In this document: piece after piece, positions 1 through 64,000 of the stretch
How the letters are laid out: the number at the start of each line of letters is the position of its first letter
How positions within the stretch are numbered: the stretch's first letter is position 1
NCBI GenBank assembly: GCA_951812655.1
Contig: OX638319.1
Location: 434,001 to 498,000, forward strand
Length of the DNA: 64,000 nt
Origin: an uncultured Candidatus Nitrosopumilus sp.
GTDB lineage: Archaea; Thermoproteota; Nitrososphaeria; Nitrososphaerales; Nitrosopumilaceae
Direction: 5' to 3'
Program-made: the position numbers and the translations under genes
The notes under the pieces: model-generated
The model's database searches: none
Seen by the model: only the letters and a program-made list of their open reading frames with translations
What the model was told of the DNA's origin: nothing

Positions 1-633
1 ATTGGGAAATCAGGATATGTTGTAGGTGCAGATACTTCAACCACAGCTATCAAAATTGCAAAAAAATGGAATGGAAAAAAAGATAATGTGTTTTTTGTAA
101 ATGCCGATGCAGAGAAATTCTCTTTTTCTAAAAAATTTGATGTCATAACGTGCCAATATGCTTTATTTTTCTTCCCAAATGCTCTAAAGGCATTAAAAAA
201 TATGAAAAAAAGCCTCAAAAGTTCAGGAAATCTTGGAATTTCAACTCATGGCAGTAAAGAAAAAGTTCCATACTTTAGTAGCATTATAGATTCAGTTACA
301 GAGTTTATCCCAGACTACATACCTCCAGGTTCACCAAATCTAGATAGATTCGGTACAAAGTCTGCCTTGAAAAAAGAAGTAAGCCGAGCTGGATTTTCAA
401 GCATTAAAGTTACCGAATTTGTCTTTAATTACAGTCCAGGGAATTTTGAAGATTACTGGAAGACGTATCTAAAGTATATAGCAAAACCACTAAAAGAGAA
501 ACTTAGCCAATTAGGTTATTCAGAAAGGAAGGAATTAAGGGAATTAGTCAAAGAAAAAACCTCAACATATACTAAGAAAAATGGGATAATTTTGTTTCCT
601 TGGCAAGTTTTAATTCTAAGTGCAAAAAACTAA
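1..633 (+). CDS. Class I SAM-dependent methyltransferase, 5' truncated
   Basis: This is the C-terminal part of a class I methyltransferase; the reading frame is open from base 1, so the start and the glycine-rich SAM motif lie partly outside the window. Visible are the acidic end of motif I region (VGADTS), a motif II-like NADAEKF segment and the motif IV-like stretch FDVITCQYALFFFPN, which matches UbiE/MenG-like small-molecule methyltransferases. The lysine-rich middle and the FPWQVLILSAKN end are also typical. The substrate cannot be read from the sequence. It ends 14 bases before the next gene on the same strand, so the two may be co-transcribed. Confidence 0.75.
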   Translation: MGKSGYVVGADTSTTAIKIAKKWNGKKDNVFFVNADAEKFSFSKKFDVITCQYALFFFPNALKALKNMKKSLKSSGNLGISTHGSKEKVPYFSSIIDSVTEFIPDYIPPGSPNLDRFGTKSALKKEVSRAGFSSIKVTEFVFNYSPGNFEDYWKTYLKYIAKPLKEKLSQLGYSERKELRELVKEKTSTYTKKNGIILFPWQVLILSAKN

Positions 634-647
634 ACGATTAGACAGAA

Positions 648-1130
648 ATGGGTAAAGATATCAAGAAAAAAGAAGATAAGCCAAAAAAGAATGATTTTAA
701 ATCATTTCTCAAAAAGAGAGCTCCGATTTACCTAGCATTGATTGCCATGTTAGTAGTATTTGTAATTCCTGAAATGACAAAAGGCACGTTAGAAAAGAGC
801 TTTCCAGAGTTCTCTGAAGAAGATCAGCAAGTCATAGATATTTTGATGAAATATGATGGTCCAAACGACGATGGACTAACTGTAATGGAGGCATTAGATA
901 ATCATATTGGTGATGAGTATCCGGATGAGAAAATTTTCGATCATAAAAAAACGATTGTGGATTTAACGGTAACAAATGTCGGTTCAGAAGAATACCAGGT
1001 GAATTTTAATTTCTCATCTTACAAGGGTGAAATGAACTATGATTGGAATGTGAATATAGAGTCTGAAAAAATTATGCCAAATAATTCAGAAGGAAAATAC
1101 ATCATAGAGCTAGTCAACTATTACGATTAG
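648..1130 (+). CDS. Hypothetical membrane-anchored protein
   Basis: I do not recognise a family for this 160-residue protein. The first 25 residues are strongly basic (many Lys), followed by one hydrophobic segment at about residues 27-45 (YLALIAMLVVFVIP). The rest is acidic and predicted to be outside the cytoplasm under the positive-inside rule. The C-terminal half contains alternating polar/hydrophobic strands (TIVDLTVTNVGSEEYQVNFN) like a small beta-sandwich. It follows the methyltransferase by 14 bases and ends 1 base before the convergent peptidase gene. Function unknown. Confidence 0.6.
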   Translation: MGKDIKKKEDKPKKNDFKSFLKKRAPIYLALIAMLVVFVIPEMTKGTLEKSFPEFSEEDQQVIDILMKYDGPNDDGLTVMEALDNHIGDEYPDEKIFDHKKTIVDLTVTNVGSEEYQVNFNFSSYKGEMNYDWNVNIESEKIMPNNSEGKYIIELVNYYD

Positions 1131-1131
1131 C

Positions 1132-2196
1132 TCAAATCGTGACTAGATCTTTGGTGAATTTGTGCATGACGATTGGACGTTGTTTTACAATTAACGAGTC
1201 CTCAATTCGTATTCCAAACTTATTCTCAATGTATATTCCTGGTTCTACAGTGATTGCCATGTTTTCTTTGAGCCTTGTATCACTTCTGTAAGATACTGTT
1301 GGTAGTTCGTGAACTTCAAGACCAATTCCATGACCTGTCGAATGAATAAAGTATTGACCATAATTTTTTTCCTCAATGTATTTCCGGCATGCAGCATCTA
1401 CATCTTTACAATCAACGTTTAGATTGACAGACTTTAATCCAAGCTTTTGAGATTCTTTGACAATTTCATATGCTTCGTTAGCCTGAGATGAGATCTTTCC
1501 CATCGCAAATGTCCTTGTCGCATCAGAAACATATCCTTTGTATCTTAGTGTAAGATCAGTAACTACAAGATCACCTTTTTTGAATTTCCTATTTGTAACT
1601 TGAGCATGTGGGAGTGCACCGTTTGGACCTCCGGCAACTATTAATGGATTTAATGTGGATTTGTAACCGGTGTCAAACATTTCTTGCTCCAGGGCATATA
1701 TCATCAGAAGAGTTTGCAATTCAGATTCTTTTTGACCAATCTTCATCTTCTTTGAACAAATTTCAAACATCTCATCAATAATCTTTGATGCTTTTTTGAG
1801 AATTTTTATCTCCTTCTCATCTTTGATCATACGCGCATTGTAAAATGGTTCAGTTGAAGATTTTATTTTTGGGACAGATTTTTTCAAGGATGTCATTACA
1901 GAATAATTTTGGCAATCAGTACAAACAGAATTTTTCTTGATTTTTTTGATGACCGAAGTGATCAGACCTTCTCCACGTTCGGCAGTAATCACATCACAGT
2001 CAACAGATTCGTCCTTTGCTCGACCAACCTCAAGTTCAGGTGCAATTATGGTCGTTTTTCCATTTTTTTCAAGTAATCCAATCGCCTCACCCCAAAACCC
2101 AGTCATATAGAATAGATTTTCAGGCTCAAACGCGACCAATGTGTCACAATCAATATGCTGAGCGTTTCTAAGAAGATTTTTTCTGCGTTGTTTCAT
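1132..2196 (-). CDS. M24 family metallopeptidase (Xaa-Pro dipeptidase type)
   Basis: A 354-residue aminopeptidase P/prolidase-type enzyme, expected to cleave X-Pro peptides in the cytoplasm with two metal ions. The N-terminal creatinase-like domain covers roughly residues 1-120 and the pita-bread catalytic domain the rest. The expected metal ligands are visible: two Asp in VTDLTLRYKGYVSDATRT, His in HSTGHGIGLEVHE, Glu in EPGIYIE and Glu in GIRIEDS. Length is normal for archaeal PepQ. It is transcribed divergently from the PP-loop gene, with a 71-base gap between them. Exact substrate preference is inferred from the family only. Confidence 0.88.
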   Translation of the reverse strand: MKQRRKNLLRNAQHIDCDTLVAFEPENLFYMTGFWGEAIGLLEKNGKTTIIAPELEVGRAKDESVDCDVITAERGEGLITSVIKKIKKNSVCTDCQNYSVMTSLKKSVPKIKSSTEPFYNARMIKDEKEIKILKKASKIIDEMFEICSKKMKIGQKESELQTLLMIYALEQEMFDTGYKSTLNPLIVAGGPNGALPHAQVTNRKFKKGDLVVTDLTLRYKGYVSDATRTFAMGKISSQANEAYEIVKESQKLGLKSVNLNVDCKDVDAACRKYIEEKNYGQYFIHSTGHGIGLEVHELPTVSYRSDTRLKENMAITVEPGIYIENKFGIRIEDSLIVKQRPIVMHKFTKDLVTI

Positions 2197-2267
2197 ACAA
2201 GAATTCTTTTGATTCTCAATTTATGTATGATGTAAAGTTTGTATAAGGAAAATTAGGTCTGAACACA

Positions 2268-3284
2268 ATGGTTGACGAGAAAGCAGAGAAGAAGAAGGTT
2301 GTCGCATTGCTCTCAGGAGGTCTAGATAGCCAGCTTGCAGTTAGAATGATGCAGGAGCAGGGTTTCGATGTGTCAGCTGTTGCAATAAAAACCCCCTTTT
2401 GTGATTTTGACTGTGGAAGGGGATGTGGATTTGAAATTAGAGAAAGAGCAGATGATCTAGATGTAAATTTGAAAACAGTTTATCTTGGTGACGAATATAT
2501 CGAGATGTTAAAACATCCTAAACATGGAATTGGTGCAGGCTTTAATCCATGTGTCGATTGCAGGACTATGATGTTTGATGCAGCAAAAAAGCACATGGAT
2601 GAAATAGGTGCAGAATTTATTATTTCAGGAGAGGTATTAGGACAACGTCCAATGAGTCAACATGCACCATCATTACACATTATTGAAAAAGAATCAAACT
2701 TGAAGGGGAAAATTGTCAGACCCTTATCAGCTGGATTATTGCCGCCAACAGATGCAGAAAAAGATGGTTTGATCAAAAGAGAAAATCTCGGTATGATTAA
2801 AGGTAGAACACGACGAACTCAACTACAAATGGCAAAAGAATATGGAATTGAAAACCCTCCAAATGCAGGAGGTGGTTGTTTACTTACAGAACCACAATTT
2901 GGAATTAAAGCTAAAGATTTGTTTGATCATATTGAAACTCCAACTATAAATGAAATTGATTTATTAAAGATTGGAAGACATTTTAGATTAGATGAGGAAA
3001 CAAAATTTGTCGTTGGAAGAAACAAAGATGAAAATGAGATGATCAAGGCATTGGCATTACCAGAAGATGTTCTACTTGAAGCGAGAGATCATGTAGGACC
3101 AGTTTCAATTTTACGCGGTAAAAATGCAAAATCTCATGTAGATTTTGCTTCATCAGTCACCTTAAGATATTCCGATGCGCCCTCAATGGGTCAAAGCGTT
3201 GTTTCAATTAAAAATGGGGATTCAACGAGTGAGGTTAGTGCAGAATGTGCTGAAGAGCAATCTTATGTCAAATTTCGAATGTAG
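2268..3284 (+). CDS. PP-loop tRNA thiolation-type protein (ThiI/MnmA-related)
   Basis: A 338-residue PP-loop ATPase. The adenylation motif SGGLDSQLAV is at residues 16-25, so it should activate a substrate with ATP as in tRNA sulfur-transfer enzymes. Cysteines lie in CDFDCGRGCG, in CVDC (about residues 87-90) and in GGGCLL; the last two are candidates for catalytic or metal-binding roles. Archaeal proteins of this kind are often annotated as tRNA 2-thiouridylase-like or ThiI-like without THUMP domain. The modified base cannot be decided from sequence. Start ATG follows a short leader and is divergent to the M24 peptidase. Confidence 0.75.
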   Translation: MVDEKAEKKKVVALLSGGLDSQLAVRMMQEQGFDVSAVAIKTPFCDFDCGRGCGFEIRERADDLDVNLKTVYLGDEYIEMLKHPKHGIGAGFNPCVDCRTMMFDAAKKHMDEIGAEFIISGEVLGQRPMSQHAPSLHIIEKESNLKGKIVRPLSAGLLPPTDAEKDGLIKRENLGMIKGRTRRTQLQMAKEYGIENPPNAGGGCLLTEPQFGIKAKDLFDHIETPTINEIDLLKIGRHFRLDEETKFVVGRNKDENEMIKALALPEDVLLEARDHVGPVSILRGKNAKSHVDFASSVTLRYSDAPSMGQSVVSIKNGDSTSEVSAECAEEQSYVKFRM

Positions 3285-3357
3285 GCGTGGAATTTCTAAA
3301 AAGGCAGTTCAAACTAAGGAAGAGTTTTTGAGGAAGTAGATATTATTTTCAATAAGA

Positions 3358-3636
3358 ATGCAAAAACAGGAAAATTCCACGTACCTAAAAGCAATGACAA
3401 TTAGAGATGTCAGCGATGTTCATTCAATCAAAGAAGATATCAAAAAAGGCATGATTTTGATTCTAAGAGTCACACCATTGGCTCAGAAAGACGTTGATCA
3501 ACTTCGTAAAGTTGTAGAAGAATTGTATTCTATTGCAAAAGCTGCTGATGCTGAAATTGCAAGGTTAGGTGAAGAGAGAATCATAATTGCCCCATCAAGT
3601 ATAAAGATCTGGAAACCAGAGTACGATCTAAAATAA
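3358..3636 (+). CDS. sepF: Cell division protein SepF (archaeal)
   Basis: A 92-residue protein matching the SepF/DUF552 core: an N-terminal short region, the strand-helix unit GMILILRVTPLAQKDVDQLR, a long helix, and the C-terminal strand IIIAPSSIKIWKP. In archaea SepF links FtsZ to the membrane; related CdpB proteins occur in Cdv-dividing archaea. Thaumarchaea carry both FtsZ-like and Cdv genes, so the partner here is uncertain. The start region lacks an obvious long amphipathic membrane-targeting helix. It converges on aCPSF1 with a 9-base overlap of the 3' ends (3628-3636). Confidence 0.75.
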   Translation: MQKQENSTYLKAMTIRDVSDVHSIKEDIKKGMILILRVTPLAQKDVDQLRKVVEELYSIAKAADAEIARLGEERIIIAPSSIKIWKPEYDLK

Positions 3637-5607
3637 TTTTATTGCTTCTTGAATCTGTGGATAATGTGCAGATAGCTTATACATTCTTCTAATATTCATT
3701 GCGAGACTTTCTGATTTTTTACGTTCTCCGTGATTTACCAAAACCCGACGAAGTTTAGGTCTCAATCTTTGCACAAACGACATTAATTGGTTGTAATCAC
3801 TGTGTCCACTAAAACCATCGAGTTTTTCTACACCACAATTAACTGAAACGACCTCAACTTTACCCTCTTTTCCCAACATGGTTACTTGTTTTGAACCATC
3901 AAGTACTCTTCTTCCCATAGTTCCATTTACTTGATATGAAACAAACAAAACTTTGTTCTTTTTATCAGGTGCTATATTTTTGAAATATTCCAAAACAGGT
4001 CCACCTTCTAACATTCCCGAGGTAGCTAAAATTATACATGGAGAATCATCCCTCATTGGTTCTTCTCGTGCATCTGCATGCTCAATGTTTGTAAAGTATT
4101 CAGAATCAAACGGGTTGTCATCTGTTTCTAGAATCTTTTGTTTGAGTTCTCTTGCAAGATATTCAGGATATGATTCGTGGATTGCAGATGCTTCAGAAAT
4201 CATTCCTTCTGTAAATACAGGCGCTTCTACCATTTCTCCTGATTTCATATAATGATCAATTACCATCATGATTTCTTGTGCACGTCCAACTGCAGGAATT
4301 GGTATCAAAACTTTACCTCCGTCAGCCAGAGTATTATTTACTGCATTGATAAAAGAAGATTCCACTTCTTGACGCGTTGGTTGAATGTCTTCTTTAAGAC
4401 CATATGTGCTTTCAACCAATAGTGTCTCAACTCTTGGAAAATTCCAGCTAGCGGCTTCAAACAAAATACTTTTTCCAAATTTGATATCACCAGAATAAAC
4501 AAAATTGTGATCGCCATTTCCAATATGAAAGTGACACAAAGCAGAGCCTAGAATATGACCGGCATTAGCAAAAACTAGTTTGATGTCTGGTGAAATATCC
4601 GTCACAGTTCCATAAGGAAGAGTGATTGATTGTCTCATGACCTGTTTGACATCTCGTTCGGCATAGATTGGAGTCCTGCCCTGAGCAGATGCAACTTTGA
4701 TTGCATCTAATTGAATCAAATTCATCATGGGTAAAGTAGGTTCGGTACAATAGATCGGGCCTTTGTATCCGTATTTACATAATGCAGGTAAGAATCCAGT
4801 ATGATCCAAATGCGCATGTCCAATAACCACAGCATCAAGTTCATCTAATGTAATGTTAAGAGAGTCCAGTCTTGGAAAAGCATCCATTGGAGAACGGGCA
4901 CCAGGATTAAGACCACAGTCAATCAGAACCTTGCTTTCCGGTGTTGATAACAGCATAGATGATCTTCCCACCTGACCAAATCCGCCAAGAGTGTGGAGAG
5001 ATACTTCAGTTCTCTGAGATAGTCGAGGTCTAAAAATTTCATCGCCTACTTGTTTAAGCTGTTTACTTCTCTCAGCAGAGGCCTGCTTCAGAGTTGCATT
5101 AATTGTTTGAATCGTACGTGAAGGAATAGTGGTGGCTTTTCTGATACGTAACCTCCATCCTATCTTCTCGGTGACTTCAGCATGGTTGAATTCCTTTGAG
5201 TTCCTTTGAAGCAACCAAGGCCTTTTTGCTTCAACTGATACCTCACCTGTGGTAGTGTCAAAAATGGTTCCTTGCAAATTTGCTTCTTTTGGCACATACT
5301 CAGCCAAGATTTTTCTAGCTTCAGTTTCAGGTTTTCTAATTGACTCATCTGTTCTGACAACAATTCTCTTTTTGATGATGTTTACAAGATTTGATATCGT
5401 ATCGTTGTTTTCGATTAAGAATCTAGGGGCATTGGTGTAAAGAGCAATTCTTGGCCCTTCATATTCTATTTTTGTCACACTTGCTTCTTTTGGAATACTT
5501 TGCAGTATGATGGCCATTATATTTTGACCGCTAGGAGGTGAATCTTTTTCTTGGTATTTTCTTTGCATTAAATCACTAAAGTTTGATGATGGCTTTCTTC
5601 TGCTCAT
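3628..5607 (-). CDS. Beta-CASP ribonuclease aCPSF1 (FttA), transcription termination factor
   Basis: A 659-residue archaeal CPSF-like nuclease. The first 150-200 residues hold the two KH-like RNA-binding modules; the metallo-beta-lactamase core begins near residue 200, with the zinc motif HAHLDH at 264-269, followed by SGDIKFG and the beta-CASP segments, ending with VNHGE. In archaea this enzyme cuts RNA at U-rich 3' ends and drives transcription termination together with RNA polymerase. It overlaps the proteasome beta gene by 32 bases if the first ATG is used; an internal ATG at 5568 would remove the overlap, so the start is uncertain. Confidence 0.93.
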   Translation of the reverse strand: MSRRKPSSNFSDLMQRKYQEKDSPPSGQNIMAIILQSIPKEASVTKIEYEGPRIALYTNAPRFLIENNDTISNLVNIIKKRIVVRTDESIRKPETEARKILAEYVPKEANLQGTIFDTTTGEVSVEAKRPWLLQRNSKEFNHAEVTEKIGWRLRIRKATTIPSRTIQTINATLKQASAERSKQLKQVGDEIFRPRLSQRTEVSLHTLGGFGQVGRSSMLLSTPESKVLIDCGLNPGARSPMDAFPRLDSLNITLDELDAVVIGHAHLDHTGFLPALCKYGYKGPIYCTEPTLPMMNLIQLDAIKVASAQGRTPIYAERDVKQVMRQSITLPYGTVTDISPDIKLVFANAGHILGSALCHFHIGNGDHNFVYSGDIKFGKSILFEAASWNFPRVETLLVESTYGLKEDIQPTRQEVESSFINAVNNTLADGGKVLIPIPAVGRAQEIMMVIDHYMKSGEMVEAPVFTEGMISEASAIHESYPEYLARELKQKILETDDNPFDSEYFTNIEHADAREEPMRDDSPCIILATSGMLEGGPVLEYFKNIAPDKKNKVLFVSYQVNGTMGRRVLDGSKQVTMLGKEGKVEVVSVNCGVEKLDGFSGHSDYNQLMSFVQRLRPKLRRVLVNHGERKKSESLAMNIRRMYKLSAHYPQIQEAIKLF

Positions 5608-6208
5608 CAGTTAGTAAACGGAATCCATTTTTGTCCATGATTGCGACATTAATTCCGTCACCAGTACCAATGTTTCTGGTAATTGCAGCTTTTACAGCTC
5701 GTAAAGCCACTTGTTTTGCCTCTTCAATCGTGAGGTCTTCTCTATATTCTTCTTCAAGCAAACCATATGCTACAGGCGATCCGCTACCAGTAGTAACATA
5801 TGACTTCTCTTCTACTGAACCAAACATATCTACATTAAACAATGAAGGACCTTCCACATCATAACCACCAAGTAAAATGTCAGCCATGAATGGATATCCC
5901 CTGTTTTGATGAAAGATCAATGAACAAAGTCTTGCAAGAGAGTGAATTGAGATAGAATCCTGCTTTTCAACCCTATGAAGATTAGAATGATAACGTAATA
6001 TATCAACAATATTTTGTGCGTCTGCCACACCTCCAGCCAGGGTAAGTCCAGCATGCAAATCGATTTGTTGGATTTTCATAGTATTGTTATTGGCAATAAA
6101 GTACCCTGCGCTGGCCCTCATATCAGCACATAAAACAACGCCGTCTTTAGCCTTGATACCTACAGTGGTAGTCCCGTGCAAAATTTTTTCTTCAACATTA
6201 TTTGACAA
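5576..6208 (-). CDS. psmB: Proteasome subunit beta
   Basis: The proteolytic subunit of the archaeal 20S proteasome. Cleavage before the Thr of HGTTTVG gives the active Thr1; counting from it, Asp17 and Lys33 (MKI) are in place, so the catalytic triad is complete. I chose the TTG at 6208 because an AGGTG ribosome site lies just upstream and a TATA-like box lies further up; this gives a 12-residue propeptide (MSNNVEEKILHG). A longer frame to an ATG at 6313 would run through that promoter. It precedes aCPSF1 in the same orientation, probably in one transcript. Confidence 0.92.
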   Translation of the reverse strand: MSNNVEEKILHGTTTVGIKAKDGVVLCADMRASAGYFIANNNTMKIQQIDLHAGLTLAGGVADAQNIVDILRYHSNLHRVEKQDSISIHSLARLCSLIFHQNRGYPFMADILLGGYDVEGPSLFNVDMFGSVEEKSYVTTGSGSPVAYGLLEEEYREDLTIEEAKQVALRAVKAAITRNIGTGDGINVAIMDKNGFRLLTDEQKKAIIKL

Positions 6209-6243
6209 AATACACCTACTAAGATAAACAGAGTTGAATCTCT

Positions 6244-6256
6244 CCCTTTTAAATAA
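6244..6256 (-). promoter_or_regulatory. TATA-like box for proteasome beta
   Basis: Read on the minus strand the sequence is TTATTTAAAAGG, about 36-40 bases before the TTG start at 6208. A transcript beginning about 25 bases downstream would have a leader of about 16 bases containing the AGGTG ribosome site (about 6213-6217). This arrangement is what decides the short start of the gene. Confidence 0.5.
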
Positions 6257-6272
6257 CTTTTTGTCCCTTGAA

Positions 6273-6283
6273 ATGATAAATAA
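6273..6283 (+). promoter_or_regulatory. TATA-like box for G1P dehydrogenase
   Basis: ATGATAAATAA lies about 26 bases upstream of the ATG at 6304, the spacing of an archaeal leaderless promoter. It argues against the in-frame ATG at 6283, which would fall inside or immediately after the box. It is back to back with the promoter of the proteasome gene. Confidence 0.45.
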
Positions 6284-6303
6284 TGATAAAAAATCAGGAT
6301 CAC

Positions 6304-7347
6304 ATGAGTTCACACACGATGGAATTACCTAGGCAGATCGTCGTGGGTGAAAAGAATATTGACAGATTTGGAGAATTTCTTCACAGCCTAACTAAACCAA
6401 AGAAAGTGTCATTGATTACAGGAATTCATGTGAAGAAAATTCTAAAACAGAAAATTGAAAAATCATTGGAAAAAAATAAGATCAAGTTTATCTGGCATAT
6501 ATCAAAGGATAATCAATTCAGTGCACTAAAGAAAGTTCAGATGGATGTAAAAAAGGATCACAGTAACATAATAGCCGGAATTGGAGGAGGCCGCTCTGTG
6601 GACACTGCAAAAATGGTGGCCTTCAATTTGGACATTCCATTTGTCAGTGTGCCTACGGCAGCATCACATGATGGAATTGCCAGTCCGTTCGTTTCAGTAA
6701 AAAGCGACAAGCCTCATTCTATTATTGCTACTGCGCCTTTGGGTGTTTTTGTAGATATTGACATTATCAAAAAAGCACCATCTAGATTGCTTGCAAGCGG
6801 ATGCGGGGATTTAGTAGCAAACATCAGTGCAGTAAAAGATTGGGAATTGGGACGTGATAAAAATGGGGAATATTATGGAAGGTATTCTGCAAATTTGTCA
6901 ATCATGAGTGCAGAGATTGTTATGGAGAAATCAGACCAATATTCCAAAAAAGGATTAGATGTAAGAGTAATTGTTGAAGCATTGATTAGTGCGGGAGTGG
7001 CATCATGTATTGCTGGAAGTAGCAGACCTTGTTCGGGTGCTGAACATCTTTTTTCCCATGCATTAGACAGAATTGCACCAGGGAAGGGATTACATGGAGA
7101 AAAATGTGGATTGGGTACCATCATGATTACAAAGATTCAAGGAAAAGACTGGAGAAAAATAGCGAAAACATTGAAGGATATAGGAGCGCCCACTACTGCA
7201 AAACAAATTGGTCTAAAAGAAGAACAGATTGTTGAAGCATTGATGATTGCACAAGAATTGAGACCGGAAAGGTACACAATCCTAAGAGAAGTAATTATGA
7301 CAGAGAAAAGAGCAAGAAGTCTTGCAAGGAGCACAGGAATAATTTAA
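6304..7347 (+). CDS. egsA: sn-Glycerol-1-phosphate dehydrogenase
   Basis: Makes sn-glycerol-1-phosphate from dihydroxyacetone phosphate with NAD(P)H, the step that sets the archaeal lipid backbone stereochemistry. The protein (347 residues from the chosen start) begins with the family signature MSSHTMELPRQIVVGE. The nucleotide-binding segment GIGGGRSVDTAK and VPTAASHDG follow, and the zinc ligands are expected in GCGDLVAN, SGAEHLFSH and GLHGEKCG. The start at 6304 fits a leaderless promoter. Its end overlaps the convergent FKBP gene by 4 bases. GGGP synthase, the next enzyme but one in ether-lipid assembly, is at 61512-62264. Confidence 0.93.
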   Translation: MSSHTMELPRQIVVGEKNIDRFGEFLHSLTKPKKVSLITGIHVKKILKQKIEKSLEKNKIKFIWHISKDNQFSALKKVQMDVKKDHSNIIAGIGGGRSVDTAKMVAFNLDIPFVSVPTAASHDGIASPFVSVKSDKPHSIIATAPLGVFVDIDIIKKAPSRLLASGCGDLVANISAVKDWELGRDKNGEYYGRYSANLSIMSAEIVMEKSDQYSKKGLDVRVIVEALISAGVASCIAGSSRPCSGAEHLFSHALDRIAPGKGLHGEKCGLGTIMITKIQGKDWRKIAKTLKDIGAPTTAKQIGLKEEQIVEALMIAQELRPERYTILREVIMTEKRARSLARSTGII

Positions 7348-8090
7348 GCAGTTTTTTGTTCTTGCGTTTCTTCTTTAATTTCAGGTTTCTTTTCTTGAGG
7401 TTGTTTGTTGATATGTGATTCAATAAAGGATACTTTATTCAGAGTTGACACGAACTTGAAAATATCCATTTGAATGAAATGCTTCATGATTTGTAAGCCA
7501 TCAGCACGTAAAATTTCTTCAGGAATCATTACATCGACATCGTTATCTTTTAGGCTAAATTCAATTTTTGTATCTTCCACTGGAAGTCTGCTTTTTAGAA
7601 TTCCATCAATCTTATCATTTGCAGAATCAAGTGACTTTATTACATTGACATCAAACAGAATAGTTTTTCCTGCATACCTATGATTATAGTCTACTTGAAC
7701 TCTACCAGAACCTATGTATCGAATAATACCTCTTTTGCCATCAATCTCAATAGAATCTCCTACGGTGACTTTTTCTGCATCTTCACCAAGTTTTCTAATA
7801 GGAATCATTCTAACTTTTTTAGAATCTCTTTCACCAAAACCTTTGTCTGGAGTTACTTCAACTGCGAGTTTGTCTGCAACACTCGTTTTTACAAGTGCTT
7901 CATCCAATCCTTTGAGGACAGGATAAGAAACTTCACCAATAGAAACTAGTTTTGGTTGATATTTGACATTAGACTCATGAATTGAATGTTTTTTTGCATC
8001 ATCTTCAATTGTGGTATCAAAAACTTCCTCAGTATCTTTTACCTTTGCAGTATAATCAACTAGAATTAATGAACCTTTTTCAAAAGTCAA
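7344..8090 (-). CDS. FKBP-type peptidyl-prolyl cis-trans isomerase, long archaeal form
   Basis: A 248-residue FKBP/SlyD-like foldase. The N-terminal part shows the FKBP start GSLILVDYTAKVKDTEEVFDT-like strand pattern, the insert (IF) domain with VTVGDSIEIDGKRG and RVQVDYNHRYAGKTI, then a C-terminal extension of about 100 residues ending in a Glu/Lys/Gln-rich tail (KPEIKEETQEQ). Long two-part FKBPs of this type are common in archaea and act as chaperones/prolyl isomerases in the cytoplasm. No histidine-rich metal tail as in bacterial SlyD is present. It converges with egsA with a 4-base overlap. Confidence 0.88.
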   Translation of the reverse strand: MTFEKGSLILVDYTAKVKDTEEVFDTTIEDDAKKHSIHESNVKYQPKLVSIGEVSYPVLKGLDEALVKTSVADKLAVEVTPDKGFGERDSKKVRMIPIRKLGEDAEKVTVGDSIEIDGKRGIIRYIGSGRVQVDYNHRYAGKTILFDVNVIKSLDSANDKIDGILKSRLPVEDTKIEFSLKDNDVDVMIPEEILRADGLQIMKHFIQMDIFKFVSTLNKVSFIESHINKQPQEKKPEIKEETQEQKTA

Positions 8091-8202
8091 TGTGATCGTT
8101 CTCGAATTTCCTTATATTAAGTTAAACTTTGTCAAAGTCTACAACGCCGACAAGAAAGATGAAATAGATGTTTAGATCAATGAAAAATCTGTCAAATGAA
8201 AT

Positions 8203-9348
8203 TTAGAGAGACTTTAATTTATCCTCAGCAGTTTTGAGCCCTGCTTGGGCATCAACGTCATATCCCATCATTACTAAAGTAGATGAAATTGCAGAAATGG
8301 TTCTCATTACATGGTATGGAGAAACTTCTCCCATGCATCCAACTCTGAACACCTTACCCTTAAGATCACCAAAGCCACCTGCTACAAGGACTTTGAACTT
8401 CTCAGCAAGAGTACTTCTGAAAGTCTTATCTTCTAAACCTTCCAAGTAATTTAGCGCGACAATAGAAATTGAACGATCTTCTTCTTTTGCAAATGGAGAA
8501 AGACCCATAGCACTTAGACCATCATATAACGCATCAGAACAAACTTTGTGACGATTAAACACATTTTGTAATCCTTCTTCCAACATTACAGACAATGCTT
8601 CTCTGTATGCATAAAGTAACGGTAATGCAGGTGTGAAAGGAGTATGTTTTTCGTTATCATAAAATTTGAAGTATCTTGCAAGATTGAAATACATTGTAGA
8701 AGGGGGATTTTCAATCATATACTTTTTAGCTTTAGCACTAACAGAAATTGGCGAAATCCCAGGTGGGGCAGCTATTGCTTTTTGCGCACCGGTCATGCAT
8801 ACATCAATATTCCATTTATCGACAGGAAGCTGAGCACCACCAAGTAACGAAACAGAATCTACGACGTAGAATGCATCGTTCCTAGAAGTTAGATCAGACA
8901 CCTTATCAAGATAATTCACCATGGTTCCCGTTGAAGTTTCATTATGAACCACATAGAATGCTTTAACGTCTTTATTGTTATCAAATGCCTCTTTGACCTG
9001 GTCAAAAGTCGCATTTTCTCCAGGAGGTGTTTCAAGTTTTACAACATTTCCACCTTGACCTTCAATCAATTGGGATAATCGTCTACTAAACTCTCCATTT
9101 ACAGGAATGATTATTTTATCACCTTTTTTAACCAAATTCACAACACCAGCCTCGACTGCACCAGTTCCTGAAGCAGACAACGCTACAATATCATTTTGTG
9201 TTTCAAATACTTGCTGAGTTTTATCCACTACATCAGTGTATAATTTAACAAAGTCATCACTCCTGTGATTGATTATAGGTGCAAGCATCGCTCTCATTAC
9301 TCTGTTAGGGACATTTGTTGGACCAGGAAGCATTGAAAGATATTCCAT
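8203..9348 (-). CDS. Class V aminotransferase (serine-pyruvate/alanine-glyoxylate type)
   Basis: A 381-residue PLP enzyme of fold type I. It opens with the family signature MLPGPTNVPNRVMRAM, carries SGTGAVEAGVVNL for phosphate binding, the Asp of VVDSVSLLGG that contacts the PLP ring nitrogen, and the Schiff-base Lys in TGAQKAIAAPPG. The closest named enzymes transfer the amino group between serine or alanine and pyruvate or glyoxylate. The SHMT gene at 56795 could share the serine/glycine pool, but no neighbour fixes the substrate. It is followed by the NMN adenylyltransferase gene upstream on the same strand, 38 bases away. Confidence 0.87.
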   Translation of the reverse strand: MEYLSMLPGPTNVPNRVMRAMLAPIINHRSDDFVKLYTDVVDKTQQVFETQNDIVALSASGTGAVEAGVVNLVKKGDKIIIPVNGEFSRRLSQLIEGQGGNVVKLETPPGENATFDQVKEAFDNNKDVKAFYVVHNETSTGTMVNYLDKVSDLTSRNDAFYVVDSVSLLGGAQLPVDKWNIDVCMTGAQKAIAAPPGISPISVSAKAKKYMIENPPSTMYFNLARYFKFYDNEKHTPFTPALPLLYAYREALSVMLEEGLQNVFNRHKVCSDALYDGLSAMGLSPFAKEEDRSISIVALNYLEGLEDKTFRSTLAEKFKVLVAGGFGDLKGKVFRVGCMGEVSPYHVMRTISAISSTLVMMGYDVDAQAGLKTAEDKLKSL

Positions 9349-9386
9349 CTTAATCTACAACTAGTCATCCTGGGGTTTATTTATAA

Positions 9387-9881
9387 TTAGAGATTTTTCA
9401 AGAGTTCCTTAGCACCAGTATTTTGTAAATAACTTCTAGTGCCATCAGGTACAAGATCCTCCCATCTTCCATCATTAATAATTAGTTCACGAATGTGAGT
9501 ACCAGATAATGATTCTCGGTTTAGAAAAGGAATCGCAAGAACCTTGACATTTCTTTTTGAGTACAGGTGTTTTGTCAAATTATCATTTGAAAAAATTAAA
9601 TCAAATTTTGGAACAATGGTATCAATCTTTTCAATCCACCTTATGTGATTGTCAACATCCGGAATCAAGTAAATTGTAATCTTCTCATTCATGGAATTAT
9701 CGATGGATGATAGGATCATTTCCTTTCTTTGCTCAGCAGTAAACGGATTATTTTTCTCCACAGGTCTGTTTGAACTTCCCAAACCTACCCATAATTTATC
9801 AACATTTGATAAAGCAAATTGTAATGCTTCAAGATGGCCCAAATGAAATGGCTGAAATCTCCCAATAAGCAAACCGTTCAT
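9387..9881 (-). CDS. nadM: Nicotinamide-nucleotide adenylyltransferase (archaeal NadM type)
   Basis: Transfers AMP from ATP to NMN to make NAD. The 164-residue protein has the nucleotidyltransferase motif GRFQPFHLGH (His13 and His16), LWVGLGSSNRP, the segment NPFTAEQRKEMI and the second signature SGTHIRELI near the end. Length and motif order match archaeal NMNAT exactly. It lies directly upstream of the class V aminotransferase on the same strand and divergent from rtcA, with 61 bases between the two starts. Confidence 0.92.
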   Translation of the reverse strand: MNGLLIGRFQPFHLGHLEALQFALSNVDKLWVGLGSSNRPVEKNNPFTAEQRKEMILSSIDNSMNEKITIYLIPDVDNHIRWIEKIDTIVPKFDLIFSNDNLTKHLYSKRNVKVLAIPFLNRESLSGTHIRELIINDGRWEDLVPDGTRSYLQNTGAKELLKNL

Positions 9882-9942
9882 ACAAATTATAGAAAATTTC
9901 TTTTTAAAAAACCATCATAAAGAGTACTAATGAAAACAGTTT

Positions 9943-10965
9943 ATGGATTTTCTGAGAATAAATGGTGCTCACGGTGAGGGCGGCGGACAGATAATAAGAT
10001 CAGCAATTACACTTTCATGCATTACAAACAAACCGATTCATATAGAAAACATTAGAAACAATCGAAAAATTCCAGGATTAAGACCACAGCATCTTACTGC
10101 AATTAACATTCTTCAAAAAATTGCCAATGCAAAAATCACAGGTGTGGAAATAGGATCAACTGAATTCAAATTCATTCCAGGAAAAATTGAAGATATGAAT
10201 TTGGAGGAAGATATTACAACTGCAGGAAGCATTCCCTTAGTATTGCAAGTACTAATTCCAGTAGTTTCAATTTTAGAAAAAAGACTTGAATTAAGAATCA
10301 AAGGAGGTACGGATGTACTTTGGAGTCCAACTATTGATTATACTCAACATGTATTAAAAGAGGCATATTCAAGAATGGGAATCAACTTTTCATTGGAATT
10401 AATTAGAAGAGGATATTATCCGAGTGGCAAAGGAGAAATCCAACTAAAAGTATATCCGTCAAGTGTAAAGTCAACAGTGTTTTCTAAAAGAAAAACCAAT
10501 AATGCAAAATTAATTTGCTCATTTTCAAAATTGAGCAAAGAGGAGATTCACAATAAGGTAAATGAAATTACAAAGAGATTGGAGGGTGAAGATTATGCAG
10601 TTAATGTAACAATCAAATCCGAAGAAGCAAAGGATTCAGGTGCGACTTTATTGATTTACAGTATTGACGATCATTCCATAATTGGAACAGATGCTCTGTA
10701 TAATCAGAAAACATGTGAATTTGATTTAGATGTAGATACCTTTGTTAGAAGTTTTTCAATTGATGATAATCTGGCTGACATGTTAGTTTTACCTGCAAGC
10801 TTAGCCAATGAAAAAATAATTTTGCAGGTAAGTGAAATATCAAAACATTTGGAGACAAATTTGTTTGTCACGTCAAAGATCACGGGTTGCAAATATGGAA
10901 TAGGAAAAACAGCAAATGGATTTGACGTTATAATCGAGGGAATTTCATACTCCAGCATCAAGTAA
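9943..10965 (+). CDS. rtcA: RNA 3'-terminal phosphate cyclase
   Basis: Converts RNA 3'-phosphate ends to 2',3'-cyclic phosphate with ATP. The 340-residue sequence has the RtcA opening GAHGEGGGQIIRSAITLS, RPQHLTAI, the insert domain in the middle and the active-site histidine region ISKHLETN near residue 305. Length is normal. It could act together with the 2'-5' ligase/phosphodiesterase ThpR encoded at 47083, though the genes are not linked. Its 3' end overlaps the convergent membrane protein gene by 21 bases (10945-10965). Confidence 0.93.
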   Translation: MDFLRINGAHGEGGGQIIRSAITLSCITNKPIHIENIRNNRKIPGLRPQHLTAINILQKIANAKITGVEIGSTEFKFIPGKIEDMNLEEDITTAGSIPLVLQVLIPVVSILEKRLELRIKGGTDVLWSPTIDYTQHVLKEAYSRMGINFSLELIRRGYYPSGKGEIQLKVYPSSVKSTVFSKRKTNNAKLICSFSKLSKEEIHNKVNEITKRLEGEDYAVNVTIKSEEAKDSGATLLIYSIDDHSIIGTDALYNQKTCEFDLDVDTFVRSFSIDDNLADMLVLPASLANEKIILQVSEISKHLETNLFVTSKITGCKYGIGKTANGFDVIIEGISYSSIK

Positions 10966-11442
10966 GGCTGCAAAGAATAGAATCGCCACGGATAAAACCA
11001 CAGTTATTTCTCCAAGGATAATGATTTTTTTTCTTAGCCTTTGAATTTCAGGTTCTGGCATTTGATTTGACATGATTTTTTCTTCTATGTCTTTACGAAT
11101 GACTCTGACATGAACCGCGTAGACAATTATCAACCCAATCACTAGAAAAATCTTGATGATCAGAAATGTCCCATAGCTTGTTGAAACAAGGAGTTCAGGT
11201 TTCCCAATCAAGGCATGAGATGTGTATAGGCCAGTAATCATGAGAATTATCAACGATGGTACAGCGACTTTATTGAATCGTCTTCCAACGCGAATCATAA
11301 TTTGCATTCGTTCTTCAACAGAATCAGTCATTGTTTTTAAAAGAGGTGAAAATACGATTCCGATGAATAAAGAGCCTCCCACCCAAATTGCAGCAGCAAT
11401 TAGATGAATCCAAGTGATTATTGCCTGCTCAATTGCGGCCAT
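10945..11442 (-). CDS. CopD-like integral membrane protein
   Basis: A 165-residue protein with four probable transmembrane helices: about residues 5-30 (ITWIHLIAAAIWVGGSLFIG), 53-75, 85-107 and 137-160. The first helix with His and the W-V-G-G-S pattern resembles the CopD/DUF2269 family of heme- or copper-associated membrane proteins. Whether it handles copper is not shown; copper is important to ammonia oxidisers, which makes the resemblance suggestive only. Convergent overlap with rtcA; divergent from the next small membrane protein. Confidence 0.65.
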   Translation of the reverse strand: MAAIEQAIITWIHLIAAAIWVGGSLFIGIVFSPLLKTMTDSVEERMQIMIRVGRRFNKVAVPSLIILMITGLYTSHALIGKPELLVSTSYGTFLIIKIFLVIGLIIVYAVHVRVIRKDIEEKIMSNQMPEPEIQRLRKKIIILGEITVVLSVAILFFAALLDAGV

Positions 11443-11523
11443 GGATTTGAATATTTTAAATCAAATATTATGTATTTGGATCTTGCCAACCTTTTTTAGT
11501 TGTAGAAAATAGCAACCAATGAA

Positions 11524-12015
11524 ATGGCACTCCAGAGTAAATTGACAGTATATGTAGCAATTGCAGGAGTTTTTGCTTTGATGGGAGGAATTATTTTTTA
11601 TGCAAGTTTGGACAATGTAGAACTCGAACAAGTTGAAATTGAATTAGAAAATGTAGAATTAATCAATGTTAACACCGCAGGGGATCAGGCAAAGTTTGAA
11701 GTTACGTATCTAATAAAAAATCCAAGCGATAAGACATTAACTGTTTCAGTAATTGATTATCAGTTATTTGGAGATGATATGCTATTAGGTTCGGGATTAT
11801 ATTCCACAGCAGATGTGGCTTTACCAGGTAGGGCTTTGTTTTATTCAGGGGCAGAGATCCCATTGAAAAATATGTTTGTGTTAAACAAAGAGGATGTCAG
11901 TTCAGAAACTTATGAGAAGGCCGTAAATGGAGAAATTTTACATTTTACATCTGAAGGAAAAATCACTACACAGACATCATGGAGTGAGACGGACAAAGAT
12001 TTCAAAACAGATTAG
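11524..12015 (+). CDS. Membrane-anchored LEA14-like beta protein
   Basis: A 163-residue protein with an N-terminal hydrophobic helix at about residues 8-28 (VAIAGVFALMGGIIFYA) followed by an extracytoplasmic beta domain. The stretch VELINVNTAGDQAKFEVTYL plus IKNPSDKTLTVSVIDYQLF resembles the LEA14/WHy fold, a fibronectin-like sandwich seen in secreted archaeal proteins. I do not recognise a characterised member. Its stop lies 10 bases before the tRNA-Val gene on the other strand. Confidence 0.6.
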   Translation: MALQSKLTVYVAIAGVFALMGGIIFYASLDNVELEQVEIELENVELINVNTAGDQAKFEVTYLIKNPSDKTLTVSVIDYQLFGDDMLLGSGLYSTADVALPGRALFYSGAEIPLKNMFVLNKEDVSSETYEKAVNGEILHFTSEGKITTQTSWSETDKDFKTD

Positions 12016-12025
12016 AATTAAGAAG

Positions 12026-12099
12026 TGGGCCTAATGAGATTCGAACTCATGATCACCGCCATGTCGAGGCGGTATCCTAACCAGCTAGACTACAGGCCC
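12026..12099 (-). tRNA. tRNA-Val (anticodon GAC)
   Basis: A full cloverleaf can be drawn on the minus strand: acceptor GGGCCTG with TAGGCCC, D-arm GTCT/GGAT, anticodon stem CCGCC/GGCGG, T-arm ATGAG-TTCGAAT-CTCAT and discriminator A73. The seven-base anticodon loop is TCGACAT, so the anticodon (plus-strand 12063-12065) reads GAC for valine. Position 33 is C (plus-strand G12066) where U33 is nearly universal. CCA is not encoded, so it must be added by the CCA enzyme at 47621. No intron is needed. Confidence 0.88.
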
Positions 12100-12168
12100 A
12101 TTGAAAACTAATCAAAATAATTGACATTATTAACGTTTAACAAATCAAAGAATGGAGGTACATGATAG

Positions 12169-12882
12169 ATGACAAATGATTTCACCGAGGAGGAAAAAAG
12201 AGGTTTCTACAAGGCAATTTATTCAAGAAGAGATGTAAGATCGCATTTCATTTCAAGACCCATAGAAAATGATATTCTATCAAAAATTCTTAATGCCGCA
12301 CACCATGCACCATCTGTAGGATTTTCTCAGCCATGGAATTTCATCTTAATCAAAGATATCAAAACAAAAAAGAGGATCAAGGATTCTTTCGAGGAGGAAA
12401 AGAAACGTTCATCTCAATTAGTTGAAGAACCAAAGAAGTCAAAATATCTTTCATTCAAGCTAGAGGGGATTTTAGAATCTCCAGTAAATATTTGCGTAAC
12501 ATACGATCCTACAAAATTTGGACCGTTTGTGATTGGAAGATCTAGCATTCCCGAAGCCGGTCTCTACAGTGTTTGTTGTGCAATTCAAAATTTATGGTTG
12601 TCAGCAAGAACAGAAGAAATAGGTCTAGGATGGGTAAGCATACTATCAAATGACACATTAAAAGAGACTTTGGAATTACCAGAACACGTCATTCCTGTTG
12701 CATACTTGTGTTTAGGTTATGTCAATGATTTTGCAGAAAAGCCGGATCTTGAAATTAAAGGATGGCTACCAAGACTTGAACTGGAAGACGTTGTGTATTT
12801 TGAGAAATGGAATAACAAAGAGGATGAGAACTGGGACATCATTCAAAATATGATAAAGAATAATCTTGATACGCTTAAATAA
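12169..12882 (+). CDS. bluB: 5,6-Dimethylbenzimidazole synthase (BluB)
   Basis: A nitroreductase-fold flavoenzyme of 237 residues that cleaves FMNH2 with oxygen to make 5,6-dimethylbenzimidazole, the lower ligand of cobalamin. BluB hallmarks are visible: the N-terminal YSRRDVRSHF, the flavin segment HHAPSVGFSQPWNF and the C-terminal half with EIGLGWVSIL. These distinguish it from ordinary nitroreductases. Thaumarchaea are known cobalamin makers, and a second cobalamin gene (cobJ) is at 22827. It sits between two tRNA genes with its own start and no operon partner. Confidence 0.88.
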   Translation: MTNDFTEEEKRGFYKAIYSRRDVRSHFISRPIENDILSKILNAAHHAPSVGFSQPWNFILIKDIKTKKRIKDSFEEEKKRSSQLVEEPKKSKYLSFKLEGILESPVNICVTYDPTKFGPFVIGRSSIPEAGLYSVCCAIQNLWLSARTEEIGLGWVSILSNDTLKETLELPEHVIPVAYLCLGYVNDFAEKPDLEIKGWLPRLELEDVVYFEKWNNKEDENWDIIQNMIKNNLDTLK

Positions 12883-12902
12883 TTAAGAATATTTTTTTTG
12901 CT

Positions 12903-12995
12903 GGGCTTGTGGCGCAGAGTCAATTTGACGCGAAACATGGATAGCGTGGTAGCCTCCTAAGTTACAGGTCGAGGGATCGAAGCCCTCCAAGCCCG
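12903..12995 (+). tRNA. tRNA-Arg (anticodon CCT) with probable D-loop intron
   Basis: Acceptor GGGCTTG (12903-12909) pairs with CAAGCCC (12988-12994), discriminator G. The D-stem is GCGC (12912-12915) with GCGT (12944-12947), the anticodon stem GTAGC/GTTAC encloses CTCCTAA (anticodon CCT, 12956-12958), and the T-arm is GAGGG/CCCTC. The D-loop is about 18 bases too long. Removing 12918-12935 restores a normal loop AG-CAT-GGATA. The T-loop begins with A rather than T. CCA is not encoded. The identity is firm; the exact splice sites are inferred. Confidence 0.85.
12918..12935 (+). other. Candidate 18-base tRNA intron in the D-loop
   Basis: The segment contains the hairpin GTCA-ATT-TGAC. A relaxed bulge-helix-bulge can be drawn: exon GCGC (12912-12915) pairs with GCGA (12930-12933, one G-A pair), with three-base bulges AGA (12916-12918) and AAC (12934-12936), each cut after its second base. 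The outer helix is weak. Excision gives a standard D-loop. Confidence 0.55.
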
Positions 12996-13048
12996 TTAAA
13001 TCTTTTAAAAGTAACACGAATTAAATACAAAGACCAATAGCGAGAGGT

Positions 13049-13579
13049 ATGAAGGTTGTTGTAATTTCAGGCAGTCCAAGAAAAAATGCCAATACGCAGA
13101 TCATTATGAAATACGTCTTTGAATATGCAAAATCGAAAAATCCAGATACAAAATTCATCAACCTTTCAGAAAGTCAGATTGAATGCTATAGGGGGCCAGA
13201 CGTAGAATACAACGAAGATACGATGAAAGCTCAAAAAGACATTACTGAGGCAGATGTTTGGTTAATAGGTTCTCCAATATACAATGCATTTTTCAGTTCT
13301 GCATTAAAAAATCTGTTCGAATATGTCAACTATAAAAAAACAGCAGGGAAGGTTGCAGGAATAACAATTTTGGCTGCCGGAAATATTGGTTTCATCAATG
13401 TTCAGACATTAATCACACAATTATTGTCATACTTTAGAGTAATCACAAATCCAAAAGCTGTATTTCTAACTACAGAAGACATTACTGAAAATAGTATTTC
13501 AGATCAAGATGTAGAAAGTAGACTAAAAGAAATGGTGGATGAGACTGTACAAATTGCTTCAAAGCTCGATAAAAAATAG
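13049..13579 (+). CDS. NAD(P)H-dependent FMN reductase, flavodoxin-like
   Basis: A 176-residue flavodoxin-fold protein. The FMN phosphate loop is SGSPRKNANTQ at about residues 7-17, the second flavin loop is GSPIYNAFFSSALKNLFEY, and the conserved strand VAGITILAAG follows. Such proteins reduce FMN or quinones and often supply reduced flavin; BluB at 12169 consumes FMNH2, so a functional link is possible but is only inferred from proximity (the tRNA-Arg gene lies between). ATG start after a short leader. Confidence 0.82.
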   Translation: MKVVVISGSPRKNANTQIIMKYVFEYAKSKNPDTKFINLSESQIECYRGPDVEYNEDTMKAQKDITEADVWLIGSPIYNAFFSSALKNLFEYVNYKKTAGKVAGITILAAGNIGFINVQTLITQLLSYFRVITNPKAVFLTTEDITENSISDQDVESRLKEMVDETVQIASKLDKK

Positions 13580-13739
13580 AGACACATACACAATCTTAGC
13601 CACAGATTTCTTAAAAACCAAATTATTCTAACAAGTTTTTTAATAATTGACATTGATTTTTGCTCACGAAAAAATTCAGCTGAACATATGAACGGGAATT
13701 ATACAAAAGTCAAATATCATGACTGCTTAAAATGAAGTC

Positions 13740-13859
13740 ATGGCCACGAAAAAAGATCCTACTGAATTGTGTTCATGTAAGTGTCATTTTGGTGGTGCAG
13801 TAAGCTGTCCTAGCTGTAAAACGAATCACGGTGAAATTTGTTGTCACTGTAAAGATTAG
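13740..13859 (+). CDS. Cysteine-rich zinc-binding miniprotein
   Basis: A 39-residue protein with eight cysteines in C-x-C-x-C, C-x-x-C and CC-x-x-C arrangements (CSCKCH, CPSC, ICCHCKD) plus two histidines, enough to bind one or two zinc ions. I do not recognise the family. The start ATG at 13740 is the first in frame; an ATG at 13732 is out of frame. A TTAAAA stretch lies just upstream. It converges with the coiled-coil membrane protein gene, with one base between stop codons. The small size and regular Cys spacing argue that it is real. Confidence 0.5.
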   Translation: MATKKDPTELCSCKCHFGGAVSCPSCKTNHGEICCHCKD

Positions 13860-13860
13860 A

Positions 13861-14334
13861 CTATTTTTTAGATTTTCTAGCAGAGGCTAGCATCTTTAGA
13901 TTGGCTAGCTCTGTTTTTAATGATTCAATCTGTACACGTGTTTCTAAATTAGAGATTTCTTGGTGTAACCTTTCAATTTCACTGTCTTTGATCTTTACAG
14001 ACTCTTTTACGCTGGATAGCTCTGCAGATAATTCATTTTGGATTTCTTTGATTTCCGAAAGACCTACTTGACTTCCAGTGGTTGTGGCAATCACTGTTTG
14101 TGTACTCACAACACTGGTACTTTCACTGTGAGATGGGGCATGATTATGCATGTAATCTGTACTTTTTTGAGAAACCCAGCATGTGATCGTCATAAACCAG
14201 GTAATTGGAACTGCCATAATGAATATGAAATTCATTATTGGTGCAAAGTCTACAAAATAAGGCCACAATCCAGTAAGCGTTGCAGCAAAAACTCCAGTTA
14301 CGAGTGTAGCCAGATTGTTACCGAAATATCCCAT
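13861..14334 (-). CDS. Membrane protein with C-terminal coiled coil
   Basis: A 157-residue protein of unknown function. Two hydrophobic segments lie at about residues 8-28 and 32-55 (NFIFIMAVPITWFMTITCW), followed by a Ser/Thr/His-rich linker and a long heptad-patterned region from about residue 92 to 150 (IKEIQNELSAELSSVKES onward) ending in RKSKK. The coiled coil is probably cytoplasmic and could mediate oligomerisation. No enzyme motif is visible. Confidence 0.6.
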   Translation of the reverse strand: MGYFGNNLATLVTGVFAATLTGLWPYFVDFAPIMNFIFIMAVPITWFMTITCWVSQKSTDYMHNHAPSHSESTSVVSTQTVIATTTGSQVGLSEIKEIQNELSAELSSVKESVKIKDSEIERLHQEISNLETRVQIESLKTELANLKMLASARKSKK

Positions 14335-14418
14335 AATTTATTGAAAATTTCATTATTTATAATAGTAATGCTCAAAATCACATTTTAACATTATTAAAAA
14401 TAAAAAAGAGCCGTGAAT

Positions 14419-14682
14419 TTATTCTTCTTCTACAGCAACAGTTGTTGCTTTAGGCATGTCAGATTGTAAGATTTGAATTTTTTGCAATAATTCAGTTCTA
14501 AGATCTCTTGCAACTCTTCTTACAGTTGGCCTTGGGACACCAAGTTCATCAACCACTTTTGTGTAAATGTCCTGCTTATCGGTCACACCTTTGTCAAGGT
14601 AAGAATTAATTGCTTCTTTAATTATCGTGCTCTGGTTTGTACGATTCAACGAATACCAAATCTTGTTTGTTCTATATAACAC
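14419..14682 (-). CDS. Small helix-turn-helix DNA-binding protein
   Basis: An 87-residue protein whose centre reads like a winged-helix or HTH unit: IIKEAINSYLDKG, DKQDIYTKVVDELG, then the recognition-helix candidate VPRPTVRRVARDLRTEL. The C-terminus is acidic (AVEEE). It is likely a lineage-specific transcription regulator or nucleoid protein; no characterised homologue is recalled. The start may be later than the ATG used here. The upstream region of 218 bases on the plus strand is unusually AT-rich. Confidence 0.6.
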   Translation of the reverse strand: MLYRTNKIWYSLNRTNQSTIIKEAINSYLDKGVTDKQDIYTKVVDELGVPRPTVRRVARDLRTELLQKIQILQSDMPKATTVAVEEE

Positions 14683-14900
14683 TATAACTTTCAGAATTTC
14701 AAAATTTTTGGATATTTCAATTTAGTTTAAAACTATTGGCAAACAAAAAATTAATGAAAATTTTCAAAATTAATATTAATAAAATTTTTAAGAAAAAAAT
14801 AATTTTATGATCACAGAGCTTAGAAAGTTAGTATCATCTCTATTAAAAAAATAAGATATATTCACAAAAGACTATTAAGTTACATCTATAGATCCACCGT
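14683..14900. other. AT-rich intergenic region
   Basis: A gene-free 218-base stretch with long A and T runs between the divergent HTH gene and the cyclophilin gene. It holds the promoters of both. TATA-like sequences occur, but I cannot assign one with confidence. An open frame of 15 codons at 14807 is too short to support. Confidence 0.5.
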
Positions 14901-15377
14901 ATGGCAGTTGTAAACATTGAAACTAATCTAGGAAACATCTCATTCAAGCTGTTACCAGAATTAGCTCCAGAAACTGTTAGAAATTTTGAAAAATTGGCTA
15001 AAGACGGATTTTATGATGGAACTCTTTTTCACAGAGTTATTCCAGGATTCATGATTCAAGGTGGAGATCCCAATACAAAAACAGATAACAAAGGATCATG
15101 GGGAATGGGAGGACCAGGATACAATGTAAAAGCTGAATTTAGTTCAAGATCACATTTGAGAGGCATTGTATCTATGGCGAGATCACAAGACCCAAACAGT
15201 GCAGGATCACAATTCTTCATAGTCACTGCAGATAGTACGTTCCTAGATAGACAATATACTGTATTTGGTGAAGTATCTGCTGGAATGGATATTGCAGACA
15301 AGATTGTAAATCTTGATAGAGATGGAAACGATTGTCCATTAGAAAAAGCACAAATGAATCACGTTACTGTAGATTAG
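14901..15377 (+). CDS. Cyclophilin-type peptidyl-prolyl cis-trans isomerase
   Basis: A 158-residue single-domain cyclophilin, cytoplasmic (no signal peptide). Active-site signatures are present: FHRVIPGFMIQGGDP with the catalytic Arg, MARSQDPNSAGSQFFI with the Gln and Phe of the proline pocket, and FLDRQYTVFGEV. It catalyses prolyl isomerisation in protein folding. The next gene, a secreted protein, starts 4 bases after its stop, so they are probably co-transcribed. Confidence 0.93.
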   Translation: MAVVNIETNLGNISFKLLPELAPETVRNFEKLAKDGFYDGTLFHRVIPGFMIQGGDPNTKTDNKGSWGMGGPGYNVKAEFSSRSHLRGIVSMARSQDPNSAGSQFFIVTADSTFLDRQYTVFGEVSAGMDIADKIVNLDRDGNDCPLEKAQMNHVTVD

Positions 15378-15381
15378 CTAA

Positions 15382-16278
15382 ATGAATACAAAAATTGCCC
15401 TGTTACTCGTAATCTCACTTTTTATGATCGTTCCATCTGTAAGTGCACAGCAAATTAGTGTCAGTGAGGAAGCAAACCAAAAGTCAGTCACAGTGACAGT
15501 TGACGAGCAAGGAAATGTTCACGTCAAACATATTGTAATGTCATCTAATTCTCCAAAACAATTGAATTTGATAGATGGAGTTATTCAGAATCTAACTATT
15601 ACAAACGAAGAAGGCATGGAAAAAACACTAGCGACTATTGGTAACAATGATGCAGTGGTTATTTTTCCTTCAGGTGACGCTTCAATAATAGAATATGATC
15701 TTAAGGAAGCACTCTTGGAAAAAGACAGTGTATGGAAATGGGATTTTAGATATGTTCAAACAACATCATTTATGTTGCCAGAAGAACTCGATGTGATTTT
15801 TGTAAATCATAGACCAATTCTACTTGATGATAAAAAGGGATTTACCTGTCATGGTTGTCAAATGGTTTTAGAATATTCATTTAATGAATCAAAGAACCAC
15901 ATGGAAGTTAATTGGGAAGATAAAAAATTTCTTGTTGAAATCATTACTCTTGCAAATATAGATGACTTTAACTTTGATCAACCAACAAAAGAAATTAGCT
16001 TTGATGTAAATGAAGACAACCAATTTGTTACTACTATAATACCGTTGGAATTATTGTGGGGACCATATGCAATATTTGTCGATGATGAAAAAAAATTGTT
16101 TCATGAATTTAACAACAATGGAACTCATACTTGGATAAACCTACGACCTGATACTGCAGGAGAAATAACAATAATTGGAACTACAGTTGTTCCTGAATTT
16201 CCACTGATTGCACCTTTAGCAATAGGATTTTTAATGGTTCTAATGATCCCACTAATGAAAAAATTTAGTCTCCACTAG
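15382..16278 (+). CDS. Secreted protein with PEF-type C-terminal anchor
   Basis: A 298-residue exported protein of unknown function. It begins with a signal peptide (residues 1 to about 22, LLLVISLFMIVPSVSA) and ends with VVPEFPLIAPLAIGFLMVL-type hydrophobic helix and a basic tip (MKKFSLH). The Pro-Glu-Phe motif before a transmembrane helix and basic end resembles the PEF-CTERM/PEFG-CTERM sorting signals of archaea, processed by archaeosortase-like enzymes. The body is beta-rich, with an isolated CHGC pair near residue 155. It lies 4 bases after the cyclophilin gene. Confidence 0.7.
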   Translation: MNTKIALLLVISLFMIVPSVSAQQISVSEEANQKSVTVTVDEQGNVHVKHIVMSSNSPKQLNLIDGVIQNLTITNEEGMEKTLATIGNNDAVVIFPSGDASIIEYDLKEALLEKDSVWKWDFRYVQTTSFMLPEELDVIFVNHRPILLDDKKGFTCHGCQMVLEYSFNESKNHMEVNWEDKKFLVEIITLANIDDFNFDQPTKEISFDVNEDNQFVTTIIPLELLWGPYAIFVDDEKKLFHEFNNNGTHTWINLRPDTAGEITIIGTTVVPEFPLIAPLAIGFLMVLMIPLMKKFSLH

Positions 16279-16453
16279 AACCGCAGGAGCAAAAACCATA
16301 TTCATCAATTCTAACATTACAAACAGCGCATTTTTCACCATAATCTACTTCCCAAGCTTCCTTTCCAAAGAGCTTAAAATGATCATCGATTTCTATCGGT
16401 ATTTCTCTTTTCTTTTCCAATGATTTGTATATGGATTTTAGATATACAAACAT
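16265..16453 (-). CDS. Small zinc-binding protein
   Basis: A 62-residue protein from the ATG at 16453. Its C-terminus carries CAVC and CSCGSSGD, a likely single zinc site; the middle is EAWEVDYGEKC. An extended frame to 16513 adds hydrophobic residues unlike the rest and would run through the promoter, so I prefer the shorter form. A TATA-like TTTATATTTT on this strand lies about 20-25 bases before 16453, fitting leaderless transcription. It converges on the PEF-anchored protein with a 14-base overlap. Function unknown. Confidence 0.5.
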   Translation of the reverse strand: MFVYLKSIYKSLEKKREIPIEIDDHFKLFGKEAWEVDYGEKCAVCNVRIDEYGFCSCGSSGD

Positions 16454-16455
16454 TA

Positions 16456-16659
16456 TTGGAAAAAAATATAAAAATTGAATGTGGATGTCATTGCATAAAA
16501 TGCAAAAGCACAAATTTGGAATCTAATAGAATCGGAAAAATTGAAAAAGATGGATATTTTGACATCCATCACACATGTAAACAATGTAATACACATTTTG
16601 ATCACTTAGACGGCGAAATTTTTTCCATTTGTGAAATATGCAGTTATGATTTTAGTTAG
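16456..16659 (+). CDS. Small zinc-ribbon protein
   Basis: A 67-residue protein with CGCHCIKCKS, CKQC and CEIC, which together give two possible zinc-binding pairs as in zinc ribbons. I prefer the TTG at 16456 because a TATATGG box sits about 26 bases upstream; an in-frame ATG at 16420 lies upstream of that box. If correct, its start and that of the minus-strand gene at 16453 are only two bases apart and each promoter lies inside the other gene. Function unknown; the 3' end overlaps the next convergent gene by 8 bases. Confidence 0.45.
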   Translation: MEKNIKIECGCHCIKCKSTNLESNRIGKIEKDGYFDIHHTCKQCNTHFDHLDGEIFSICEICSYDFS

Positions 16660-17137
16660 GAATTAATGATTCTTGAGTAAAATAATGAGTAAGATTGTTC
16701 TCAGAGTTTCTCATGATCTCATTTACAGAGGCCATTTTTGCCAATGATTTTGACACATCTAACGGGCTTGAAGCCCAACCATATTCTCGTAATTGTTGAA
16801 CAGTTTCAGTAACTGTTTTTGGAGACTCAAAGAATCCACTTGTTTCTAAAATTCTTAACTTTGATTTGACCTGATCAAATGTGATATAACTTGGCTCATT
16901 AAATTCTGGCTCAAACGTCTCAGCATCATCAAGACATTCTAAACCAAATCGAGATGACTCTTCGTGATTGTGTGGCATTGAAGAAGATTCATCTTCATAA
17001 ACAACTTTTGCCTGATTATCCGGCAAATAACTAGAAAGATCATCGATTATTTTCCCCATGGTTTGATTATCAACGTAAAAATCCCTGGAATCTATTTCGA
17101 TTTCATTTTCTCCCATTTTGAGTTTGATTCTAGCCAA
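16652..17137 (-). CDS. Hypothetical acidic protein
   Basis: I do not recognise this 161-residue protein. The N-terminal 55 residues look like a small beta-alpha unit (MARIKLKMGENEIEIDSRD); a Ser/Glu-rich linker follows; the C-terminal 75 residues are helical, with KTVTETVQQLREYGW and a repeated helix pattern that may be an HTH-like fold. No signal peptide or membrane helix. It is divergent from the secreted protein at 17269 and convergent with the zinc-ribbon gene. Confidence 0.5.
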   Translation of the reverse strand: MARIKLKMGENEIEIDSRDFYVDNQTMGKIIDDLSSYLPDNQAKVVYEDESSSMPHNHEESSRFGLECLDDAETFEPEFNEPSYITFDQVKSKLRILETSGFFESPKTVTETVQQLREYGWASSPLDVSKSLAKMASVNEIMRNSENNLTHYFTQESLIPN

Positions 17138-17268
17138 TGAAAAGTAATAGGATGATTTTGATTTATTCTGTTAGCTCTAAGGACGTTTAAGATTAGATCA
17201 AAACTTTTACACAATTAATTAGGATTTTTTTTGTTTTGAATTAAAATGATAATTTGTGAGAATTAGTC

Positions 17269-17721
17269 ATGGAAACATCTAAAAAAATAGGTATAATCAT
17301 TCTTTTTGCGTTAGGCATGAGTATTTTTGGATATTCCCAGTACGCATCAGCCTCACAAATTGGAGTGAACATTATACAAAGCGAGATGTTTGAACAAGAT
17401 GAAAAAGGTTCAGAATACAACATAGAATTAGAATTTGAAAATCCTTCATTACTATTGTTGACTGCAGGGAAAACAGAGTTCTTTCTAATCTCTAACGACG
17501 AAATAGTTGGGAAAGGTGATCTGGAATCATTCATCCTACAACCATTAAACACCAGTATTGTCAAAGGTACATTTTATACAGATTCTGAAAGAAGTGAAAA
17601 ATTGAATTCAGTCAGCATCTCAGGCATCATAAAATATGATCTGGCCATCACAACTATTGATGTACCGTTCGTATACTATCCAACAGAAGAGCAAGCAAGA
17701 GAATTTATATATCAAAACTAG
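17269..17721 (+). CDS. Hypothetical exported protein
   Basis: A 150-residue protein with an N-terminal signal peptide or anchor at about residues 6-28 (IGIIILFALGMSIFGYSQYA followed by an ASA-type cleavage site). The mature part is a beta-rich domain (YNIELEFENPSLLLLTAG) resembling the LEA14-like protein at 11524, suggesting a related sandwich fold. No catalytic motif. It ends 11 bases before the PfkB kinase gene, so the two may share a transcript. Confidence 0.55.
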   Translation: METSKKIGIIILFALGMSIFGYSQYASASQIGVNIIQSEMFEQDEKGSEYNIELEFENPSLLLLTAGKTEFFLISNDEIVGKGDLESFILQPLNTSIVKGTFYTDSERSEKLNSVSISGIIKYDLAITTIDVPFVYYPTEEQAREFIYQN

Positions 17722-17732
17722 TTTTTTGCCAA

Positions 17733-18626
17733 ATGCTAACTGTTTTTGGTTCAACTGCATTAGATACCATTAGAACCCCAAGAAAAACATTGAAAGGCGT
17801 TCTTGGCGGTGCTGCAACCTTTGCAGCAATTTCAGCAAGCAATTTTGTAGATACAGGATTGATAGCCGTAGTTGGAAACGACTTTCCAAAACAACACCAT
17901 AGAACCCTATCAAAACATCTTGATTTACAAGGACTCGCCATCAAGAATGGCAAAACATTTCGCTATGACGGGAAATACGATAACACACTCAGTACCAGGC
18001 AGACTTTAAAAACTGAGTTAAACGTACTAGCTGACTTCAAAGCTACTGTACCTGATGCATATAAAAAATCTCAATTTGTTTATCTTGCAAATAATGATCC
18101 TGAGCAAAATATTGTATTGATAAAAGAATTTGAAAATGTAAAATTTTCCATGTGTGATACGATAGATTTTTGGATATCAACAAAACGCAATGCAGTTATA
18201 AAAATGATAAAATCTGTAGATGCGGTTGTGATTAACGACGAGGAAGCCAAACTCCTTACAAAAGAATTCAACTTGATTAAATGTGCAAAAAAAATGATGA
18301 AATGGGGAGCAAAATACGTAATCATAAAAAAAGGAGAACATGGTTCTCTGATGTTTTATGACGATGTAATTTTTCCTACTGCCGGTTTCTCATTAGAGGA
18401 TGTAGTAGATCCTACAGGTGCTGGAGACTCTTTTGCAGGTGCGATGATTGGCTATCTGGCAAGTAAAAAATCAACAAAAATTTCTGAAATCAAGAAAGCA
18501 GTAGTTTATGGAAACGTGATGGGATCCTTTGCTGTTGAAAAATATGGTTTAGACGGATTGCTAAAAATCAGAAAAGGAGAAATTGCAAAACGTGTAAAAA
18601 TATATGAAAAAATGATTCGATTTTAA
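17733..18626 (+). CDS. PfkB-family carbohydrate/nucleoside kinase
   Basis: A 297-residue kinase of the ribokinase family. It begins with the substrate lid region LGGAATFAAISASNF and carries the C-terminal PfkB signature DPTGAGDSFAGAMIGYLAS with the catalytic Asp in GAGDS. The N-terminal signature VFGSTALDTIRTP is shortened relative to ribokinase. The substrate (sugar, adenosine or another nucleoside) cannot be fixed from sequence. Start ATG at 17733 is close behind the exported protein gene. Confidence 0.85.
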   Translation: MLTVFGSTALDTIRTPRKTLKGVLGGAATFAAISASNFVDTGLIAVVGNDFPKQHHRTLSKHLDLQGLAIKNGKTFRYDGKYDNTLSTRQTLKTELNVLADFKATVPDAYKKSQFVYLANNDPEQNIVLIKEFENVKFSMCDTIDFWISTKRNAVIKMIKSVDAVVINDEEAKLLTKEFNLIKCAKKMMKWGAKYVIIKKGEHGSLMFYDDVIFPTAGFSLEDVVDPTGAGDSFAGAMIGYLASKKSTKISEIKKAVVYGNVMGSFAVEKYGLDGLLKIRKGEIAKRVKIYEKMIRF

Positions 18627-18665
18627 AAAGACTTAAGTTAAATATTTTTTAAAATTAATTTACCT

Positions 18666-19016
18666 TTGTCAGAAAATATTTCCACCAAGGATAGAATGGA
18701 TGCAATATTCAATCTTCAAAAAGGCCTCTCAGATATGATGAATCTAGACAGATATCCTAAAGACACTGAAGGAAGAGTTTCTGCCCTGTGTACTGCAATC
18801 ATGCATGAAGCAGTAGAGCTGCAAAGGACTACAAATTGGAAATGGTGGAAAACTCCAGTTGATTTTAACGAATCTGAAGCTAGAGAAGAGTTAATCGACA
18901 TATGGCATTTTGTTGTTCAAGCATCAATTGAGCTAAAAATCACACCAGATGAAATTTTAGAGGAATACAAAAGAAAAAACAACATCAACAGAGAAAGACA
19001 AAAGAACGGATACTAA
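18666..19016 (+). CDS. MazG/dUTPase-like all-alpha NTP pyrophosphatase
   Basis: A 116-residue all-alpha pyrophosphohydrolase, likely hydrolysing dUTP or another non-canonical dNTP to the monophosphate. The metal-binding pattern is present: HEAVELQ (Glu48 and Glu51), NWKWWK, then REELIDIWHF (Glu75 and Asp78). It starts with TTG at 18666; no better ATG is in frame before the conserved region. It converges with the MtrA-like gene with a 4-base overlap. A housecleaning role in nucleotide metabolism is inferred. Confidence 0.75.
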   Translation: MSENISTKDRMDAIFNLQKGLSDMMNLDRYPKDTEGRVSALCTAIMHEAVELQRTTNWKWWKTPVDFNESEAREELIDIWHFVVQASIELKITPDEILEEYKRKNNINRERQKNGY

Positions 19017-19486
19017 GGGTTGATTTTCTTCAAAACTTTTTCAAAGTTAGTTTCATTTACCATATTGACCAGTGTCACATTATTTTGAAAGTATCGTATT
19101 TTAGATAAAGAAACAGTAAGAAAAGGATCCGGACTATTCGAACCAATTATCCTTTTATTTTTGTCAACTCCATTTTTAGACAGTTGGAATAAAGAATGCC
19201 CAGATTTGTGACCCCAGACTTCTTTTCCACAAACAATTATGGTGATAGATTTTTGTTTTTTATACACATATTCAATAATTGAGTCAATACCCTTATTTTC
19301 AGAAAGTAGTCTACCTACAATTGAAATATCTTGAAGGTTTTTAGAATCTGCAAAACTTTTGAGCAATTCAATACTTGAAAGTGTGCAAACAGCTATTTTT
19401 GAATCAGGATTTCCCACGTAATATTCCTCATTAATAGGCAAAATTACTTTGCATAATTCGCCTATGACTTCAGATACAATATTCAT
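19013..19486 (-). CDS. MtrA-like corrinoid protein (tetrahydromethanopterin S-methyltransferase subunit A homologue)
   Basis: A 157-residue soluble protein resembling the cobamide-binding domain of MtrA. Shared features: EYYVGNPDSKIAVCTL, the segment LLSENKGI, and VCGKEVWGHKSGHSLF with His93 as the probable cobalt ligand, followed by NGVDKNKRIIGS. It lacks the C-terminal membrane helix of methanogen MtrA and no other Mtr subunit is nearby. A role as corrinoid methyl carrier with tetrahydromethanopterin is inferred. It is downstream of the DegT aminotransferase with a 4-base overlap and converges with the dUTPase gene. Confidence 0.75.
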   Translation of the reverse strand: MNIVSEVIGELCKVILPINEEYYVGNPDSKIAVCTLSSIELLKSFADSKNLQDISIVGRLLSENKGIDSIIEYVYKKQKSITIIVCGKEVWGHKSGHSLFQLSKNGVDKNKRIIGSNSPDPFLTVSLSKIRYFQNNVTLVNMVNETNFEKVLKKINP

Positions 19487-20565
19487 TCTACATCATAGAT
19501 AATTTTGGCAATAAGTTCAAGATTCTTTTGGGTTACATTGGGATGAATTGGCAGGGAGATGACGCGTGATGCCGCCCAATCAGTAATGGGAAGTTTAGTT
19601 TTTAGTTTGTAAAAAGGAGTGTTATGAACAGGTATACGATAATAGCACGCAGCTCCTATTTTATTGGCATTTAATTTTTTTAAAAGTTTGTTACATTTTT
19701 CGGTTGCAATTGTGTACATATACCAATTGACATTCTCGTCTTTTCTTGGGCAAGGAAGTATTGCTTTAGAATCAGAAAGTAGTTTTGACAGTATTTCTGC
19801 ATTTCTTTTTCTTGATTTTAAAAAATTTGGTAGTTTTTTAATTTGAACAGTTGCAATTGCAGCATTGATTTCAGGCAATCTAAAATTTAGTCCGAATATT
19901 TTTGGATCATGTCCATTAATCATGCCATGATTTCTAATCATCAGCAATTTTTCTCGGATCTTTTTGTTGTTTGTTGTAATAAAACCTCCTTCTCCTGATG
20001 TCAATACTTTTGCAGGATACATGCTAAAACATCCCATTTCAAAAAATGTTCCAGTATGTTTTTGTTTGAAAGTAGATCCCAATGATTGTGCAGAATCCTC
20101 AATGACAGGAAGATTGTATTTTTTAGAGATTTCAGAAATCCTTTCTACAAATGATACATTTCCATAAAGATGAACTGGAATTATAGCACGGGTTCTTTTT
20201 GTGATCTTTTTTTCTAAGTCATCAGGATCAATTGTATAATTTTCATTTAGAATGTCTACAAAAACAGGTTTTGCCCCAGTTGAAACAACTGCATTTGCAG
20301 TTGCGATAAAAGTAAATGATGGGATTAGAACTTCATCACCTTTTTTTATGTCCAATGCGTGAAGAGCCGCCTGCAGTGCAGCTGTACCAGAATTAACTGC
20401 AACTGCATATTTTGATTTTACAAATGCTGCAATTGCTTTTTCAAAAATTTGAACGTACTTTCCTCCAGATTTTGCAGATGAGGTCAAAGTTCCATTTTTG
20501 ATTACTTTACATGCTGCTATAGCCTCTTGTTTGTCCAATATGGGAGTGTTGATTGCAATTTTCAA
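19483..20565 (-). CDS. DegT/DnrJ/EryC1/StrS aminotransferase
   Basis: A 360-residue PLP-dependent sugar aminotransferase, usually making amino sugars from nucleotide-bound keto-sugars for glycans. Visible motifs: AVNSGTAALQAALHAL for the phosphate, PVHLYGN, EDSAQSLGS with the PLP-ring Asp, and FSMYPAKVLTSGEGG with the Schiff-base Lys. Length is normal. It forms a two-gene unit with the MtrA-like protein (4-base overlap), an odd pairing. No glycosyltransferase genes are nearby, so the sugar product is unknown. Confidence 0.9.
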   Translation of the reverse strand: MKIAINTPILDKQEAIAACKVIKNGTLTSSAKSGGKYVQIFEKAIAAFVKSKYAVAVNSGTAALQAALHALDIKKGDEVLIPSFTFIATANAVVSTGAKPVFVDILNENYTIDPDDLEKKITKRTRAIIPVHLYGNVSFVERISEISKKYNLPVIEDSAQSLGSTFKQKHTGTFFEMGCFSMYPAKVLTSGEGGFITTNNKKIREKLLMIRNHGMINGHDPKIFGLNFRLPEINAAIATVQIKKLPNFLKSRKRNAEILSKLLSDSKAILPCPRKDENVNWYMYTIATEKCNKLLKKLNANKIGAACYYRIPVHNTPFYKLKTKLPITDWAASRVISLPIHPNVTQKNLELIAKIIYDVE

Positions 20566-20647
20566 TAGTAAAACTGATCATCACTAGTCTATAAATCTCG
20601 TTTAAGAAACATGAATTTTTATATTTCAAAATTTGCAAGACGGCATT

Positions 20648-21220
20648 ATGAAATCACGGTATTTAGAAAAATCAGATACAGGATACAAAGTTTATCTGTA
20701 TATTTTTTATATCTGCGGATTTATTATGTCAGCTTCTCTGGTTTTTGGCGTATACGTAACTATGATTGAGTGGATAGCTAATGGAACCTATGTCATGGGA
20801 GAGGCAATTCACAATACAACTATCCCATTTGAGAACTTTGCAAGAGTGTCAACTTGGATATTTTTTTCCACGATAATTGGATGGTATTGTGTTACAAGAA
20901 TCGGTTGGAGAAGAACTGCCGGGGACAAAATCATTGGCGCCAGAATGGCATTACTTCAGTTAATGTTATTGGGATTCTCAATAATATCACTCTATGAAGT
21001 GTTGTATAATTTTACAGTGTTAAATGCACAAATGACCGCAGGTGTCATTGACGGATTGGTTCCAGATATTGATAAATTGTTAGTGGCTTATCCAGATCCA
21101 GAAAGACCATGGAATCTTGTTTTTGCTACTAAAGTATTTCTTGCATCTTTTATTATTAGTACACATGCATTTTATCTTAGTACAAGACCCAGAAAAAGCC
21201 TGGATGATTCAGAGGTTTGA
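20648..21220 (+). CDS. Hypothetical integral membrane protein
   Basis: A 190-residue protein with four probable membrane helices at about residues 17-42, 70-90, 104-125 and 155-175. A short loop WRRTAGDKIIGAR between helices 2 and 3 is conserved-looking and positively charged, hence cytoplasmic. I do not recognise the family. The ATG at 20648 is chosen over an in-frame TTG at 20633 because a TATATTT box lies about 30 bases upstream of the ATG. No gene partner on this strand. Confidence 0.55.
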   Translation: MKSRYLEKSDTGYKVYLYIFYICGFIMSASLVFGVYVTMIEWIANGTYVMGEAIHNTTIPFENFARVSTWIFFSTIIGWYCVTRIGWRRTAGDKIIGARMALLQLMLLGFSIISLYEVLYNFTVLNAQMTAGVIDGLVPDIDKLLVAYPDPERPWNLVFATKVFLASFIISTHAFYLSTRPRKSLDDSEV

Positions 21221-21284
21221 CATGCTAGATGATTTTAAATATTACAAATGAAAACTATTTCAATTATGTATTGATATTTCCATT

Positions 21285-21473
21285 ATGGGATTTTTTGGAT
21301 CTGAAAAAAAGGAATTAAAATGTAAAAAATGTGGAACGGTACTATCAGATTCTGAAAGATTTAGAAAACATCAAGAAAAGGCACATAATAAAAAAAAGGA
21401 GAAATGCAGAGCCTGTGGAACAGAATTTGATACTTCTGAAGATCTTAGAAAACACAAAAAGAATTGCAAATAG
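21285..21473 (+). CDS. Two-finger C2H2 zinc protein
   Basis: A 62-residue protein with two C2H2-like fingers: CKKCGTVLSDSERFRKHQEKAH and CRACGTEFDTSEDLRKHKKNC-like units (second one ends H-x4-C). Spacing C-x2-C-x12-H-x4-H is canonical for nucleic-acid-binding fingers. Such small archaeal C2H2 proteins are probable DNA/RNA-binding regulators. It opens with MGFFGSEKKE. The rest of the sequence is highly basic. Divergent or convergent partners do not clarify the role. Confidence 0.65.
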   Translation: MGFFGSEKKELKCKKCGTVLSDSERFRKHQEKAHNKKKEKCRACGTEFDTSEDLRKHKKNCK

Positions 21474-21509
21474 GGTTAGAACATTCTAACAGATTAATTT
21501 GGATCTAGA

Positions 21510-21689
21510 TTATTTTTTAAGTGCTTTCTCTATTGCTTCCAAGTTTTTAATTTCATTTTTAGAGTTCATGGAAAGTGTTTTGATCATTTCTGTTCCCAAC
21601 TGAACCGATTGTTCAGGCAGAGTTTCAATGAATTTTTCGAGTGCTTTTTTATAATTTTCAATCAGCTCCAATCCATCTTCAAGAGTCAT
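21510..21689 (-). CDS. Small helical hypothetical protein
   Basis: A 59-residue all-helical acidic/basic protein (MTLEDGLELIENYKKALEKF and EIKNLEAIEKALKK) with heptad character, probably a coiled-coil dimer. The ATG at 21689 is preferred to one at 21704, which would add a short hydrophobic tag. No family recognised. It sits between the C2H2 protein (convergent) and TyrRS (divergent). Low certainty that it is translated. Confidence 0.4.
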   Translation of the reverse strand: MTLEDGLELIENYKKALEKFIETLPEQSVQLGTEMIKTLSMNSKNEIKNLEAIEKALKK

Positions 21690-21783
21690 AAATAATGTTA
21701 ACATTTCATCTATTCAAAGGTTGTAATTATGAAAAATGGTTTTGAATAGCTTTATAGGTTTACATCTCAAAAGATGGTTTGAT

Positions 21784-22830
21784 TTGGATATTACAGAAAA
21801 AGTTGAATTGGTTGAGAGACCTCCCACAGAAGAAGTGATAATGCGTGATGAATTAATAGAATTGTTTAAAACAAATTCCTCTCCAAATCATTACATTGGT
21901 TTGGAGATTTCTGGATTCTTACATCTGGGAAGTTTGATTAGCACTGGGTTTAAAATTAATGATTTTGTTAAAGCTGGAGTAAAATGTAAAATTTTTCTTG
22001 CAGATTGGCACACACTGATTAATGATAAGCTGGGAGGTAATTGGGAGACGATTTCAAAAGTTTCAAAATATTATCAAGATGCTTTCAAGTTAGTTTGTCC
22101 TGATGCAGAGATCGTATTAGGTTCAAAACTATATGAAGAACAGACAGAATATTGGTCAGAGCTTGTGAGATTTACAAAGCACATGTCCATTGCCAGAACC
22201 ATGAGAACTCTAACAATAATGGGACGTTCAGAAGATGACAATAAAATCGATGTAGCAAAATTGCTGTATCCTGCAATGCAGGCTGTAGACATACATTCTT
22301 TGGATGTCGACATTGCTCATGCCGGAATGGATCAAAGAAAAATCCACATGTTAGTAAGAGAGATTTTTCCTAAGATGAAATGGAAGGTTCCAATAGCTGT
22401 TCATCATAAGCTATTACCAGGACTATCAAAGCCTAGAGATACAAGTAATTCTCAAGTGTTAAGCAAAATGAGCAAATCTGATCCAAATTCAGGCGTGTTT
22501 ATTCATAATACAGATAATGAAATTAAGAAGAAAATCAGTAAAACATGGTGCGAGGAAGCTAATATTGAAAATAACCCATTATTAGAAATTGCAAGAACTG
22601 TAATTTTCCATGAATTTAAAGAAATGAATGTGGAAAGACCTGAGAAATTTGGTGGAAATATATCATATTCTAATTTCTCGCATCTTGAATCAGATTTTGC
22701 TGGAAAGAAATTACATCCAGGAGATTTGAAACAAACAGTAGGGAATTATCTTGTTAGAATAATTTCTCCAATAAGAGACAAGCTAGACCTTAGTGAAGAG
22801 TTAAGTGATGCGATCAAGAAAAGCTATTAG
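21784..22830 (+). CDS. tyrS: Tyrosine--tRNA ligase
   Basis: Charges tRNA-Tyr. The class I signature HIGH-like motif is GLEISGFLHLGSL (about residues 39-51) and the KMSKS motif appears as KMSKSDP in LSKMSKSDPNSG, so both ATP-binding elements are present. The family N-terminus DITEKVELVERPPTEEV supports a start near 21784. I prefer TTG 21784 because a TTATA box (about 21752-21756) lies some 29 bases upstream, inside the apparent 5' end of a longer frame beginning at ATG 21736. Its end overlaps convergent cobJ by 4 bases. Confidence 0.9.
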   Translation: MDITEKVELVERPPTEEVIMRDELIELFKTNSSPNHYIGLEISGFLHLGSLISTGFKINDFVKAGVKCKIFLADWHTLINDKLGGNWETISKVSKYYQDAFKLVCPDAEIVLGSKLYEEQTEYWSELVRFTKHMSIARTMRTLTIMGRSEDDNKIDVAKLLYPAMQAVDIHSLDVDIAHAGMDQRKIHMLVREIFPKMKWKVPIAVHHKLLPGLSKPRDTSNSQVLSKMSKSDPNSGVFIHNTDNEIKKKISKTWCEEANIENNPLLEIARTVIFHEFKEMNVERPEKFGGNISYSNFSHLESDFAGKKLHPGDLKQTVGNYLVRIISPIRDKLDLSEELSDAIKKSY

Positions 22831-23621
22831 ACTTTGAGATTGGGATTTGTTTGTTCTTCCAGATTATATTTTGATTTGTATCCTCTTGGATTGATCATCA
22901 AATCTTTGTAAGTGTATGTTGAGGAATTTCCAACGATAACCGTAGTGGTCATTCCTAATTCATCAGAATAATTGGGTAAATTTTCCAGATTAGTCATCAC
23001 CATTGATTGGGATTCTCTAAATGCTCCTTTAATTATTGCAACGGGAGTTGAAGGTTTTCTATATTTTAAGAGAACCTTTCGAGTATCCTGTAATTGATGT
23101 ACTCTTTTTTTACTTGCAGGATTGTAAATTACAATTACAAAATCTCCCTGTGCTGCAGATTCAACTCGTTTTTGGATTACTTCCCATGGAACCAATAAAT
23201 CACTCATGCTGACAACTGCAAAATCGGTCATCAAAGGTGAACCCACAATTGATGCACATGAATTTAATGCAGATACCCCAGGAACAATTTCAACTTTTAG
23301 TCCATTATCGGGATTCCAGCCAATCTCAGCAAGAGTCTCATAAATCAATCCAGCCATTCCATAAATTCCAGGATCTCCACTAGAAACAAGTGAAACTATC
23401 TTGCCGGACTTTGCAAGATCAATGCATTGGTGAGCCCTTTCAACTTCTTGTGTCATTGCGTAACGATGAATAGTTTTCCCTTCAATGAGATCTTGGACCA
23501 AATTTACATAAGTTTCATATCCTACAATTGTATCGCTTTCAGCAATAGCCTCTTTTGCTCTAAATGTCATGTGATCATGATGACCAGGACCAACACCAAC
23601 AATGTAGAGTTTACCATTCAA
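22827..23621 (-). CDS. cobJ: Precorrin-3B C17-methyltransferase (CobJ/CbiH)
   Basis: A tetrapyrrole methylase of the corrin ring pathway that uses SAM to methylate C17 with ring contraction. The 264-residue protein opens with the SAM loop GVGPGHHDHMTFRAKEAI and has the subfamily pattern YAMTQEVERAHQCIDLA, VSSGDPGIYGMAGL and PGVSALN. These are closer to CobJ/CbiH than to CobI, CobM or CobF. Neighbouring cobalamin genes are absent, so the pathway genes are scattered; bluB is 10 kb away. Confidence 0.88.
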   Translation of the reverse strand: MNGKLYIVGVGPGHHDHMTFRAKEAIAESDTIVGYETYVNLVQDLIEGKTIHRYAMTQEVERAHQCIDLAKSGKIVSLVSSGDPGIYGMAGLIYETLAEIGWNPDNGLKVEIVPGVSALNSCASIVGSPLMTDFAVVSMSDLLVPWEVIQKRVESAAQGDFVIVIYNPASKKRVHQLQDTRKVLLKYRKPSTPVAIIKGAFRESQSMVMTNLENLPNYSDELGMTTTVIVGNSSTYTYKDLMINPRGYKSKYNLEEQTNPNLKV

Positions 23622-23669
23622 TCGTAAAAGAAATTTTTTATTTAGTAATTTATCCTTTTAGCGATGAAT

Positions 23670-25133
23670 TTATTGAAAAGGATCTATGAGTGGACCGTTG
23701 ATAATGTAATCAGTACTAGTTGGTCTAGCAACACTAACGGATACGAAATTTTCTGCTTCAAATGCGTCAATATCTGACTTTGTTTCCAAAATTTTTGCTG
23801 ATTCAGGATTACTCCACTCAACCAAATGAATTCTCCAAATTGGACTGTAATTTGGATCATTTAGCGTAGCATTAGATACCCCAGGTTGAAATCCCAAAGG
23901 ACCAGATCCCTTAATTCCATTTTTAAATTGAAAGAAATCTAATGCACCAGTATAGGTAATTATCTCTGAAGAAGTTAGAGATGAAACTACTCCCATTGAT
24001 TTTGCGGGTCCCGACGGCATGGCATCAGTAATGATATAGTAAATTGTTTTTCCGTCAGGTCCCCAACCCCTATGAGATACAAATGTTACAGTAAGTTCAT
24101 CTTCATTGATTTCAATTATTTGACCTCCTTCGTATGGCATAATATCAGAAATTTTTTTGTCTGAACGTATGATCATTTGTCCATCAGGCCAAATGATTTG
24201 AGATGCATTGATTACAATTTTGGTTTTATCAAATTCAATTCTGCCTGATTCTTCAGCTGCAACAACTTCAGCTGCAGATTCAAATAAGATTTCTTTTTGA
24301 CCTGTTTTCCACGTAACCTCAACGACAGAATTCAATGCACTATAATCTAATTTTTGTGAGGGAGTACTAGAAAATACTTCGTCCTGAAATCCATAAATCC
24401 CATTACCCTTAATTCCATTTTTAAAAACAAATAATTTTTGAAGAACGTCTTCAGGGATATTGGACAGTGTAGGGGCCATCTCAACATTCCATTCTTGCTT
24501 ATTTGAAAGAACTTTTGCAAAATCTTCATCACTGCTATCTGTGATTATATAATTAACTTCGCCTCCATCAAAAATTCCTTTATACATCGGAATTGTGACG
24601 GGGACATTTGTTCTAGAAAGCAACGAAACGGGTTCTTTTTTTTCTAGTTCAATTTTTTGCATTATAACTTCAGTTGGTTGACCACGAATCCAACCATCAA
24701 CACTCACAGTTGCGGTAAACTCATTTGAATTTGTGGAACGTAACGCAACTGCGGCACCAGTAAACTCAAAAGAACCTGAATTTTTCTGTAAATCAATTAA
24801 AGATAATCCATAAACAGAGTTTTCGTTAATTGTCCACGTGGGCTGACCTAGTATTTCTTCGGAGTTTATTTCATGCAAGACCATAATTTCTACAGACTCA
24901 CTTGAAGTAAAAGTCATAGAACCGTCATAGAGAGTTCCTTCATTTGGAGATAAAATAAATGCTAATTGATGATTTTCGTATCCTATCCCTGGATCCTGAG
25001 AAGAGTTAATTGTTTGAGTGAAATGGATTTTTTTTCTAGAACCTGCATCAACAAATTGATCAGATGCCAAAGAGGTGAAAAGAATGCCCATTGCCAAGAT
25101 GCCAATAGTTGCAATAGCGGTAAATTTTTTCAA
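23670..25133 (-). CDS. Secreted protein with two internal repeat domains
   Basis: A 487-residue exported protein with a signal peptide (about residues 1-30, TIGILAMGILFTSLASDQF). Two copies of a domain are visible: each has a strand ending YYIITD or NYIITD, then FFQFKNGIKGSGPLGFQ in the second and FVFKNGIKGNGIYGFQ in the first, followed by a strand containing VEWS or VEVTW. The repeats are about 150 residues apart. No enzyme motif. The architecture resembles uncharacterised thaumarchaeal cell-surface proteins. It lies alone on this strand between cobJ and the aspartate kinase. Confidence 0.65.
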   Translation of the reverse strand: MKKFTAIATIGILAMGILFTSLASDQFVDAGSRKKIHFTQTINSSQDPGIGYENHQLAFILSPNEGTLYDGSMTFTSSESVEIMVLHEINSEEILGQPTWTINENSVYGLSLIDLQKNSGSFEFTGAAVALRSTNSNEFTATVSVDGWIRGQPTEVIMQKIELEKKEPVSLLSRTNVPVTIPMYKGIFDGGEVNYIITDSSDEDFAKVLSNKQEWNVEMAPTLSNIPEDVLQKLFVFKNGIKGNGIYGFQDEVFSSTPSQKLDYSALNSVVEVTWKTGQKEILFESAAEVVAAEESGRIEFDKTKIVINASQIIWPDGQMIIRSDKKISDIMPYEGGQIIEINEDELTVTFVSHRGWGPDGKTIYYIITDAMPSGPAKSMGVVSSLTSSEIITYTGALDFFQFKNGIKGSGPLGFQPGVSNATLNDPNYSPIWRIHLVEWSNPESAKILETKSDIDAFEAENFVSVSVARPTSTDYIINGPLIDPFQ

Positions 25134-25170
25134 TAGATTTCATAAATTTTGTTTACTTAAATGATTTATT

Positions 25171-26574
25171 CTAATTGATTTTATCTAGTGCAAAAGCTCT
25201 ATGCAATGCACGTACTGCTGAATTTGTATCAGAATTTTTTACGATAAAAGCAAGATTGAGTTCTGATGAACCCTGCGTGATCATAGATATGTTGATTTTA
25301 TTTTTTTCAATTGCTCGAAATACCTTTGAAGCGACTCCGACAGTTCCACGCATTCCAGATCCAATTAATGCAATTATTGCAACATCTATGGTAACTTCCA
25401 ATTTTTTAATGATTTTTCCCAATAATTCCAATTCTAAAACACTTACAGCCTTATCAAGATCAGTGTTCTTAACCACAATTGTGATACTAGATTCTGAAGG
25501 GTTTTGAGAAATCATCATCACATTGATTCCAGCTTTTGCCAATGTAGCAAATATTTTGGCAGCTGTTCCAGGTGTCCCTATCATACTTCCACCTCTAATA
25601 TCGATTAAACCATTATTTCGAACATTGCTAACACATTTTACAGTATTTTTGACAGAAGATGATGTAGATGCAGTAACCAGAGTTCCTTCATTTTTTACCT
25701 CAAAAGAACTTCTTATCTTTATGGGAATTTTCTTGGCAACTAGAGGTTCAAATGTTCGTGGATGTATCTGCTTGGCTCCAAATAGAGCCATTTCAATTGC
25801 TTCTACGTATGAAACTTCTTTTAGTAACTTTGCATTTTTGACAATTTTGGGATCTGCAGTCATCAACCCATTTACGTCACTCATTAACCAAATTTCATCT
25901 GCTTTAATGCAAGAACCAACAATAGTAGATGAATAATCAGAACCTCCTCGACCGAATGTAGTGACATGTCCATGTTGATCAGCTCCTGCAAATCCTCCAA
26001 CAACTGGAATTGTTTTCTTTAAAAATAAAGCATCAACTGTTTTTGATACTCTTAATCTAGTTGTATCCATCAATGGTTTGGACTCACCGAAATTAGAATC
26101 AGTTACAATCCCTACATCCTTGCCGGTAAGAGGAATGGATTTTACACCTAAATCATTAATTGCAGATGAGACTAAGCTTATCGACAATCGCTCACCGAAT
26201 GAAATTAGATAATCCATTGTCCTTGGTGTAACTTCTCCAAGTAGCACCATTCCATCAATTAGAGCAAGTAGTTCAGCAAAATCCTTGTCAAGTTTTACCA
26301 ATAATTTTTTTCGTACATCAATTTTTTTGACAGTTTGTTTTGCTAACTGTTTATGTCTATTGATAATTTTTGATGCTAATAGTTCAGCTGCTGATTTATT
26401 TTCTTTTTTAATTGATTCAGAAATTCCCAAAAGATCATCTGTCGTTTCACTTGTTGCAGAACACACGACTACAATTCTGTGTTTTTTTGATAATATGTTT
26501 AGATGTTTAGAAATCAAATGGATGTCTTTAGCAGTAGAAATTGACGTTCCACCGTATTTTATTACAAGTCTCAA
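25171..26574 (-). CDS. lysC: Aspartate kinase
   Basis: Phosphorylates aspartate, the first step to lysine, threonine and methionine. The 467-residue sequence has the amino-acid kinase start KYGGTSISTAKD, the ATP site GFAGADQHGHVTTFGRGGSD, and two C-terminal ACT domains at about residues 310-385 and 390-467 (GLIDIRGGSMIGTPG and IALIGSGMRGTVG) that bind the regulatory amino acid. Length and layout are typical. The gene stands alone with a 35-base gap to pcn upstream. Confidence 0.93.
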   Translation of the reverse strand: MRLVIKYGGTSISTAKDIHLISKHLNILSKKHRIVVVCSATSETTDDLLGISESIKKENKSAAELLASKIINRHKQLAKQTVKKIDVRKKLLVKLDKDFAELLALIDGMVLLGEVTPRTMDYLISFGERLSISLVSSAINDLGVKSIPLTGKDVGIVTDSNFGESKPLMDTTRLRVSKTVDALFLKKTIPVVGGFAGADQHGHVTTFGRGGSDYSSTIVGSCIKADEIWLMSDVNGLMTADPKIVKNAKLLKEVSYVEAIEMALFGAKQIHPRTFEPLVAKKIPIKIRSSFEVKNEGTLVTASTSSSVKNTVKCVSNVRNNGLIDIRGGSMIGTPGTAAKIFATLAKAGINVMMISQNPSESSITIVVKNTDLDKAVSVLELELLGKIIKKLEVTIDVAIIALIGSGMRGTVGVASKVFRAIEKNKINISMITQGSSELNLAFIVKNSDTNSAVRALHRAFALDKIN

Positions 26575-26609
26575 TTCAAAATACCTGAGCTAGTTAATCT
26601 TTAAATGCT

Positions 26610-27356
26610 TTAACTTTCGACCCGTGGAGCCAAGTAAAAGTGAATTCTTCCAATATTTGCAACTTTAAATTCGATTCTCAAGGGTTTTGCACTTGAAAAT
26701 TCACATGTAATTGAGCCTGCGTTTGAACCTACTGCTTTAACTACAGGATTTAGATACTCAAGACTGTATGTACCCACACTGTCTTCTTTCGAAGAAATCT
26801 CTTCTACATCGCCATCATCTTTATCTAGATCAATTATTACCTCACCAGAATCACCTTTTCCTGAAAAATCTCCTTTTGAGTCCAGTGTATGGATTGTTAG
26901 ATAATCAGACACTACCTGGACATCGCCCAGAATCTTGTCAAACCTAGAAGATGCTAAAATAATTTTTGAGTCGTATGGAATTTTTGGTAAAGGCGTATCG
27001 GTAGCTGAACTTTCAATCAATCGCATTTTGTATTTTTTATTTTTTCCAACCGTTACAAGTAACATATTTTGTTCAGATATACTAATCTCTATGCTATCTT
27101 TTTTATCCGCTCTTTTGATAAGTTTTGAAAATTCATCAATTCTTACTCCAAATTTAATATCACTATCACACTCATATTTTTCAAATGCAGAATTAGGCCA
27201 AGAGATATCAATTAGTGCAACATGTGATGGATCCATTCCTCTGAAAGTAATTCCTTCCGACGTTGCAACAAAGGTTGCTTCTTCAACAAGTGTAGATATT
27301 GCAGATATGATAGCTTTTAGATCATCCGAACCACTAGTCTTTGCTCCAAATGTCAA
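26610..27356 (-). CDS. pcn: DNA polymerase sliding clamp (PCNA)
   Basis: A 248-residue sliding clamp that encircles DNA and tethers PolD, PolB, ligase and FEN1. It has the two-domain PCNA layout: ATFVATSEGITFRGMDPSHVALID in domain 1, the central interdomain connector around KIPYDSKI and the C-terminal RIHFYLAPRVES strand that forms the PIP-peptide contact area. Only one PCNA gene is visible. It is the last gene of an apparent rpoL-tfs-pcn unit (35 bases after tfs), coupling transcription and replication genes. Confidence 0.95.
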   Translation of the reverse strand: MTFGAKTSGSDDLKAIISAISTLVEEATFVATSEGITFRGMDPSHVALIDISWPNSAFEKYECDSDIKFGVRIDEFSKLIKRADKKDSIEISISEQNMLLVTVGKNKKYKMRLIESSATDTPLPKIPYDSKIILASSRFDKILGDVQVVSDYLTIHTLDSKGDFSGKGDSGEVIIDLDKDDGDVEEISSKEDSVGTYSLEYLNPVVKAVGSNAGSITCEFSSAKPLRIEFKVANIGRIHFYLAPRVES

Positions 27357-27390
27357 ACCAATTTTGTTGACTACATGTACCAGTTAAACG

Positions 27391-27708
27391 TTATGTGTAA
27401 TCACGCCATGTGTATTTGCATTTCTGACAACGATAAAACCTTGTTGTGGGTTCATCGGCACTTCTGGTTTGAAACATCCAACCAACTGCTTCACCGTGAC
27501 CGCATTTTTCACAGTCTATTTTGACCGTAGGCATAGACTCTTCCCCTTCATTTCCTTCAAAAGCAAGAAGAGAGAAATCGGGCTCTTCTTCGTCTACAAT
27601 TTTTTTGGTTGATTTTACTTTTTCCCCTTCGGTGTAATGACACTGAGGACATTCAAGTCCAATCCCACTTTTTTTTAATTTAACCTCACACTTGGGGCAA
27701 AATTTCAA
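27391..27708 (-). CDS. Transcription elongation factor TFS
   Basis: A 105-residue archaeal homologue of TFIIS/RPA12. The N-terminal zinc ribbon has CPKC and CPQC (residues 4-7 and 19-22); the C-terminal ribbon has CEKCGHGEAVGW and CQKCKYTW. The catalytic acidic hairpin is intact as RSADEPTTRF (Asp-Glu), so it should stimulate RNA cleavage by backtracked polymerase. The linker is acidic. It sits one base downstream of rpoL and upstream of pcn. Confidence 0.93.
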   Translation of the reverse strand: MKFCPKCEVKLKKSGIGLECPQCHYTEGEKVKSTKKIVDEEEPDFSLLAFEGNEGEESMPTVKIDCEKCGHGEAVGWMFQTRSADEPTTRFYRCQKCKYTWRDYT

Positions 27709-27709
27709 T

Positions 27710-27988
27710 TTAATTTACCTTGATTTTGGAATTAAACAGTTGTTTGAACTCATCAGCCATTTTTACTGCAGATTCTGTTGCATTTTTGATTTCGCCTAGC
27801 GGTTTTGAACTAGAATTTACTCTCATCCAACATTCATTGGTAAGAGGATGTTTTACTATTACGCCTGCAAAATCAACATTAGATGCCTTTAACAGCTCGT
27901 GCTGAACTATGTATAAAATTCCAATATCAGTTTCAGTGATTGAAAGACTGATTTCATTCGTTTCTGAAGTGATCACTTCTGCATTCAT
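27710..27988 (-). CDS. rpoL: DNA-directed RNA polymerase subunit L (Rpo11)
   Basis: A 92-residue Rpb11/Rpo11-type subunit that pairs with Rpo3 in polymerase assembly. The central motif IVQHELLKASNVDFAGVIV-type sequence and the strand HPLTNECWMRVNS match the alpha-like dimerisation domain; the C-terminal helix (VKMADEFKQLFNSK) completes it. Length is normal for archaea. First gene in the rpoL-tfs-pcn unit, one base apart from tfs. Confidence 0.88.
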   Translation of the reverse strand: MNAEVITSETNEISLSITETDIGILYIVQHELLKASNVDFAGVIVKHPLTNECWMRVNSSSKPLGEIKNATESAVKMADEFKQLFNSKIKVN

Positions 27989-28039
27989 GTATTCAGAAAA
28001 AGCACTTATTGCGGATATAAATCATTATGAATGATTACA

Positions 28040-28576
28040 ATGGGAGAAAGCAAGATTTCAGAGATTAAACTGATAAAATCTAAAGAAGAATACTCATCAG
28101 ATGAAAATGTAGAGATTTATGTCCAATTTTCTGTTGAAGGAGACCTTAGAAAAGCATTCAACGAGACTAATTGGACAAAAGCGTACAACAATAATGATGT
28201 TTCATTTAAAATGAAATACGGCATTAAATTAGCATCTGGGGGATTTAGGAAAAAAGAACTTGGAAGAACCATTGATACCTATAGAAAAGCATCAATTTTC
28301 TGGACAAGGAATCCCAAATTAGTGAATCCAATGAAAGATAGAAGAATTTGGGTACAAGTTGCCAAAAACTTTGAGCCATTTATCAGGCTATCAGAGGAAG
28401 AGGTAAGACAAGAATTATTTGACTTTAATGAAAAATTCGTTTTCAAAGCATCAGATTTGGGAAAAGGTAAGCATAAGATAGGAGCTGAAACGTTTGCATC
28501 GTGGCAAAAACATGACTTTACAGATGCTGGAAACGTAAAAAATGGTTCTAACGAAATTGAAATCACTATCAATTAG
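28040..28576 (+). CDS. Hypothetical beta-rich protein
   Basis: A 178-residue protein with no recognised family. Its pattern of alternating strands (EIYVQFSVEGDL, VSFKMKYGIKLAS, NEIEITIN at the end) suggests an immunoglobulin-like sandwich without signal peptide. The ATG at 28040 is preferred because a GGATATAAATC box lies about 22 bases upstream; an in-frame ATG at 28031 lies too close to it. Two small paralogous proteins follow on the same strand, 31 and 193 bases later. Confidence 0.5.
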   Translation: MGESKISEIKLIKSKEEYSSDENVEIYVQFSVEGDLRKAFNETNWTKAYNNNDVSFKMKYGIKLASGGFRKKELGRTIDTYRKASIFWTRNPKLVNPMKDRRIWVQVAKNFEPFIRLSEEEVRQELFDFNEKFVFKASDLGKGKHKIGAETFASWQKHDFTDAGNVKNGSNEIEITIN

Positions 28577-28607
28577 GGATATAAGGAACTTTTTTGGATA
28601 ATTAACA

Positions 28608-28760
28608 ATGGCAAAATATGATGGTCTCTTAGGACAACCAATTCTTGAAGTTGAAGAACCAGACAAAGAAGGTGGAATTACCTTTATCTTTAAAGATAAC
28701 AGATTTCTGTTTATGAAAGTGGTGGATGGAAAAATTGAGACGGTGTCAATACCAGAATAG
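28608..28760 (+). CDS. Small conserved-looking protein, tandem paralogue 1
   Basis: A 50-residue protein beginning MAKYDGLLGQP. Its core LEVEEPDKEGGITFIFKD is followed by a strand and KVVDGKIE, and the second protein (28770-28916) repeats the same pattern with different residues. This preserved pattern after DNA divergence indicates purifying selection and real coding. No signal peptide, cysteines or catalytic motif. Probably a single small beta domain, perhaps a binding partner of something larger; function unknown. Ends 9 bases before the next copy. Confidence 0.55.
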   Translation: MAKYDGLLGQPILEVEEPDKEGGITFIFKDNRFLFMKVVDGKIETVSIPE

Positions 28761-28769
28761 GTGATATGA

Positions 28770-28916
28770 ATGGAAAAATTTGATCCAATCAAAATGATAG
28801 AACTTGTGAAAGTTGAAGATCCTGATCCAGAAGGTGGAATTACTTTGTTTTTCCAAGAAGATAAAACTTTGAAAATTAAAGTTGTAGATGGAAAATTAGT
28901 TTCAGAATTTGTTTGA
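28770..28916 (+). CDS. Small conserved-looking protein, tandem paralogue 2
   Basis: A 48-residue paralogue of the preceding protein: VKVEDPDPEGGITLFFQED aligns with VEEPDKEGGITFIFKD, and both end KVVDGK followed by a hydrophobic residue. The ATG at 28770 is used because the overlapping ATG at 28766 is in another frame that stops at once. It lies 2 bases before the convergent phosphatase gene stop. Function unknown. Confidence 0.55.
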   Translation: MEKFDPIKMIELVKVEDPDPEGGITLFFQEDKTLKIKVVDGKLVSEFV

Positions 28917-28917
28917 A

Positions 28918-29427
28918 TTAATTTCTAACATGTTTTTCATAAAATCCTATTGCGAGTTCCTGTACTTCAGATTGAATTGATCCAGGTCTTTCATCTCGAA
29001 TTTTTTCAATTGCATCAACAGCTGAGAATTTTTTGTATTTAACATAATAACATGCTAGAATTGTTCCAGCCCTACCCAATCCAGCTGCACAATGCACCAT
29101 AACAGCCTGATCATTATCAATTTTTTCATGAATAAAATCTACTGCAGAATCAATCCTATCCATATCAGGAGCTGTTAAGTCAGGAGTTGGCACATGAAGA
29201 TAATTAATATTCTGAACCCAATTTGGAGGTAATGAATTTTCAGTCATTGTCACGATTGATTTTACTCCTTGATTTAGAAGCCAATCAAACTCATCAAAAC
29301 TTGTCGGAATTCCTGAGCCTGCAAGTTTTTCTTCAATTAACCAGGAAAAATTAGTAGGTTTTTTTGTAATCTTTCCATGTACCTTTCTCCAAATGTTTCC
29401 AGGTTTACTCATATTAGAGACTGACAC
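28918..29427 (-). CDS. Dual-specificity protein phosphatase
   Basis: A 169-residue cysteine-based phosphatase of the DUSP/PTP superfamily. The active-site P-loop is VHCAAGLGRAGT (Cys and Arg of HC-x5-R present), the general acid Asp is probably in HVPTPDLTAPD, and the family helix YYVKYKKFSAVDAIEKIR follows. It should dephosphorylate Ser/Thr/Tyr or small phosphorylated molecules. A second start at residue 6 (29412) is possible. No kinase gene is adjacent, but a predicted kinase lies at 48927. Confidence 0.88.
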   Translation of the reverse strand: MSVSNMSKPGNIWRKVHGKITKKPTNFSWLIEEKLAGSGIPTSFDEFDWLLNQGVKSIVTMTENSLPPNWVQNINYLHVPTPDLTAPDMDRIDSAVDFIHEKIDNDQAVMVHCAAGLGRAGTILACYYVKYKKFSAVDAIEKIRDERPGSIQSEVQELAIGFYEKHVRN

Positions 29428-29468
29428 TATTCTATATTTTTAGTATTGCGAAATCAGATAGAAAGGAA

Positions 29469-30110
29469 TTACGAAGCCACAGCACGAACCGGAGAACCTG
29501 TTGCATCCTTTAGTTTTAGAGGAAGAATAGTAAAATCAAATTTGACTGAAGTGATTTTATTTAAGTTTGCCAAATTTTCCACAATCAAAATATTGTTTCT
29601 TGAGAGAATATGATGAACTGAAAATGATTCGTCGGTGCCTAAATCAATACTAGGAGAATCTATACCAACTAGATTAGTTTTTTTTAATACAAGGTATTTC
29701 GCAGCTGACATGTCTAATCCAGGATTTTCAGTGAAATAATTTTCGTCTTTCAGATTTTTTTGCCATTCTGTATAAAAAAAGATTGATGAACGAGTAGGAA
29801 TTTTTCCGTTCTTTTTCTCAAACAATATGATATCTGATTTTGTAATTGGGGAATTTTTTATTTTTTTGAGCCTGATGAGAATAGCTTTTCCCAAAAGTCT
29901 ATCCAATGGGATTTTATCAATTTTTAGACCATTGTGAGCAAAATGATATGGCGCATCAAGGTGTGTTCCAGTATGAGAGCTTAGAAATAGCAATTCCAGA
30001 TTATACCCATCATGACCAATATCAGACCAATGAATGAAATGAGGTTTGGGAGATCCTGGAAAACTTGGAATAGATTCAGATATTGTAAGTGTAAGATCTA
30101 TTGGCTTCAC
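29469..30110 (-). CDS. Cyclase-family hydrolase (kynurenine formamidase type)
   Basis: A 213-residue metal-dependent hydrolase. The family signature is SSHTGTHLDAPYHF, giving the His and Asp zinc/manganese ligands; IPSFPGSPKPHF near the start and DSPSIDLGTDESFSVHHILL-type motif near residue 150-170 complete the active site. Members hydrolyse N-formylkynurenine or related amides/cyclic esters. Tryptophan degradation genes are not visible nearby, so the substrate is open. Single gene with divergent RAM-domain neighbour. Confidence 0.82.
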   Translation of the reverse strand: MKPIDLTLTISESIPSFPGSPKPHFIHWSDIGHDGYNLELLFLSSHTGTHLDAPYHFAHNGLKIDKIPLDRLLGKAILIRLKKIKNSPITKSDIILFEKKNGKIPTRSSIFFYTEWQKNLKDENYFTENPGLDMSAAKYLVLKKTNLVGIDSPSIDLGTDESFSVHHILSRNNILIVENLANLNKITSVKFDFTILPLKLKDATGSPVRAVAS

Positions 30111-30186
30111 ACCAATAGACGGAATTTCTGATTAATCAGTCTTTGATCAATGAAAAGTTAAATACTGTCTTGTTGGAAACTTTCAT

Positions 30187-30444
30187 GTGCCTACAGCATA
30201 TGTTCTATTGAATTCTGATCTTGGATCAGATGAATCTATCATCGACGAAGCTAAACAAATTCTTGCTAGCGAAGAGATCAAATTCGAGGTTCAAGGAGTT
30301 TATGGAGTATATGACATTATCTTGAAATTATCTTCCAGTGATGCAGAAAATCTTCGATCCGTCATTACCAACAAAATTAGAAAAATTAGTAAAATTCAAT
30401 CTACCCTAACCATGATGGTAATTGAAGAACAAGAAAATCTATAG
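30187..30444 (+). CDS. Stand-alone Lrp/AsnC ligand-binding (RAM) domain protein
   Basis: An 85-residue protein consisting only of the RAM domain of Lrp/AsnC regulators, with no helix-turn-helix. The pattern PTAYVLLNSDLGSDESIIDE and VQGVYGVYDIILKLSSSD is typical, and the ending TLTMMVIEEQ matches the last strand. Such proteins bind small effectors (often amino acids) and can form octamers with full Lrp regulators. GTG at 30187 is the start; the overlapping ATG at 30185 is in another frame. It converges on the aminotransferase gene with a 6-base overlap. Confidence 0.8.
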   Translation: MPTAYVLLNSDLGSDESIIDEAKQILASEEIKFEVQGVYGVYDIILKLSSSDAENLRSVITNKIRKISKIQSTLTMMVIEEQENL

Positions 30445-31590
30445 TTTCTTTATTGCATCAACTACCTGAAGTATTTGAGATTCAGTATTGAAAAAGTGGG
30501 GAGATGCTCGTACAATCTTTTTTTCCATTATTTCCCTCACGGCCAAAACAATATTTTGTTTTTCCAGTTTATCTACAATTGTCTGTGATTCCAATCCTTT
30601 AATGTTAAAAGACACAATACTAGTTCTGTCTCCACGATCTCCTGGACCGTACAAAATAACATTTGGAATTTTTGACAATTCATCGATTAAAAGATCCGAC
30701 AGATATTGATTTTTTTTATGAATGTTACTTATACCAAAATTTAGGAGGTACCTTGCAGAGGATTCTAATCCAACGATTCCCACATAATTTCTGAATCCGG
30801 TTTGAAATCGATCAGGCAGTTCCTTGAAGGTAAGTTTTGAATCGTCGTTTATGATTCCGGATTCTCCACCAATTGTATTAGGTTCTAAAAATCCACTTGA
30901 TTTTTTACTACAATAAAACAATCCTGTTCCCATTGGACCACATAGCCATTTAGAACCATTAAAGGACATGAAATCACATTTAATTTTTGACACATCTACG
31001 TCTTCAATACATCCTACAGTTTGTGCAGCATCAATAAAAAATGGAACTTTGTTATGAAGAATTTTTCCCACTTCTTCTACAGGAATTATAGACCCAGTAT
31101 TATACAGAGCATGGCTAAGAGATACTAGTTTAGTATTTTTGTCAATGAATGATTTTAAGTCATCGAGTTTAAAAAATCCATTTTCATCAATGGGTAAATT
31201 TTTTACTGAAATTTTTTCCTTTAGATTTATCCAAGGAAAAAGATTTGCATGGTGTTCGTGTCCCATTCCACGAATTATCATGTTGGATTCTTTGTCAAAT
31301 GAAATTCCGTTAGCCACAAAATTAATTCCGTCAGTTGTACTTTGAGTTAAAACCACTTCTTCAGGATGACAAGAAATAATTTTTGCGATAATTTTTCTTA
31401 CATTTTGTAGTTTTTCAAAAACAAATGATTCAGAATCATTAGAATCAGGACCAATTGAATTGTATGTAACTAAGAATTCTCTCATCGCATCAATACTCTG
31501 GGAAGGCATCAATGAAACTGATGCATTATTCAGATAGATTTTTTCTGATTCAGAAAAATCATCAGAAATGTCTTTGGACATTAAATTCAT
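30439..31590 (-). CDS. Class V aminotransferase, cysteine desulfurase/epimerase-like
   Basis: A 383-residue fold type I PLP enzyme. Visible elements: VVLTQSTTDGINFVANG, the PLP Asp in FFIDAAQTVG, and the Schiff-base Lys in SFNGSKWLCGPMGTG. The family includes SufS-type desulfurases and isopenicillin-N-epimerase-like enzymes; the C-terminal catalytic Cys loop typical of SufS is not obvious, so desulfurase activity is uncertain. Start is chosen at ATG 31590 or 31581; a longer frame to 31665 overlaps the divergent gene by 49 bases. Confidence 0.78.
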   Translation of the reverse strand: MNLMSKDISDDFSESEKIYLNNASVSLMPSQSIDAMREFLVTYNSIGPDSNDSESFVFEKLQNVRKIIAKIISCHPEEVVLTQSTTDGINFVANGISFDKESNMIIRGMGHEHHANLFPWINLKEKISVKNLPIDENGFFKLDDLKSFIDKNTKLVSLSHALYNTGSIIPVEEVGKILHNKVPFFIDAAQTVGCIEDVDVSKIKCDFMSFNGSKWLCGPMGTGLFYCSKKSSGFLEPNTIGGESGIINDDSKLTFKELPDRFQTGFRNYVGIVGLESSARYLLNFGISNIHKKNQYLSDLLIDELSKIPNVILYGPGDRGDRTSIVSFNIKGLESQTIVDKLEKQNIVLAVREIMEKKIVRASPHFFNTESQILQVVDAIKKL

Positions 31591-31591
31591 T

Positions 31592-31600
31592 ATTATATCT
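31592..31600 (+). promoter_or_regulatory. TATA-like box for the RecA-like gene
   Basis: ATTATATCT lies about 21-24 bases upstream of the two TTG codons (31617, 31620) that begin the plus-strand gene, fitting a leaderless archaeal transcript. It overlaps the start region of the minus-strand aminotransferase. Confidence 0.4.
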
Positions 31601-31616
31601 GTAAAACGCTGTAGCG

Positions 31617-32222
31617 TTGTTGGATAAAAGTCCTGAGCTGGTTTTGGATAGTAATTTAACATCAATAAAAAAAGAATTTAAGCAAAAAAATCCAAATATC
31701 ATACTTTACTCAGAGTCATTTCATAAAATAGAATTCATTAGCAAGCTAATCGACTCAATAGAAATTCCAATTATTTTTGTTGATTTAGACTTGCTTTACA
31801 CGGGATATGTAGAATCAAAAATGATTCAGAAAAAAGACAATGTGATAATTTTTGAACTAAACGAGACAAATTGGAAGGAGAAGCTGTCAGGAATTATTTC
31901 CAATGCATCTAAGGAAAAATGTATGATAATAATTGACTCTTTAAATGGGATCCACAATTTATTTGATAATCTAGAATTTGTCAGATCTATAAGCTCAATC
32001 ATGATGCTACTTTCTGATATGAGTAGTCAAATTGGAACAACAGTAGTCATAACTGCAATGGCAAGAAAAAAGGAAAATGACGAATGGGCATTGTTGCCAG
32101 GAGGAAAACACATTATGAAATCAGAAAAAACAGGTGTGTATTTTGTTAAAAAAAGTATGAATGATTTAGTGATAGATGCTTTAGAAAAAACAGATTTTGC
32201 TAAAAAAAATAGAACATTGTGA
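31617..32222 (+). CDS. RecA/RadB-like domain protein lacking a Walker A motif
   Basis: A 201-residue protein whose layout resembles the RecA/KaiC fold: a strand NIILYSE where Walker A would be, IIFVDLDLL, the Walker B-like strand CMIIIDSLNGI with Asp, GTTVVITAMARKK as the following strand, and a final beta pair TGVYFVKKSMNDLVID. The P-loop GxxxxGK[ST] is absent. It may be a non-catalytic paralogue of RadB/KaiC-like proteins. It starts with TTG at 31617 or 31620. No other recombination gene is near; the divergent partner is an aminotransferase. Confidence 0.5.
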   Translation: MLDKSPELVLDSNLTSIKKEFKQKNPNIILYSESFHKIEFISKLIDSIEIPIIFVDLDLLYTGYVESKMIQKKDNVIIFELNETNWKEKLSGIISNASKEKCMIIIDSLNGIHNLFDNLEFVRSISSIMMLLSDMSSQIGTTVVITAMARKKENDEWALLPGGKHIMKSEKTGVYFVKKSMNDLVIDALEKTDFAKKNRTL

Positions 32223-32244
32223 AAAACATGTAGCGATCAAAATT

Positions 32245-32257
32245 ATAACGGTGTTAT
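32245..32257 (+). promoter_or_regulatory. Palindromic site 1a upstream of the first ferredoxin gene
   Basis: ATAACGGTGTTAT is a palindrome with arms ATAAC and GTTAT around three bases. Its core AACGGTGTT recurs upstream of the second ferredoxin gene. It lies 20 bases upstream of site 1b and about 50 bases before the TATA box. Candidate operator. Confidence 0.4.
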
Positions 32258-32264
32258 GAAAACT

Positions 32265-32277
32265 GAAACGCCGTTAT
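32265..32277 (+). promoter_or_regulatory. Palindromic site 1b upstream of the first ferredoxin gene
   Basis: AACGCCGTT (32267-32275) inside a longer half-symmetric stretch. Its first base is exactly 24 bases before the CAGGGAAG block (32291) preceding the TATA box, the same distance as in the second ferredoxin promoter. Candidate operator. Confidence 0.4.
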
Positions 32278-32290
32278 AACAATGAATTTG

Positions 32291-32307
32291 CAGGGAAGTT
32301 ATATAAA
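32291..32307 (+). promoter_or_regulatory. Conserved promoter block of the first ferredoxin gene
   Basis: CAGGGAAGTTATATAAA contains a GA-rich element like a TFB-recognition element followed by a TATA box, about 31 bases before the ATG at 32333. The first 15 bases are identical to the block before the second ferredoxin gene at 32731. Confidence 0.6.
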
Positions 32308-32332
32308 GATCAAAATCGTTAAAAATTTTGTT

Positions 32333-32632
32333 ATGCCAGTAGCAATACTTCCAGACATCAGTGAACAAATGTGTATCGGATGCGCACTATGTGTAGAAAT
32401 CTGTACAACACTTGGTCCAGATGTCCTTAGAGTAAAACCAGTTGAAGGCTGGAAGAGAGGTAAAGCATTCGTGTTTTATCCAGAGAGATGTATTACTGAT
32501 GGTGCATGCATAGGTGTATGCCCAACAAAAGCAATCTTTTGGATGAGACCAATGGACTTTACCGTTGGACAACCAGTTCCACTCCACAAAGATTCAGTCT
32601 TCGTCAAAGGTTGGACCGAATTAGTCGATTAG
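32333..32632 (+). CDS. Ferredoxin with two iron-sulfur sites, copy 1
   Basis: A 99-residue electron carrier. Motif 1 is CIGCALCVEIC (C-x2-C-x2-C-x3-C). Motif 2 is CITDGACIGVCP, i.e. C-x2-D-x2-C-x3-CP with Asp replacing the second Cys, as in ferredoxins with a [3Fe-4S] or Asp-ligated [4Fe-4S] cluster. It differs from the copy at 32770 in only a handful of residues (VAILP/VGIIP, T/S, HKD/YKN). The start at 32333 is used because upstream residues are not conserved in copy 2. Likely redox partner of oxidoreductases; specific partner unknown. Confidence 0.9.
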   Translation: MPVAILPDISEQMCIGCALCVEICTTLGPDVLRVKPVEGWKRGKAFVFYPERCITDGACIGVCPTKAIFWMRPMDFTVGQPVPLHKDSVFVKGWTELVD

Positions 32633-32704
32633 ATTAGTTCATTCAATTTTAATTTCTTTTTATTATTTTAAATTCTTAGGTGTTTTCCACAATATTTAGA
32701 TTTT

Positions 32705-32717
32705 ACAACGGTGTTAT
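32705..32717 (+). promoter_or_regulatory. Palindromic site upstream of the second ferredoxin gene
   Basis: The core AACGGTGTT (32707-32715) is identical to site 1a. It begins exactly 24 bases upstream of the CAGGGAAG block at 32731. Only one such site is present here, against two before copy 1. Confidence 0.4.
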
Positions 32718-32730
32718 GAAATTTTACTTT

Positions 32731-32746
32731 CAGGGAAGTTATATAC
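32731..32746 (+). promoter_or_regulatory. Conserved promoter block of the second ferredoxin gene
   Basis: CAGGGAAGTTATATAC, identical in its first 15 bases to the block before copy 1, with a TATA box about 28 bases before the ATG at 32770. Confidence 0.6.
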
Positions 32747-32769
32747 TGTCAAAACCATAAGAAATACAT

Positions 32770-33069
32770 ATGCCAGTAGGAATAATTCCAGACATCAGTG
32801 AACAAATGTGTATCGGATGCGCACTATGTGTAGAAATCTGTACAACACTTGGTCCAGATGTCCTTAGAGTAAAACCAGTTGAAGGCTGGAAGAGAGGTAA
32901 AGCATTCGTGTTTTATCCAGAGAGATGTATTTCTGATGGTGCATGCATAGGTGTATGCCCAACAAAAGCAATCTTTTGGATGAGACCAATGGACTTTACC
33001 GTTGGACAACCAGTTCCATTATACAAGAATTCAGTCTTCGTCAAAGGTTGGACCGAATTAGTCGATTAG
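32770..33069 (+). CDS. Ferredoxin with two iron-sulfur sites, copy 2
   Basis: A 99-residue near-copy of the preceding ferredoxin, with the same CIGCALCVEIC motif and CISDGACIGVCP (Asp replacing one Cys). DNA identity is very high over the coding region and into the first 30 bases after the stop, showing a recent tandem duplication or ongoing gene conversion. Substitutions cluster at the two ends of the protein. It has its own promoter rather than being read through from copy 1, since a separate TATA box is present. Confidence 0.9.
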   Translation: MPVGIIPDISEQMCIGCALCVEICTTLGPDVLRVKPVEGWKRGKAFVFYPERCISDGACIGVCPTKAIFWMRPMDFTVGQPVPLYKNSVFVKGWTELVD

Positions 33070-33085
33070 ATTAGTTCATTCAATT

Positions 33086-33244
33086 TTAATTTCTTTTGAT
33101 CATTGAGTTTTTAGTCCTAGAGTTTGCATCTGGAATTTTAGGTTTTTTCTTAATCCAATACAAAATGATGATGATGATTATATCAGGAACAAAAATCATT
33201 AATTCATAATAAATTGTAAGTCTTTGAGCTGGTTTTGCATACAA
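33086..33244 (-). CDS. Possible small membrane protein
   Basis: A TTG-started frame of 52 codons encoding one strongly hydrophobic helix (IFVPDIIIIIILYWI) flanked by a basic tail KKKPKIPDANSRTK. An in-frame stop lies two codons upstream. Its 3' end overlaps sequence shared with the ferredoxin duplication. It may be real, or a decayed remnant: a different frame just upstream also reads protein-like (NIVPTGIILWIDN). Weakly supported. Confidence 0.25.
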   Translation of the reverse strand: MYAKPAQRLTIYYELMIFVPDIIIIIILYWIKKKPKIPDANSRTKNSMIKRN

Positions 33245-33339
33245 ATTTCATTGGTGAAGACAATTATCAATCCAAAGAATAATTCCTGTAGGCACGATAT
33301 TCTCGAGAAGACTTGATATGCGAATAAAATCAAGATATA

Positions 33340-35103
33340 ATGAAAGTATTGATCTCATTTAATCTTAGTAAAAAACTCATTTTATTGGTAATGATTGTAT
33401 CAATTATTGCTCTGTCAGTTACAGGATTTCTTAGTTTCAATTATGCTGACCAAATTCTAAAAGAAAGGGCAGGAGATCAGTTGTTGGGAGAATCGACGGT
33501 ACGCGGCGACACCATAAGGCTTCTTTTTGAATCAAGAATAGAGCAGAATAATATTCTCGCAAATGATCCGATGATTCAGTCTTTAGTTTTAAAAATGAAT
33601 GATATTCCAGAAGGTAATCTGGATGGATCAAAGGATCTCAATCGCAGAGACTTCCTGATTCAGGTTCAGGCGTTTCAGGAACTAATCGGATTTTCCATAG
33701 GGTTTGAGGATGTAAAAATAATTGGTAATGGCGGACATGTCTATTTCTCTCTTGGAAGCAATGCGAATGAAAACTTTTTGGGGGATCAACTTTTCGAAAG
33801 AGGACTTCAACAATCGTTCATAGAATTTGAACCCACTGAATCTGGCAAAAAAATGATTGTTGTCTCTCCCGTCTATGCTGATGACAGTAAAAAGGGAGAC
33901 GAACCAATTGGAGTGATAATTTCAAAGATGAGAACGGCTTCGATAGATAGTGTCTTACTGAGCAGAAGCGGGCTTGGAGAAACAGGAGAGGTCTACATAG
34001 TTAACGAGCATCTTCTGATGCTGTCCGAATCCCGATTCTTTGAAAATGCAGTATTCAAACAGAAAGTGGATACGTTAGGGGTTCAGAAATGCTTCGATGA
34101 CGGACAAGAGACCCTAGGATTCTATCCCGATTACAGGGGCATTCCAATCTATGGTTCATCATACTGTGCAAAAGATCTGGGAATTGTTTTATTGGCAGAG
34201 ATTGACAAAGCAGAGGTAGAAAAACCAATAAACGTTTTACAAAATAGAATCCTTCTAACTGGGATCGTAATCACCATAGGAATGGGAATTACTACTTTTG
34301 CAATATCAAAATCTATCTCAAAACCACTAATAAAATTAAAAAATGCAGCAAATAAAATTTCAGATGGAAATTTTGATGTTAGAACCGACATAAAGACCGG
34401 AGATGAGATCGGAGAACTTTCACATGCATTTGATTCAATGGCACAAAAGCTTCAAGAATCATTGATTGAGATTAGAAAGAAAGAAGAGGTAATCAAACAA
34501 CTCAAAGGAGACATGTTGTTAAAATTTTCTCAGCATGAACAAAATGATTGTGTAGGAGTTATCGATATGACAGATTCCACAAGAATATCATCAAAATTAT
34601 CAAATGAAGATGTTAGCAAAATGTATGAGATCTTTTTAAATTTCATGGCAAAAATCGTTCACAAACACAATGGTGAGGTAGTAAAAAACATCGGAGATGC
34701 TTTGATGTTTAGATTTGCAAACGTAGACTCAAATGACCCAGTTGCAATGAAAAACGTTTTAGAATGTTGCTTATCTATGATTGACTCTCATGATGAATTA
34801 AAAAAAGAACTCAATGCAGAAAAAATACCTGGTTTAGATTACAAAATCAGTGCGACGTATGGGGAGGTAAAAGTAGCAGAAAGTACGACTTCTAATACTT
34901 CAGATATTTTTGGACCCACGGTTAATAGATGTTTTAAAATTAATTCACTTTGTCCAAAAAACAGCATAGTTGTTGGAATCAATTTGTATAAAATTTTGAA
35001 AGATTTTCCCGAGTATGAGTTTGTACAATTTTGTTCTATTGAAATAAAGAAAAAATATGATTATAGTATTTTTGAGGTAAAAAGGAAGATAAAAAAATCA
35101 TAA
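33340..35103 (+). CDS. Membrane sensor with HAMP and class III nucleotide cyclase domain
   Basis: A 587-residue signalling protein. It has a membrane helix at about 13-33, an extracytoplasmic sensor domain at about 34-300 (Cache-like), a second helix at about 302-324, a HAMP linker at about 325-378 and a cyclase domain from about 403. The two metal-binding Asp are in VIDMTD (Asp409) and NIGDALMF (Asp453), with Lys449 nearby. The transition-state segment reads VNRCFK, Asn529 but Lys533 where Arg is usual. It should make cAMP or another cyclic nucleotide in response to an external signal. Confidence 0.85.
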   Translation: MKVLISFNLSKKLILLVMIVSIIALSVTGFLSFNYADQILKERAGDQLLGESTVRGDTIRLLFESRIEQNNILANDPMIQSLVLKMNDIPEGNLDGSKDLNRRDFLIQVQAFQELIGFSIGFEDVKIIGNGGHVYFSLGSNANENFLGDQLFERGLQQSFIEFEPTESGKKMIVVSPVYADDSKKGDEPIGVIISKMRTASIDSVLLSRSGLGETGEVYIVNEHLLMLSESRFFENAVFKQKVDTLGVQKCFDDGQETLGFYPDYRGIPIYGSSYCAKDLGIVLLAEIDKAEVEKPINVLQNRILLTGIVITIGMGITTFAISKSISKPLIKLKNAANKISDGNFDVRTDIKTGDEIGELSHAFDSMAQKLQESLIEIRKKEEVIKQLKGDMLLKFSQHEQNDCVGVIDMTDSTRISSKLSNEDVSKMYEIFLNFMAKIVHKHNGEVVKNIGDALMFRFANVDSNDPVAMKNVLECCLSMIDSHDELKKELNAEKIPGLDYKISATYGEVKVAESTTSNTSDIFGPTVNRCFKINSLCPKNSIVVGINLYKILKDFPEYEFVQFCSIEIKKKYDYSIFEVKRKIKKS

Positions 35104-35149
35104 TGAAGTCAAGTGATTCTCTATTTTGAAAGATTTGAGTAAGAAATGA

Positions 35150-36304
35150 TTAATTTTTTGAAAAACCAAGTTTTGCCATCCAACCGTTTTTTTGTTTTTT
35201 AGTAGGTTTTTTTGAAAGATTTTCTAACATGTCGTATGTAATTGTGAAACCACGTCCAACCATAGTAGCATCTTTTACATAATTTTCCTTATCAGGAACA
35301 AATTCATCTGCCAAATCTCGAATTTTTTTAGTTTTTAGATTAAACAGTCTAATATTTTTTCCATTTTCAAGTTGGATAATTGCATCTCCACTCAACCCCT
35401 GAATAGAAAAATTCTCGAAAAATCTGATTGAACCACCTTTTTTTAATTTAATTTTGGAATCAAAGGTAAGCTTTCCGCCATAAAATAAGATTTCACGAGC
35501 TGACAATACTACGTCATCTTCAACATTTAGAACAATGATTGAATCTGCTTCAAGTAATACGGTGTTGGCAAGATTTTCTGCGATGATTTTTCCATTAGGA
35601 GCTGAAATGTGAGTTCGATGTTCTTGAATTTTAAATACTCCAACTCTTCCTTGCGGATCTTCAACTTTGAACTTTCTGCCATAAACATTTCCAACAACTA
35701 CATTTCCATTATCTGAAATTACCTGAGCACCATTGTCAATTTTGTATTTATTTTCTAAAGGATTAATGAACTTAAAATCTCCTTTTGTCAAATGTATACT
35801 CGTTTTAAATTCCTGTGTCCAAGATGGACTTGTAATACTCCCTTGCATGATAATTGGGCCATCGAACGTAAAGCTCCCAGCCATAAAATTCCCTTTAATT
35901 GATAATGCACCAGTTGCTTTTCTTTCTAATTCAATCTCACCAAGTGTTTTTGAACCAAATAATCTTGTAGCAGTAGAATCTGATTTATTTAATTCTGCAG
36001 CCCAGTCTTGAGCTGTTTTCATTTCTTTGAAAAGTTCTTGACCTAAAATCTGATTTTTTCTTCGGACATCAGCTTCTGTATCACCAGAATACACTTTGGA
36101 ATTTTTTAATTTTTCCTGATCAGTTTCAGGATATTTCTTGCCAATTTTTAGATCATCATACGCTTGCTTTATTTTGATAAATTGTTCGTTTTCACCTCCA
36201 CGATCCGAATGAAATTGAAGAGCTAATCGTCTAAAAGCATCACGAATTTCTTTCTCAGTAGAACCTTCCACTATTCCTAAAATATCATAATTGTTCTCAA
36301 CCAT
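35150..36304 (-). CDS. J-domain protein with beta-solenoid-like C-terminus (HSD variant)
   Basis: A 384-residue protein. Residues 1-60 form a J-domain (YDILGIVEGSTEKEIRDAF and IKIKQAYDDLK), but the key HPD motif is HSD (His32-Ser33-Asp34). After a linker, residues from about 125 to 330 show short repeated strands (ALSIKGNFMAGSFTFDG, NGKIIAENL, DDVVLSAREILFYGG) like a bactofilin or other beta-solenoid scaffold. The C-terminus is basic. It may be an assembly scaffold with a modified Hsp70 contact. The gene stands alone. Confidence 0.7.
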   Translation of the reverse strand: MVENNYDILGIVEGSTEKEIRDAFRRLALQFHSDRGGENEQFIKIKQAYDDLKIGKKYPETDQEKLKNSKVYSGDTEADVRRKNQILGQELFKEMKTAQDWAAELNKSDSTATRLFGSKTLGEIELERKATGALSIKGNFMAGSFTFDGPIIMQGSITSPSWTQEFKTSIHLTKGDFKFINPLENKYKIDNGAQVISDNGNVVVGNVYGRKFKVEDPQGRVGVFKIQEHRTHISAPNGKIIAENLANTVLLEADSIIVLNVEDDVVLSAREILFYGGKLTFDSKIKLKKGGSIRFFENFSIQGLSGDAIIQLENGKNIRLFNLKTKKIRDLADEFVPDKENYVKDATMVGRGFTITYDMLENLSKKPTKKQKNGWMAKLGFSKN

Positions 36305-36535
36305 ATTACATCAAAAACTGTTTTTCAGATACCTATACTTGTAGGTTATTACATGTAGAAAATACGTTGTTTGTAAATAAAAAGAAAAAACATCAAATGA
36401 GTGATTGTTTACTGAAGAATTTTTATTTTTTATGAAGAATGAATGAAAGCACGTTACGAAAAAATTACATGGTTTTTCAGGATAATACTATTTGGAATTT
36501 CGATTAAAACTAAAAATTCTATAATTTTTAAAATT
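36305..36535. other. Intergenic region, 231 bases
   Basis: Between two minus-strand genes. The part near 36305 holds the promoter of the J-domain gene. The rest is AT-rich, with no tRNA-like fold or sizeable reading frame that I can see. Confidence 0.5.
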
Positions 36536-37171
36536 TTAATTATTTTTTGATTTAACGAGTGCAATTACTGCAATAATAATTCCAATAATTCCAACTCCAA
36601 TTCCGACAATTCCAAAATCATTAGATTTAGTTTTTTCAAGATTGTTCACGGAATTTTTTAGATTGCTTACATCATCAATCAGTACAGTATGGCCATCGAT
36701 CATCTGTGTTACTGTAAGGTCAGAAGGTTCGGGAAATTCGATATAAGAACGTTCAGCAACTTTTGGCGGATGCATTGATAAACTAATTGGAGTGTCTTTT
36801 ATTGTTCCCAGAATATTTGCCTGATAAAAACCAGAGACTGTGGGATTGATAAAAGCATAGTATTTCCCCGGAATGTTATGATCAGGTGAGAGTGGAAGTG
36901 TTATACTATCATCTTTGTAGATTAACTGAATTTTTACAGTTTTTTTTAAATCTGAAACCCCATTTTCAAACACTTGATCTTCAAGTTCTAAGTTAGGCAA
37001 CAGTGGACTAACATAGAATTCAATCGCATTTGTTTCTCCTGAAACAACTGGTTCATTCATCCATCCAATTTCTACCCTATATTCTCCAACAGAATCAACA
37101 GTATGACCATACGCAATTCCAGCTAAACTCGGAATGATCAACATGAACAATACTAGAAAATTTAATGTCAT
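36536..37171 (-). CDS. Exported protein with C-terminal membrane anchor
   Basis: A 211-residue protein with a signal peptide (about residues 1-22, LVLFMLIIPSLAGIAYG) and a C-terminal hydrophobic helix at about 188-207 (GIVGIGVGIIGIIIAVIALV) followed by KSKNN. The mature domain is beta-rich (YRVEIGWMNEPVVSGETNAI), resembling copper-resistance or YtkA-like secreted domains, but no metal ligands are conserved enough to say so. Topology would place the domain outside the cell. Confidence 0.65.
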   Translation of the reverse strand: MTLNFLVLFMLIIPSLAGIAYGHTVDSVGEYRVEIGWMNEPVVSGETNAIEFYVSPLLPNLELEDQVFENGVSDLKKTVKIQLIYKDDSITLPLSPDHNIPGKYYAFINPTVSGFYQANILGTIKDTPISLSMHPPKVAERSYIEFPEPSDLTVTQMIDGHTVLIDDVSNLKNSVNNLEKTKSNDFGIVGIGVGIIGIIIAVIALVKSKNN

Positions 37172-37259
37172 ACTTGAAAAGATAGATCTGATTTTAAAAA
37201 GGTTCTACTCATTTCTGAAAAAGAAAGTTAATTTTGGAAACCTTTGATACTTGTACCAG

Positions 37260-38705
37260 TTAAGCATCTGCATACATAGAAACTTCCCATGCAGTAGGAG
37301 TCTGTGCAAAAGCAACGTATTCCTTGTATTTTAATTCTGAATATGTATCAAGAAAATCTTTTGTAAAAACATCATTCAAGAAATTTGAGTCACTTGCTAA
37401 AGAATCAAGTGCTCCTTTGAGTGATACGGGCAGGGATCCAACACCATATTCTCGTTTCTTCTCCGAAGAAAGTTTGTAAACATTTTCTTCAATAGGATCA
37501 CCGGGATCAATCTTGTTTTTAATTCCGTCCAACCCAGCTAGTAATAATGATGCCTCTAAAAGATAGATGTTTGCGGTTGGATCAGGTACACGGTACTCAA
37601 TTCTTTTAGTTTTTTCTTGGTTTCTATTATACATTGGAACCCTAATAGCAGTAGAACGATTTGCCAATCCCCAGCAAACATTAACAGGTGCTTCAAATCC
37701 AGGAACCAATCGTTTGTAAGAATTAGTTGTTGGGTTTGAGATCGCACACAAAGCTGATGCATGGCTCAAAATTCCACCTACATAATATCTTCCAATTTGA
37801 CTCATTTGTGCTTCTTCATCATCTATGTCATACATCGCATTCGAATTTTCATTCCATAGACTTTGATGCGTATGCATTGCTGAAGCATTATCGCCGAAAA
37901 TAGGTTTGGGCATAAAAGTTGCCACTTTGTTTTTTCTTTTAGCTTTAACTTTTACTAAATTTTTGACTGCAATTACATTATCTGCCATACCAATCATTTC
38001 ATCATAAACCAAATTGATCTCACATTGACCAGAAGTTGCCACTTCATGATGTTCAGCTTCAATTTTTATTCCAAAATAATTATACAAATCATCACATACA
38101 TCTTTTCTAAATCCTTCAAGAGTATCCTTTGGCTGTGCTGGATAATACCCTTCCTTGATATCAATTGCAGTACTTACGTTTCCTTTGGACCAGGGCGATT
38201 CTTTTGATTCAATAGAATATCCTGAACCACCACCAGAATGAGTTGCACCGTAAGGTGAAGGATATACATTGATGGAATCAAATACAAAAAATTCTATTTC
38301 AGGTCCCCAATTCGTATGAGTAAATCCAAATTCACTAAGTTTTTCTGATGCTTTACGTGCAATTCCCCTAGAATCTCGATTATATCGTGATTCTTTGTTT
38401 ATACTGCCATCATATAGGTCACAGAATATTCTTGCATTCTTTCTATTACCCGGATCATAATCATTTGGAAGAATTTTAAATGAAGATGGATCAGGCATTA
38501 GAATCATGTCAGAATTATTTACGGATTTGAATCCAACGATTGAACTTGCGTCTAATTTTTCAAGGCCATTTACAAAACTATTTCTATCAATTGCATAGCT
38601 TGGCATTCCAACATTATGAAGTTCGCCAAAAATATCTACAAACCAAAAATCAACGAACGATATGTTTTCATCTTTAATTGTCTGTAGCACTTGATCTGGG
38701 TTCAA
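37260..38705 (-). CDS. glnA: Glutamine synthetase, type I (first copy)
   Basis: Makes glutamine from glutamate and ammonia with ATP. The 481-residue protein has the GS signatures: GPEIEFFVFD, EVATSGQCEINLVYD, MHTHQSLWNEN, and GNRSTAIRVP with the ammonia-site Arg. The adenylylation loop of bacterial type I-beta enzymes is not seen. A second, distinct glnA copy is at 53182. In an ammonia oxidiser, GS handles nitrogen assimilation. Its neighbour on the same strand is the KamA-type radical SAM enzyme, 73 bases away. Confidence 0.92.
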   Translation of the reverse strand: MNPDQVLQTIKDENISFVDFWFVDIFGELHNVGMPSYAIDRNSFVNGLEKLDASSIVGFKSVNNSDMILMPDPSSFKILPNDYDPGNRKNARIFCDLYDGSINKESRYNRDSRGIARKASEKLSEFGFTHTNWGPEIEFFVFDSINVYPSPYGATHSGGGSGYSIESKESPWSKGNVSTAIDIKEGYYPAQPKDTLEGFRKDVCDDLYNYFGIKIEAEHHEVATSGQCEINLVYDEMIGMADNVIAVKNLVKVKAKRKNKVATFMPKPIFGDNASAMHTHQSLWNENSNAMYDIDDEEAQMSQIGRYYVGGILSHASALCAISNPTTNSYKRLVPGFEAPVNVCWGLANRSTAIRVPMYNRNQEKTKRIEYRVPDPTANIYLLEASLLLAGLDGIKNKIDPGDPIEENVYKLSSEKKREYGVGSLPVSLKGALDSLASDSNFLNDVFTKDFLDTYSELKYKEYVAFAQTPTAWEVSMYADA

Positions 38706-38778
38706 TTCGATATTTTTAGTAAACTAATTTACAAATGTTGTATAGTAAGAAAGTTTTGTCAAAGTAGTCAGGTAAATT

Positions 38779-40143
38779 CTAAGATTCAGGATGATCTTCG
38801 ACTGTATGGGTTTTTTTAAAATTTTTCATCTCTTCATCAAAAAAGAATTTTTCGGTGAATGCAGGCTTCAAATCATCCAACCAAATTGCTTTTTCATCAT
38901 ATTTTGCAAAAAATGGTGTTTGTACCCAATCAGGATTTCTACCCTGCAAAAATCTTAAAACAATTACCTTTTGATCGTTTAGGTTTGCTGTACCGATAAC
39001 GTGTACTTTTCCAGGAGTTGCAGACATACTTGGTCCTCTAACAGTTCTAGCCAATCCACTTACTGAAGAATACGCCTTTCTGAAAATCTCATGTGCCTTT
39101 ATCAAAGAAATTCCGAAGTAATGTTGAGCTCCAGTATCTCTAACTACAAACATGTAATATGGAATACATCCCATTTGGACCTGTTTACTCCACATTTTTG
39201 CCCACATTTCTGCATCATCATTGATATGTGTTAATAGAGGAGATTGTGTTCTAATTTCTGCGCCTGTTTTACGAACTTCTTTAATTGCGTTTTTTACTGC
39301 ATCAGTTGATAATTCAGTTAAATGGTTAAAGTGGGCCATAAATGCAAGATGCAATCCACTATCTGTAACCTTTTTAAAAACATCCAACATTTCTTGGGAA
39401 TCAGAATCCGTTAGGAATTTGTATGGCCAGTATGCCAAAGCCTTTGTTCCAATCCTAATTGTTTTAAGATTTGGAAGTTTTGCATCAATTAATGTGTCAA
39501 TATATTTTGAAAAAACTTTTGCTTTCATAATCATCGGATCACCACCTGTGAAAAGCACATCGCTAATTTCAGGATGTTCCCTAACATACTGAACCAGTTG
39601 TTCTCCTTCTTGCATTGCAAATTTCATTTCATCCATCCCTACAAATTGTGGCCATCTGAAACAAAAGCTGCAATATGCATGACATGTTTGACTTTGACTA
39701 GGGAAGAAAAGGCAGGTTTCCTTGTATTTGTGTTGCATTCCATACAACTTGGTTCCGTCTTTCAACGTTGGGACATTTAGTTCCATTTGTCCTGCAGGAT
39801 GAGGATTTAGTTGTAAACGAATTTCATTTGCAATGGACGCAATTTCTTCCTTGCCTGAATTGTTTTTTAATGCAGTCTTCATTTTTTCATAGTGTTCTGG
39901 TTTCAACATTCCCTTTTGAGGAAAGGTTAAGACAAAGATTGGATCCTTTGGAATGTTATTCCAATCAATCAATTGTTCAACAACATAATTATTTGCTTTA
40001 AACGGCAAAACATTCCCTACAACTTCCATTTCAAACAGGGTTTGCTCACTAAGGTTTTGAATTTGTGGAAGGGTACGAAAATTTGCTAATGTATAAGATT
40101 TCATCGAAGGTGAATTATTCCATATTGACTCTTGATAGGTCAC
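38779..40143 (-). CDS. KamA-family radical SAM aminomutase (lysine 2,3-aminomutase type)
   Basis: A 454-residue radical SAM enzyme of the lysine 2,3-aminomutase family. The iron-sulfur motif is C-x3-C-x2-C in CHAYCSFCFR (Cys154, 158, 161), followed by VLFTGGDPMIM and the PLP-associated C-terminal half. Lysine 2,3-aminomutase makes beta-lysine, a precursor of the osmolyte N-epsilon-acetyl-beta-lysine in some archaea; no acetyltransferase gene is next to it, so the product is uncertain. It lies upstream of glnA on the same strand. Confidence 0.82.
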   Translation of the reverse strand: MTYQESIWNNSPSMKSYTLANFRTLPQIQNLSEQTLFEMEVVGNVLPFKANNYVVEQLIDWNNIPKDPIFVLTFPQKGMLKPEHYEKMKTALKNNSGKEEIASIANEIRLQLNPHPAGQMELNVPTLKDGTKLYGMQHKYKETCLFFPSQSQTCHAYCSFCFRWPQFVGMDEMKFAMQEGEQLVQYVREHPEISDVLFTGGDPMIMKAKVFSKYIDTLIDAKLPNLKTIRIGTKALAYWPYKFLTDSDSQEMLDVFKKVTDSGLHLAFMAHFNHLTELSTDAVKNAIKEVRKTGAEIRTQSPLLTHINDDAEMWAKMWSKQVQMGCIPYYMFVVRDTGAQHYFGISLIKAHEIFRKAYSSVSGLARTVRGPSMSATPGKVHVIGTANLNDQKVIVLRFLQGRNPDWVQTPFFAKYDEKAIWLDDLKPAFTEKFFFDEEMKNFKKTHTVEDHPES

Positions 40144-40402
40144 TTTAAAAATAGTATCTTCGCCCTTGATAAAAGTTACAGACTATTTAGGCATGAAATA
40201 TGTTGTACTTGAAGATAATTTGTGCTAAATTTCAAAAAAATAATGATAATATGGGTTAACCTTGTATTCTAGAACATGAATTTTATTAGAATGGTGAACG
40301 GTACTGGCTGAAGAAGACCTATCGCAAATTTCAGCAGGTGAATTTGAAACGGTATCTCAGCTGATAGCATCATCTGAATCACTTCAAATAGCATTTTCCA
40401 TA

Positions 40403-42046
40403 ATGATTATAGGAATAATTGGAATAGTTGTAGGTTATAGAAAATTTTCATTTTGGGTAGGTTCACAGAAATTTTATTATCAAAGGCCACACGCTTCACG
40501 ATTTCTACGTAGAGCAGTTCTTCCAGTTTTTGCGATTGTGTTTATTACGGTTATCAATGCTCACATACAAAGTGGTATTTTACTAGGAGATGAATTGGCA
40601 GTAGAGGGGTATGAAGAAATGCCACCTCAAGAAATATTTGCAAAGATTCTCAACACATTCAACATTTTGGTGATTGGCTATACAATTTCACATCTCATTC
40701 CAATCTCTCTAAACAAACGTGAAAAGTCTGAATTAGAAAAAAAGGATTTTGATGCCTGGTATGAAATGAGGGGATTTGTTGATGATGATGATGATTTGTT
40801 TCATAAAATGTACACGTGGGTTCCACCAAAAATCACTCCAGAGGATATTGAAGAGGAAGAATTCCAAAACATGTTAAAAACAGAGGAAGGCATGCTGGAA
40901 TTAGAGCAATTTCGAACAATAAAAGGAAATCCAATCGGAGGATATGAGAAATTGATTGATGATCCATTTGAAGAATGGAAAAAATCTGAACGTTCAAAAT
41001 ATGAAAAGTATTTTCAAAATTGCATTACAGGTAACAACCAATCTGGAAGAAAGTTAAAACCTGGTGCAAAACCTGATGAAATCTTTCCAATCGACGTATG
41101 GAGAGAGGAGAAAAGAGTCAATGGGTATGAACCACTTATTCCAAGCTCTCGTCCTCCGGGATATGCAAAGAAGAAGAGGGAGGGAATTCCAAAATCTGCA
41201 AAACAAGTACTTCCAGTGGGGATTTTTGTTGCAACGATTTTAGGAGTTGTTGCATGGTGGGGAGTAGATTTGATCGTACTTGCTACGGCCACAGGAGGAT
41301 TGGCTATTGGTTTAGGATTAGCGTTGCAGGAAACCATGCAAAACTATTTTGCATATATTCTCATTAGAAAAGACAAGATATTTGTCGAGGGTGAACGTGT
41401 CAAACTAGATACAGGATATAATGGGTATGTACATAAAATAACGCCCAGAGTGACTTACATTAGAGATGCACTGAATGAATCAATTGCGATAATTCCAACA
41501 AGACAGTTGGTAAATGCTCAAGTGGTTAATTATACACAAGGAGTGAAAATGGTACCTGCGATTGTAGACGTTGGTGTATCATATCTAAATGATCCAAAAC
41601 AAGTATCAGCTGTTCTTGTAAAAGTTGGACAACGTGCAATGAAAGAAGTGGTGGATGGGAAAGGAAGACATCTAATAAGACAAATGCGGTGTCCATATCT
41701 GAAACATAATCAATCCAGTTGTGGATGTGACAAAGATATTCATGTCGATATCAATCAACCTGTCGTAAGATTTAATCAGTTCAATGATTCAGCACTGGAT
41801 TTTTCATTATGGGTTTATGTCAGAGATTATGGTGCACAGTTCAAAACAAAAACTGACATGAGAGTGATCATGTATGAAGAATTCAAGAGATATGATATCA
41901 GGATTCCATGGCCAATAAGAACAATTTACCAAGGAGATGAAAAACGTGAACAAGATGAAATTGAAAAACTCAATAAAAAGAGGAATGATGCTATTGACAA
42001 ATACGGCATAGGGGACATTGGTCGTGGTAGTGGTGAAGATGAATAA
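40403..42046 (+). CDS. MscS-family mechanosensitive channel
   Basis: A 547-residue protein with an N-terminal helix at about residues 2-15 and another near 30-60, a long charged cytoplasmic or periplasmic insert, then the MscS pore region GVVAWWGVDLIVLATATG and LAIGLGLALQETMQNYF (glycine-alanine pore helix), followed by the beta domain FVEGERVKLDTGYNG. It should release osmolytes under hypo-osmotic stress. The frame stays open 33 codons upstream of the ATG to a CTG at 40304, with protein-like content (EEDLSQISAGEFETVSQ), so the true start may be earlier. Confidence 0.87.
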   Translation: MIIGIIGIVVGYRKFSFWVGSQKFYYQRPHASRFLRRAVLPVFAIVFITVINAHIQSGILLGDELAVEGYEEMPPQEIFAKILNTFNILVIGYTISHLIPISLNKREKSELEKKDFDAWYEMRGFVDDDDDLFHKMYTWVPPKITPEDIEEEEFQNMLKTEEGMLELEQFRTIKGNPIGGYEKLIDDPFEEWKKSERSKYEKYFQNCITGNNQSGRKLKPGAKPDEIFPIDVWREEKRVNGYEPLIPSSRPPGYAKKKREGIPKSAKQVLPVGIFVATILGVVAWWGVDLIVLATATGGLAIGLGLALQETMQNYFAYILIRKDKIFVEGERVKLDTGYNGYVHKITPRVTYIRDALNESIAIIPTRQLVNAQVVNYTQGVKMVPAIVDVGVSYLNDPKQVSAVLVKVGQRAMKEVVDGKGRHLIRQMRCPYLKHNQSSCGCDKDIHVDINQPVVRFNQFNDSALDFSLWVYVRDYGAQFKTKTDMRVIMYEEFKRYDIRIPWPIRTIYQGDEKREQDEIEKLNKKRNDAIDKYGIGDIGRGSGEDE

Positions 42047-42084
42047 TCTTCTCAAAACTTAAGAATCCCATTGATTCATATTTT

Positions 42085-42963
42085 TTGTTGACCAAATTAT
42101 CGGTAATTTCGAGTGGATCTTCAAATGAGATTGGGAGAAAGTTATCCAAAAAGATAAAAGCAAATTTTGTAAAATCACAAATCAGAGTTTTTGCCGACGG
42201 AGAAAGTAAAATAACTCTCAGTGGAAAAATATCTAAACGTAAATCAATTGTAATTCAATCCATTCATCCTCCTGTAGATACAAACCTCATTCATGCACTA
42301 TCATTAATTGCAAAAGCAAAAGAAACATCATCAGAAGTGGTAGCTGTAATTCCATATATGGGATATGCGAGACAAGATAGAGAGTTTTTGACAGGAGAAG
42401 TTGTAACGATGAAGGTTCTTGGTAAATTGTTCAAAGGTGCTGGAGCATCAAAAATCATTGTTGTTGATATTCATAGCAAGATTGGACTAAAACATTTTTC
42501 AATTAAAACAAAGAACGTCTCTGCAATTCCAGAACTCGTAAGACACATCAAGAAATTGGAGCTAAAGGATCCCCTTATAATATCGCCAGATCAGGGTGGA
42601 AAAGAAAGGGCAGAGGAGTTTGCAAAAGAATTAGGCTCAGAATGCATTGCACTCGAGAAAAAGAGAGATAGAAAAACAGGAAAAATCAGTATTAAAACAG
42701 GAAAATTAAGCCAGGTTGCCAACAGAAATTTGATTCTAGTCGACGACATGATCAGTACCGGTGGAAGTATTGTTGAAGCTACACAGTTACTTAAGAAACA
42801 AAAATGTAAAAAAGTGTATGTTGCATGTACACATGCATTATTAATGAATGATGCAGAAAAAAAGATTAAAAGATCTGGAGTTACTGAAATAATTAGTACA
42901 AATACAATACCAGGTAAAACGTCAATAGTGGATATTTCTGAAATAATTTTAAAGGCAATTTAA
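42085..42963 (+). CDS. prs: Ribose-phosphate pyrophosphokinase
   Basis: Makes PRPP from ribose-5-phosphate and ATP for nucleotide, histidine and NAD synthesis. The 292-residue sequence has SGSSNEIGRKLS at the start, FADGES, QSIHPP, the ATP-side motif YMGYARQDRE and the PRPP-binding loop LVDDMISTGGSIVEA. It begins with TTG at 42085 (a second TTG follows at 42088). It leads an operon with the tRNA methylase (2-base gap), RNase Z and Sir2. Confidence 0.93.
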   Translation: MLTKLSVISSGSSNEIGRKLSKKIKANFVKSQIRVFADGESKITLSGKISKRKSIVIQSIHPPVDTNLIHALSLIAKAKETSSEVVAVIPYMGYARQDREFLTGEVVTMKVLGKLFKGAGASKIIVVDIHSKIGLKHFSIKTKNVSAIPELVRHIKKLELKDPLIISPDQGGKERAEEFAKELGSECIALEKKRDRKTGKISIKTGKLSQVANRNLILVDDMISTGGSIVEATQLLKKQKCKKVYVACTHALLMNDAEKKIKRSGVTEIISTNTIPGKTSIVDISEIILKAI

Positions 42964-42965
42964 TA

Positions 42966-43913
42966 ATGCCAGAAAGTTTTTTTGTTTTATCTAAAGATTA
43001 TCTAGAATTAGCCACGGATGAAATCACCGCTCTAGCAAAAATGTACGACAGATTTTCCAAAATTAAAATAATTTCAAATTTAGTTATAGTTCAATCAAAA
43101 ACAAATTGGAATGAAATATCGGAAAGAGCCACATTTGTAAAAATTTCAGGTCAAATTTTAAGAAAAATGTCAGGATTATTTTTAGATGAAGAAAATGCAG
43201 GTATTTTAAAAAATGCAAAAAGTTTTGTATGTAGAGTGATCAACTTATCATCAAATCAATTCAACATACCAGAATTAGAAAACTCCATGGGAGATATGAT
43301 ATCAAAATTTTCTCATGCAAAAGTAAATTTGGAAAATCCGGACATCACCGTTTATCTAATTTTTACCAATAATGAAAATTTTTTTGGGTTTTCAAAAAAG
43401 ACAAAAAAAAGGATCAGGACAAAAAAGACAAAAAAATTTCCTCACGAATTAGATTGGAAATTAACTAGAGTGATGATAAATCTGATAGGATTGGAAAAAG
43501 GAGAAACTGTTTGTGATCCATTTTGCGGTACAGGCACCACACTTCTAGAGGCTGAATCAATGGGAATTCATGGCATAGGATTAGATTTTGATGAAAAAAT
43601 GTGTGAGATTGCCAAAGCAAACATCAAAGTAAATGGATACAATTCAAAAGTCATCAAGTCAGAATTTCAAGAATTATCAAAAATATCAGATAGATTTGAT
43701 GGAATTGTGACTGATTTGCCATATGGTACGTCCTCAAAAACATCAGAAAAACCACAAGAAATACTAAAGAAGTTTTTTGTTTGTATTCCCAAAAGAAAGA
43801 GAGTAGCCATAATGTACAAAAAAGAAATGGATTTTAATTCCAAGTTGAAAGGGTTAAAAAAATATCACATCTATAGGCATAAAAGCCTGACTAGGACAAT
43901 TCTGATAAAATGA
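42966..43913 (+). CDS. tRNA (guanine-N2) methyltransferase, Trm11/Trm-G10 type
   Basis: A 315-residue RNA methylase. The N-terminal half is THUMP-like (ELATDEITALAKMYDRFSK and later). The SAM motif is DPFCGTGTTLLEAESMG, and the catalytic motif is DLPYG, characteristic of Trm11/Trm-G10 enzymes that methylate G10 of tRNA. Two Lys/Arg-rich stretches (KTKKRIRTKKTKKFPHELD) may bind RNA. It overlaps RNase Z by 4 bases (ATGA), showing translational coupling; prs precedes it. Confidence 0.85.
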   Translation: MPESFFVLSKDYLELATDEITALAKMYDRFSKIKIISNLVIVQSKTNWNEISERATFVKISGQILRKMSGLFLDEENAGILKNAKSFVCRVINLSSNQFNIPELENSMGDMISKFSHAKVNLENPDITVYLIFTNNENFFGFSKKTKKRIRTKKTKKFPHELDWKLTRVMINLIGLEKGETVCDPFCGTGTTLLEAESMGIHGIGLDFDEKMCEIAKANIKVNGYNSKVIKSEFQELSKISDRFDGIVTDLPYGTSSKTSEKPQEILKKFFVCIPKRKRVAIMYKKEMDFNSKLKGLKKYHIYRHKSLTRTILIK

Positions 43914-44809
43914 AGCTTGTATTTTTAGGAACATCAGCAGCTCAGCCTACTGAAAACAGAGGATTATCGTGCATTTGCCTAGAGAAGGATGGAGAGATTC
44001 TGATGTTTGATGCAGGAGAGGCTGCTCAAATTGCATACATGAAATCTGGACTCGGATGGAATAAAAAAATGAAATTATTTGTTACGCATCTACATGGTGA
44101 TCACTGTGTTGGGATATTGGGAATATTGCAAACAATGTCCATGCAAAATAGAACTGAAAGCTTGGAAATTTTTGGACCCAGTGGAATTGATGAATTCATT
44201 GATGCAAATATCAAAGTACTAAATTTTGGACTATCATTTCCAGTTCTAATCACGATTGTCAATGAAGGAAAAATTTTTGAAAATGAAACATATTCAATTT
44301 GTGCATGTAATGCAAATCATTCAGTTACTGCATTTTCATACTTGTTTGAAGAAAAAGATAAAGCTGGAAGGTTTAACATTGAGAAAGCAAAAGAGTTAGG
44401 GATACCTGAAGGGAGTTTATGGAATAAATTACAAAACGGGAATGAAATCACCATCAATGGGAAAACAGTTAAGCCAGATCAAATATTAGGGATAAGACGT
44501 CCTGGAAAAAAGATAGGAATTTCTGGGGATACGATGCCTACAAAATCATTAGAAACGTTTTTTGAAAATTGTGATTATCTAGTATTCGATTCTACATTTT
44601 TAGACAAAGAAAAGCAAAAGGCGCTGGAAACATGTCATTCTACAGCAAAACAAGCTGCGACATTAGGAAAAAATGCGAAGGTAAAAAACTTGATTTTAAC
44701 ACATTTTTCAGCCAGATATAAAGACGAGGTCGGGCACATGAAAGAGGCGCTGGAATTTCACAATTCGGTGGTAACCGCAAAAGATCTTTTAGAAATTGAA
44801 ATTAAGTGA
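43910..44809 (+). CDS. rnz: Ribonuclease Z
   Basis: Removes 3' trailers from tRNA precursors. The 299-residue metallo-beta-lactamase has the zinc motif THLHGDH (residues 59-65), FDAGEAAQ, GISGDTMPT and a final HF motif, and the short-form length is normal. Since the tRNA genes in this window lack an encoded CCA, cleavage here would precede CCA addition by the enzyme at 47621. It is coupled to the tRNA methylase upstream and to Sir2 downstream. Confidence 0.93.
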   Translation: MKLVFLGTSAAQPTENRGLSCICLEKDGEILMFDAGEAAQIAYMKSGLGWNKKMKLFVTHLHGDHCVGILGILQTMSMQNRTESLEIFGPSGIDEFIDANIKVLNFGLSFPVLITIVNEGKIFENETYSICACNANHSVTAFSYLFEEKDKAGRFNIEKAKELGIPEGSLWNKLQNGNEITINGKTVKPDQILGIRRPGKKIGISGDTMPTKSLETFFENCDYLVFDSTFLDKEKQKALETCHSTAKQAATLGKNAKVKNLILTHFSARYKDEVGHMKEALEFHNSVVTAKDLLEIEIK

Positions 44810-44811
44810 AA

Positions 44812-45546
44812 ATGTTTGAGTTAATCAGAAACCAAACTAAAGAAATCAGAAAAATTGTTTTTGTGACGGGGGCTGGAATTTCACAGGAAAGTGGAATACC
44901 CACATTTAGGGGAAAAGACGGATTGTGGAGAAACCACGATCCAATGAAATTAGCCACAATTGATGCATTTTTTAATAATCCAAAACTGGTATGGGAGTGG
45001 TACAATGAACGTAGAGAGAATGTTTTTCAAGCACAACCTAATCAGGGACATACAGCAATTGCAGAACTAGAGGAATATGCGGAAGTCGTGGTTTTAACAC
45101 AAAATATAGATGGACTTCATCAAAAAGCTAGCAGTTCAAAAGTTTTAGAATTGCACGGCAACATAACAAGAATCAAATGTTCAGTTTGTAATTTTTTAGA
45201 TGACATACCAAGAAGATTTTCAGAAAATTTACCTCTATGTAAATGTGGAAATATACTTAGACCTGATGTTGTTTGGTTTGGAGAATCTTTACCACAAGAT
45301 GTATGGAAAAAGGCTATGGGTTTTGCAGGTGAATGTGATTTGATGGTAGTTGTTGGAACATCACTTGTCGTATCACCTGCAAACACCTTACCAATTTCTG
45401 CTAAACAAAACAATGCAATTTTGATTGAAATCAATCCAGAAAAGACAGAAATGTCTTCAGAAATGGATTTAGTGATAAATGATTTAAGTACATCCGCACT
45501 GCCTAAATTGGTTTCATTGTTTAAACAAGCAAAAGAGAAAAATTGA
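44812..45546 (+). CDS. Sir2-family NAD-dependent protein deacylase
   Basis: A 244-residue sirtuin. It has the NAD loop GAGISQESGIPTFRG, the catalytic His in QNIDGLHQKA with VLELHG, a zinc site CSVC and CKCG, and the SLVVSPAN segment. It removes acyl groups from lysines, for example on chromatin proteins such as Alba. A GTG at 44806 would give a 4-base GTGA overlap with rnz; I list the ATG at 44812, and either could be used. Last gene of the prs operon. Confidence 0.92.
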   Translation: MFELIRNQTKEIRKIVFVTGAGISQESGIPTFRGKDGLWRNHDPMKLATIDAFFNNPKLVWEWYNERRENVFQAQPNQGHTAIAELEEYAEVVVLTQNIDGLHQKASSSKVLELHGNITRIKCSVCNFLDDIPRRFSENLPLCKCGNILRPDVVWFGESLPQDVWKKAMGFAGECDLMVVVGTSLVVSPANTLPISAKQNNAILIEINPEKTEMSSEMDLVINDLSTSALPKLVSLFKQAKEKN

Positions 45547-45633
45547 AGATGGAGACGTTAAAACTAGAAAATCTTTTAGATTATTTTTAAAAAGAAGATA
45601 GTGTATGTAAAAATCACAACATCGCTAATTGAA

Positions 45634-45984
45634 TTACTTGTAAAAACTTTGAACGTATTCTATTAGATCAAAATTGGAGATTTCTTCGTTGATCATTTTT
45701 TCAGATGACTCTTTTGCCTCAGAGATTTTACTAGATACTTTATACCCAACACCACTAATTTCATTTGCTATGGAATCATTTGTTGTATCAATAATTTTAT
45801 CTATTGAATTATCAATTCTTTTCTCTACAGAGTCCACAGCTTGAGAACTAAAATCAGACGCGTCACTTTTTAGAGAATCAAGGACAGTTGCAGAGGTAGA
45901 TGGAAACAGATTATCAATCTCATTAGAAAATATCATGCCTCCCAAGATAACAACACCTACAATTATGCTTAGTTTTATGAACAT
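45634..45984 (-). CDS. Small membrane-anchored helical protein
   Basis: A 116-residue protein with an N-terminal membrane helix at about residues 4-22 (LSIIVGVVILGGMIFSN) and a remaining part rich in Ser/Asp/Lys/Ile with helical periodicity (SVEKRIDNSIDKIIDTTN). It could form a coiled coil outside or inside the membrane. No family recognised. It is separated from the UPF0201 gene by 82 bases on the same strand. Confidence 0.5.
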   Translation of the reverse strand: MFIKLSIIVGVVILGGMIFSNEIDNLFPSTSATVLDSLKSDASDFSSQAVDSVEKRIDNSIDKIIDTTNDSIANEISGVGYKVSSKISEAKESSEKMINEEISNFDLIEYVQSFYK

Positions 45985-46066
45985 GATATAATATCCTAAA
46001 AATGGATTTTAGATCTAAACTAAAAAAAATAGTCAAAAATGATTGAATTTTCTTAGCTAAATTTTA

Positions 46067-46465
46067 CTAGTTTCCAAGAACTATCCAATCAATGATTTCA
46101 TCGATATTTGATGAAGTTAAAGTTACCAGAATCGGACCCAGTGGTGACTCCTCTGCCTCGTCACAAATTACAATTTTTTCAACGAAGGCGGCTTGTTTAT
46201 TTAAAAAAAACCAAGTAGCATCATCTTTCAAATTATTGTCTAAACTTCTACCGTATATTTTTTGGAGATGATTAGCATGTATTGTTTCATAAATTTTTTC
46301 AAATGACCTTAATTCTTTTGATTTAGCAATAATTTCAAAATTTTCATTTTTTATTTTTGAAAACGGAAAAATATTTGCAATTGCTCTTTCGATTTTGGTT
46401 GGATCCTCAGAAAAATTTACCTGTGCAGACATCTCTATTTTACAATTAAAGTTTGGAATTCTCAT
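46067..46465 (-). CDS. UPF0201 family RNA-binding-like protein
   Basis: A 132-residue archaeal protein of the UPF0201 family. Visible landmarks are VNFSEDPTKIERAIANIFP at the start, a helix near LRSFEKIYETIHAN, and the C-terminal strand-turn DEAEESPLGPILVTLTSSN. The structure of this family resembles an L5-like RNA-binding fold; the role is unknown. The start at 46465 overlaps the stop of the UPF0200 kinase gene by 4 bases, so the two are translationally coupled. Confidence 0.8.
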   Translation of the reverse strand: MRIPNFNCKIEMSAQVNFSEDPTKIERAIANIFPFSKIKNENFEIIAKSKELRSFEKIYETIHANHLQKIYGRSLDNNLKDDATWFFLNKQAAFVEKIVICDEAEESPLGPILVTLTSSNIDEIIDWIVLGN

Positions 46466-47010
46466 TTTATCCAACTTTGAATGATTTTGAAAGAAATATC
46501 AACTAATTCATCTTTTGTTAAGCCAACATTTGATATTGCATAGTCAGATAATGCGATCGAATTACTTATTCCTACACCCAGTTCACGATTATCTCTTTCT
46601 TCAAAATGTTCTATTGTTTGAGGATCATCTGATCTGCCCCTTTTTTGTAGAAAATTGAATCTAGTGTCTGTTGATGCATGAACGGCTAATAATTTAACAG
46701 TGCCAAACTTTCTAAGTACATCTATTTCATCATTTGATCTTACCCCGTCAATCAAGATTATGTCTGCCGCAGAGCATTCTATTTTTGACTTGACTAATTC
46801 GGCTATTGCACCTGGTCCGTTTCTCTCTCTAAGCTCAAGCATTAACTTTCCAAGATTATCTCGAGTTGATTCTAAATTCCTTCTTTTTGCTTCCTCTCGC
46901 ACTGCATTGCCCATATTGATAATTTCATATCCTTTGATCTTCAATCCTTCAGCAATAGTAGATTTACCTGCACCTGGCATTCCTGTCAAACATACAATTA
47001 GCTTTGTCAA
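46462..47010 (-). CDS. UPF0200 family P-loop kinase-like protein
   Basis: A 182-residue protein with an intact Walker A GMPGAGKST (residues 9-17), a Walker B-like IILIDGVRSNDE, and the LID-like Arg-rich segment KRGRSDDPQTIEHFEERDNRE. The fold is that of adenylate kinase/dephospho-CoA kinase. UPF0200 members are conserved in archaea with unknown substrate. It precedes UPF0201 in an operon; the pair's regular adjacency suggests a joint role, possibly in RNA or nucleotide metabolism. Divergent from thpR. Confidence 0.82.
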   Translation of the reverse strand: MTKLIVCLTGMPGAGKSTIAEGLKIKGYEIINMGNAVREEAKRRNLESTRDNLGKLMLELRERNGPGAIAELVKSKIECSAADIILIDGVRSNDEIDVLRKFGTVKLLAVHASTDTRFNFLQKRGRSDDPQTIEHFEERDNRELGVGISNSIALSDYAISNVGLTKDELVDISFKIIQSWIK

Positions 47011-47082
47011 TGCATTTCAAAAAAAAAGCTCGTCTATGAAGTTACCGGAAATTATTATAAACATACATCAAAGTATGCTATA

Positions 47083-47610
47083 ATGCGAATTTTTGTGGCA
47101 ATAGAGATTACAAACAAAGAGGTGATTAATTCCATAACAAGATATCAAGATAAATCCAATATCAACGCCAAACCAGTAAAATCAGACAATTTTCATTTTA
47201 CACTTCAATTTTTGGGAGAAGTGGCTGGTGAGATCACCGAAGAGATCACCGAAGCTCTTGACAAAATTAAATTTTTGAGTTTTGATGTACATTTGAAAGG
47301 AATTGGGACATTTCCAAAGAGCAAGTCTCCAAAAGTTGTTTGGATAGGAACGGATGAAGATGGGGGAAATATGCTAATCCAGTTATCCAAAAAGGTAGAG
47401 AAAGTACTAGAGCCGTTGGGATTTCTTTCGGATAAGCCATTCAAACCCCACATAACGATATTTAGAATTAAAAAGAAGATTGAAGACATTTCAAATAACT
47501 TGAAAACTCAAACGGACAAGGATTTTGGCATGCAAAAAATATCCAGCATTAAATTAAAAAAAGTGAACTCACTTCAAACGGACCTATTTATTCGGATTTG
47601 GCGGAGATAA
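47083..47610 (+). CDS. thpR: RNA 2',3'-cyclic phosphodiesterase (ThpR/LigT)
   Basis: A 175-residue 2H-phosphoesterase. The two H-x-T motifs are HFTLQFLG and HITIFRI, giving the catalytic histidines. It hydrolyses 2',3'-cyclic phosphate or forms 2'-5' RNA bonds in vitro, and in archaea may be linked to tRNA processing. The next gene, the CCA enzyme, starts 10 bases later on the same strand, consistent with a shared role in tRNA 3'-end repair. Confidence 0.9.
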   Translation: MRIFVAIEITNKEVINSITRYQDKSNINAKPVKSDNFHFTLQFLGEVAGEITEEITEALDKIKFLSFDVHLKGIGTFPKSKSPKVVWIGTDEDGGNMLIQLSKKVEKVLEPLGFLSDKPFKPHITIFRIKKKIEDISNNLKTQTDKDFGMQKISSIKLKKVNSLQTDLFIRIWRR

Positions 47611-47620
47611 AAGCACAAAA

Positions 47621-48952
47621 ATGAAAACAATAATTTCTGAAATTTCCAAGAAAGTAATTACCTCAAAATCTATAGAGCATTCAAAAGAACGAATTGCAAA
47701 TTTGGCATTTAGTTTAGTTGAAAAAGAAATCAGCAAGCATGCTGAAGTTGTGGGACTTGAATTTGGTGGATCTTTTGCAAAAGGTACGTGGTTAGCTAAT
47801 GATGCAGACGTTGACATTTTCATTAGATTCAAAAAAACTACGTCTGAAGAAAAGTTTGAAAGAATCTCGAAGAAAATTGGTTTCGAAGCATTAAAAAAAT
47901 ATTTTCCATACGTAAGATACTCTCAACATCCATACGTAGAGGCCAAAATTCGAAATACCAAGATCAATGTTGTGCCATTTTATGATGTAAAAATTGATGA
48001 ATGGAAGAGTGCAGCAGATAGATCTCCATTTCACACAGAATTTATGAAAAAGTCGTTAACGCCAAAAATGAGAAACGATGTCAAAATTCTAAAAAAATTT
48101 CTTAAGTCAAATGGAATATACGGGGCAGAGATTGCCAAACAAGGATTTAGCGGGTATATTTCGGAAGTTTTGATATTTGAATTTGGGAGTTTCGAAAATC
48201 TAATAAAATCAATTTCAAAAATTGAGGAAAAACACATCGTTGGAAAAACTTCAAAAAAATTTGAAACTCCAATTGTGATCATAGATCCAATTGACGGTAA
48301 CAGAAATTTGGCAGCTGCAGTTTCCGATGAAAACATTGGAAAATTTATTCTCATTTCTAGAGCGTTTAAACAAAAACCATCTCTAGAATTTTTTAAGAAC
48401 AAAAAATCAAAAATATCAAAAAAGTATTGGGATAATCTTCTAGTGGTTAAATTTGATTATGAAGTTAGAAGTCCGGACATAATATGGGGACAAATCAAAA
48501 GAGCTACTTCCACACTAGCCACACAGTTGGAATTAGGAGGATTTACTGTACTTAGAAGTAAGTCACATACTGACGAATTAAAAGAAGCCTACCTCTTATT
48601 CTTCTTAGAATCTACAAAAATTAGTCAAATCTATCAAAAAGATGGGCCAGAGTTTTTCAGAGACAGCAGTTCCAAGAGTTTTATTTCTAAAAATCTCAAA
48701 AATACAGAATTAATGTGGGTAGGAAACAACAAAAAAATTAATTCTTTGAAGAAACGAAGGCATGCTGATGCAACTAACTTTATGAAAGAATTCCTGAAAG
48801 AGAATATTCAAACAGGCATACCAAAAGGCCTTCAAAGTGATTTCAAGCGAGGTTTTGAGGTTTCAATAGGAAACAAAAATTTAAGCAAATCAATTAAAGA
48901 GGCAGCTGGAGAATTAATTTCAATAGATGGAACATTCCTTCATTTCAGTTAA
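47621..48952 (+). CDS. cca: CCA tRNA nucleotidyltransferase (archaeal class I)
   Basis: Adds CCA to tRNA 3' ends without a template. The 443-residue protein has the class I nucleotidyltransferase signature GSFAKGTWLANDADVDIF with catalytic Asp63 and Asp65, followed by ATP-binding and tail domains (SGYISEVLIFEFG, IIDPIDGNRNLAAAV). Length fits archaeal CCA enzymes. The tRNA genes here lack encoded CCA, so it is needed. It overlaps the next gene by 26 bases. Confidence 0.95.
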   Translation: MKTIISEISKKVITSKSIEHSKERIANLAFSLVEKEISKHAEVVGLEFGGSFAKGTWLANDADVDIFIRFKKTTSEEKFERISKKIGFEALKKYFPYVRYSQHPYVEAKIRNTKINVVPFYDVKIDEWKSAADRSPFHTEFMKKSLTPKMRNDVKILKKFLKSNGIYGAEIAKQGFSGYISEVLIFEFGSFENLIKSISKIEEKHIVGKTSKKFETPIVIIDPIDGNRNLAAAVSDENIGKFILISRAFKQKPSLEFFKNKKSKISKKYWDNLLVVKFDYEVRSPDIIWGQIKRATSTLATQLELGGFTVLRSKSHTDELKEAYLLFFLESTKISQIYQKDGPEFFRDSSSKSFISKNLKNTELMWVGNNKKINSLKKRRHADATNFMKEFLKENIQTGIPKGLQSDFKRGFEVSIGNKNLSKSIKEAAGELISIDGTFLHFS

Positions 48953-49688
48953 GAAATTTGTCGATGAACCATATTCAAAAATCATCGGATATCCAAAAGC
49001 TACCAGTCGACAAATAAAATCTAGAATTAGCGAATTAGAAAAATTAAAAATTAGATCAATATCGTTGACAGGACCCACTACGCTTGGGAATCTGGGAATT
49101 TTAGGAAAAGGATACGTAGGCGTTGTAGTTATTGCAAAAAGAGGCAACAAGGAAATTGCATTAAAAATTAGAAGAACCGATTCTCCGAGAAAAGGAATGA
49201 AAGATGAATCTGTTCTCCTAAAATTAGTTAATTCAGTTAATGTTGGTCCAAAAATGTTTGATGTCAGTAAAAATTTCTTGGTTATGGAATATCTTGAGGG
49301 GGAAAAATTTAGCGATTGGGTTACTTTACTAAAAGGAATTGGAAGTGCAAGGAAATTGAAATCTACAATCAGGGATGTTTTAGAAGACTGTTATAGATTA
49401 GATCAGATGGGTTTTGATCACGGGGAATTAAGCAATATTTCAAAACACGTCATAGTAGGAAAAACCAAAGCGACCCTAATCGATTTTGAAAGTTCAAGCA
49501 CCGAGAGAAGACCGTCAAACGTCACGTCTATTACCCAAGCGTTTTTTATTGGATCTGGAAACGCAAGGAAAATTCAGAAAATTTACAAAAATCCGTCCAA
49601 AGGGAAAATTATTGAGCATTTGAAACTGTACAAACAAGAGAAAACAAGGGAAAACTTTGATAATCTGTTGAAAATTTTGAAATTATAA
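48927..49688 (+). CDS. Predicted serine/threonine protein kinase (COG2112 type)
   Basis: A 253-residue protein kinase-like protein. The ATP-lysine strand appears as IALKIRRTD, the catalytic loop as FDHGELSNISKHVIV (Asp-x-Gly-Glu rather than HRD), and the metal motif as LIDFESS (DFE in place of DFG). The gatekeeper stretch is LVMEYLEGEKF. It resembles the archaeal COG2112 kinases rather than RIO or Bud32. The gene begins inside cca with a 26-base overlap, an unusual tie between a tRNA enzyme and a kinase. It ends one base before the tRNA-Pro gene on the other strand. Confidence 0.75.
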   Translation: MEHSFISVKKFVDEPYSKIIGYPKATSRQIKSRISELEKLKIRSISLTGPTTLGNLGILGKGYVGVVVIAKRGNKEIALKIRRTDSPRKGMKDESVLLKLVNSVNVGPKMFDVSKNFLVMEYLEGEKFSDWVTLLKGIGSARKLKSTIRDVLEDCYRLDQMGFDHGELSNISKHVIVGKTKATLIDFESSSTERRPSNVTSITQAFFIGSGNARKIQKIYKNPSKGKIIEHLKLYKQEKTRENFDNLLKILKL

Positions 49689-49762
49689 CGGGATCGGCAG
49701 GATTTGAACCTGCGACCACTAGTCCCCCAGACTAGTATCATACCAAGCTAGACTACGATCCC
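49689..49762 (-). tRNA. tRNA-Pro (anticodon GGG)
   Basis: Minus-strand cloverleaf: acceptor GGGATCG with CGATCCC, D-arm GTCT with GGTATGAT, anticodon stem CTAGT/ACTAG enclosing CTGGGGG (anticodon GGG), T-arm GCAGG-TTCAAAT-CCTGC, discriminator G. U33 is normal. No intron and no encoded CCA. It lies one base after the kinase gene stop. Confidence 0.93.
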
Positions 49763-49818
49763 TCGATTCTGAGGTTGAAAATGAAATTATTAAATCGTCG
49801 TATTGACAAAGAAAAATC

Positions 49819-50019
49819 ATGAAGATTTGCAATATTTGTCACAAAATTTCTGCAACAAGCCAAGATCACCTGGATTGTGTCCAAAAAAGAAGTATAGAAT
49901 TAGAAAATGAAGATTTTAAAAATAGTATTCCTGAAAAGCTCAATCTTTCAAAAGATACTCAAGACTTAGGTGTTGAAGTTAGAGCAATTCTCGAACATCT
50001 TACAAAAAATAAAGATTAA
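49819..50019 (+). CDS. Small hypothetical protein with CxxC motif
   Basis: A 66-residue protein starting MKICNICHKISATSQDHLDC. C-x2-C with a later His/Cys pair (DHLDC) suggests a zinc knuckle at the N-terminus; the rest is a helical acidic segment (VEVRAILEHLTKNK). The family is not recognised. ATG at 49819 is the only reasonable start. The 3' end is 10 bases before the convergent oxidoreductase stop. Confidence 0.5.
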   Translation: MKICNICHKISATSQDHLDCVQKRSIELENEDFKNSIPEKLNLSKDTQDLGVEVRAILEHLTKNKD

Positions 50020-50029
50020 GAAAAATAAA

Positions 50030-51178
50030 TCACAGCCATTTAGACAATCTTTCTTTTTCAAATTGGACTTTTTTTGAAAGATTGTCAGAAGTTGATTCTG
50101 TAAGATTTGTCGAAGGCCCAGAATCTGAGAACATGTCTACTTCTATAATGGATGCGGTATTTTTACCAGATTCGATGAAACATCCACCCTTGCCATCATA
50201 TAATACGAATTTTTCCGAAGATTGAATTTTTGAAATAATGTTTTGAGCTACGACGATCCCTTCTCCTTCAGCAAAAATTCCCGCTTTGGGAACTGCCATA
50301 TTCTTGGTAGCAACTAAACTGGTCACATCACCTACTGCAAAAATATTTTCAAAAGGTGTTTTACAATCCCTGTCTATTGCTATAAATCCAGGTTCATCTG
50401 CCAATCCGGAATCATAAATCACCTTCGGGGCAACATGCGGCGGAATTGCCAAGAGCAAATCAAAATTAGCTTCACCATCCTCAAAAACTAGTTTTTTAGA
50501 TTCAACAAATTTTATTTTTGATGAATTATGAAAGGTAATATTTTCAGAATTTACCAAGTCAAGAATTTGTTTACTAACTTCAGGTCCAGCTGCAGGCAAA
50601 GTGATAGGCGCAGGACTGTAAAAATCAATTTGCACAGAATCACGAATTCCCCTCTTTCTCAACATTGAGTCTATCAACAAACTGGCCTCAAACGGTGCAG
50701 GTGGACATTTGTATGGCATGCCCATTATACATATCGCAATTTTTCCAGATTCAATACGTTCTAGGCTCTCACGTATTTCTAAAAGTTGGTTGTGATCATA
50801 AAGATTGAAACCGTTTTGTTCTAATCCAATAATCTTTTGGGGAGCCAATACTGCACCCATTGAAATAATGAGAAAATCAAAAGAGATTTTTTGAGTTTGT
50901 GTTTTTACATTTTTCTCCTTAAGATCAATTGATAAGATCTTATCCTTGAGAAAATCGATTCCTTTTTTTCCTAATTCGTTTAATGAACCAGTAGAATTTT
51001 CAAACGTGCGAGTTCCATTAATAATCCACAACTTTGCAAATCCCACCATAAACCAGTCTTTTTTATCAACTATCGTGACCTTTACTTGCGACGTGGAGAA
51101 TGTTTTCCTCAACTCATTTGCAGCGGCAAGCCCACCAAAGCCCCCACCCAAAATTACAACGTGCGGAATGCTTGGCAA
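50030..51178 (-). CDS. FAD-dependent pyridine nucleotide-disulfide oxidoreductase (SQR/NDH-2-like)
   Basis: A 382-residue flavoprotein. The dinucleotide fold GGGFGGLAAANEL is at the N-terminus and the second FAD motif NIFAVGDVTSL near the C-terminus. The central YKCPPAPFEASLL contains the Cys seen in sulfide:quinone oxidoreductase-like proteins; other SQR cysteines are not evident. It could feed electrons to the quinone pool or have another role. The SDR gene ends 1 base upstream, so they form a probable operon. Confidence 0.83.
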   Translation of the reverse strand: MPSIPHVVILGGGFGGLAAANELRKTFSTSQVKVTIVDKKDWFMVGFAKLWIINGTRTFENSTGSLNELGKKGIDFLKDKILSIDLKEKNVKTQTQKISFDFLIISMGAVLAPQKIIGLEQNGFNLYDHNQLLEIRESLERIESGKIAICIMGMPYKCPPAPFEASLLIDSMLRKRGIRDSVQIDFYSPAPITLPAAGPEVSKQILDLVNSENITFHNSSKIKFVESKKLVFEDGEANFDLLLAIPPHVAPKVIYDSGLADEPGFIAIDRDCKTPFENIFAVGDVTSLVATKNMAVPKAGIFAEGEGIVVAQNIISKIQSSEKFVLYDGKGGCFIESGKNTASIIEVDMFSDSGPSTNLTESTSDNLSKKVQFEKERLSKWL

Positions 51179-51179
51179 A

Positions 51180-51920
51180 CTAAAGTGGTTGTGTTGTAGG
51201 TCGTATCAAAATCTCGTTTACATTTACATGTGATGGAGAATCAACAGCATAGAGAATTGCATTCGCAATATCCTCTGCTTGCAAGGATTCCATCTTCTTC
51301 GCATTTTCAACAAATCCCTGCAAGGACTCATCAGTAATGGTTTGATTTAGTTCTGTTGCAACAACGCCTGGTTCGATACTGGTTACTCGAATATTAGATC
51401 GGGCACTAAATTCTTGTCTCAATCCCTCAGTAAATGCGGCAACAGCAAACTTGGTTGCACAATATACACTGCCACCTGCAAAAACGACTCTTCCAGCCAC
51501 AGATGAAAGATTGACAATATGTCCTGATTTCTTTTCTTTCATATGTGAGATAACAGCACCCGTTGAGTACAAAACCCCCTTTATGTTAACATCTACCATT
51601 CTGTCCCACTCATCAACTTTCAAATTTTTGAATAAGCTCAAAGGCATTAAACCAGCATTATTTACAAGAATATCAATTGAGCCCCATTTGTCTAAAACTG
51701 CTTTAGCAAAATTTTCACATTCTGATTTTTGTGTCACGTCTAATTTCTGAAAGAAAACTTCGCCGCCTTCAGATGAAATTTTGTTTGCGAGCTCTTCTAA
51801 TCTATCAACTCTTCTAGCGCCAATTGCAACCTTAACTCCAGCTTTTGATAACGCTAAGGCGGTGGCAGATCCAATCCCACTACTAGCACCAGTTATTATT
51901 GCAACTTTGCCATTGATCAT
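51180..51920 (-). CDS. Short-chain dehydrogenase/reductase
   Basis: A 246-residue classical SDR. It has the cofactor motif TGASSGIGSATA, NNAG (residues near 88-91), the catalytic Ser in NLSSVAG and the YCATK tetrad (Tyr and Lys), and the PG motif after IEPGVVATE. It reduces or oxidises an alcohol/ketone with NAD(P)H; the substrate is not predictable. It is the upstream member of the pair with the FAD oxidoreductase. Confidence 0.88.
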   Translation of the reverse strand: MINGKVAIITGASSGIGSATALALSKAGVKVAIGARRVDRLEELANKISSEGGEVFFQKLDVTQKSECENFAKAVLDKWGSIDILVNNAGLMPLSLFKNLKVDEWDRMVDVNIKGVLYSTGAVISHMKEKKSGHIVNLSSVAGRVVFAGGSVYCATKFAVAAFTEGLRQEFSARSNIRVTSIEPGVVATELNQTITDESLQGFVENAKKMESLQAEDIANAILYAVDSPSHVNVNEILIRPTTQPL

Positions 51921-52029
51921 CTAAATTCTAAAGTAAGCTTAATCTAAACATCGTAAAAACGTTTAGGCAGTTAGAAATTTCAAGTATAACACTGTCATCT
52001 TTATTAAAAGAAAATCAATACGAGATATT

Positions 52030-52251
52030 ATGGAATCAGAAAATTGTGCATATTGTGGAGATTTAACCGATATGCCATTTCAATGCAATTATTGTAAAGA
52101 TCCATTTTGTGCAGAACATAGGCTTCCTGAAGAACACAGATGCGTCAAACTTAGTCAAATTAGAGCAAAGAGGTTTGGGGAGAGAAAAGTAATAAGAGAT
52201 GGTGGACGAAACAAACCAAATATTTTAAAAAGAATTTTTAAGAGATTTTGA
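52030..52251 (+). CDS. AN1-type zinc finger protein
   Basis: A 73-residue protein with an AN1 zinc finger: CAYCGDLTDMPFQCNYC, FCAEHRLPEEHRC. All eight Cys/His ligands of two zinc sites are in place. The C-terminus is highly basic (RIFKRF). AN1 domains in archaea are small and of unknown function; in eukaryotes they relate to stress and ubiquitin. It converges with the membrane protein at 52254, with 2 bases between the genes. Confidence 0.82.
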   Translation: MESENCAYCGDLTDMPFQCNYCKDPFCAEHRLPEEHRCVKLSQIRAKRFGERKVIRDGGRNKPNILKRIFKRF

Positions 52252-52253
52252 GA

Positions 52254-52538
52254 TCAATAAGGACTCTTGTCCGGAGAGATCTTAGCACGCCTTCCCTGAT
52301 AAATTAGTGCCAAACCAAGTGCAAACATCACCATTGCGGTTAATGGAAAATTTTGTGGCGCTGGCAGGATAAACCAATAATAAATTCCAAATCCAATAGA
52401 TACAATTGCCTGAATCCATAATTTTATCCATTTTGGTGATTTGACTAGCCTACTAACAATCTCTACCAGAAAAATTCCTATGACAGGGTATATTGTGTAT
52501 AGTAAAAAATCAAACACTTCAACCCCAGTATGAGACAT
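52254..52538 (-). CDS. Small membrane protein
   Basis: A 94-residue protein with three probable membrane helices at about residues 8-27, 37-56 and 63-83 (IVSIGFGIYYWFILPAP and MVMFALGLALIYQG). The end is basic (RRAKISPDK). ATG at 52538 or 52544 can serve. No family recognised. It sits between the AN1 protein and the GINS gene, and is transcribed in the same direction as GINS. Confidence 0.5.
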   Translation of the reverse strand: MSHTGVEVFDFLLYTIYPVIGIFLVEIVSRLVKSPKWIKLWIQAIVSIGFGIYYWFILPAPQNFPLTAMVMFALGLALIYQGRRAKISPDKSPY

Positions 52539-52569
52539 AAACAATGAGATGTTTAGGTATAATTTCTAC

Positions 52570-53127
52570 TTAATCTTCCCAACGAATTTTTGCGGCAACG
52601 TTTTTTGCAATTAATGCCTGAGCGTTTTCATACGGAATTGTGGCTATATCTTCGGTTTTAAAGGGACCGTATTTTTCGAGATCAACACCAATAATTTCAT
52701 CTACGTCATTAAGAAATCTGACGACGATTTTCTTAGTTTTATGGTTTTGAGCTAATGATTCAAGAAATTTGGATTTTCCATTAACCATTGCAGAAAGAAT
52801 CATCTCCACTCGCTCTTTTTGATCTTCCTGTGAATCCAGAATGAATTTTTCTTCATCCAAAAGATTGCCAATTTCTAATTCTGGAGTATTTGAGATTTTA
52901 TCCAGTCTAATTTTCACCAGCAGTGATGTGAGTTCTGTAGTCATTTCTATTAAATTATTTTTAATTTTGCTTTCAACACCATCAAATTCTTGTTTTCTCA
53001 GACCTCCTATGAAATCAGCTAGACTTCTGTAAAAATTTGGGTCAATTTCCAAAAGGGAATCATTTTCAGTTTCACGTAAAACCGTCTGATGCAATAAGCC
53101 AATATCGATTACAGGGGATTCAGACAT
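52570..53127 (-). CDS. GINS complex subunit (Gins51-like)
   Basis: A 185-residue replication protein of the archaeal GINS family, which joins MCM in the replicative helicase. The N-terminal helical domain is followed by the typical B-domain DLEKYGPFKTEDIATIPYENA-like motif near residues 148-170. In archaea with one Gins51-type protein it forms homotetramers; other archaea also carry Gins23. The PCNA and PolD genes are in the same window but not adjacent. Confidence 0.82.
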   Translation of the reverse strand: MSESPVIDIGLLHQTVLRETENDSLLEIDPNFYRSLADFIGGLRKQEFDGVESKIKNNLIEMTTELTSLLVKIRLDKISNTPELEIGNLLDEEKFILDSQEDQKERVEMILSAMVNGKSKFLESLAQNHKTKKIVVRFLNDVDEIIGVDLEKYGPFKTEDIATIPYENAQALIAKNVAAKIRWED

Positions 53128-53181
53128 TTCTTACCTAATCCTTAAATGGCTGATGTATTTGTGTTTGATTGAAGTATAAAA

Positions 53182-54642
53182 TTGCCATATAAAGTCAGTC
53201 ACGGTAAAGCAATCCAAGTAGGATACTCACCGGATGAGGTTTTCTCGAGAATTCAGCACGAGGGTATTCAGTTTATTGATTTACAATTTACAGGTCTTAC
53301 AGGTCATTTCCATCATACCACAATATCTGCAAATACTTTTACTCCTGAACAAATGAGAGATGGATTGCCCAAGTTGGATGGTTCGTCCATTGTTGGTTTT
53401 GCAGATATTAATGATTCAGATCTTCTTCTCAAACCAGATCCAAACACATTTGCAATAATTCCCTGGATGACAGAAAATAAAACAGCTAGACTACTTTGTG
53501 ATGTCTATTGGGGGGAAGATAGAGGAAGACTATCAAAGGATCCCAGGGGAATTTCACAAAAAGCGGAAGAATATGTAAAATCGCAGGGATTTGATTTTAG
53601 CACGTGGGGACCAGAAGTTGAATTCTTTGTTTTTGATAAAGTTCATTGGGACGTTCTAACGCCATATAAGGGTCAATCATACTCTATTGAATCAAAAGAA
53701 GCTCCATGGAGTCAATCTGGAGATGGATATCCAATGGGATTACAAGAAGGATATTATCCAACAACGCCTGCTGATACACTTACACCGTACAGAAACGAAT
53801 GTGTCAATATTCTCAGTCAAAATTTTGGAATTTTATGTGATAATCATCACCATGAAGTTGCTACTGCAGGACAATGTGAGATTGATATCAAATACGACTA
53901 CATGACAAATGCTGCAGATGCTGCACAATCATACAAATACGTGATTAAGAACGTTGCACAAAAATATGGAAAAGTTGCAACGTGTATGCCAAAACCAATT
54001 GCAATGGATTCGGGTTCTGGAATGCATGTTAATGTCAGCTTATGGAAGGGACAAGAAAATGCGTTTTATGATCCAAACGATGAGATTGAGTTGAGTCAAC
54101 TTGGAAGATATTTTTGTGGCGGAATTATCAGTCACGCAAAAGCACTATCTGCAATATGTAATCCAACGACTAACTCATATCACAGATTAGTACCAGGATA
54201 CGAAGCACCCGCATACATTGCGTGGAGTTCTGGAAATCGTTCTGCAATTGTGAGAGTTCCAAAACATCTCAAAGGGAAAAATTATTCCAATCTTAAAAGA
54301 CTTGAATTCAGAGCGCCTGATCCTTCGTCAAATCCATATCTTGTATTTGCAGCGGTTACGGCAGCTGGAATGGACGGAGTGAAGAAAAAGATGGATCCTG
54401 GAGATGAAGTTCGTGACGACATATTCAAAATGACTAAATCGGACAGGGCCAAGAGAGGAATAGGTGTACTTCCAAAGAGTCTAGGTGAAGCATTAGACGA
54501 ATTAGAAAGCGACAGAAAATTCCTTAATCCTATTTACACTAATGATGTGGTTGACAAAATCATCGAGCTTGAGAGAAGAGATCAACGTGAAATATCCATC
54601 AGACCGCATCCACATGAATTTTATCTATATTTTGATGTCTAG
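53182..54642 (+). CDS. glnA: Glutamine synthetase, type I (second copy)
   Basis: A 486-residue GS that shares the same motifs as the copy at 37260 (GPEVEFFVFD, EVATAGQCEIDIKYD, GMHVNVSLWKG, GNRSAIVRVPK) but is clearly divergent. The start is TTG at 53182; the N-terminus is longer by a few residues. Two GS genes in one thaumarchaeal genome may differ in ammonia affinity or expression. No PII or ammonium transporter gene is adjacent. It converges with a small membrane gene, overlapping by 4 bases. Confidence 0.92.
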   Translation: MPYKVSHGKAIQVGYSPDEVFSRIQHEGIQFIDLQFTGLTGHFHHTTISANTFTPEQMRDGLPKLDGSSIVGFADINDSDLLLKPDPNTFAIIPWMTENKTARLLCDVYWGEDRGRLSKDPRGISQKAEEYVKSQGFDFSTWGPEVEFFVFDKVHWDVLTPYKGQSYSIESKEAPWSQSGDGYPMGLQEGYYPTTPADTLTPYRNECVNILSQNFGILCDNHHHEVATAGQCEIDIKYDYMTNAADAAQSYKYVIKNVAQKYGKVATCMPKPIAMDSGSGMHVNVSLWKGQENAFYDPNDEIELSQLGRYFCGGIISHAKALSAICNPTTNSYHRLVPGYEAPAYIAWSSGNRSAIVRVPKHLKGKNYSNLKRLEFRAPDPSSNPYLVFAAVTAAGMDGVKKKMDPGDEVRDDIFKMTKSDRAKRGIGVLPKSLGEALDELESDRKFLNPIYTNDVVDKIIELERRDQREISIRPHPHEFYLYFDV

Positions 54643-54953
54643 ATTCTTCCAGTAAATTGAAAGATGTAGAACAGTGAAACCATTATCAAAATAAATCCTG
54701 CAAATAGAAATATCATTTTTTTATTTTCGGATGTTGCAGCTTTGAATAATAAAATACCACCTGCAAGACCCAAAAACAATATCAAGACACCACCGATCAC
54801 TACATCAAAGCTAGTATTAGTAATAAGAGGATGGAAAAATCCTGCAAGCAATGCAAAAAATACAATCAAGTAGACATATTTGAAACTGGCAAATAACTTG
54901 GAATAAATTTGGCTCAACGTTGTTTGATTGGTTTGATTATAAATTAAAATCAT
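54639..54953 (-). CDS. Small membrane protein
   Basis: A 104-residue protein with three probable membrane helices at about residues 27-45 (YVYLIVFFALLAGFFHP), 52-72 (VIGGVLILFLGLAGGILLF) and 80-100 (KMIFLFAGFILIMVSLFYI). The N-terminus is Thr/Ser-rich and soluble. Family not recognised. It lies between glnA (4-base convergent overlap) and the thermosome gene and is in the same orientation as the latter. Confidence 0.5.
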   Translation of the reverse strand: MILIYNQTNQTTLSQIYSKLFASFKYVYLIVFFALLAGFFHPLITNTSFDVVIGGVLILFLGLAGGILLFKAATSENKKMIFLFAGFILIMVSLFYIFQFTGRI

Positions 54954-54972
54954 GAAAAACGCTCAAAATAAT

Positions 54973-56691
54973 TTACATCATTCCGCCCATATCTGGCATT
55001 CCGCCCATGCCTCCCATACCAGGTGGCATTCCGCCCATGCCTCCCATATCAGGTGGCATTCCGCCCATTTCACCTCCTCCGCCAGGAGGTCCACCGGGAG
55101 ATTTCTGAGTGGCAATTACATCATCGATTCTTAGAATCATGCATGCAGCCTCAGCAGCAGCAGAAACAATTTGGAGTTTAACTGCAAGAGGTTCGATAAT
55201 GTCACTAGACTTCATATTGGCAATTTTTGCTTTCATAACATCAATTCCAGTCCATTTGTCTCCTTTTTGTTGTTTAGAACGAAGAACTGTTAGCGTGTCA
55301 ATTGGATCCATTCCGGCATTTTCAGCAAGAGTAATTGGAATCTCTTCTAGGGCATCAGCAAACTTTTCTGCTGCAAGTTGCTCCCTACCTTCTAACGATT
55401 TTGCCCAGCCTTTGATCTTCGTTGCTGCATAAGTTTCAGGAGCACCGCCACCCGCAACAACTTCTGGTTTTTCAATTACATCTTTTACGACCATTAACGC
55501 ATCATGAACAGAACGCTCAACTTCATCCACTACTCTTTGTGAACCTCCACGAAGCAGCAAAGTTACAGCCTTAGGATGCTTGCATCCTTCAACAAATACC
55601 CATTTATCTTCTTCAATTTTTCTCTCTTCAACAAGTTCAGCAATTCCGAGATCTTTTTCAAAGAGATCATCAAGGTTTGTTACTATTCTAGCACCCGTTG
55701 CTTTTGCAAGTTTTGTGAGATCACTCTCTTTAATTCGCCTAACTGCAATAATACCAGCTTTTGCCAGATAATGTTGAGCCATATCATCTAATCCCTTTTG
55801 ACACAAAACGACATTTGCACCAGAGCCAATTACTTTGTCAACCATTGTTTTCAACATTCTGTTTTCTTCATCAAGAAATGATTTCAATTGTTGAGGATTT
55901 GAGATGTTGATTTTGGCATCAGTTTCAGTTTTACTTATTTCTAAAGCAGTGTTAATTAACGCGATTTTGGCATCAGAAATGCTTCTAGGCATTCCGCCAT
56001 GTACAATTTCTTTGTCAAGAACGATTCCTTGAATGATCATGGAATCCTTTATTGAACCACCCGCCTTTTTTTCTACTTTAATGTCATCAATATCAACATC
56101 ATAAGAATCATCATTCTTTTCTGAAATTGCAAGTACTGATTTTACAATAATGTCTGCAAGCTGATTAGAATCTTTTCTAACAAGCTTAGTTTGCATTGAA
56201 GTCTTCGCAACTTTGTTTAAGATATTTTTATCATTTGCTGAAATGGTATCTGCAATACTTTCAAGATACTCTTTTGCCTTCCTTGAGGCTTTTCTATAAC
56301 CGTCAACAATAATCGTTGGGTGTACATCCTGATCTATCAACGATTCAGCTTGTGAAAGTAAAGCACCTGCTAAAACGACAGCAGAGGTCGTACCGTCTCC
56401 TACCTCATTATCCGTAGTTTTAGATATTTCAACTAGCATTTTTGCTGCTGGGTGCTGAACATCGATTTCCTTTAGAATCGTAGCACCATCGTTTGTAATT
56501 GTAACGTCACCAAGGGAATCTACCAACATTTTATCCATTCCACGAGGACCTAGGCTGCTATGAACAATTTCAGCGATAATTTTAGCTGCAGCAACATTGT
56601 TCTTTTGTGCTTCTCTACCTTTGGTTTCTGAACCACCTTCTTTAAGAAGAACAACTGGCATATTTCCCTTTGAAGTTGCTTGCATACCCAT
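54973..56691 (-). CDS. thsA: Thermosome subunit (group II chaperonin)
   Basis: A 572-residue chaperonin subunit that folds proteins in an ATP-driven, built-in-lid double ring. Signatures include GRDAQ-like [25 protein letters not shown], the ATP motif [12 protein letters not shown] and VVAGGGAPE. The C-terminal tail is Gly-Met-rich (GGMGGMPP repeats), pointing into the cavity. The ATG at 56691 is chosen because a TATAAAAGG box lies 28 bases upstream; longer starts to 56709 are less likely. Confidence 0.95.
54995..55075 (-). repeat. Tandem 30-bp repeat in the thermosome 3' end
   Basis: Two full copies (54995-55024, 55025-55054) and a partial third of a 30-base unit encode the Gly-Gly-Met-Pro-Pro-rich tail. 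The copies differ by a single base or so, so copy number may vary between strains by slippage. Such Gly-Met tails are a normal feature of group II chaperonins. Confidence 0.8.
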
Positions 56692-56713
56692 AAATCGAAA
56701 AACTACCAATTCC

Positions 56714-56724
56714 CCTTTTATACC
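56714..56724 (-). promoter_or_regulatory. TATA box of the thermosome gene
   Basis: Minus-strand GGTATAAAAGG, about 28 bases before the ATG at 56691, fits a strong archaeal leaderless promoter. Confidence 0.6.
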
Positions 56725-56794
56725 TTCCAGATCAGAGCAGATAGATTGAAGAGAGTATCGGTGTTTTTAAATTGGGAAAATCAAATTACAAGGC

Positions 56795-58117
56795 ATGGTC
56801 AAGTCACAAAACAGAGAATCTTATAATAAAATTTTTGCAAAATTAAAAGAACATCACAAATGGTTTGAAAATTCAATTCCGTTGATTGCAAGTGAAAATA
56901 TTCCCAGTCCGGCAGTTAGAGAGGCGATAATATCTGACTTTGGGAACAGATATGCTGAAGGATGGCCAGGTGAGAGAGTTTACGCTGGTTGTGTCTACAT
57001 TGATGATGTTGAGTTTGAATGTATGAAGCTGGCCAAAAAGCTGTTCAAAGCAAAATTTGCGGATGTAAGACCAATTTCAGGAGTTGTTGCAAACTTGGCA
57101 GTGTATTCAGCATTTACAAATCCAGGAGATACAATGTTGGCACCCTCAATTCCCGCAGGTGGACATATTTCACATGGTAAAAGAGAACATTCTGGAACTG
57201 CAGGATTGGTTCACGGATTGGAGATAGAATTCTATCCTTTTGATGCTGAAGAAATGACGATTGACATAGATAAGACCAAACAAAAAGTTAAAGATCTCAA
57301 AAAAGCAAATCGTCTTCCAAAAATGGCAATGTTTGGTGGTTCTTTGTTCTTATTTCCACACCCTGTCAAAGAATTATCTGATTTTCTAAAGGATTATGGC
57401 ATGCACATCAATTATGATGCTGCTCATGTTGCAGGATTGATTGGAGGAGGAAAATTTCAGGATCCTTTGCGAGAAGGGGCAGATACAATGACTATGAGCA
57501 CTCACAAGACTTTGTTTGGACCTCAAGGAGGACTCGTACTAGGTTCAAAAGAACATGAAGAGGTGATCAAGAAAGCAACCTTTCCTGGTCTTACCAGTAG
57601 TCATCATATTCATCACATGGCTGGAAAAGCAGTGGCTTTTGCGGAAGCCTTGGAGTATGGAAAAGATTATGCAGCTGAGGTAATCAAAAATGCAAAGATA
57701 TTCGCAGAAGCCTTGAGCGATATGGGATTCAAAGTGTTGGGTGAAAGTAGGGGCTTTACAAAATCACATCAAATTGCTGTAAACGTTTTAGATTATTCTG
57801 ATGGAGGAAAAGTTGAGGCTGATTTAGAAAAGGCAAACATCATTGTAAACAGACAGCTAATTCCGGGAGATATCAAGGCTGGAAGGAATTATTTCCATCC
57901 TGGTGGAATTAGATTAGGGGTTTCCGAAATCACAAGACTAGGAATGAAAAAGAACGAAATGCAGGAAATTGCGTCATACATCAAACAAGTAGTTATTGAC
58001 AAGAAGGAACCAAAGAAACTGCTTTCCAAAGTAAAAACATTCAGAAAGGATTATCAAAAAGTAAAGTTCTGCTTTGACAACAAATTGGGCGGTTACGAAT
58101 ACGTCAAGCTAAGATAG
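56795..58117 (+). CDS. glyA: Serine hydroxymethyltransferase
   Basis: Converts serine and tetrahydrofolate/methanopterin to glycine and a methylene carrier. The 440-residue protein begins with the SHMT pattern SIPLIASENIPSPAVREA, has RYAEGWPGERVYAGC, HVAGLIGGGKFQD and the PLP-Lys motif TMSTHKTLFGPQGG. Archaeal SHMTs are often methanopterin-dependent; the solitary MtrA-like protein at 19013 may also touch C1 metabolism. It converges with PolD large subunit 2 bases apart. Confidence 0.95.
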   Translation: MVKSQNRESYNKIFAKLKEHHKWFENSIPLIASENIPSPAVREAIISDFGNRYAEGWPGERVYAGCVYIDDVEFECMKLAKKLFKAKFADVRPISGVVANLAVYSAFTNPGDTMLAPSIPAGGHISHGKREHSGTAGLVHGLEIEFYPFDAEEMTIDIDKTKQKVKDLKKANRLPKMAMFGGSLFLFPHPVKELSDFLKDYGMHINYDAAHVAGLIGGGKFQDPLREGADTMTMSTHKTLFGPQGGLVLGSKEHEEVIKKATFPGLTSSHHIHHMAGKAVAFAEALEYGKDYAAEVIKNAKIFAEALSDMGFKVLGESRGFTKSHQIAVNVLDYSDGGKVEADLEKANIIVNRQLIPGDIKAGRNYFHPGGIRLGVSEITRLGMKKNEMQEIASYIKQVVIDKKEPKKLLSKVKTFRKDYQKVKFCFDNKLGGYEYVKLR

Positions 58118-58119
58118 AT

Positions 58120-61100
58120 TCACGCGTAATCAGTAAGTAGTGATTGATCACCCTTGCTCTTCCCAAACACTAGTTCAATTTCATCCGAAAGAGCATGAAT
58201 TCTGCCTTTTTGGTATTCGCCAACGTCGTATTTTTCAACCAATCTTTTTGCAAGTTTCAAATATTTTTCCACTGAACCTCTAGTAATGGTTGCAATCAAT
58301 TTATGACCACAAACACATGTTTGGATTAAAGGCATACGACGAAACGACTTTCCACATGCAGTACAGCGGAAACTTTGCCTGGCATATGCTCTAAGATTTC
58401 CCATCAGATCTGGAACCAAATGGGTAGAAATCACATTAGAAACTATTTCTGAAGTATTCACAGCATTGATTAATTCCGCATTTCTGACTTGCATATCAAA
58501 CTTGTCAAGCATTGAACCAAGCGTGGAATATGCACTTCTTGATTTCGAGGTGGTTAGTGATGAAGTTGAATGCGTAAAAAAATAATCGTAAAACTGTCTT
58601 TCAGTTTCAAGTCTGGATTTAATAATTTCTATCGAGGTGATATCAGAGGCTTTAACTTGTTTAAATGTAGACTCGAAGAATTCGAGAGGAAGTGTTTTTG
58701 TTACTTCAAGATTGTGTGCTTGTGGTTGGGATTCATGTGGTAATACGTGTGGTTGGACCAGTAATGGTGCATCCATCAATCCACCTATTCTATCAGATAG
58801 AAATTGCCTTGAGAAATTAAGAAGGCTGTCCATAAGCAGCATTATAGAATCGGCATCCCCGTCAGCGTCTCTTCTTTTGGCAGAATGCCAATTTGGAGTT
58901 CCAAAACAGACGTGTGTTTCAGTATATCCGATGATTCTTCCCACTATTCCTACTGACGTGTGAGGAGCTAACCCAATGATCAGATGTCCTACAAGATCTT
59001 TGGAATGCTTTACATTGTAAAATGCCGATTTACCATAGAATTTTTCTAACAGGACGTCGATGTATTTGCAAGTTGATACTAGATAGTTTCCACTTTCGTA
59101 GGGAATGATCACGTCCTGCATTCTAAGTTCAATGGTTTGATCAACGGATTCGATGGGATTACCATCAATATCATGAGAGTATCCAAGTTCCTTTAGCTTT
59201 TGAACAGAAGTCCCAATCCAAGAGGGTCTAAATTGAGTTAATGGAGAATTGGTGGCATCAAACCTGACGGTTCCATCCTTAAAAGTAGTTAACCCAAAGT
59301 TTTGTCTTACTAGTCCTTTTTCAAGAGGTTCGGCAATTTTATCTTGATTGATTAGTTCTTTTACTCCCTTAAATGGCTCCTTTGCACGAATTCCCATCTT
59401 TTCCTGAGCCAAAAGTAGTCTCATTTTTAATGGAAATTCTTTGTGAGAGTGAGCAGGTGCCTTTCGCTTACATTTTTCACAAAATGGTTCCTCAAGTGTA
59501 TCCCTGCAATTCGAACATCTAAAATTGACAGATGTTTTTGTACCACAGATCGAGCATTTTATTCCAATCGAAGGCTGATTACAAATTGAACAAAACCTAT
59601 TGTAAAGATTTGCAAAATAGTGTTCAGTTCTAGAGGCTTTCAGGAGGTCTCTGGTTGGTCCGCCTTTCTCGCTAACTGGAAATAGAACATGTGTTGCGGG
59701 TTTCATTTGTCTTGGTGCTGCCTTTTCAGGTCTTCCTATTCTGACCCCGATGCTTGTAGAGAACTTATTTTTGATTTGAATTCCGGAGGATTTTGTTAAT
59801 ATTTTTGGAACAGACGAATCAACAATGGCTGGTTTTTCTCTAAACAAAAGATTATAGAAAATTTTTACTTCTTGGTATTCCAATACTAATGAGTCATTCT
59901 CAACTTTGTGTGGAGTGCCCAAATTTTCAAGGATTTTTTTAACTTCAATTGGATATTCTATGGAGGATTCATTGGATATTTTTGGTTCTAAAAGCTTGGA
60001 AAGATCTTCTGAGGATACTTTATCCCAGAAATACAAGTAATGTGGATGTAGTGGGATTTTATAGTCACGCGATATCGTGATTGCCTCATCAATAGTAGGA
60101 ATATCATCCAAGAATTTTTTCAGAAATTGGTCATCTGATTGAGATTTTTGAATTTTTTGTTTTAAATCTTCAATCCAAAATTCTTCCACATAACCTGATG
60201 GTATCAATTGCGCATTATTTTCTAGAAAATCTCCAAATGAAATTAAAATGTCTCCCAAGTGTAGAATTTTTTCTATTTTGTTTTTGATTTCTAAACCGTG
60301 TTCAACGTCCCTAATTTTTACTACACTACCGTTGTTGAGACGTACGGTAGGCGTATCTATGGAGTCAACAAAAGCAATGGTTGCCCCTTTTCCAGGTACG
60401 TCGATTTTAACTTGTGTTCCTACCGCCACGGTATGATCAAGAATCTCGGCAATTACTGGATGGACTCCTACAGCAGCAAATCCAGTATTGCATGCTCTTC
60501 CATATCTCAGCCTAAATCCTCCTAGTTTGTTAGGCATTGACAATACTGATCTACCTGTAATTACTTCACGCATTCTTTTTGCGGCCGCATCCTCTTGATT
60601 GTCACCGGTCTGGACAGCACCTTTGAGATCGTTAAGCCATTCCCAGCCATCCAGATTGTATAATTCAATTCTTTTGAGGAGCTTTTTTGATCTACCAATC
60701 AATCCATCATTTAGTACACGAAGGGCTCCGCCCCTCACTCGATCAGTTTGGATTCTAGTCATGGATTTATGGTTGACGACTTCATATGGATCAGTATCAA
60801 CACCAGCTAGTTCTACTGGAAGGTTGGATATGACATGCTCAATGTCTTCATCCAAAATGTGAAATTGGAAGCTGCTCGCTTCCCTTTCATAGATTCTTAA
60901 CTCTTCGACGAATCTTCCAGTCTCATCATCAAACGAATTTGCCTGAAATTTGGAGAGACCAGCGATTTTTCTGACGTGATCCGCAATTAGCAAGGTAACT
61001 GCAGACTCCGTTCCACCTGCAGAACGCATTGGTCCGGCAATTGATACTGAAAGATACTCTGTTCCATCTTTATTTTTCTTAATTTTTACTTCACTGATTC

Positions 61101-61497
61101 CTTGTAATGGTGCGATGGTAACACCCTCAGTAATAATCGCTAATCCAACCCGTACTGCTAAATCCAATTTATCTTCCATAGTTGCATCCGGAAGACAGTA
61201 CTTGCCTAAAGCAATCTCTTTAGCTAAAATTAATGCAGATAATTCCTTTCCATTAATTTTTAGGATTTCTCTCAAAGGATCAGCGATGTCAATTTCATGC
61301 ATTTTTGCAACTCGATCTGCCAAATCAAACGCGATTTTAGGCTCAATTATGCCTGACGAATCAATTAGGCTGGATTTTGCTGATGCAGCATGCTCAAATA
61401 TGGAAAAAGTTTCGTTTGAAAGAGCGGAATAATAATCTAGATAGTATTTTGGCATTGCAATACCACTAATACGAGACATTGCATCATTTTCAGACAT
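58120..61497 (-). CDS. polC: DNA polymerase II (PolD) large subunit DP2
   Basis: The 1125-residue catalytic subunit of the archaeal replicative polymerase PolD. The active-site Asp pair lies in RRDADGDADSIMLL; C-terminal zinc modules appear as CSIC, CSNC and CEKC (around residue 640-690) and as CTACGKSF and CVCG near residue 1060. No intein or frameshift interrupts it. Together with PCNA (26610) and GINS (52570) it covers part of the replisome. GGGP synthase is 14 bases upstream on the same strand. Confidence 0.95.
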   Translation of the reverse strand: MSENDAMSRISGIAMPKYYLDYYSALSNETFSIFEHAASAKSSLIDSSGIIEPKIAFDLADRVAKMHEIDIADPLREILKINGKELSALILAKEIALGKYCLPDATMEDKLDLAVRVGLAIITEGVTIAPLQGISEVKIKKNKDGTEYLSVSIAGPMRSAGGTESAVTLLIADHVRKIAGLSKFQANSFDDETGRFVEELRIYEREASSFQFHILDEDIEHVISNLPVELAGVDTDPYEVVNHKSMTRIQTDRVRGGALRVLNDGLIGRSKKLLKRIELYNLDGWEWLNDLKGAVQTGDNQEDAAAKRMREVITGRSVLSMPNKLGGFRLRYGRACNTGFAAVGVHPVIAEILDHTVAVGTQVKIDVPGKGATIAFVDSIDTPTVRLNNGSVVKIRDVEHGLEIKNKIEKILHLGDILISFGDFLENNAQLIPSGYVEEFWIEDLKQKIQKSQSDDQFLKKFLDDIPTIDEAITISRDYKIPLHPHYLYFWDKVSSEDLSKLLEPKISNESSIEYPIEVKKILENLGTPHKVENDSLVLEYQEVKIFYNLLFREKPAIVDSSVPKILTKSSGIQIKNKFSTSIGVRIGRPEKAAPRQMKPATHVLFPVSEKGGPTRDLLKASRTEHYFANLYNRFCSICNQPSIGIKCSICGTKTSVNFRCSNCRDTLEEPFCEKCKRKAPAHSHKEFPLKMRLLLAQEKMGIRAKEPFKGVKELINQDKIAEPLEKGLVRQNFGLTTFKDGTVRFDATNSPLTQFRPSWIGTSVQKLKELGYSHDIDGNPIESVDQTIELRMQDVIIPYESGNYLVSTCKYIDVLLEKFYGKSAFYNVKHSKDLVGHLIIGLAPHTSVGIVGRIIGYTETHVCFGTPNWHSAKRRDADGDADSIMLLMDSLLNFSRQFLSDRIGGLMDAPLLVQPHVLPHESQPQAHNLEVTKTLPLEFFESTFKQVKASDITSIEIIKSRLETERQFYDYFFTHSTSSLTTSKSRSAYSTLGSMLDKFDMQVRNAELINAVNTSEIVSNVISTHLVPDLMGNLRAYARQSFRCTACGKSFRRMPLIQTCVCGHKLIATITRGSVEKYLKLAKRLVEKYDVGEYQKGRIHALSDEIELVFGKSKGDQSLLTDYA

Positions 61498-61511
61498 TAT
61501 ACTGTGAATTA

Positions 61512-62264
61512 CTAATTGCTACTTTGAATTGCTTTTGCTATTTCTTCAAGTTTAGTGAGACTTCCTCCCTTTTCAAGGAAGGTTCCAATGACTAGAGCAT
61601 CTGCTCCAGCATCAACAATACTTTTAGCGGTTTTCTCATCTCTAATCCCACCACCAACAATCAAAAATCCATTAAATGCATGCCTTACAGTCTTCACCAT
61701 TTCAGGCGTAACACTGGATTTTGCACCAGAACCAGCCTCAAGATATACAAATCTCATTCCTAAAAATTGGGCTGCCAATGAATATGCCGCTGCAATTTTT
61801 GGTTTTTCAAACGGAATTCCTCTAGCAGAACCTACAAACCAAGCAGATGTTCCATCTCCGATTACCAAATATGCTGTTGGAAGTGGCTCTAATCCAAATT
61901 TGAGGACGCTGGGAGCTCCCAAAGCTTGTGCCTGAGTAATAAAATAGGGATTTTCGGAATTCATTAATGAACTAAATAATATGGCATCTGCATCAGGTAC
62001 GACACCTGTTACATTACCAGGAAATAGAATAATTGGGATTGTTAGACCTTTTTTAATCCCCTTAACCACTTGAGCCATTTCAATCTGATCAGTTGCAGAT
62101 GAACCTCCAACCAAAATAGCAGAAGCTCCAATTTTTTCAACATTTTTTGCAAGATCACTTGATGCTTCTATGTTTGATGCTTCTGAATCAATTAGTACAA
62201 ACAACAATGCATTTTTCTTTTTTAGTTCTGACTTAAGATACGATTCAACTTTATCTCCAGTCAT
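61512..62264 (-). CDS. Geranylgeranylglyceryl phosphate synthase
   Basis: A 250-residue TIM-barrel enzyme that joins sn-glycerol-1-phosphate to geranylgeranyl diphosphate, the first ether bond of archaeal lipids. Signatures: SAILVGGSSATDQ, ILFPGNVTGVVPDADAIL, YLVIGDGTSAWFVGSARG, VYLEAGSGA and IVGGGIRDEKTA (phosphate-binding). Together with egsA at 6304 it provides the early lipid steps, though the genes are far apart. It precedes PolD large subunit by 14 bases. Confidence 0.93.
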   Translation of the reverse strand: MTGDKVESYLKSELKKKNALLFVLIDSEASNIEASSDLAKNVEKIGASAILVGGSSATDQIEMAQVVKGIKKGLTIPIILFPGNVTGVVPDADAILFSSLMNSENPYFITQAQALGAPSVLKFGLEPLPTAYLVIGDGTSAWFVGSARGIPFEKPKIAAAYSLAAQFLGMRFVYLEAGSGAKSSVTPEMVKTVRHAFNGFLIVGGGIRDEKTAKSIVDAGADALVIGTFLEKGGSLTKLEEIAKAIQSSN

Positions 62265-62328
62265 ATGAGGTCTCTACATGTGTCTCTTTAAAGTTTAATT
62301 GGAATACAGTATACAGATTTGTATAGCT

Positions 62329-62691
62329 ATGGATGAAAGTGAAAGAACCAATTTTAACAATATTATAAGAAAAATTATCGAAAAATCACTGTTTACAGAA
62401 CGACAAGTTGAAATTATTTTAAATCAAAAGGATCTTCTAGAATCTAATTTTTCTATTTCAAAGGGAGCATATTATAGGCAAGTTGGTCAATCTAGAGACA
62501 AATTGATTGGGTTGTTCTATTCAATCATATTATTTCGTGGTCTAGGCATACTATTACCTGATGATATAGACGTGATATCAAAACTTTCTGAACAAATTAG
62601 TGTGATTAACGATGGTGATGTTTTCCCTGAAAGAGAAGATGAGGTAATATCTGTGATTGATAGACTCATCCGTCAGGCATGTAATATGTGA
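62329..62691 (+). CDS. Hypothetical small helical protein
   Basis: A 120-residue protein from the ATG at 62329 (a longer frame from 62299 has no good start). The first half reads TNFNNIIRKIIEKSLFTERQ and contains LNQKDLLESNFSISKGAYYRQ, which resembles a HTH-like or regulator domain with an Arg-containing recognition helix. No Cys or signal. A family is not recognised. The repeats at 62687-62755 overlap its stop. Confidence 0.5.
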   Translation: MDESERTNFNNIIRKIIEKSLFTERQVEIILNQKDLLESNFSISKGAYYRQVGQSRDKLIGLFYSIILFRGLGILLPDDIDVISKLSEQISVINDGDVFPEREDEVISVIDRLIRQACNM

Positions 62692-62755
62692 TGTTTGTGT
62701 GTGGTTTGTTCAATCATATAATAGTTTGAATTGTGATGTTTGTGTGGTTTGTTCA
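62687..62755 (+). repeat. Two direct repeats with related third element
   Basis: The 26- and 24-base units TGTGATGTTTGTGTG and GGTTTGTTCA, one at 62687-62712 and one at 62732-62755, differ by one TG dinucleotide, about 44 bases apart. A partial third TTGTTCAATCA follows at about 62775. They lie upstream of the TATA box of the next gene and may be operators. Confidence 0.5.
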
Positions 62756-62786
62756 TCTAAAGTGTGAAAAAATATTGTTCAATCAC

Positions 62787-62794
62787 AATATATC
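62787..62794 (+). promoter_or_regulatory. TATA box for membrane-anchored regulator gene
   Basis: AATATATC lies about 27 bases before the ATG at 62818, fitting a leaderless transcript. It decides against the in-frame GTG at 62764, which would run through the box. Confidence 0.5.
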
Positions 62795-62817
62795 ACGTAT
62801 TAGGCACAGTTTTTGTG

Positions 62818-63432
62818 ATGTTAATAGAAATTCCTGACCCTGAAATAATTTTAAGTGTGATTTTAGCATTTGTAATGGGTATTATTGGACTATATGCATA
62901 CTTCAAAATTCGTCCATTTGTAAAAACCAAAAATGAAAAATTGGATACAACACAAACTGAACGATTAGAATATTATGAAAGACAATTAATTGATATGAAA
63001 ATTCGTCTGGATGCCTTAGAATTGCAGGGAATTGATCAAGATATTGATAAAAAAATAGAAGATCCAAATCTTGAACTCAAACAATTTATTGAAAAATTAG
63101 CGAAAAATGATATTCAAGACAAACCTGTAGACATAATTTCCAAAGTTGAAACACCAATCAAAAAAGTAATCCCCATTAGTGACAAACCCAATATTGTGCC
63201 TATCAATCCAGTAGATTATGTGTTACATCTAATCACAAATAAAGCAATGACATCACGTGATATCCAAATCACATTAAAGAAAAGTCGTGAACATACTTCA
63301 CGTCTAATGAAAAAATTATTTGAGGATGGGTATGTTGAGCGAAATACTGATTCAAAACCATATACTTATTCAATCTCTAAAAAAGGAATAGAAAAAGTTG
63401 AGCGAAACAGTACGGATCTCATTATTGAATAA
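62818..63432 (+). CDS. Membrane-anchored winged-helix regulator
   Basis: A 204-residue protein: one membrane helix at about residues 9-30 (IILSVILAFVMGIIGLYAYF), a coiled-coil-like segment around 40-80 (ERLEYYERQLIDMKIRLDAL), and a C-terminal winged helix at about 135-200, with MTSRDIQITLKKSREHTSR as the recognition-helix region and VERNTDSKPYTYSISKKG as the wing. Proteins of this kind may respond to membrane or extracytoplasmic cues. The start is set by the TATA box. Repeats lie upstream. Confidence 0.6.
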   Translation: MLIEIPDPEIILSVILAFVMGIIGLYAYFKIRPFVKTKNEKLDTTQTERLEYYERQLIDMKIRLDALELQGIDQDIDKKIEDPNLELKQFIEKLAKNDIQDKPVDIISKVETPIKKVIPISDKPNIVPINPVDYVLHLITNKAMTSRDIQITLKKSREHTSRLMKKLFEDGYVERNTDSKPYTYSISKKGIEKVERNSTDLIIE

Positions 63433-63492
63433 ACTACCAAATTTTGAAAATAATTTAATAATAATTATATATTAATAATTTAATAATATTTT
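63433..63492. other. AT-rich promoter gap
   Basis: Sixty bases of almost pure A/T, with TATATTAATAATT and TTAATAATATT immediately before the AbrB-like gene. A TATA box is certainly within it but cannot be pinned down. Confidence 0.4.
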
Positions 63493-63654
63493 ATGTCGGT
63501 TCAAGATAATGAAGTATTGGTAAAGATTACGTCGGCTGGAACAATTTCAATTCCTAAACAATTCAGAGATTTTATGGAAATAAAAAAAGGTGATTATGTC
63601 AAAATCATTCTCGGTAAAGACAGATTATTAGTTAGAAAAGTCATAATTTCTTAA
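63493..63654 (+). CDS. AbrB/SpoVT-type DNA-binding protein
   Basis: A 53-residue swapped-hairpin protein. It has the AbrB pattern VKITSAGTISIPKQFRDFMEIKKGDYV, i.e. a short strand, T-S-A-G-T-I-S-I-P, a helix, and a strand with K-G-D, and ends VRKVIIS. Such proteins are transcription regulators or MazE-type antitoxins. No toxin gene is adjacent in sense, but the convergent gene at 63651 overlaps its last four bases. Domain identity is clear; the role is not. Confidence 0.78.
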   Translation: MSVQDNEVLVKITSAGTISIPKQFRDFMEIKKGDYVKIILGKDRLLVRKVIIS

Positions 63655-63974
63655 TTGATTGTTTTTTGTTTTTGTACCATTTTCATTGTTTGATATGTCC
63701 ATTCTCTACCAGTTCTTGTCCTATTTACCCTCCCTTTTGTAGAAAATCTTGATAAATATGTAGAAATTACACTAAGTTTTACAGGCTCGTTATATTCATC
63801 CTCATATTTTTCAAGAATATTTGAAGATGTGAATTTTCCTATTGGATAAAACTTATCCACAATATTCCAAATTTTAGTCCCGACTGAGTCTGTTTTGGTT
63901 ACCTCATGTTCTTCTTCTTCAATATTCATCAAGTCCATCATCTCGAAGATTTTCAGGACTTTTTCTCTGGTCAC
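63651..63974 (-). CDS. Hypothetical winged-helix-like protein
   Basis: A 107-residue protein with an acidic N-terminus (MNIEEEEHEVTKTDS) and a C-terminal winged-helix-like unit: SSNILEKYEDEYNEPVKLSV, then the basic helix ISTYLSRFSTKGRVNRTRTGREW. Likely DNA-binding. The ATG at 63974 is 26 bases from the window end, and a TTATAACAT box lies upstream. It converges with the AbrB-type gene with a 4-base overlap. Function unknown. Confidence 0.55.
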   Translation of the reverse strand: MTREKVLKIFEMMDLMNIEEEEHEVTKTDSVGTKIWNIVDKFYPIGKFTSSNILEKYEDEYNEPVKLSVISTYLSRFSTKGRVNRTRTGREWTYQTMKMVQKQKTIN

Positions 63975-64000
63975 ATTACCCTCTAATTTTATGTTATAAC

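Follow-up and report, generated by a model that had tools for sequence, protein, structure and literature searches.

Ferredoxin and suf promoters of ammonia-oxidizing archaea (AOA) share an AAC-N3-GTT palindrome, probably the operator of a common regulator

The window, a stretch of 64,000 nt that corresponds to positions 434001–498000 of the host genome (a single contig of 1.67 Mb), contains two ferredoxin genes in tandem, each preceded by palindromic sequence and a promoter core:

32234–32239, + strand: CGATCA element, 13 nt 5′ of the outermost palindrome; possible second binding site
32245–32257, strand not applicable: distal palindrome of copy 1, ATAACGGTGTTAT, a full 13-mer with core AACGGTGTT at 32247–32255
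32267–32278, strand not applicable: proximal palindrome of copy 1, AACGCCGTTATA, with core AACGCCGTT at 32267–32275
32291–32305, + strand: promoter core of copy 1, CAGGGAAGTTATATA, a BRE-like GGGAAG plus TATA box
32333–32632, + strand: ferredoxin copy 1, ORF of 99 aa with motifs CIGCALCVEIC and CITDGACIGVCP
32705–32717, strand not applicable: single palindrome of copy 2, ACAACGGTGTTAT, with core AACGGTGTT at 32707–32715
32731–32745, + strand: promoter core of copy 2, CAGGGAAGTTATATA, the same block as in copy 1
32770–33069, + strand: ferredoxin copy 2, ORF of 99 aa that duplicates copy 1 in tandem

The two genes share 97% DNA identity over 300 nt, and both products match the Pfam families Fer4 (PF00037) and Fer4_7 (PF12838). 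Their second motif reads CITDGACIGVCP and CISDGACIGVCP in the two copies, with Asp at the second Cys position. An earlier, sequence-only reading of this DNA had drawn attention to this replacement of a cluster Cys; the Asp is present as claimed, but it is unremarkable, because CxxDxxC is found in motif 2 of 86/86 orthologues, and we rejected it as a special trait of these copies. The pattern CxxCxxCxxxC + CxxDxxCxxxCP of the Sulfolobus-type dicluster ferredoxins is present, and the motif-2 stretch matches two such proteins, 1xer and 2vkr, in which one Cys is replaced by Asp. Both proteins are ordinary dicluster ferredoxins.

Among the 80 other records, just one (L003) has ferredoxin copies paired at one locus. 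The adjacent genes of that record (L003:2184-2480 and 3001-3297) have one ferredoxin-1 promoter and one of the ferredoxin-3 type (CATAACAGAGTTATG). Directly 3′ of the ferredoxins in the window (33340–35103) lies a sensor-type nucleotide cyclase with Cache, HAMP and class III cyclase domains, here in an archaeal host. In several genomes, stand-alone proteins of the Lrp ligand-binding type (RAM), which have no DNA-binding domain, are encoded close to a ferredoxin or suf gene (window 30187–30441; L238:1886-2116; L312:1-252; L331:858-1100), an association that could be coincidence.

In both promoters of the window, AAC-N3-GTT begins exactly 24 nt 5′ of the first base of CAGGGAAGTTATATA (32267 and 32291 for copy 1; 32707 and 32731 for copy 2). 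In copy 1 a second AAC-N3-GTT precedes this one by 20 nt (start at 32247), and copy 2 has a single site (32707). The sequence-only reading had described precisely this arrangement, and the coordinates bear it out to the base. Even with two mismatches allowed, CAGGGAAGTTATATA occurs nowhere in the window outside these two promoters (0.13 expected). The bare AAC-N3-GTT is common in the window and at the level of chance (21 seen versus 19.4 expected); only these two have a TATA-like hexamer at this distance on either strand. The full ATAAC-N3-GTTAT occurs in the window at 32245–32257 only. The copy 2 palindrome is similar to copy 1's distal site (95% over 19 nt). The copy 2 promoter looks like that of copy 1 minus about 20 bp between the repeats, with the spacing kept; such a deletion carries no information on the differential expression of the two copies that the sequence-only reading had proposed. 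The genome contains the AACRSYGTTATA form exactly three times, twice within the ferredoxin promoter described here.

We read the promoters of 81 ferredoxin genes from the 80 other records, the nearest being Nitrosopumilus and other marine Thaumarchaeota, together with three from the host genome (84 in total). AAC-N3-GTT is present in all 84, and among the 81 promoters with a callable TATA box, AAC stands 32 nt from TTATAT in 75. Two sites are found in 60 of the 84, separated by 20 bp in 49, 21 bp in 9 and 19 bp in 1. Site, spacing and doubling (59/84 at 19–21 bp) are all conserved in orthologous promoters, the comparison that the earlier reading had named as its check, and are not a product of chance. 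Many of the 84 promoters come from one family, and 28 are left after de-duplication at 80% alike. In these 28, the palindrome and the BRE/TATA carry about 1.3–2.6 bits in most columns and the promoter core has a conserved GG-AA-TTATATTAA consensus, whereas the first eight spacer columns from the site towards TATA hold mostly 0.0–0.9 bits. The palindrome and its distance thus stay fixed as this spacer drifts. Given the fixed spacing in the 84 promoters, the varying spacer and the 20-bp doubling in 49 of the 60 two-site promoters, it is very likely that a sequence-specific regulator recognizes the palindromes. About 51 of the 84 ferredoxin-1 promoters also have CGAT[CA]A 13–15 nt upstream of the first palindrome, and in most relatives CGATC likewise stands before the palindrome of ferredoxin 3; this element is possibly the site of a second factor.

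Pattern searches combined with targeted stretches gave the site counts for the host genome. The exact ATAAC-N3-GTTAT occurs there at five sites (2.0–6.4 expected by chance), of which three lie at Fe–S promoters: those of ferredoxin 1, ferredoxin 3 (C1:294344-294631) and sufB (C1:894803), the first gene of the sufB-sufD-sufS-sufU cluster. Away from such promoters, the full palindrome is at background frequency. The other two (G000:C1:32073 and 970400) were rejected as further targets because they lie inside coding frames, and the ErpA-like gene and the ferritin near them are probably coincidence. Most one-mismatch sites in the host genome are also in coding frames and show no clear extra target. 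Together, 12 complete relatives have 33 exact sites; sufB and ferredoxin 3 account for 22 of them, and the remaining ones that we read lie inside open coding frames, with one exception. That exception (L369; G087:C1:727119) is an exact palindrome surrounded by clustered, non-coding GTATAACTGAGTTATACTGAGTTATA repeats, 5′ of a gene of no assigned identity. We rejected genome-wide avoidance of the site: the counts are lower than in the backwards control, a deficit for which dinucleotide bias can account.

The sufB site extends beyond the host genus. In Nitrosopumilus, the exact site directly follows the TATA box in 29/30 genomes. In f2, f3 and f5, three further families of the same order whose sufB proteins are 71–81% identical, the exact ATAAC-N3-GTTAT is present in 10/10 genomes read, just before the start codon and directly after TATA, within flanking promoter sequence that is not alignable. 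The sufB palindrome ends about 6–8 nt before the ATG, and this end is about 30 nt past the start of the TATA box. Per genome, the probability that any one 60-nt promoter window contains an exact site is about 1–2e-4. We place most weight on the sufB sites of these three families, because many of the ferredoxin promoters come from one family. The sufB site is lost in G088 and G132, which belong to one genus, and degenerate in G003 and G025, and no such sufB site was found in G004, G008 and G095, relatives at order or class level in which these ferredoxins have no close orthologue. In f2 and several f3 genomes, sufC too has exact or near-exact sites, mostly between the TATA box and the start codon; sufC in Nitrosopumilaceae is without the site. 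At ferredoxin 3, AAC is 26 nt upstream of TTTAAATA, a conserved arrangement, and the ferredoxins of f2, f3 and f5 have the same geometry: 26 nt separate GTTTAAATAG from an AAC-N3-GTT or ATC-N3-GTT on its 5′ side. The site is upstream of TATA at the ferredoxins and between TATA and the start codon at the suf genes. The sequence-only reading had proposed a dedicated regulator for the tandem ferredoxins; a regulator remains very likely, but not a dedicated one, since ferredoxin 3, sufB and sufC share the palindrome.

From the sites, their positions and spacing, the target genes and their conservation, we infer binding, a single protein, a sign at each promoter and a signal. We consider it likely that the AAC-N3-GTT sites are operators of one conserved AOA transcription factor that would control an Fe–S regulon, with the ferredoxins activated and sufB-sufD (in some families sufC) repressed. 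At ferredoxin promoters the regulator would bind upstream of the TATA box and activate; at suf promoters it would bind between TATA and the start codon, block the pre-initiation complex and repress. The suf genes that carry the site look leaderless. At most ferredoxin-1 genes, where the doubled sites are 20 bp or two helical turns apart, two dimers would sit on one face of the DNA. In the simplest physiology, the regulator would be active when Fe–S clusters or reducing power suffice, keeping cluster assembly low and the main electron carrier abundant, and would release its sites upon cluster damage or iron shortage.

Opposite signs at ferredoxin and suf genes would follow from site position on the precedent of two archaeal regulators, SurR and OxsR. 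SurR of the Thermococcales, an ArsR-type wHTH protein with CxxC, likewise reads an AAC/GTT trinucleotide palindrome with a 3-nt centre (PMC12162507; PMC8595942), and it activates from upstream of TATA and represses from downstream at redox and electron-carrier genes (PMC12162507). The positions at ferredoxin versus sufB and sufC match this rule, which would assign their signs. The SurR motif is GTT-N3-AAC (or GTT-N3-AAC-N5-GTT), described as unique to Thermococcales (PMC8595942) and opposite in order to the AAC-N3-GTT of all 84 promoters; by motif, SurR itself does not match. Its targets are hydrogenase and sulfur-reduction genes, unlike the suf and ferredoxin genes here. OxsR, a TrmB-family thiol regulator of Haloferax volcanii, activates when its motif is 5′ of BRE/TATA and represses when it is 3′ (PMC9426492), but it differs in its CG-rich motif and in acting on hypochlorite and thiol stress genes rather than suf and ferredoxin. 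Ptr2, a member of the Lrp/AsnC family in Methanocaldococcus jannaschii, activates a ferredoxin gene by helping to recruit TBP, with no suf targets reported in the same article (PMC2894021). As here, its operator is a palindrome upstream of a ferredoxin TATA box, directly before BRE/TATA. The sequence of the Ptr2 site differs from the AAC-N3-GTT palindrome, and the analysis identified no Ptr2 orthologue. In bacteria, SufR and IscR (Rrf2 family) are alike in function, as regulators of Fe–S biogenesis genes; in the passages considered from one SufR article, the cyanobacterial protein represses sufBCDS, and joint ferredoxin activation and suf repression is not described there (PMC7058544).

Instead of a single factor, two regulators might be at work, one reading the symmetric ATAAC-N3-GTTAT at ferredoxin 3, sufB and sufC, and the other reading AAACGNCGTTATA, often doubled, at ferredoxins 1 and 2 of Nitrosopumilaceae. 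The Nitrosopumilaceae ferredoxin-1 sites do show less symmetry, with AAAC or TAAC as the left arm and GTTATA as the right, and their distance to the TATA box is 32 nt as against 26 nt at ferredoxin 3; being 6 nt further upstream, about half a helical turn, they could belong to a second protein. Yet both groups of sites share the AAC-N3-GTT core, copy 1 has a full ATAACGGTGTTAT as its distal site, intermediate forms stand at 26 nt in the ferredoxins of f2, f3 and f5, and three ferredoxin-1 promoters have a 25-nt spacing, so that we regard a division between two proteins as unlikely. Far less probable is an extended core-promoter element for strong transcription, read by a general factor or a TFB paralogue and without regulatory meaning. 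Such an element would account for the fixed distance to BRE/TATA at ferredoxins, which are probably highly expressed; it would not account for the same site downstream of TATA at sufB and sufC, or for the near absence of the exact site from other promoters of the genome. Common descent, by which related promoters would be alike without function, gains from the family bias that reduces 84 promoters to 28, but the unconserved spacer in the same alignment speaks against it and it is already contradicted by the persistence of the sufB site in three other families where the surrounding promoter is unalignable, and we give it hardly any credence. An RNA hairpin or leader, suggested by inverted repeats and by the complementarity of copy 1's two sites to each other, is just as implausible, because the ferredoxin sites are upstream of TATA and hence untranscribed from that promoter, and a leaderless sufB transcript would start at or beyond the palindrome.

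In the search for the protein itself, the Rrf2 family (PF02082, IscR type) gave no match above the curated cut-off in any of 22 genomes, and a weak hit conserved in most AOA reads as a DtxR-like protein, on which grounds Rrf2/IscR was rejected. The only suf-linked wHTH-like gene, directly after sufU (L271:13658-14002; G000:C1:899657-900001), encodes a 115-aa protein with four Cys and a CxxC...CPxxC end, for which no Pfam family above its cut-off and no solved structure match was found. It is conserved in Nitrosopumilaceae and some Nitrososphaeraceae-like genomes, patchy in AOA, and was not found in the site-bearing genomes G067, G070, G081, G092, G111 and G139; we rejected it for this distribution. 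A generic ArsR protein is encoded 5 kb from sufB. The Lrp/AsnC, ArsR, TrmB and DtxR families remain as candidates. Sites of the Lrp family resemble the 5-3-5 palindrome described here.

The suf promoters have other conserved sequence as well. About 20–70 nt 5′ of TATA, the sufB promoters (L159–L188) contain strongly conserved TTAGCT-N2-AGCTATTTAGCT repeats and CCTATTTTTCCTCATG, and the Nitrosopumilaceae sufC promoters (L338–L348) contain a strongly conserved TTAGGATTAGCTAA over the same interval. Their resemblance to DtxR-type iron boxes suggests a separate iron control of suf. A DtxR-like regulator with a cysteine-rich C-terminus adjoins a TrmB-like gene in the host (L365; G000:C1 about 595700), with the same neighbour in G003 (L364), and is a candidate to act at these boxes.

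AOA are abundant nitrifiers, and growth in the ocean can be iron-limited. We found no description of an Fe–S regulon for AOA in the literature searched, which is weak evidence of novelty. More tentatively than the shared operator itself, we suggest that an undescribed class of AOA Fe–S/redox sensor, outside Rrf2/IscR, reads ATAAC-N3-GTTAT and that suf and ferredoxin are switched oppositely by operator position alone. A 13-bp operator with defined targets makes these ideas directly testable: the site, for example the doubled AACGNCGTTATA, is usable as bait for the regulator, and reporters or existing transcriptomes could show whether suf and ferredoxin move oppositely. If true, this would be another archaeal regulator, beside SurR and OxsR, with a sign that depends on where its site lies relative to TATA. 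What the shared ferredoxin and suf site points to is one protein coupling iron–sulfur supply and demand in AOA.
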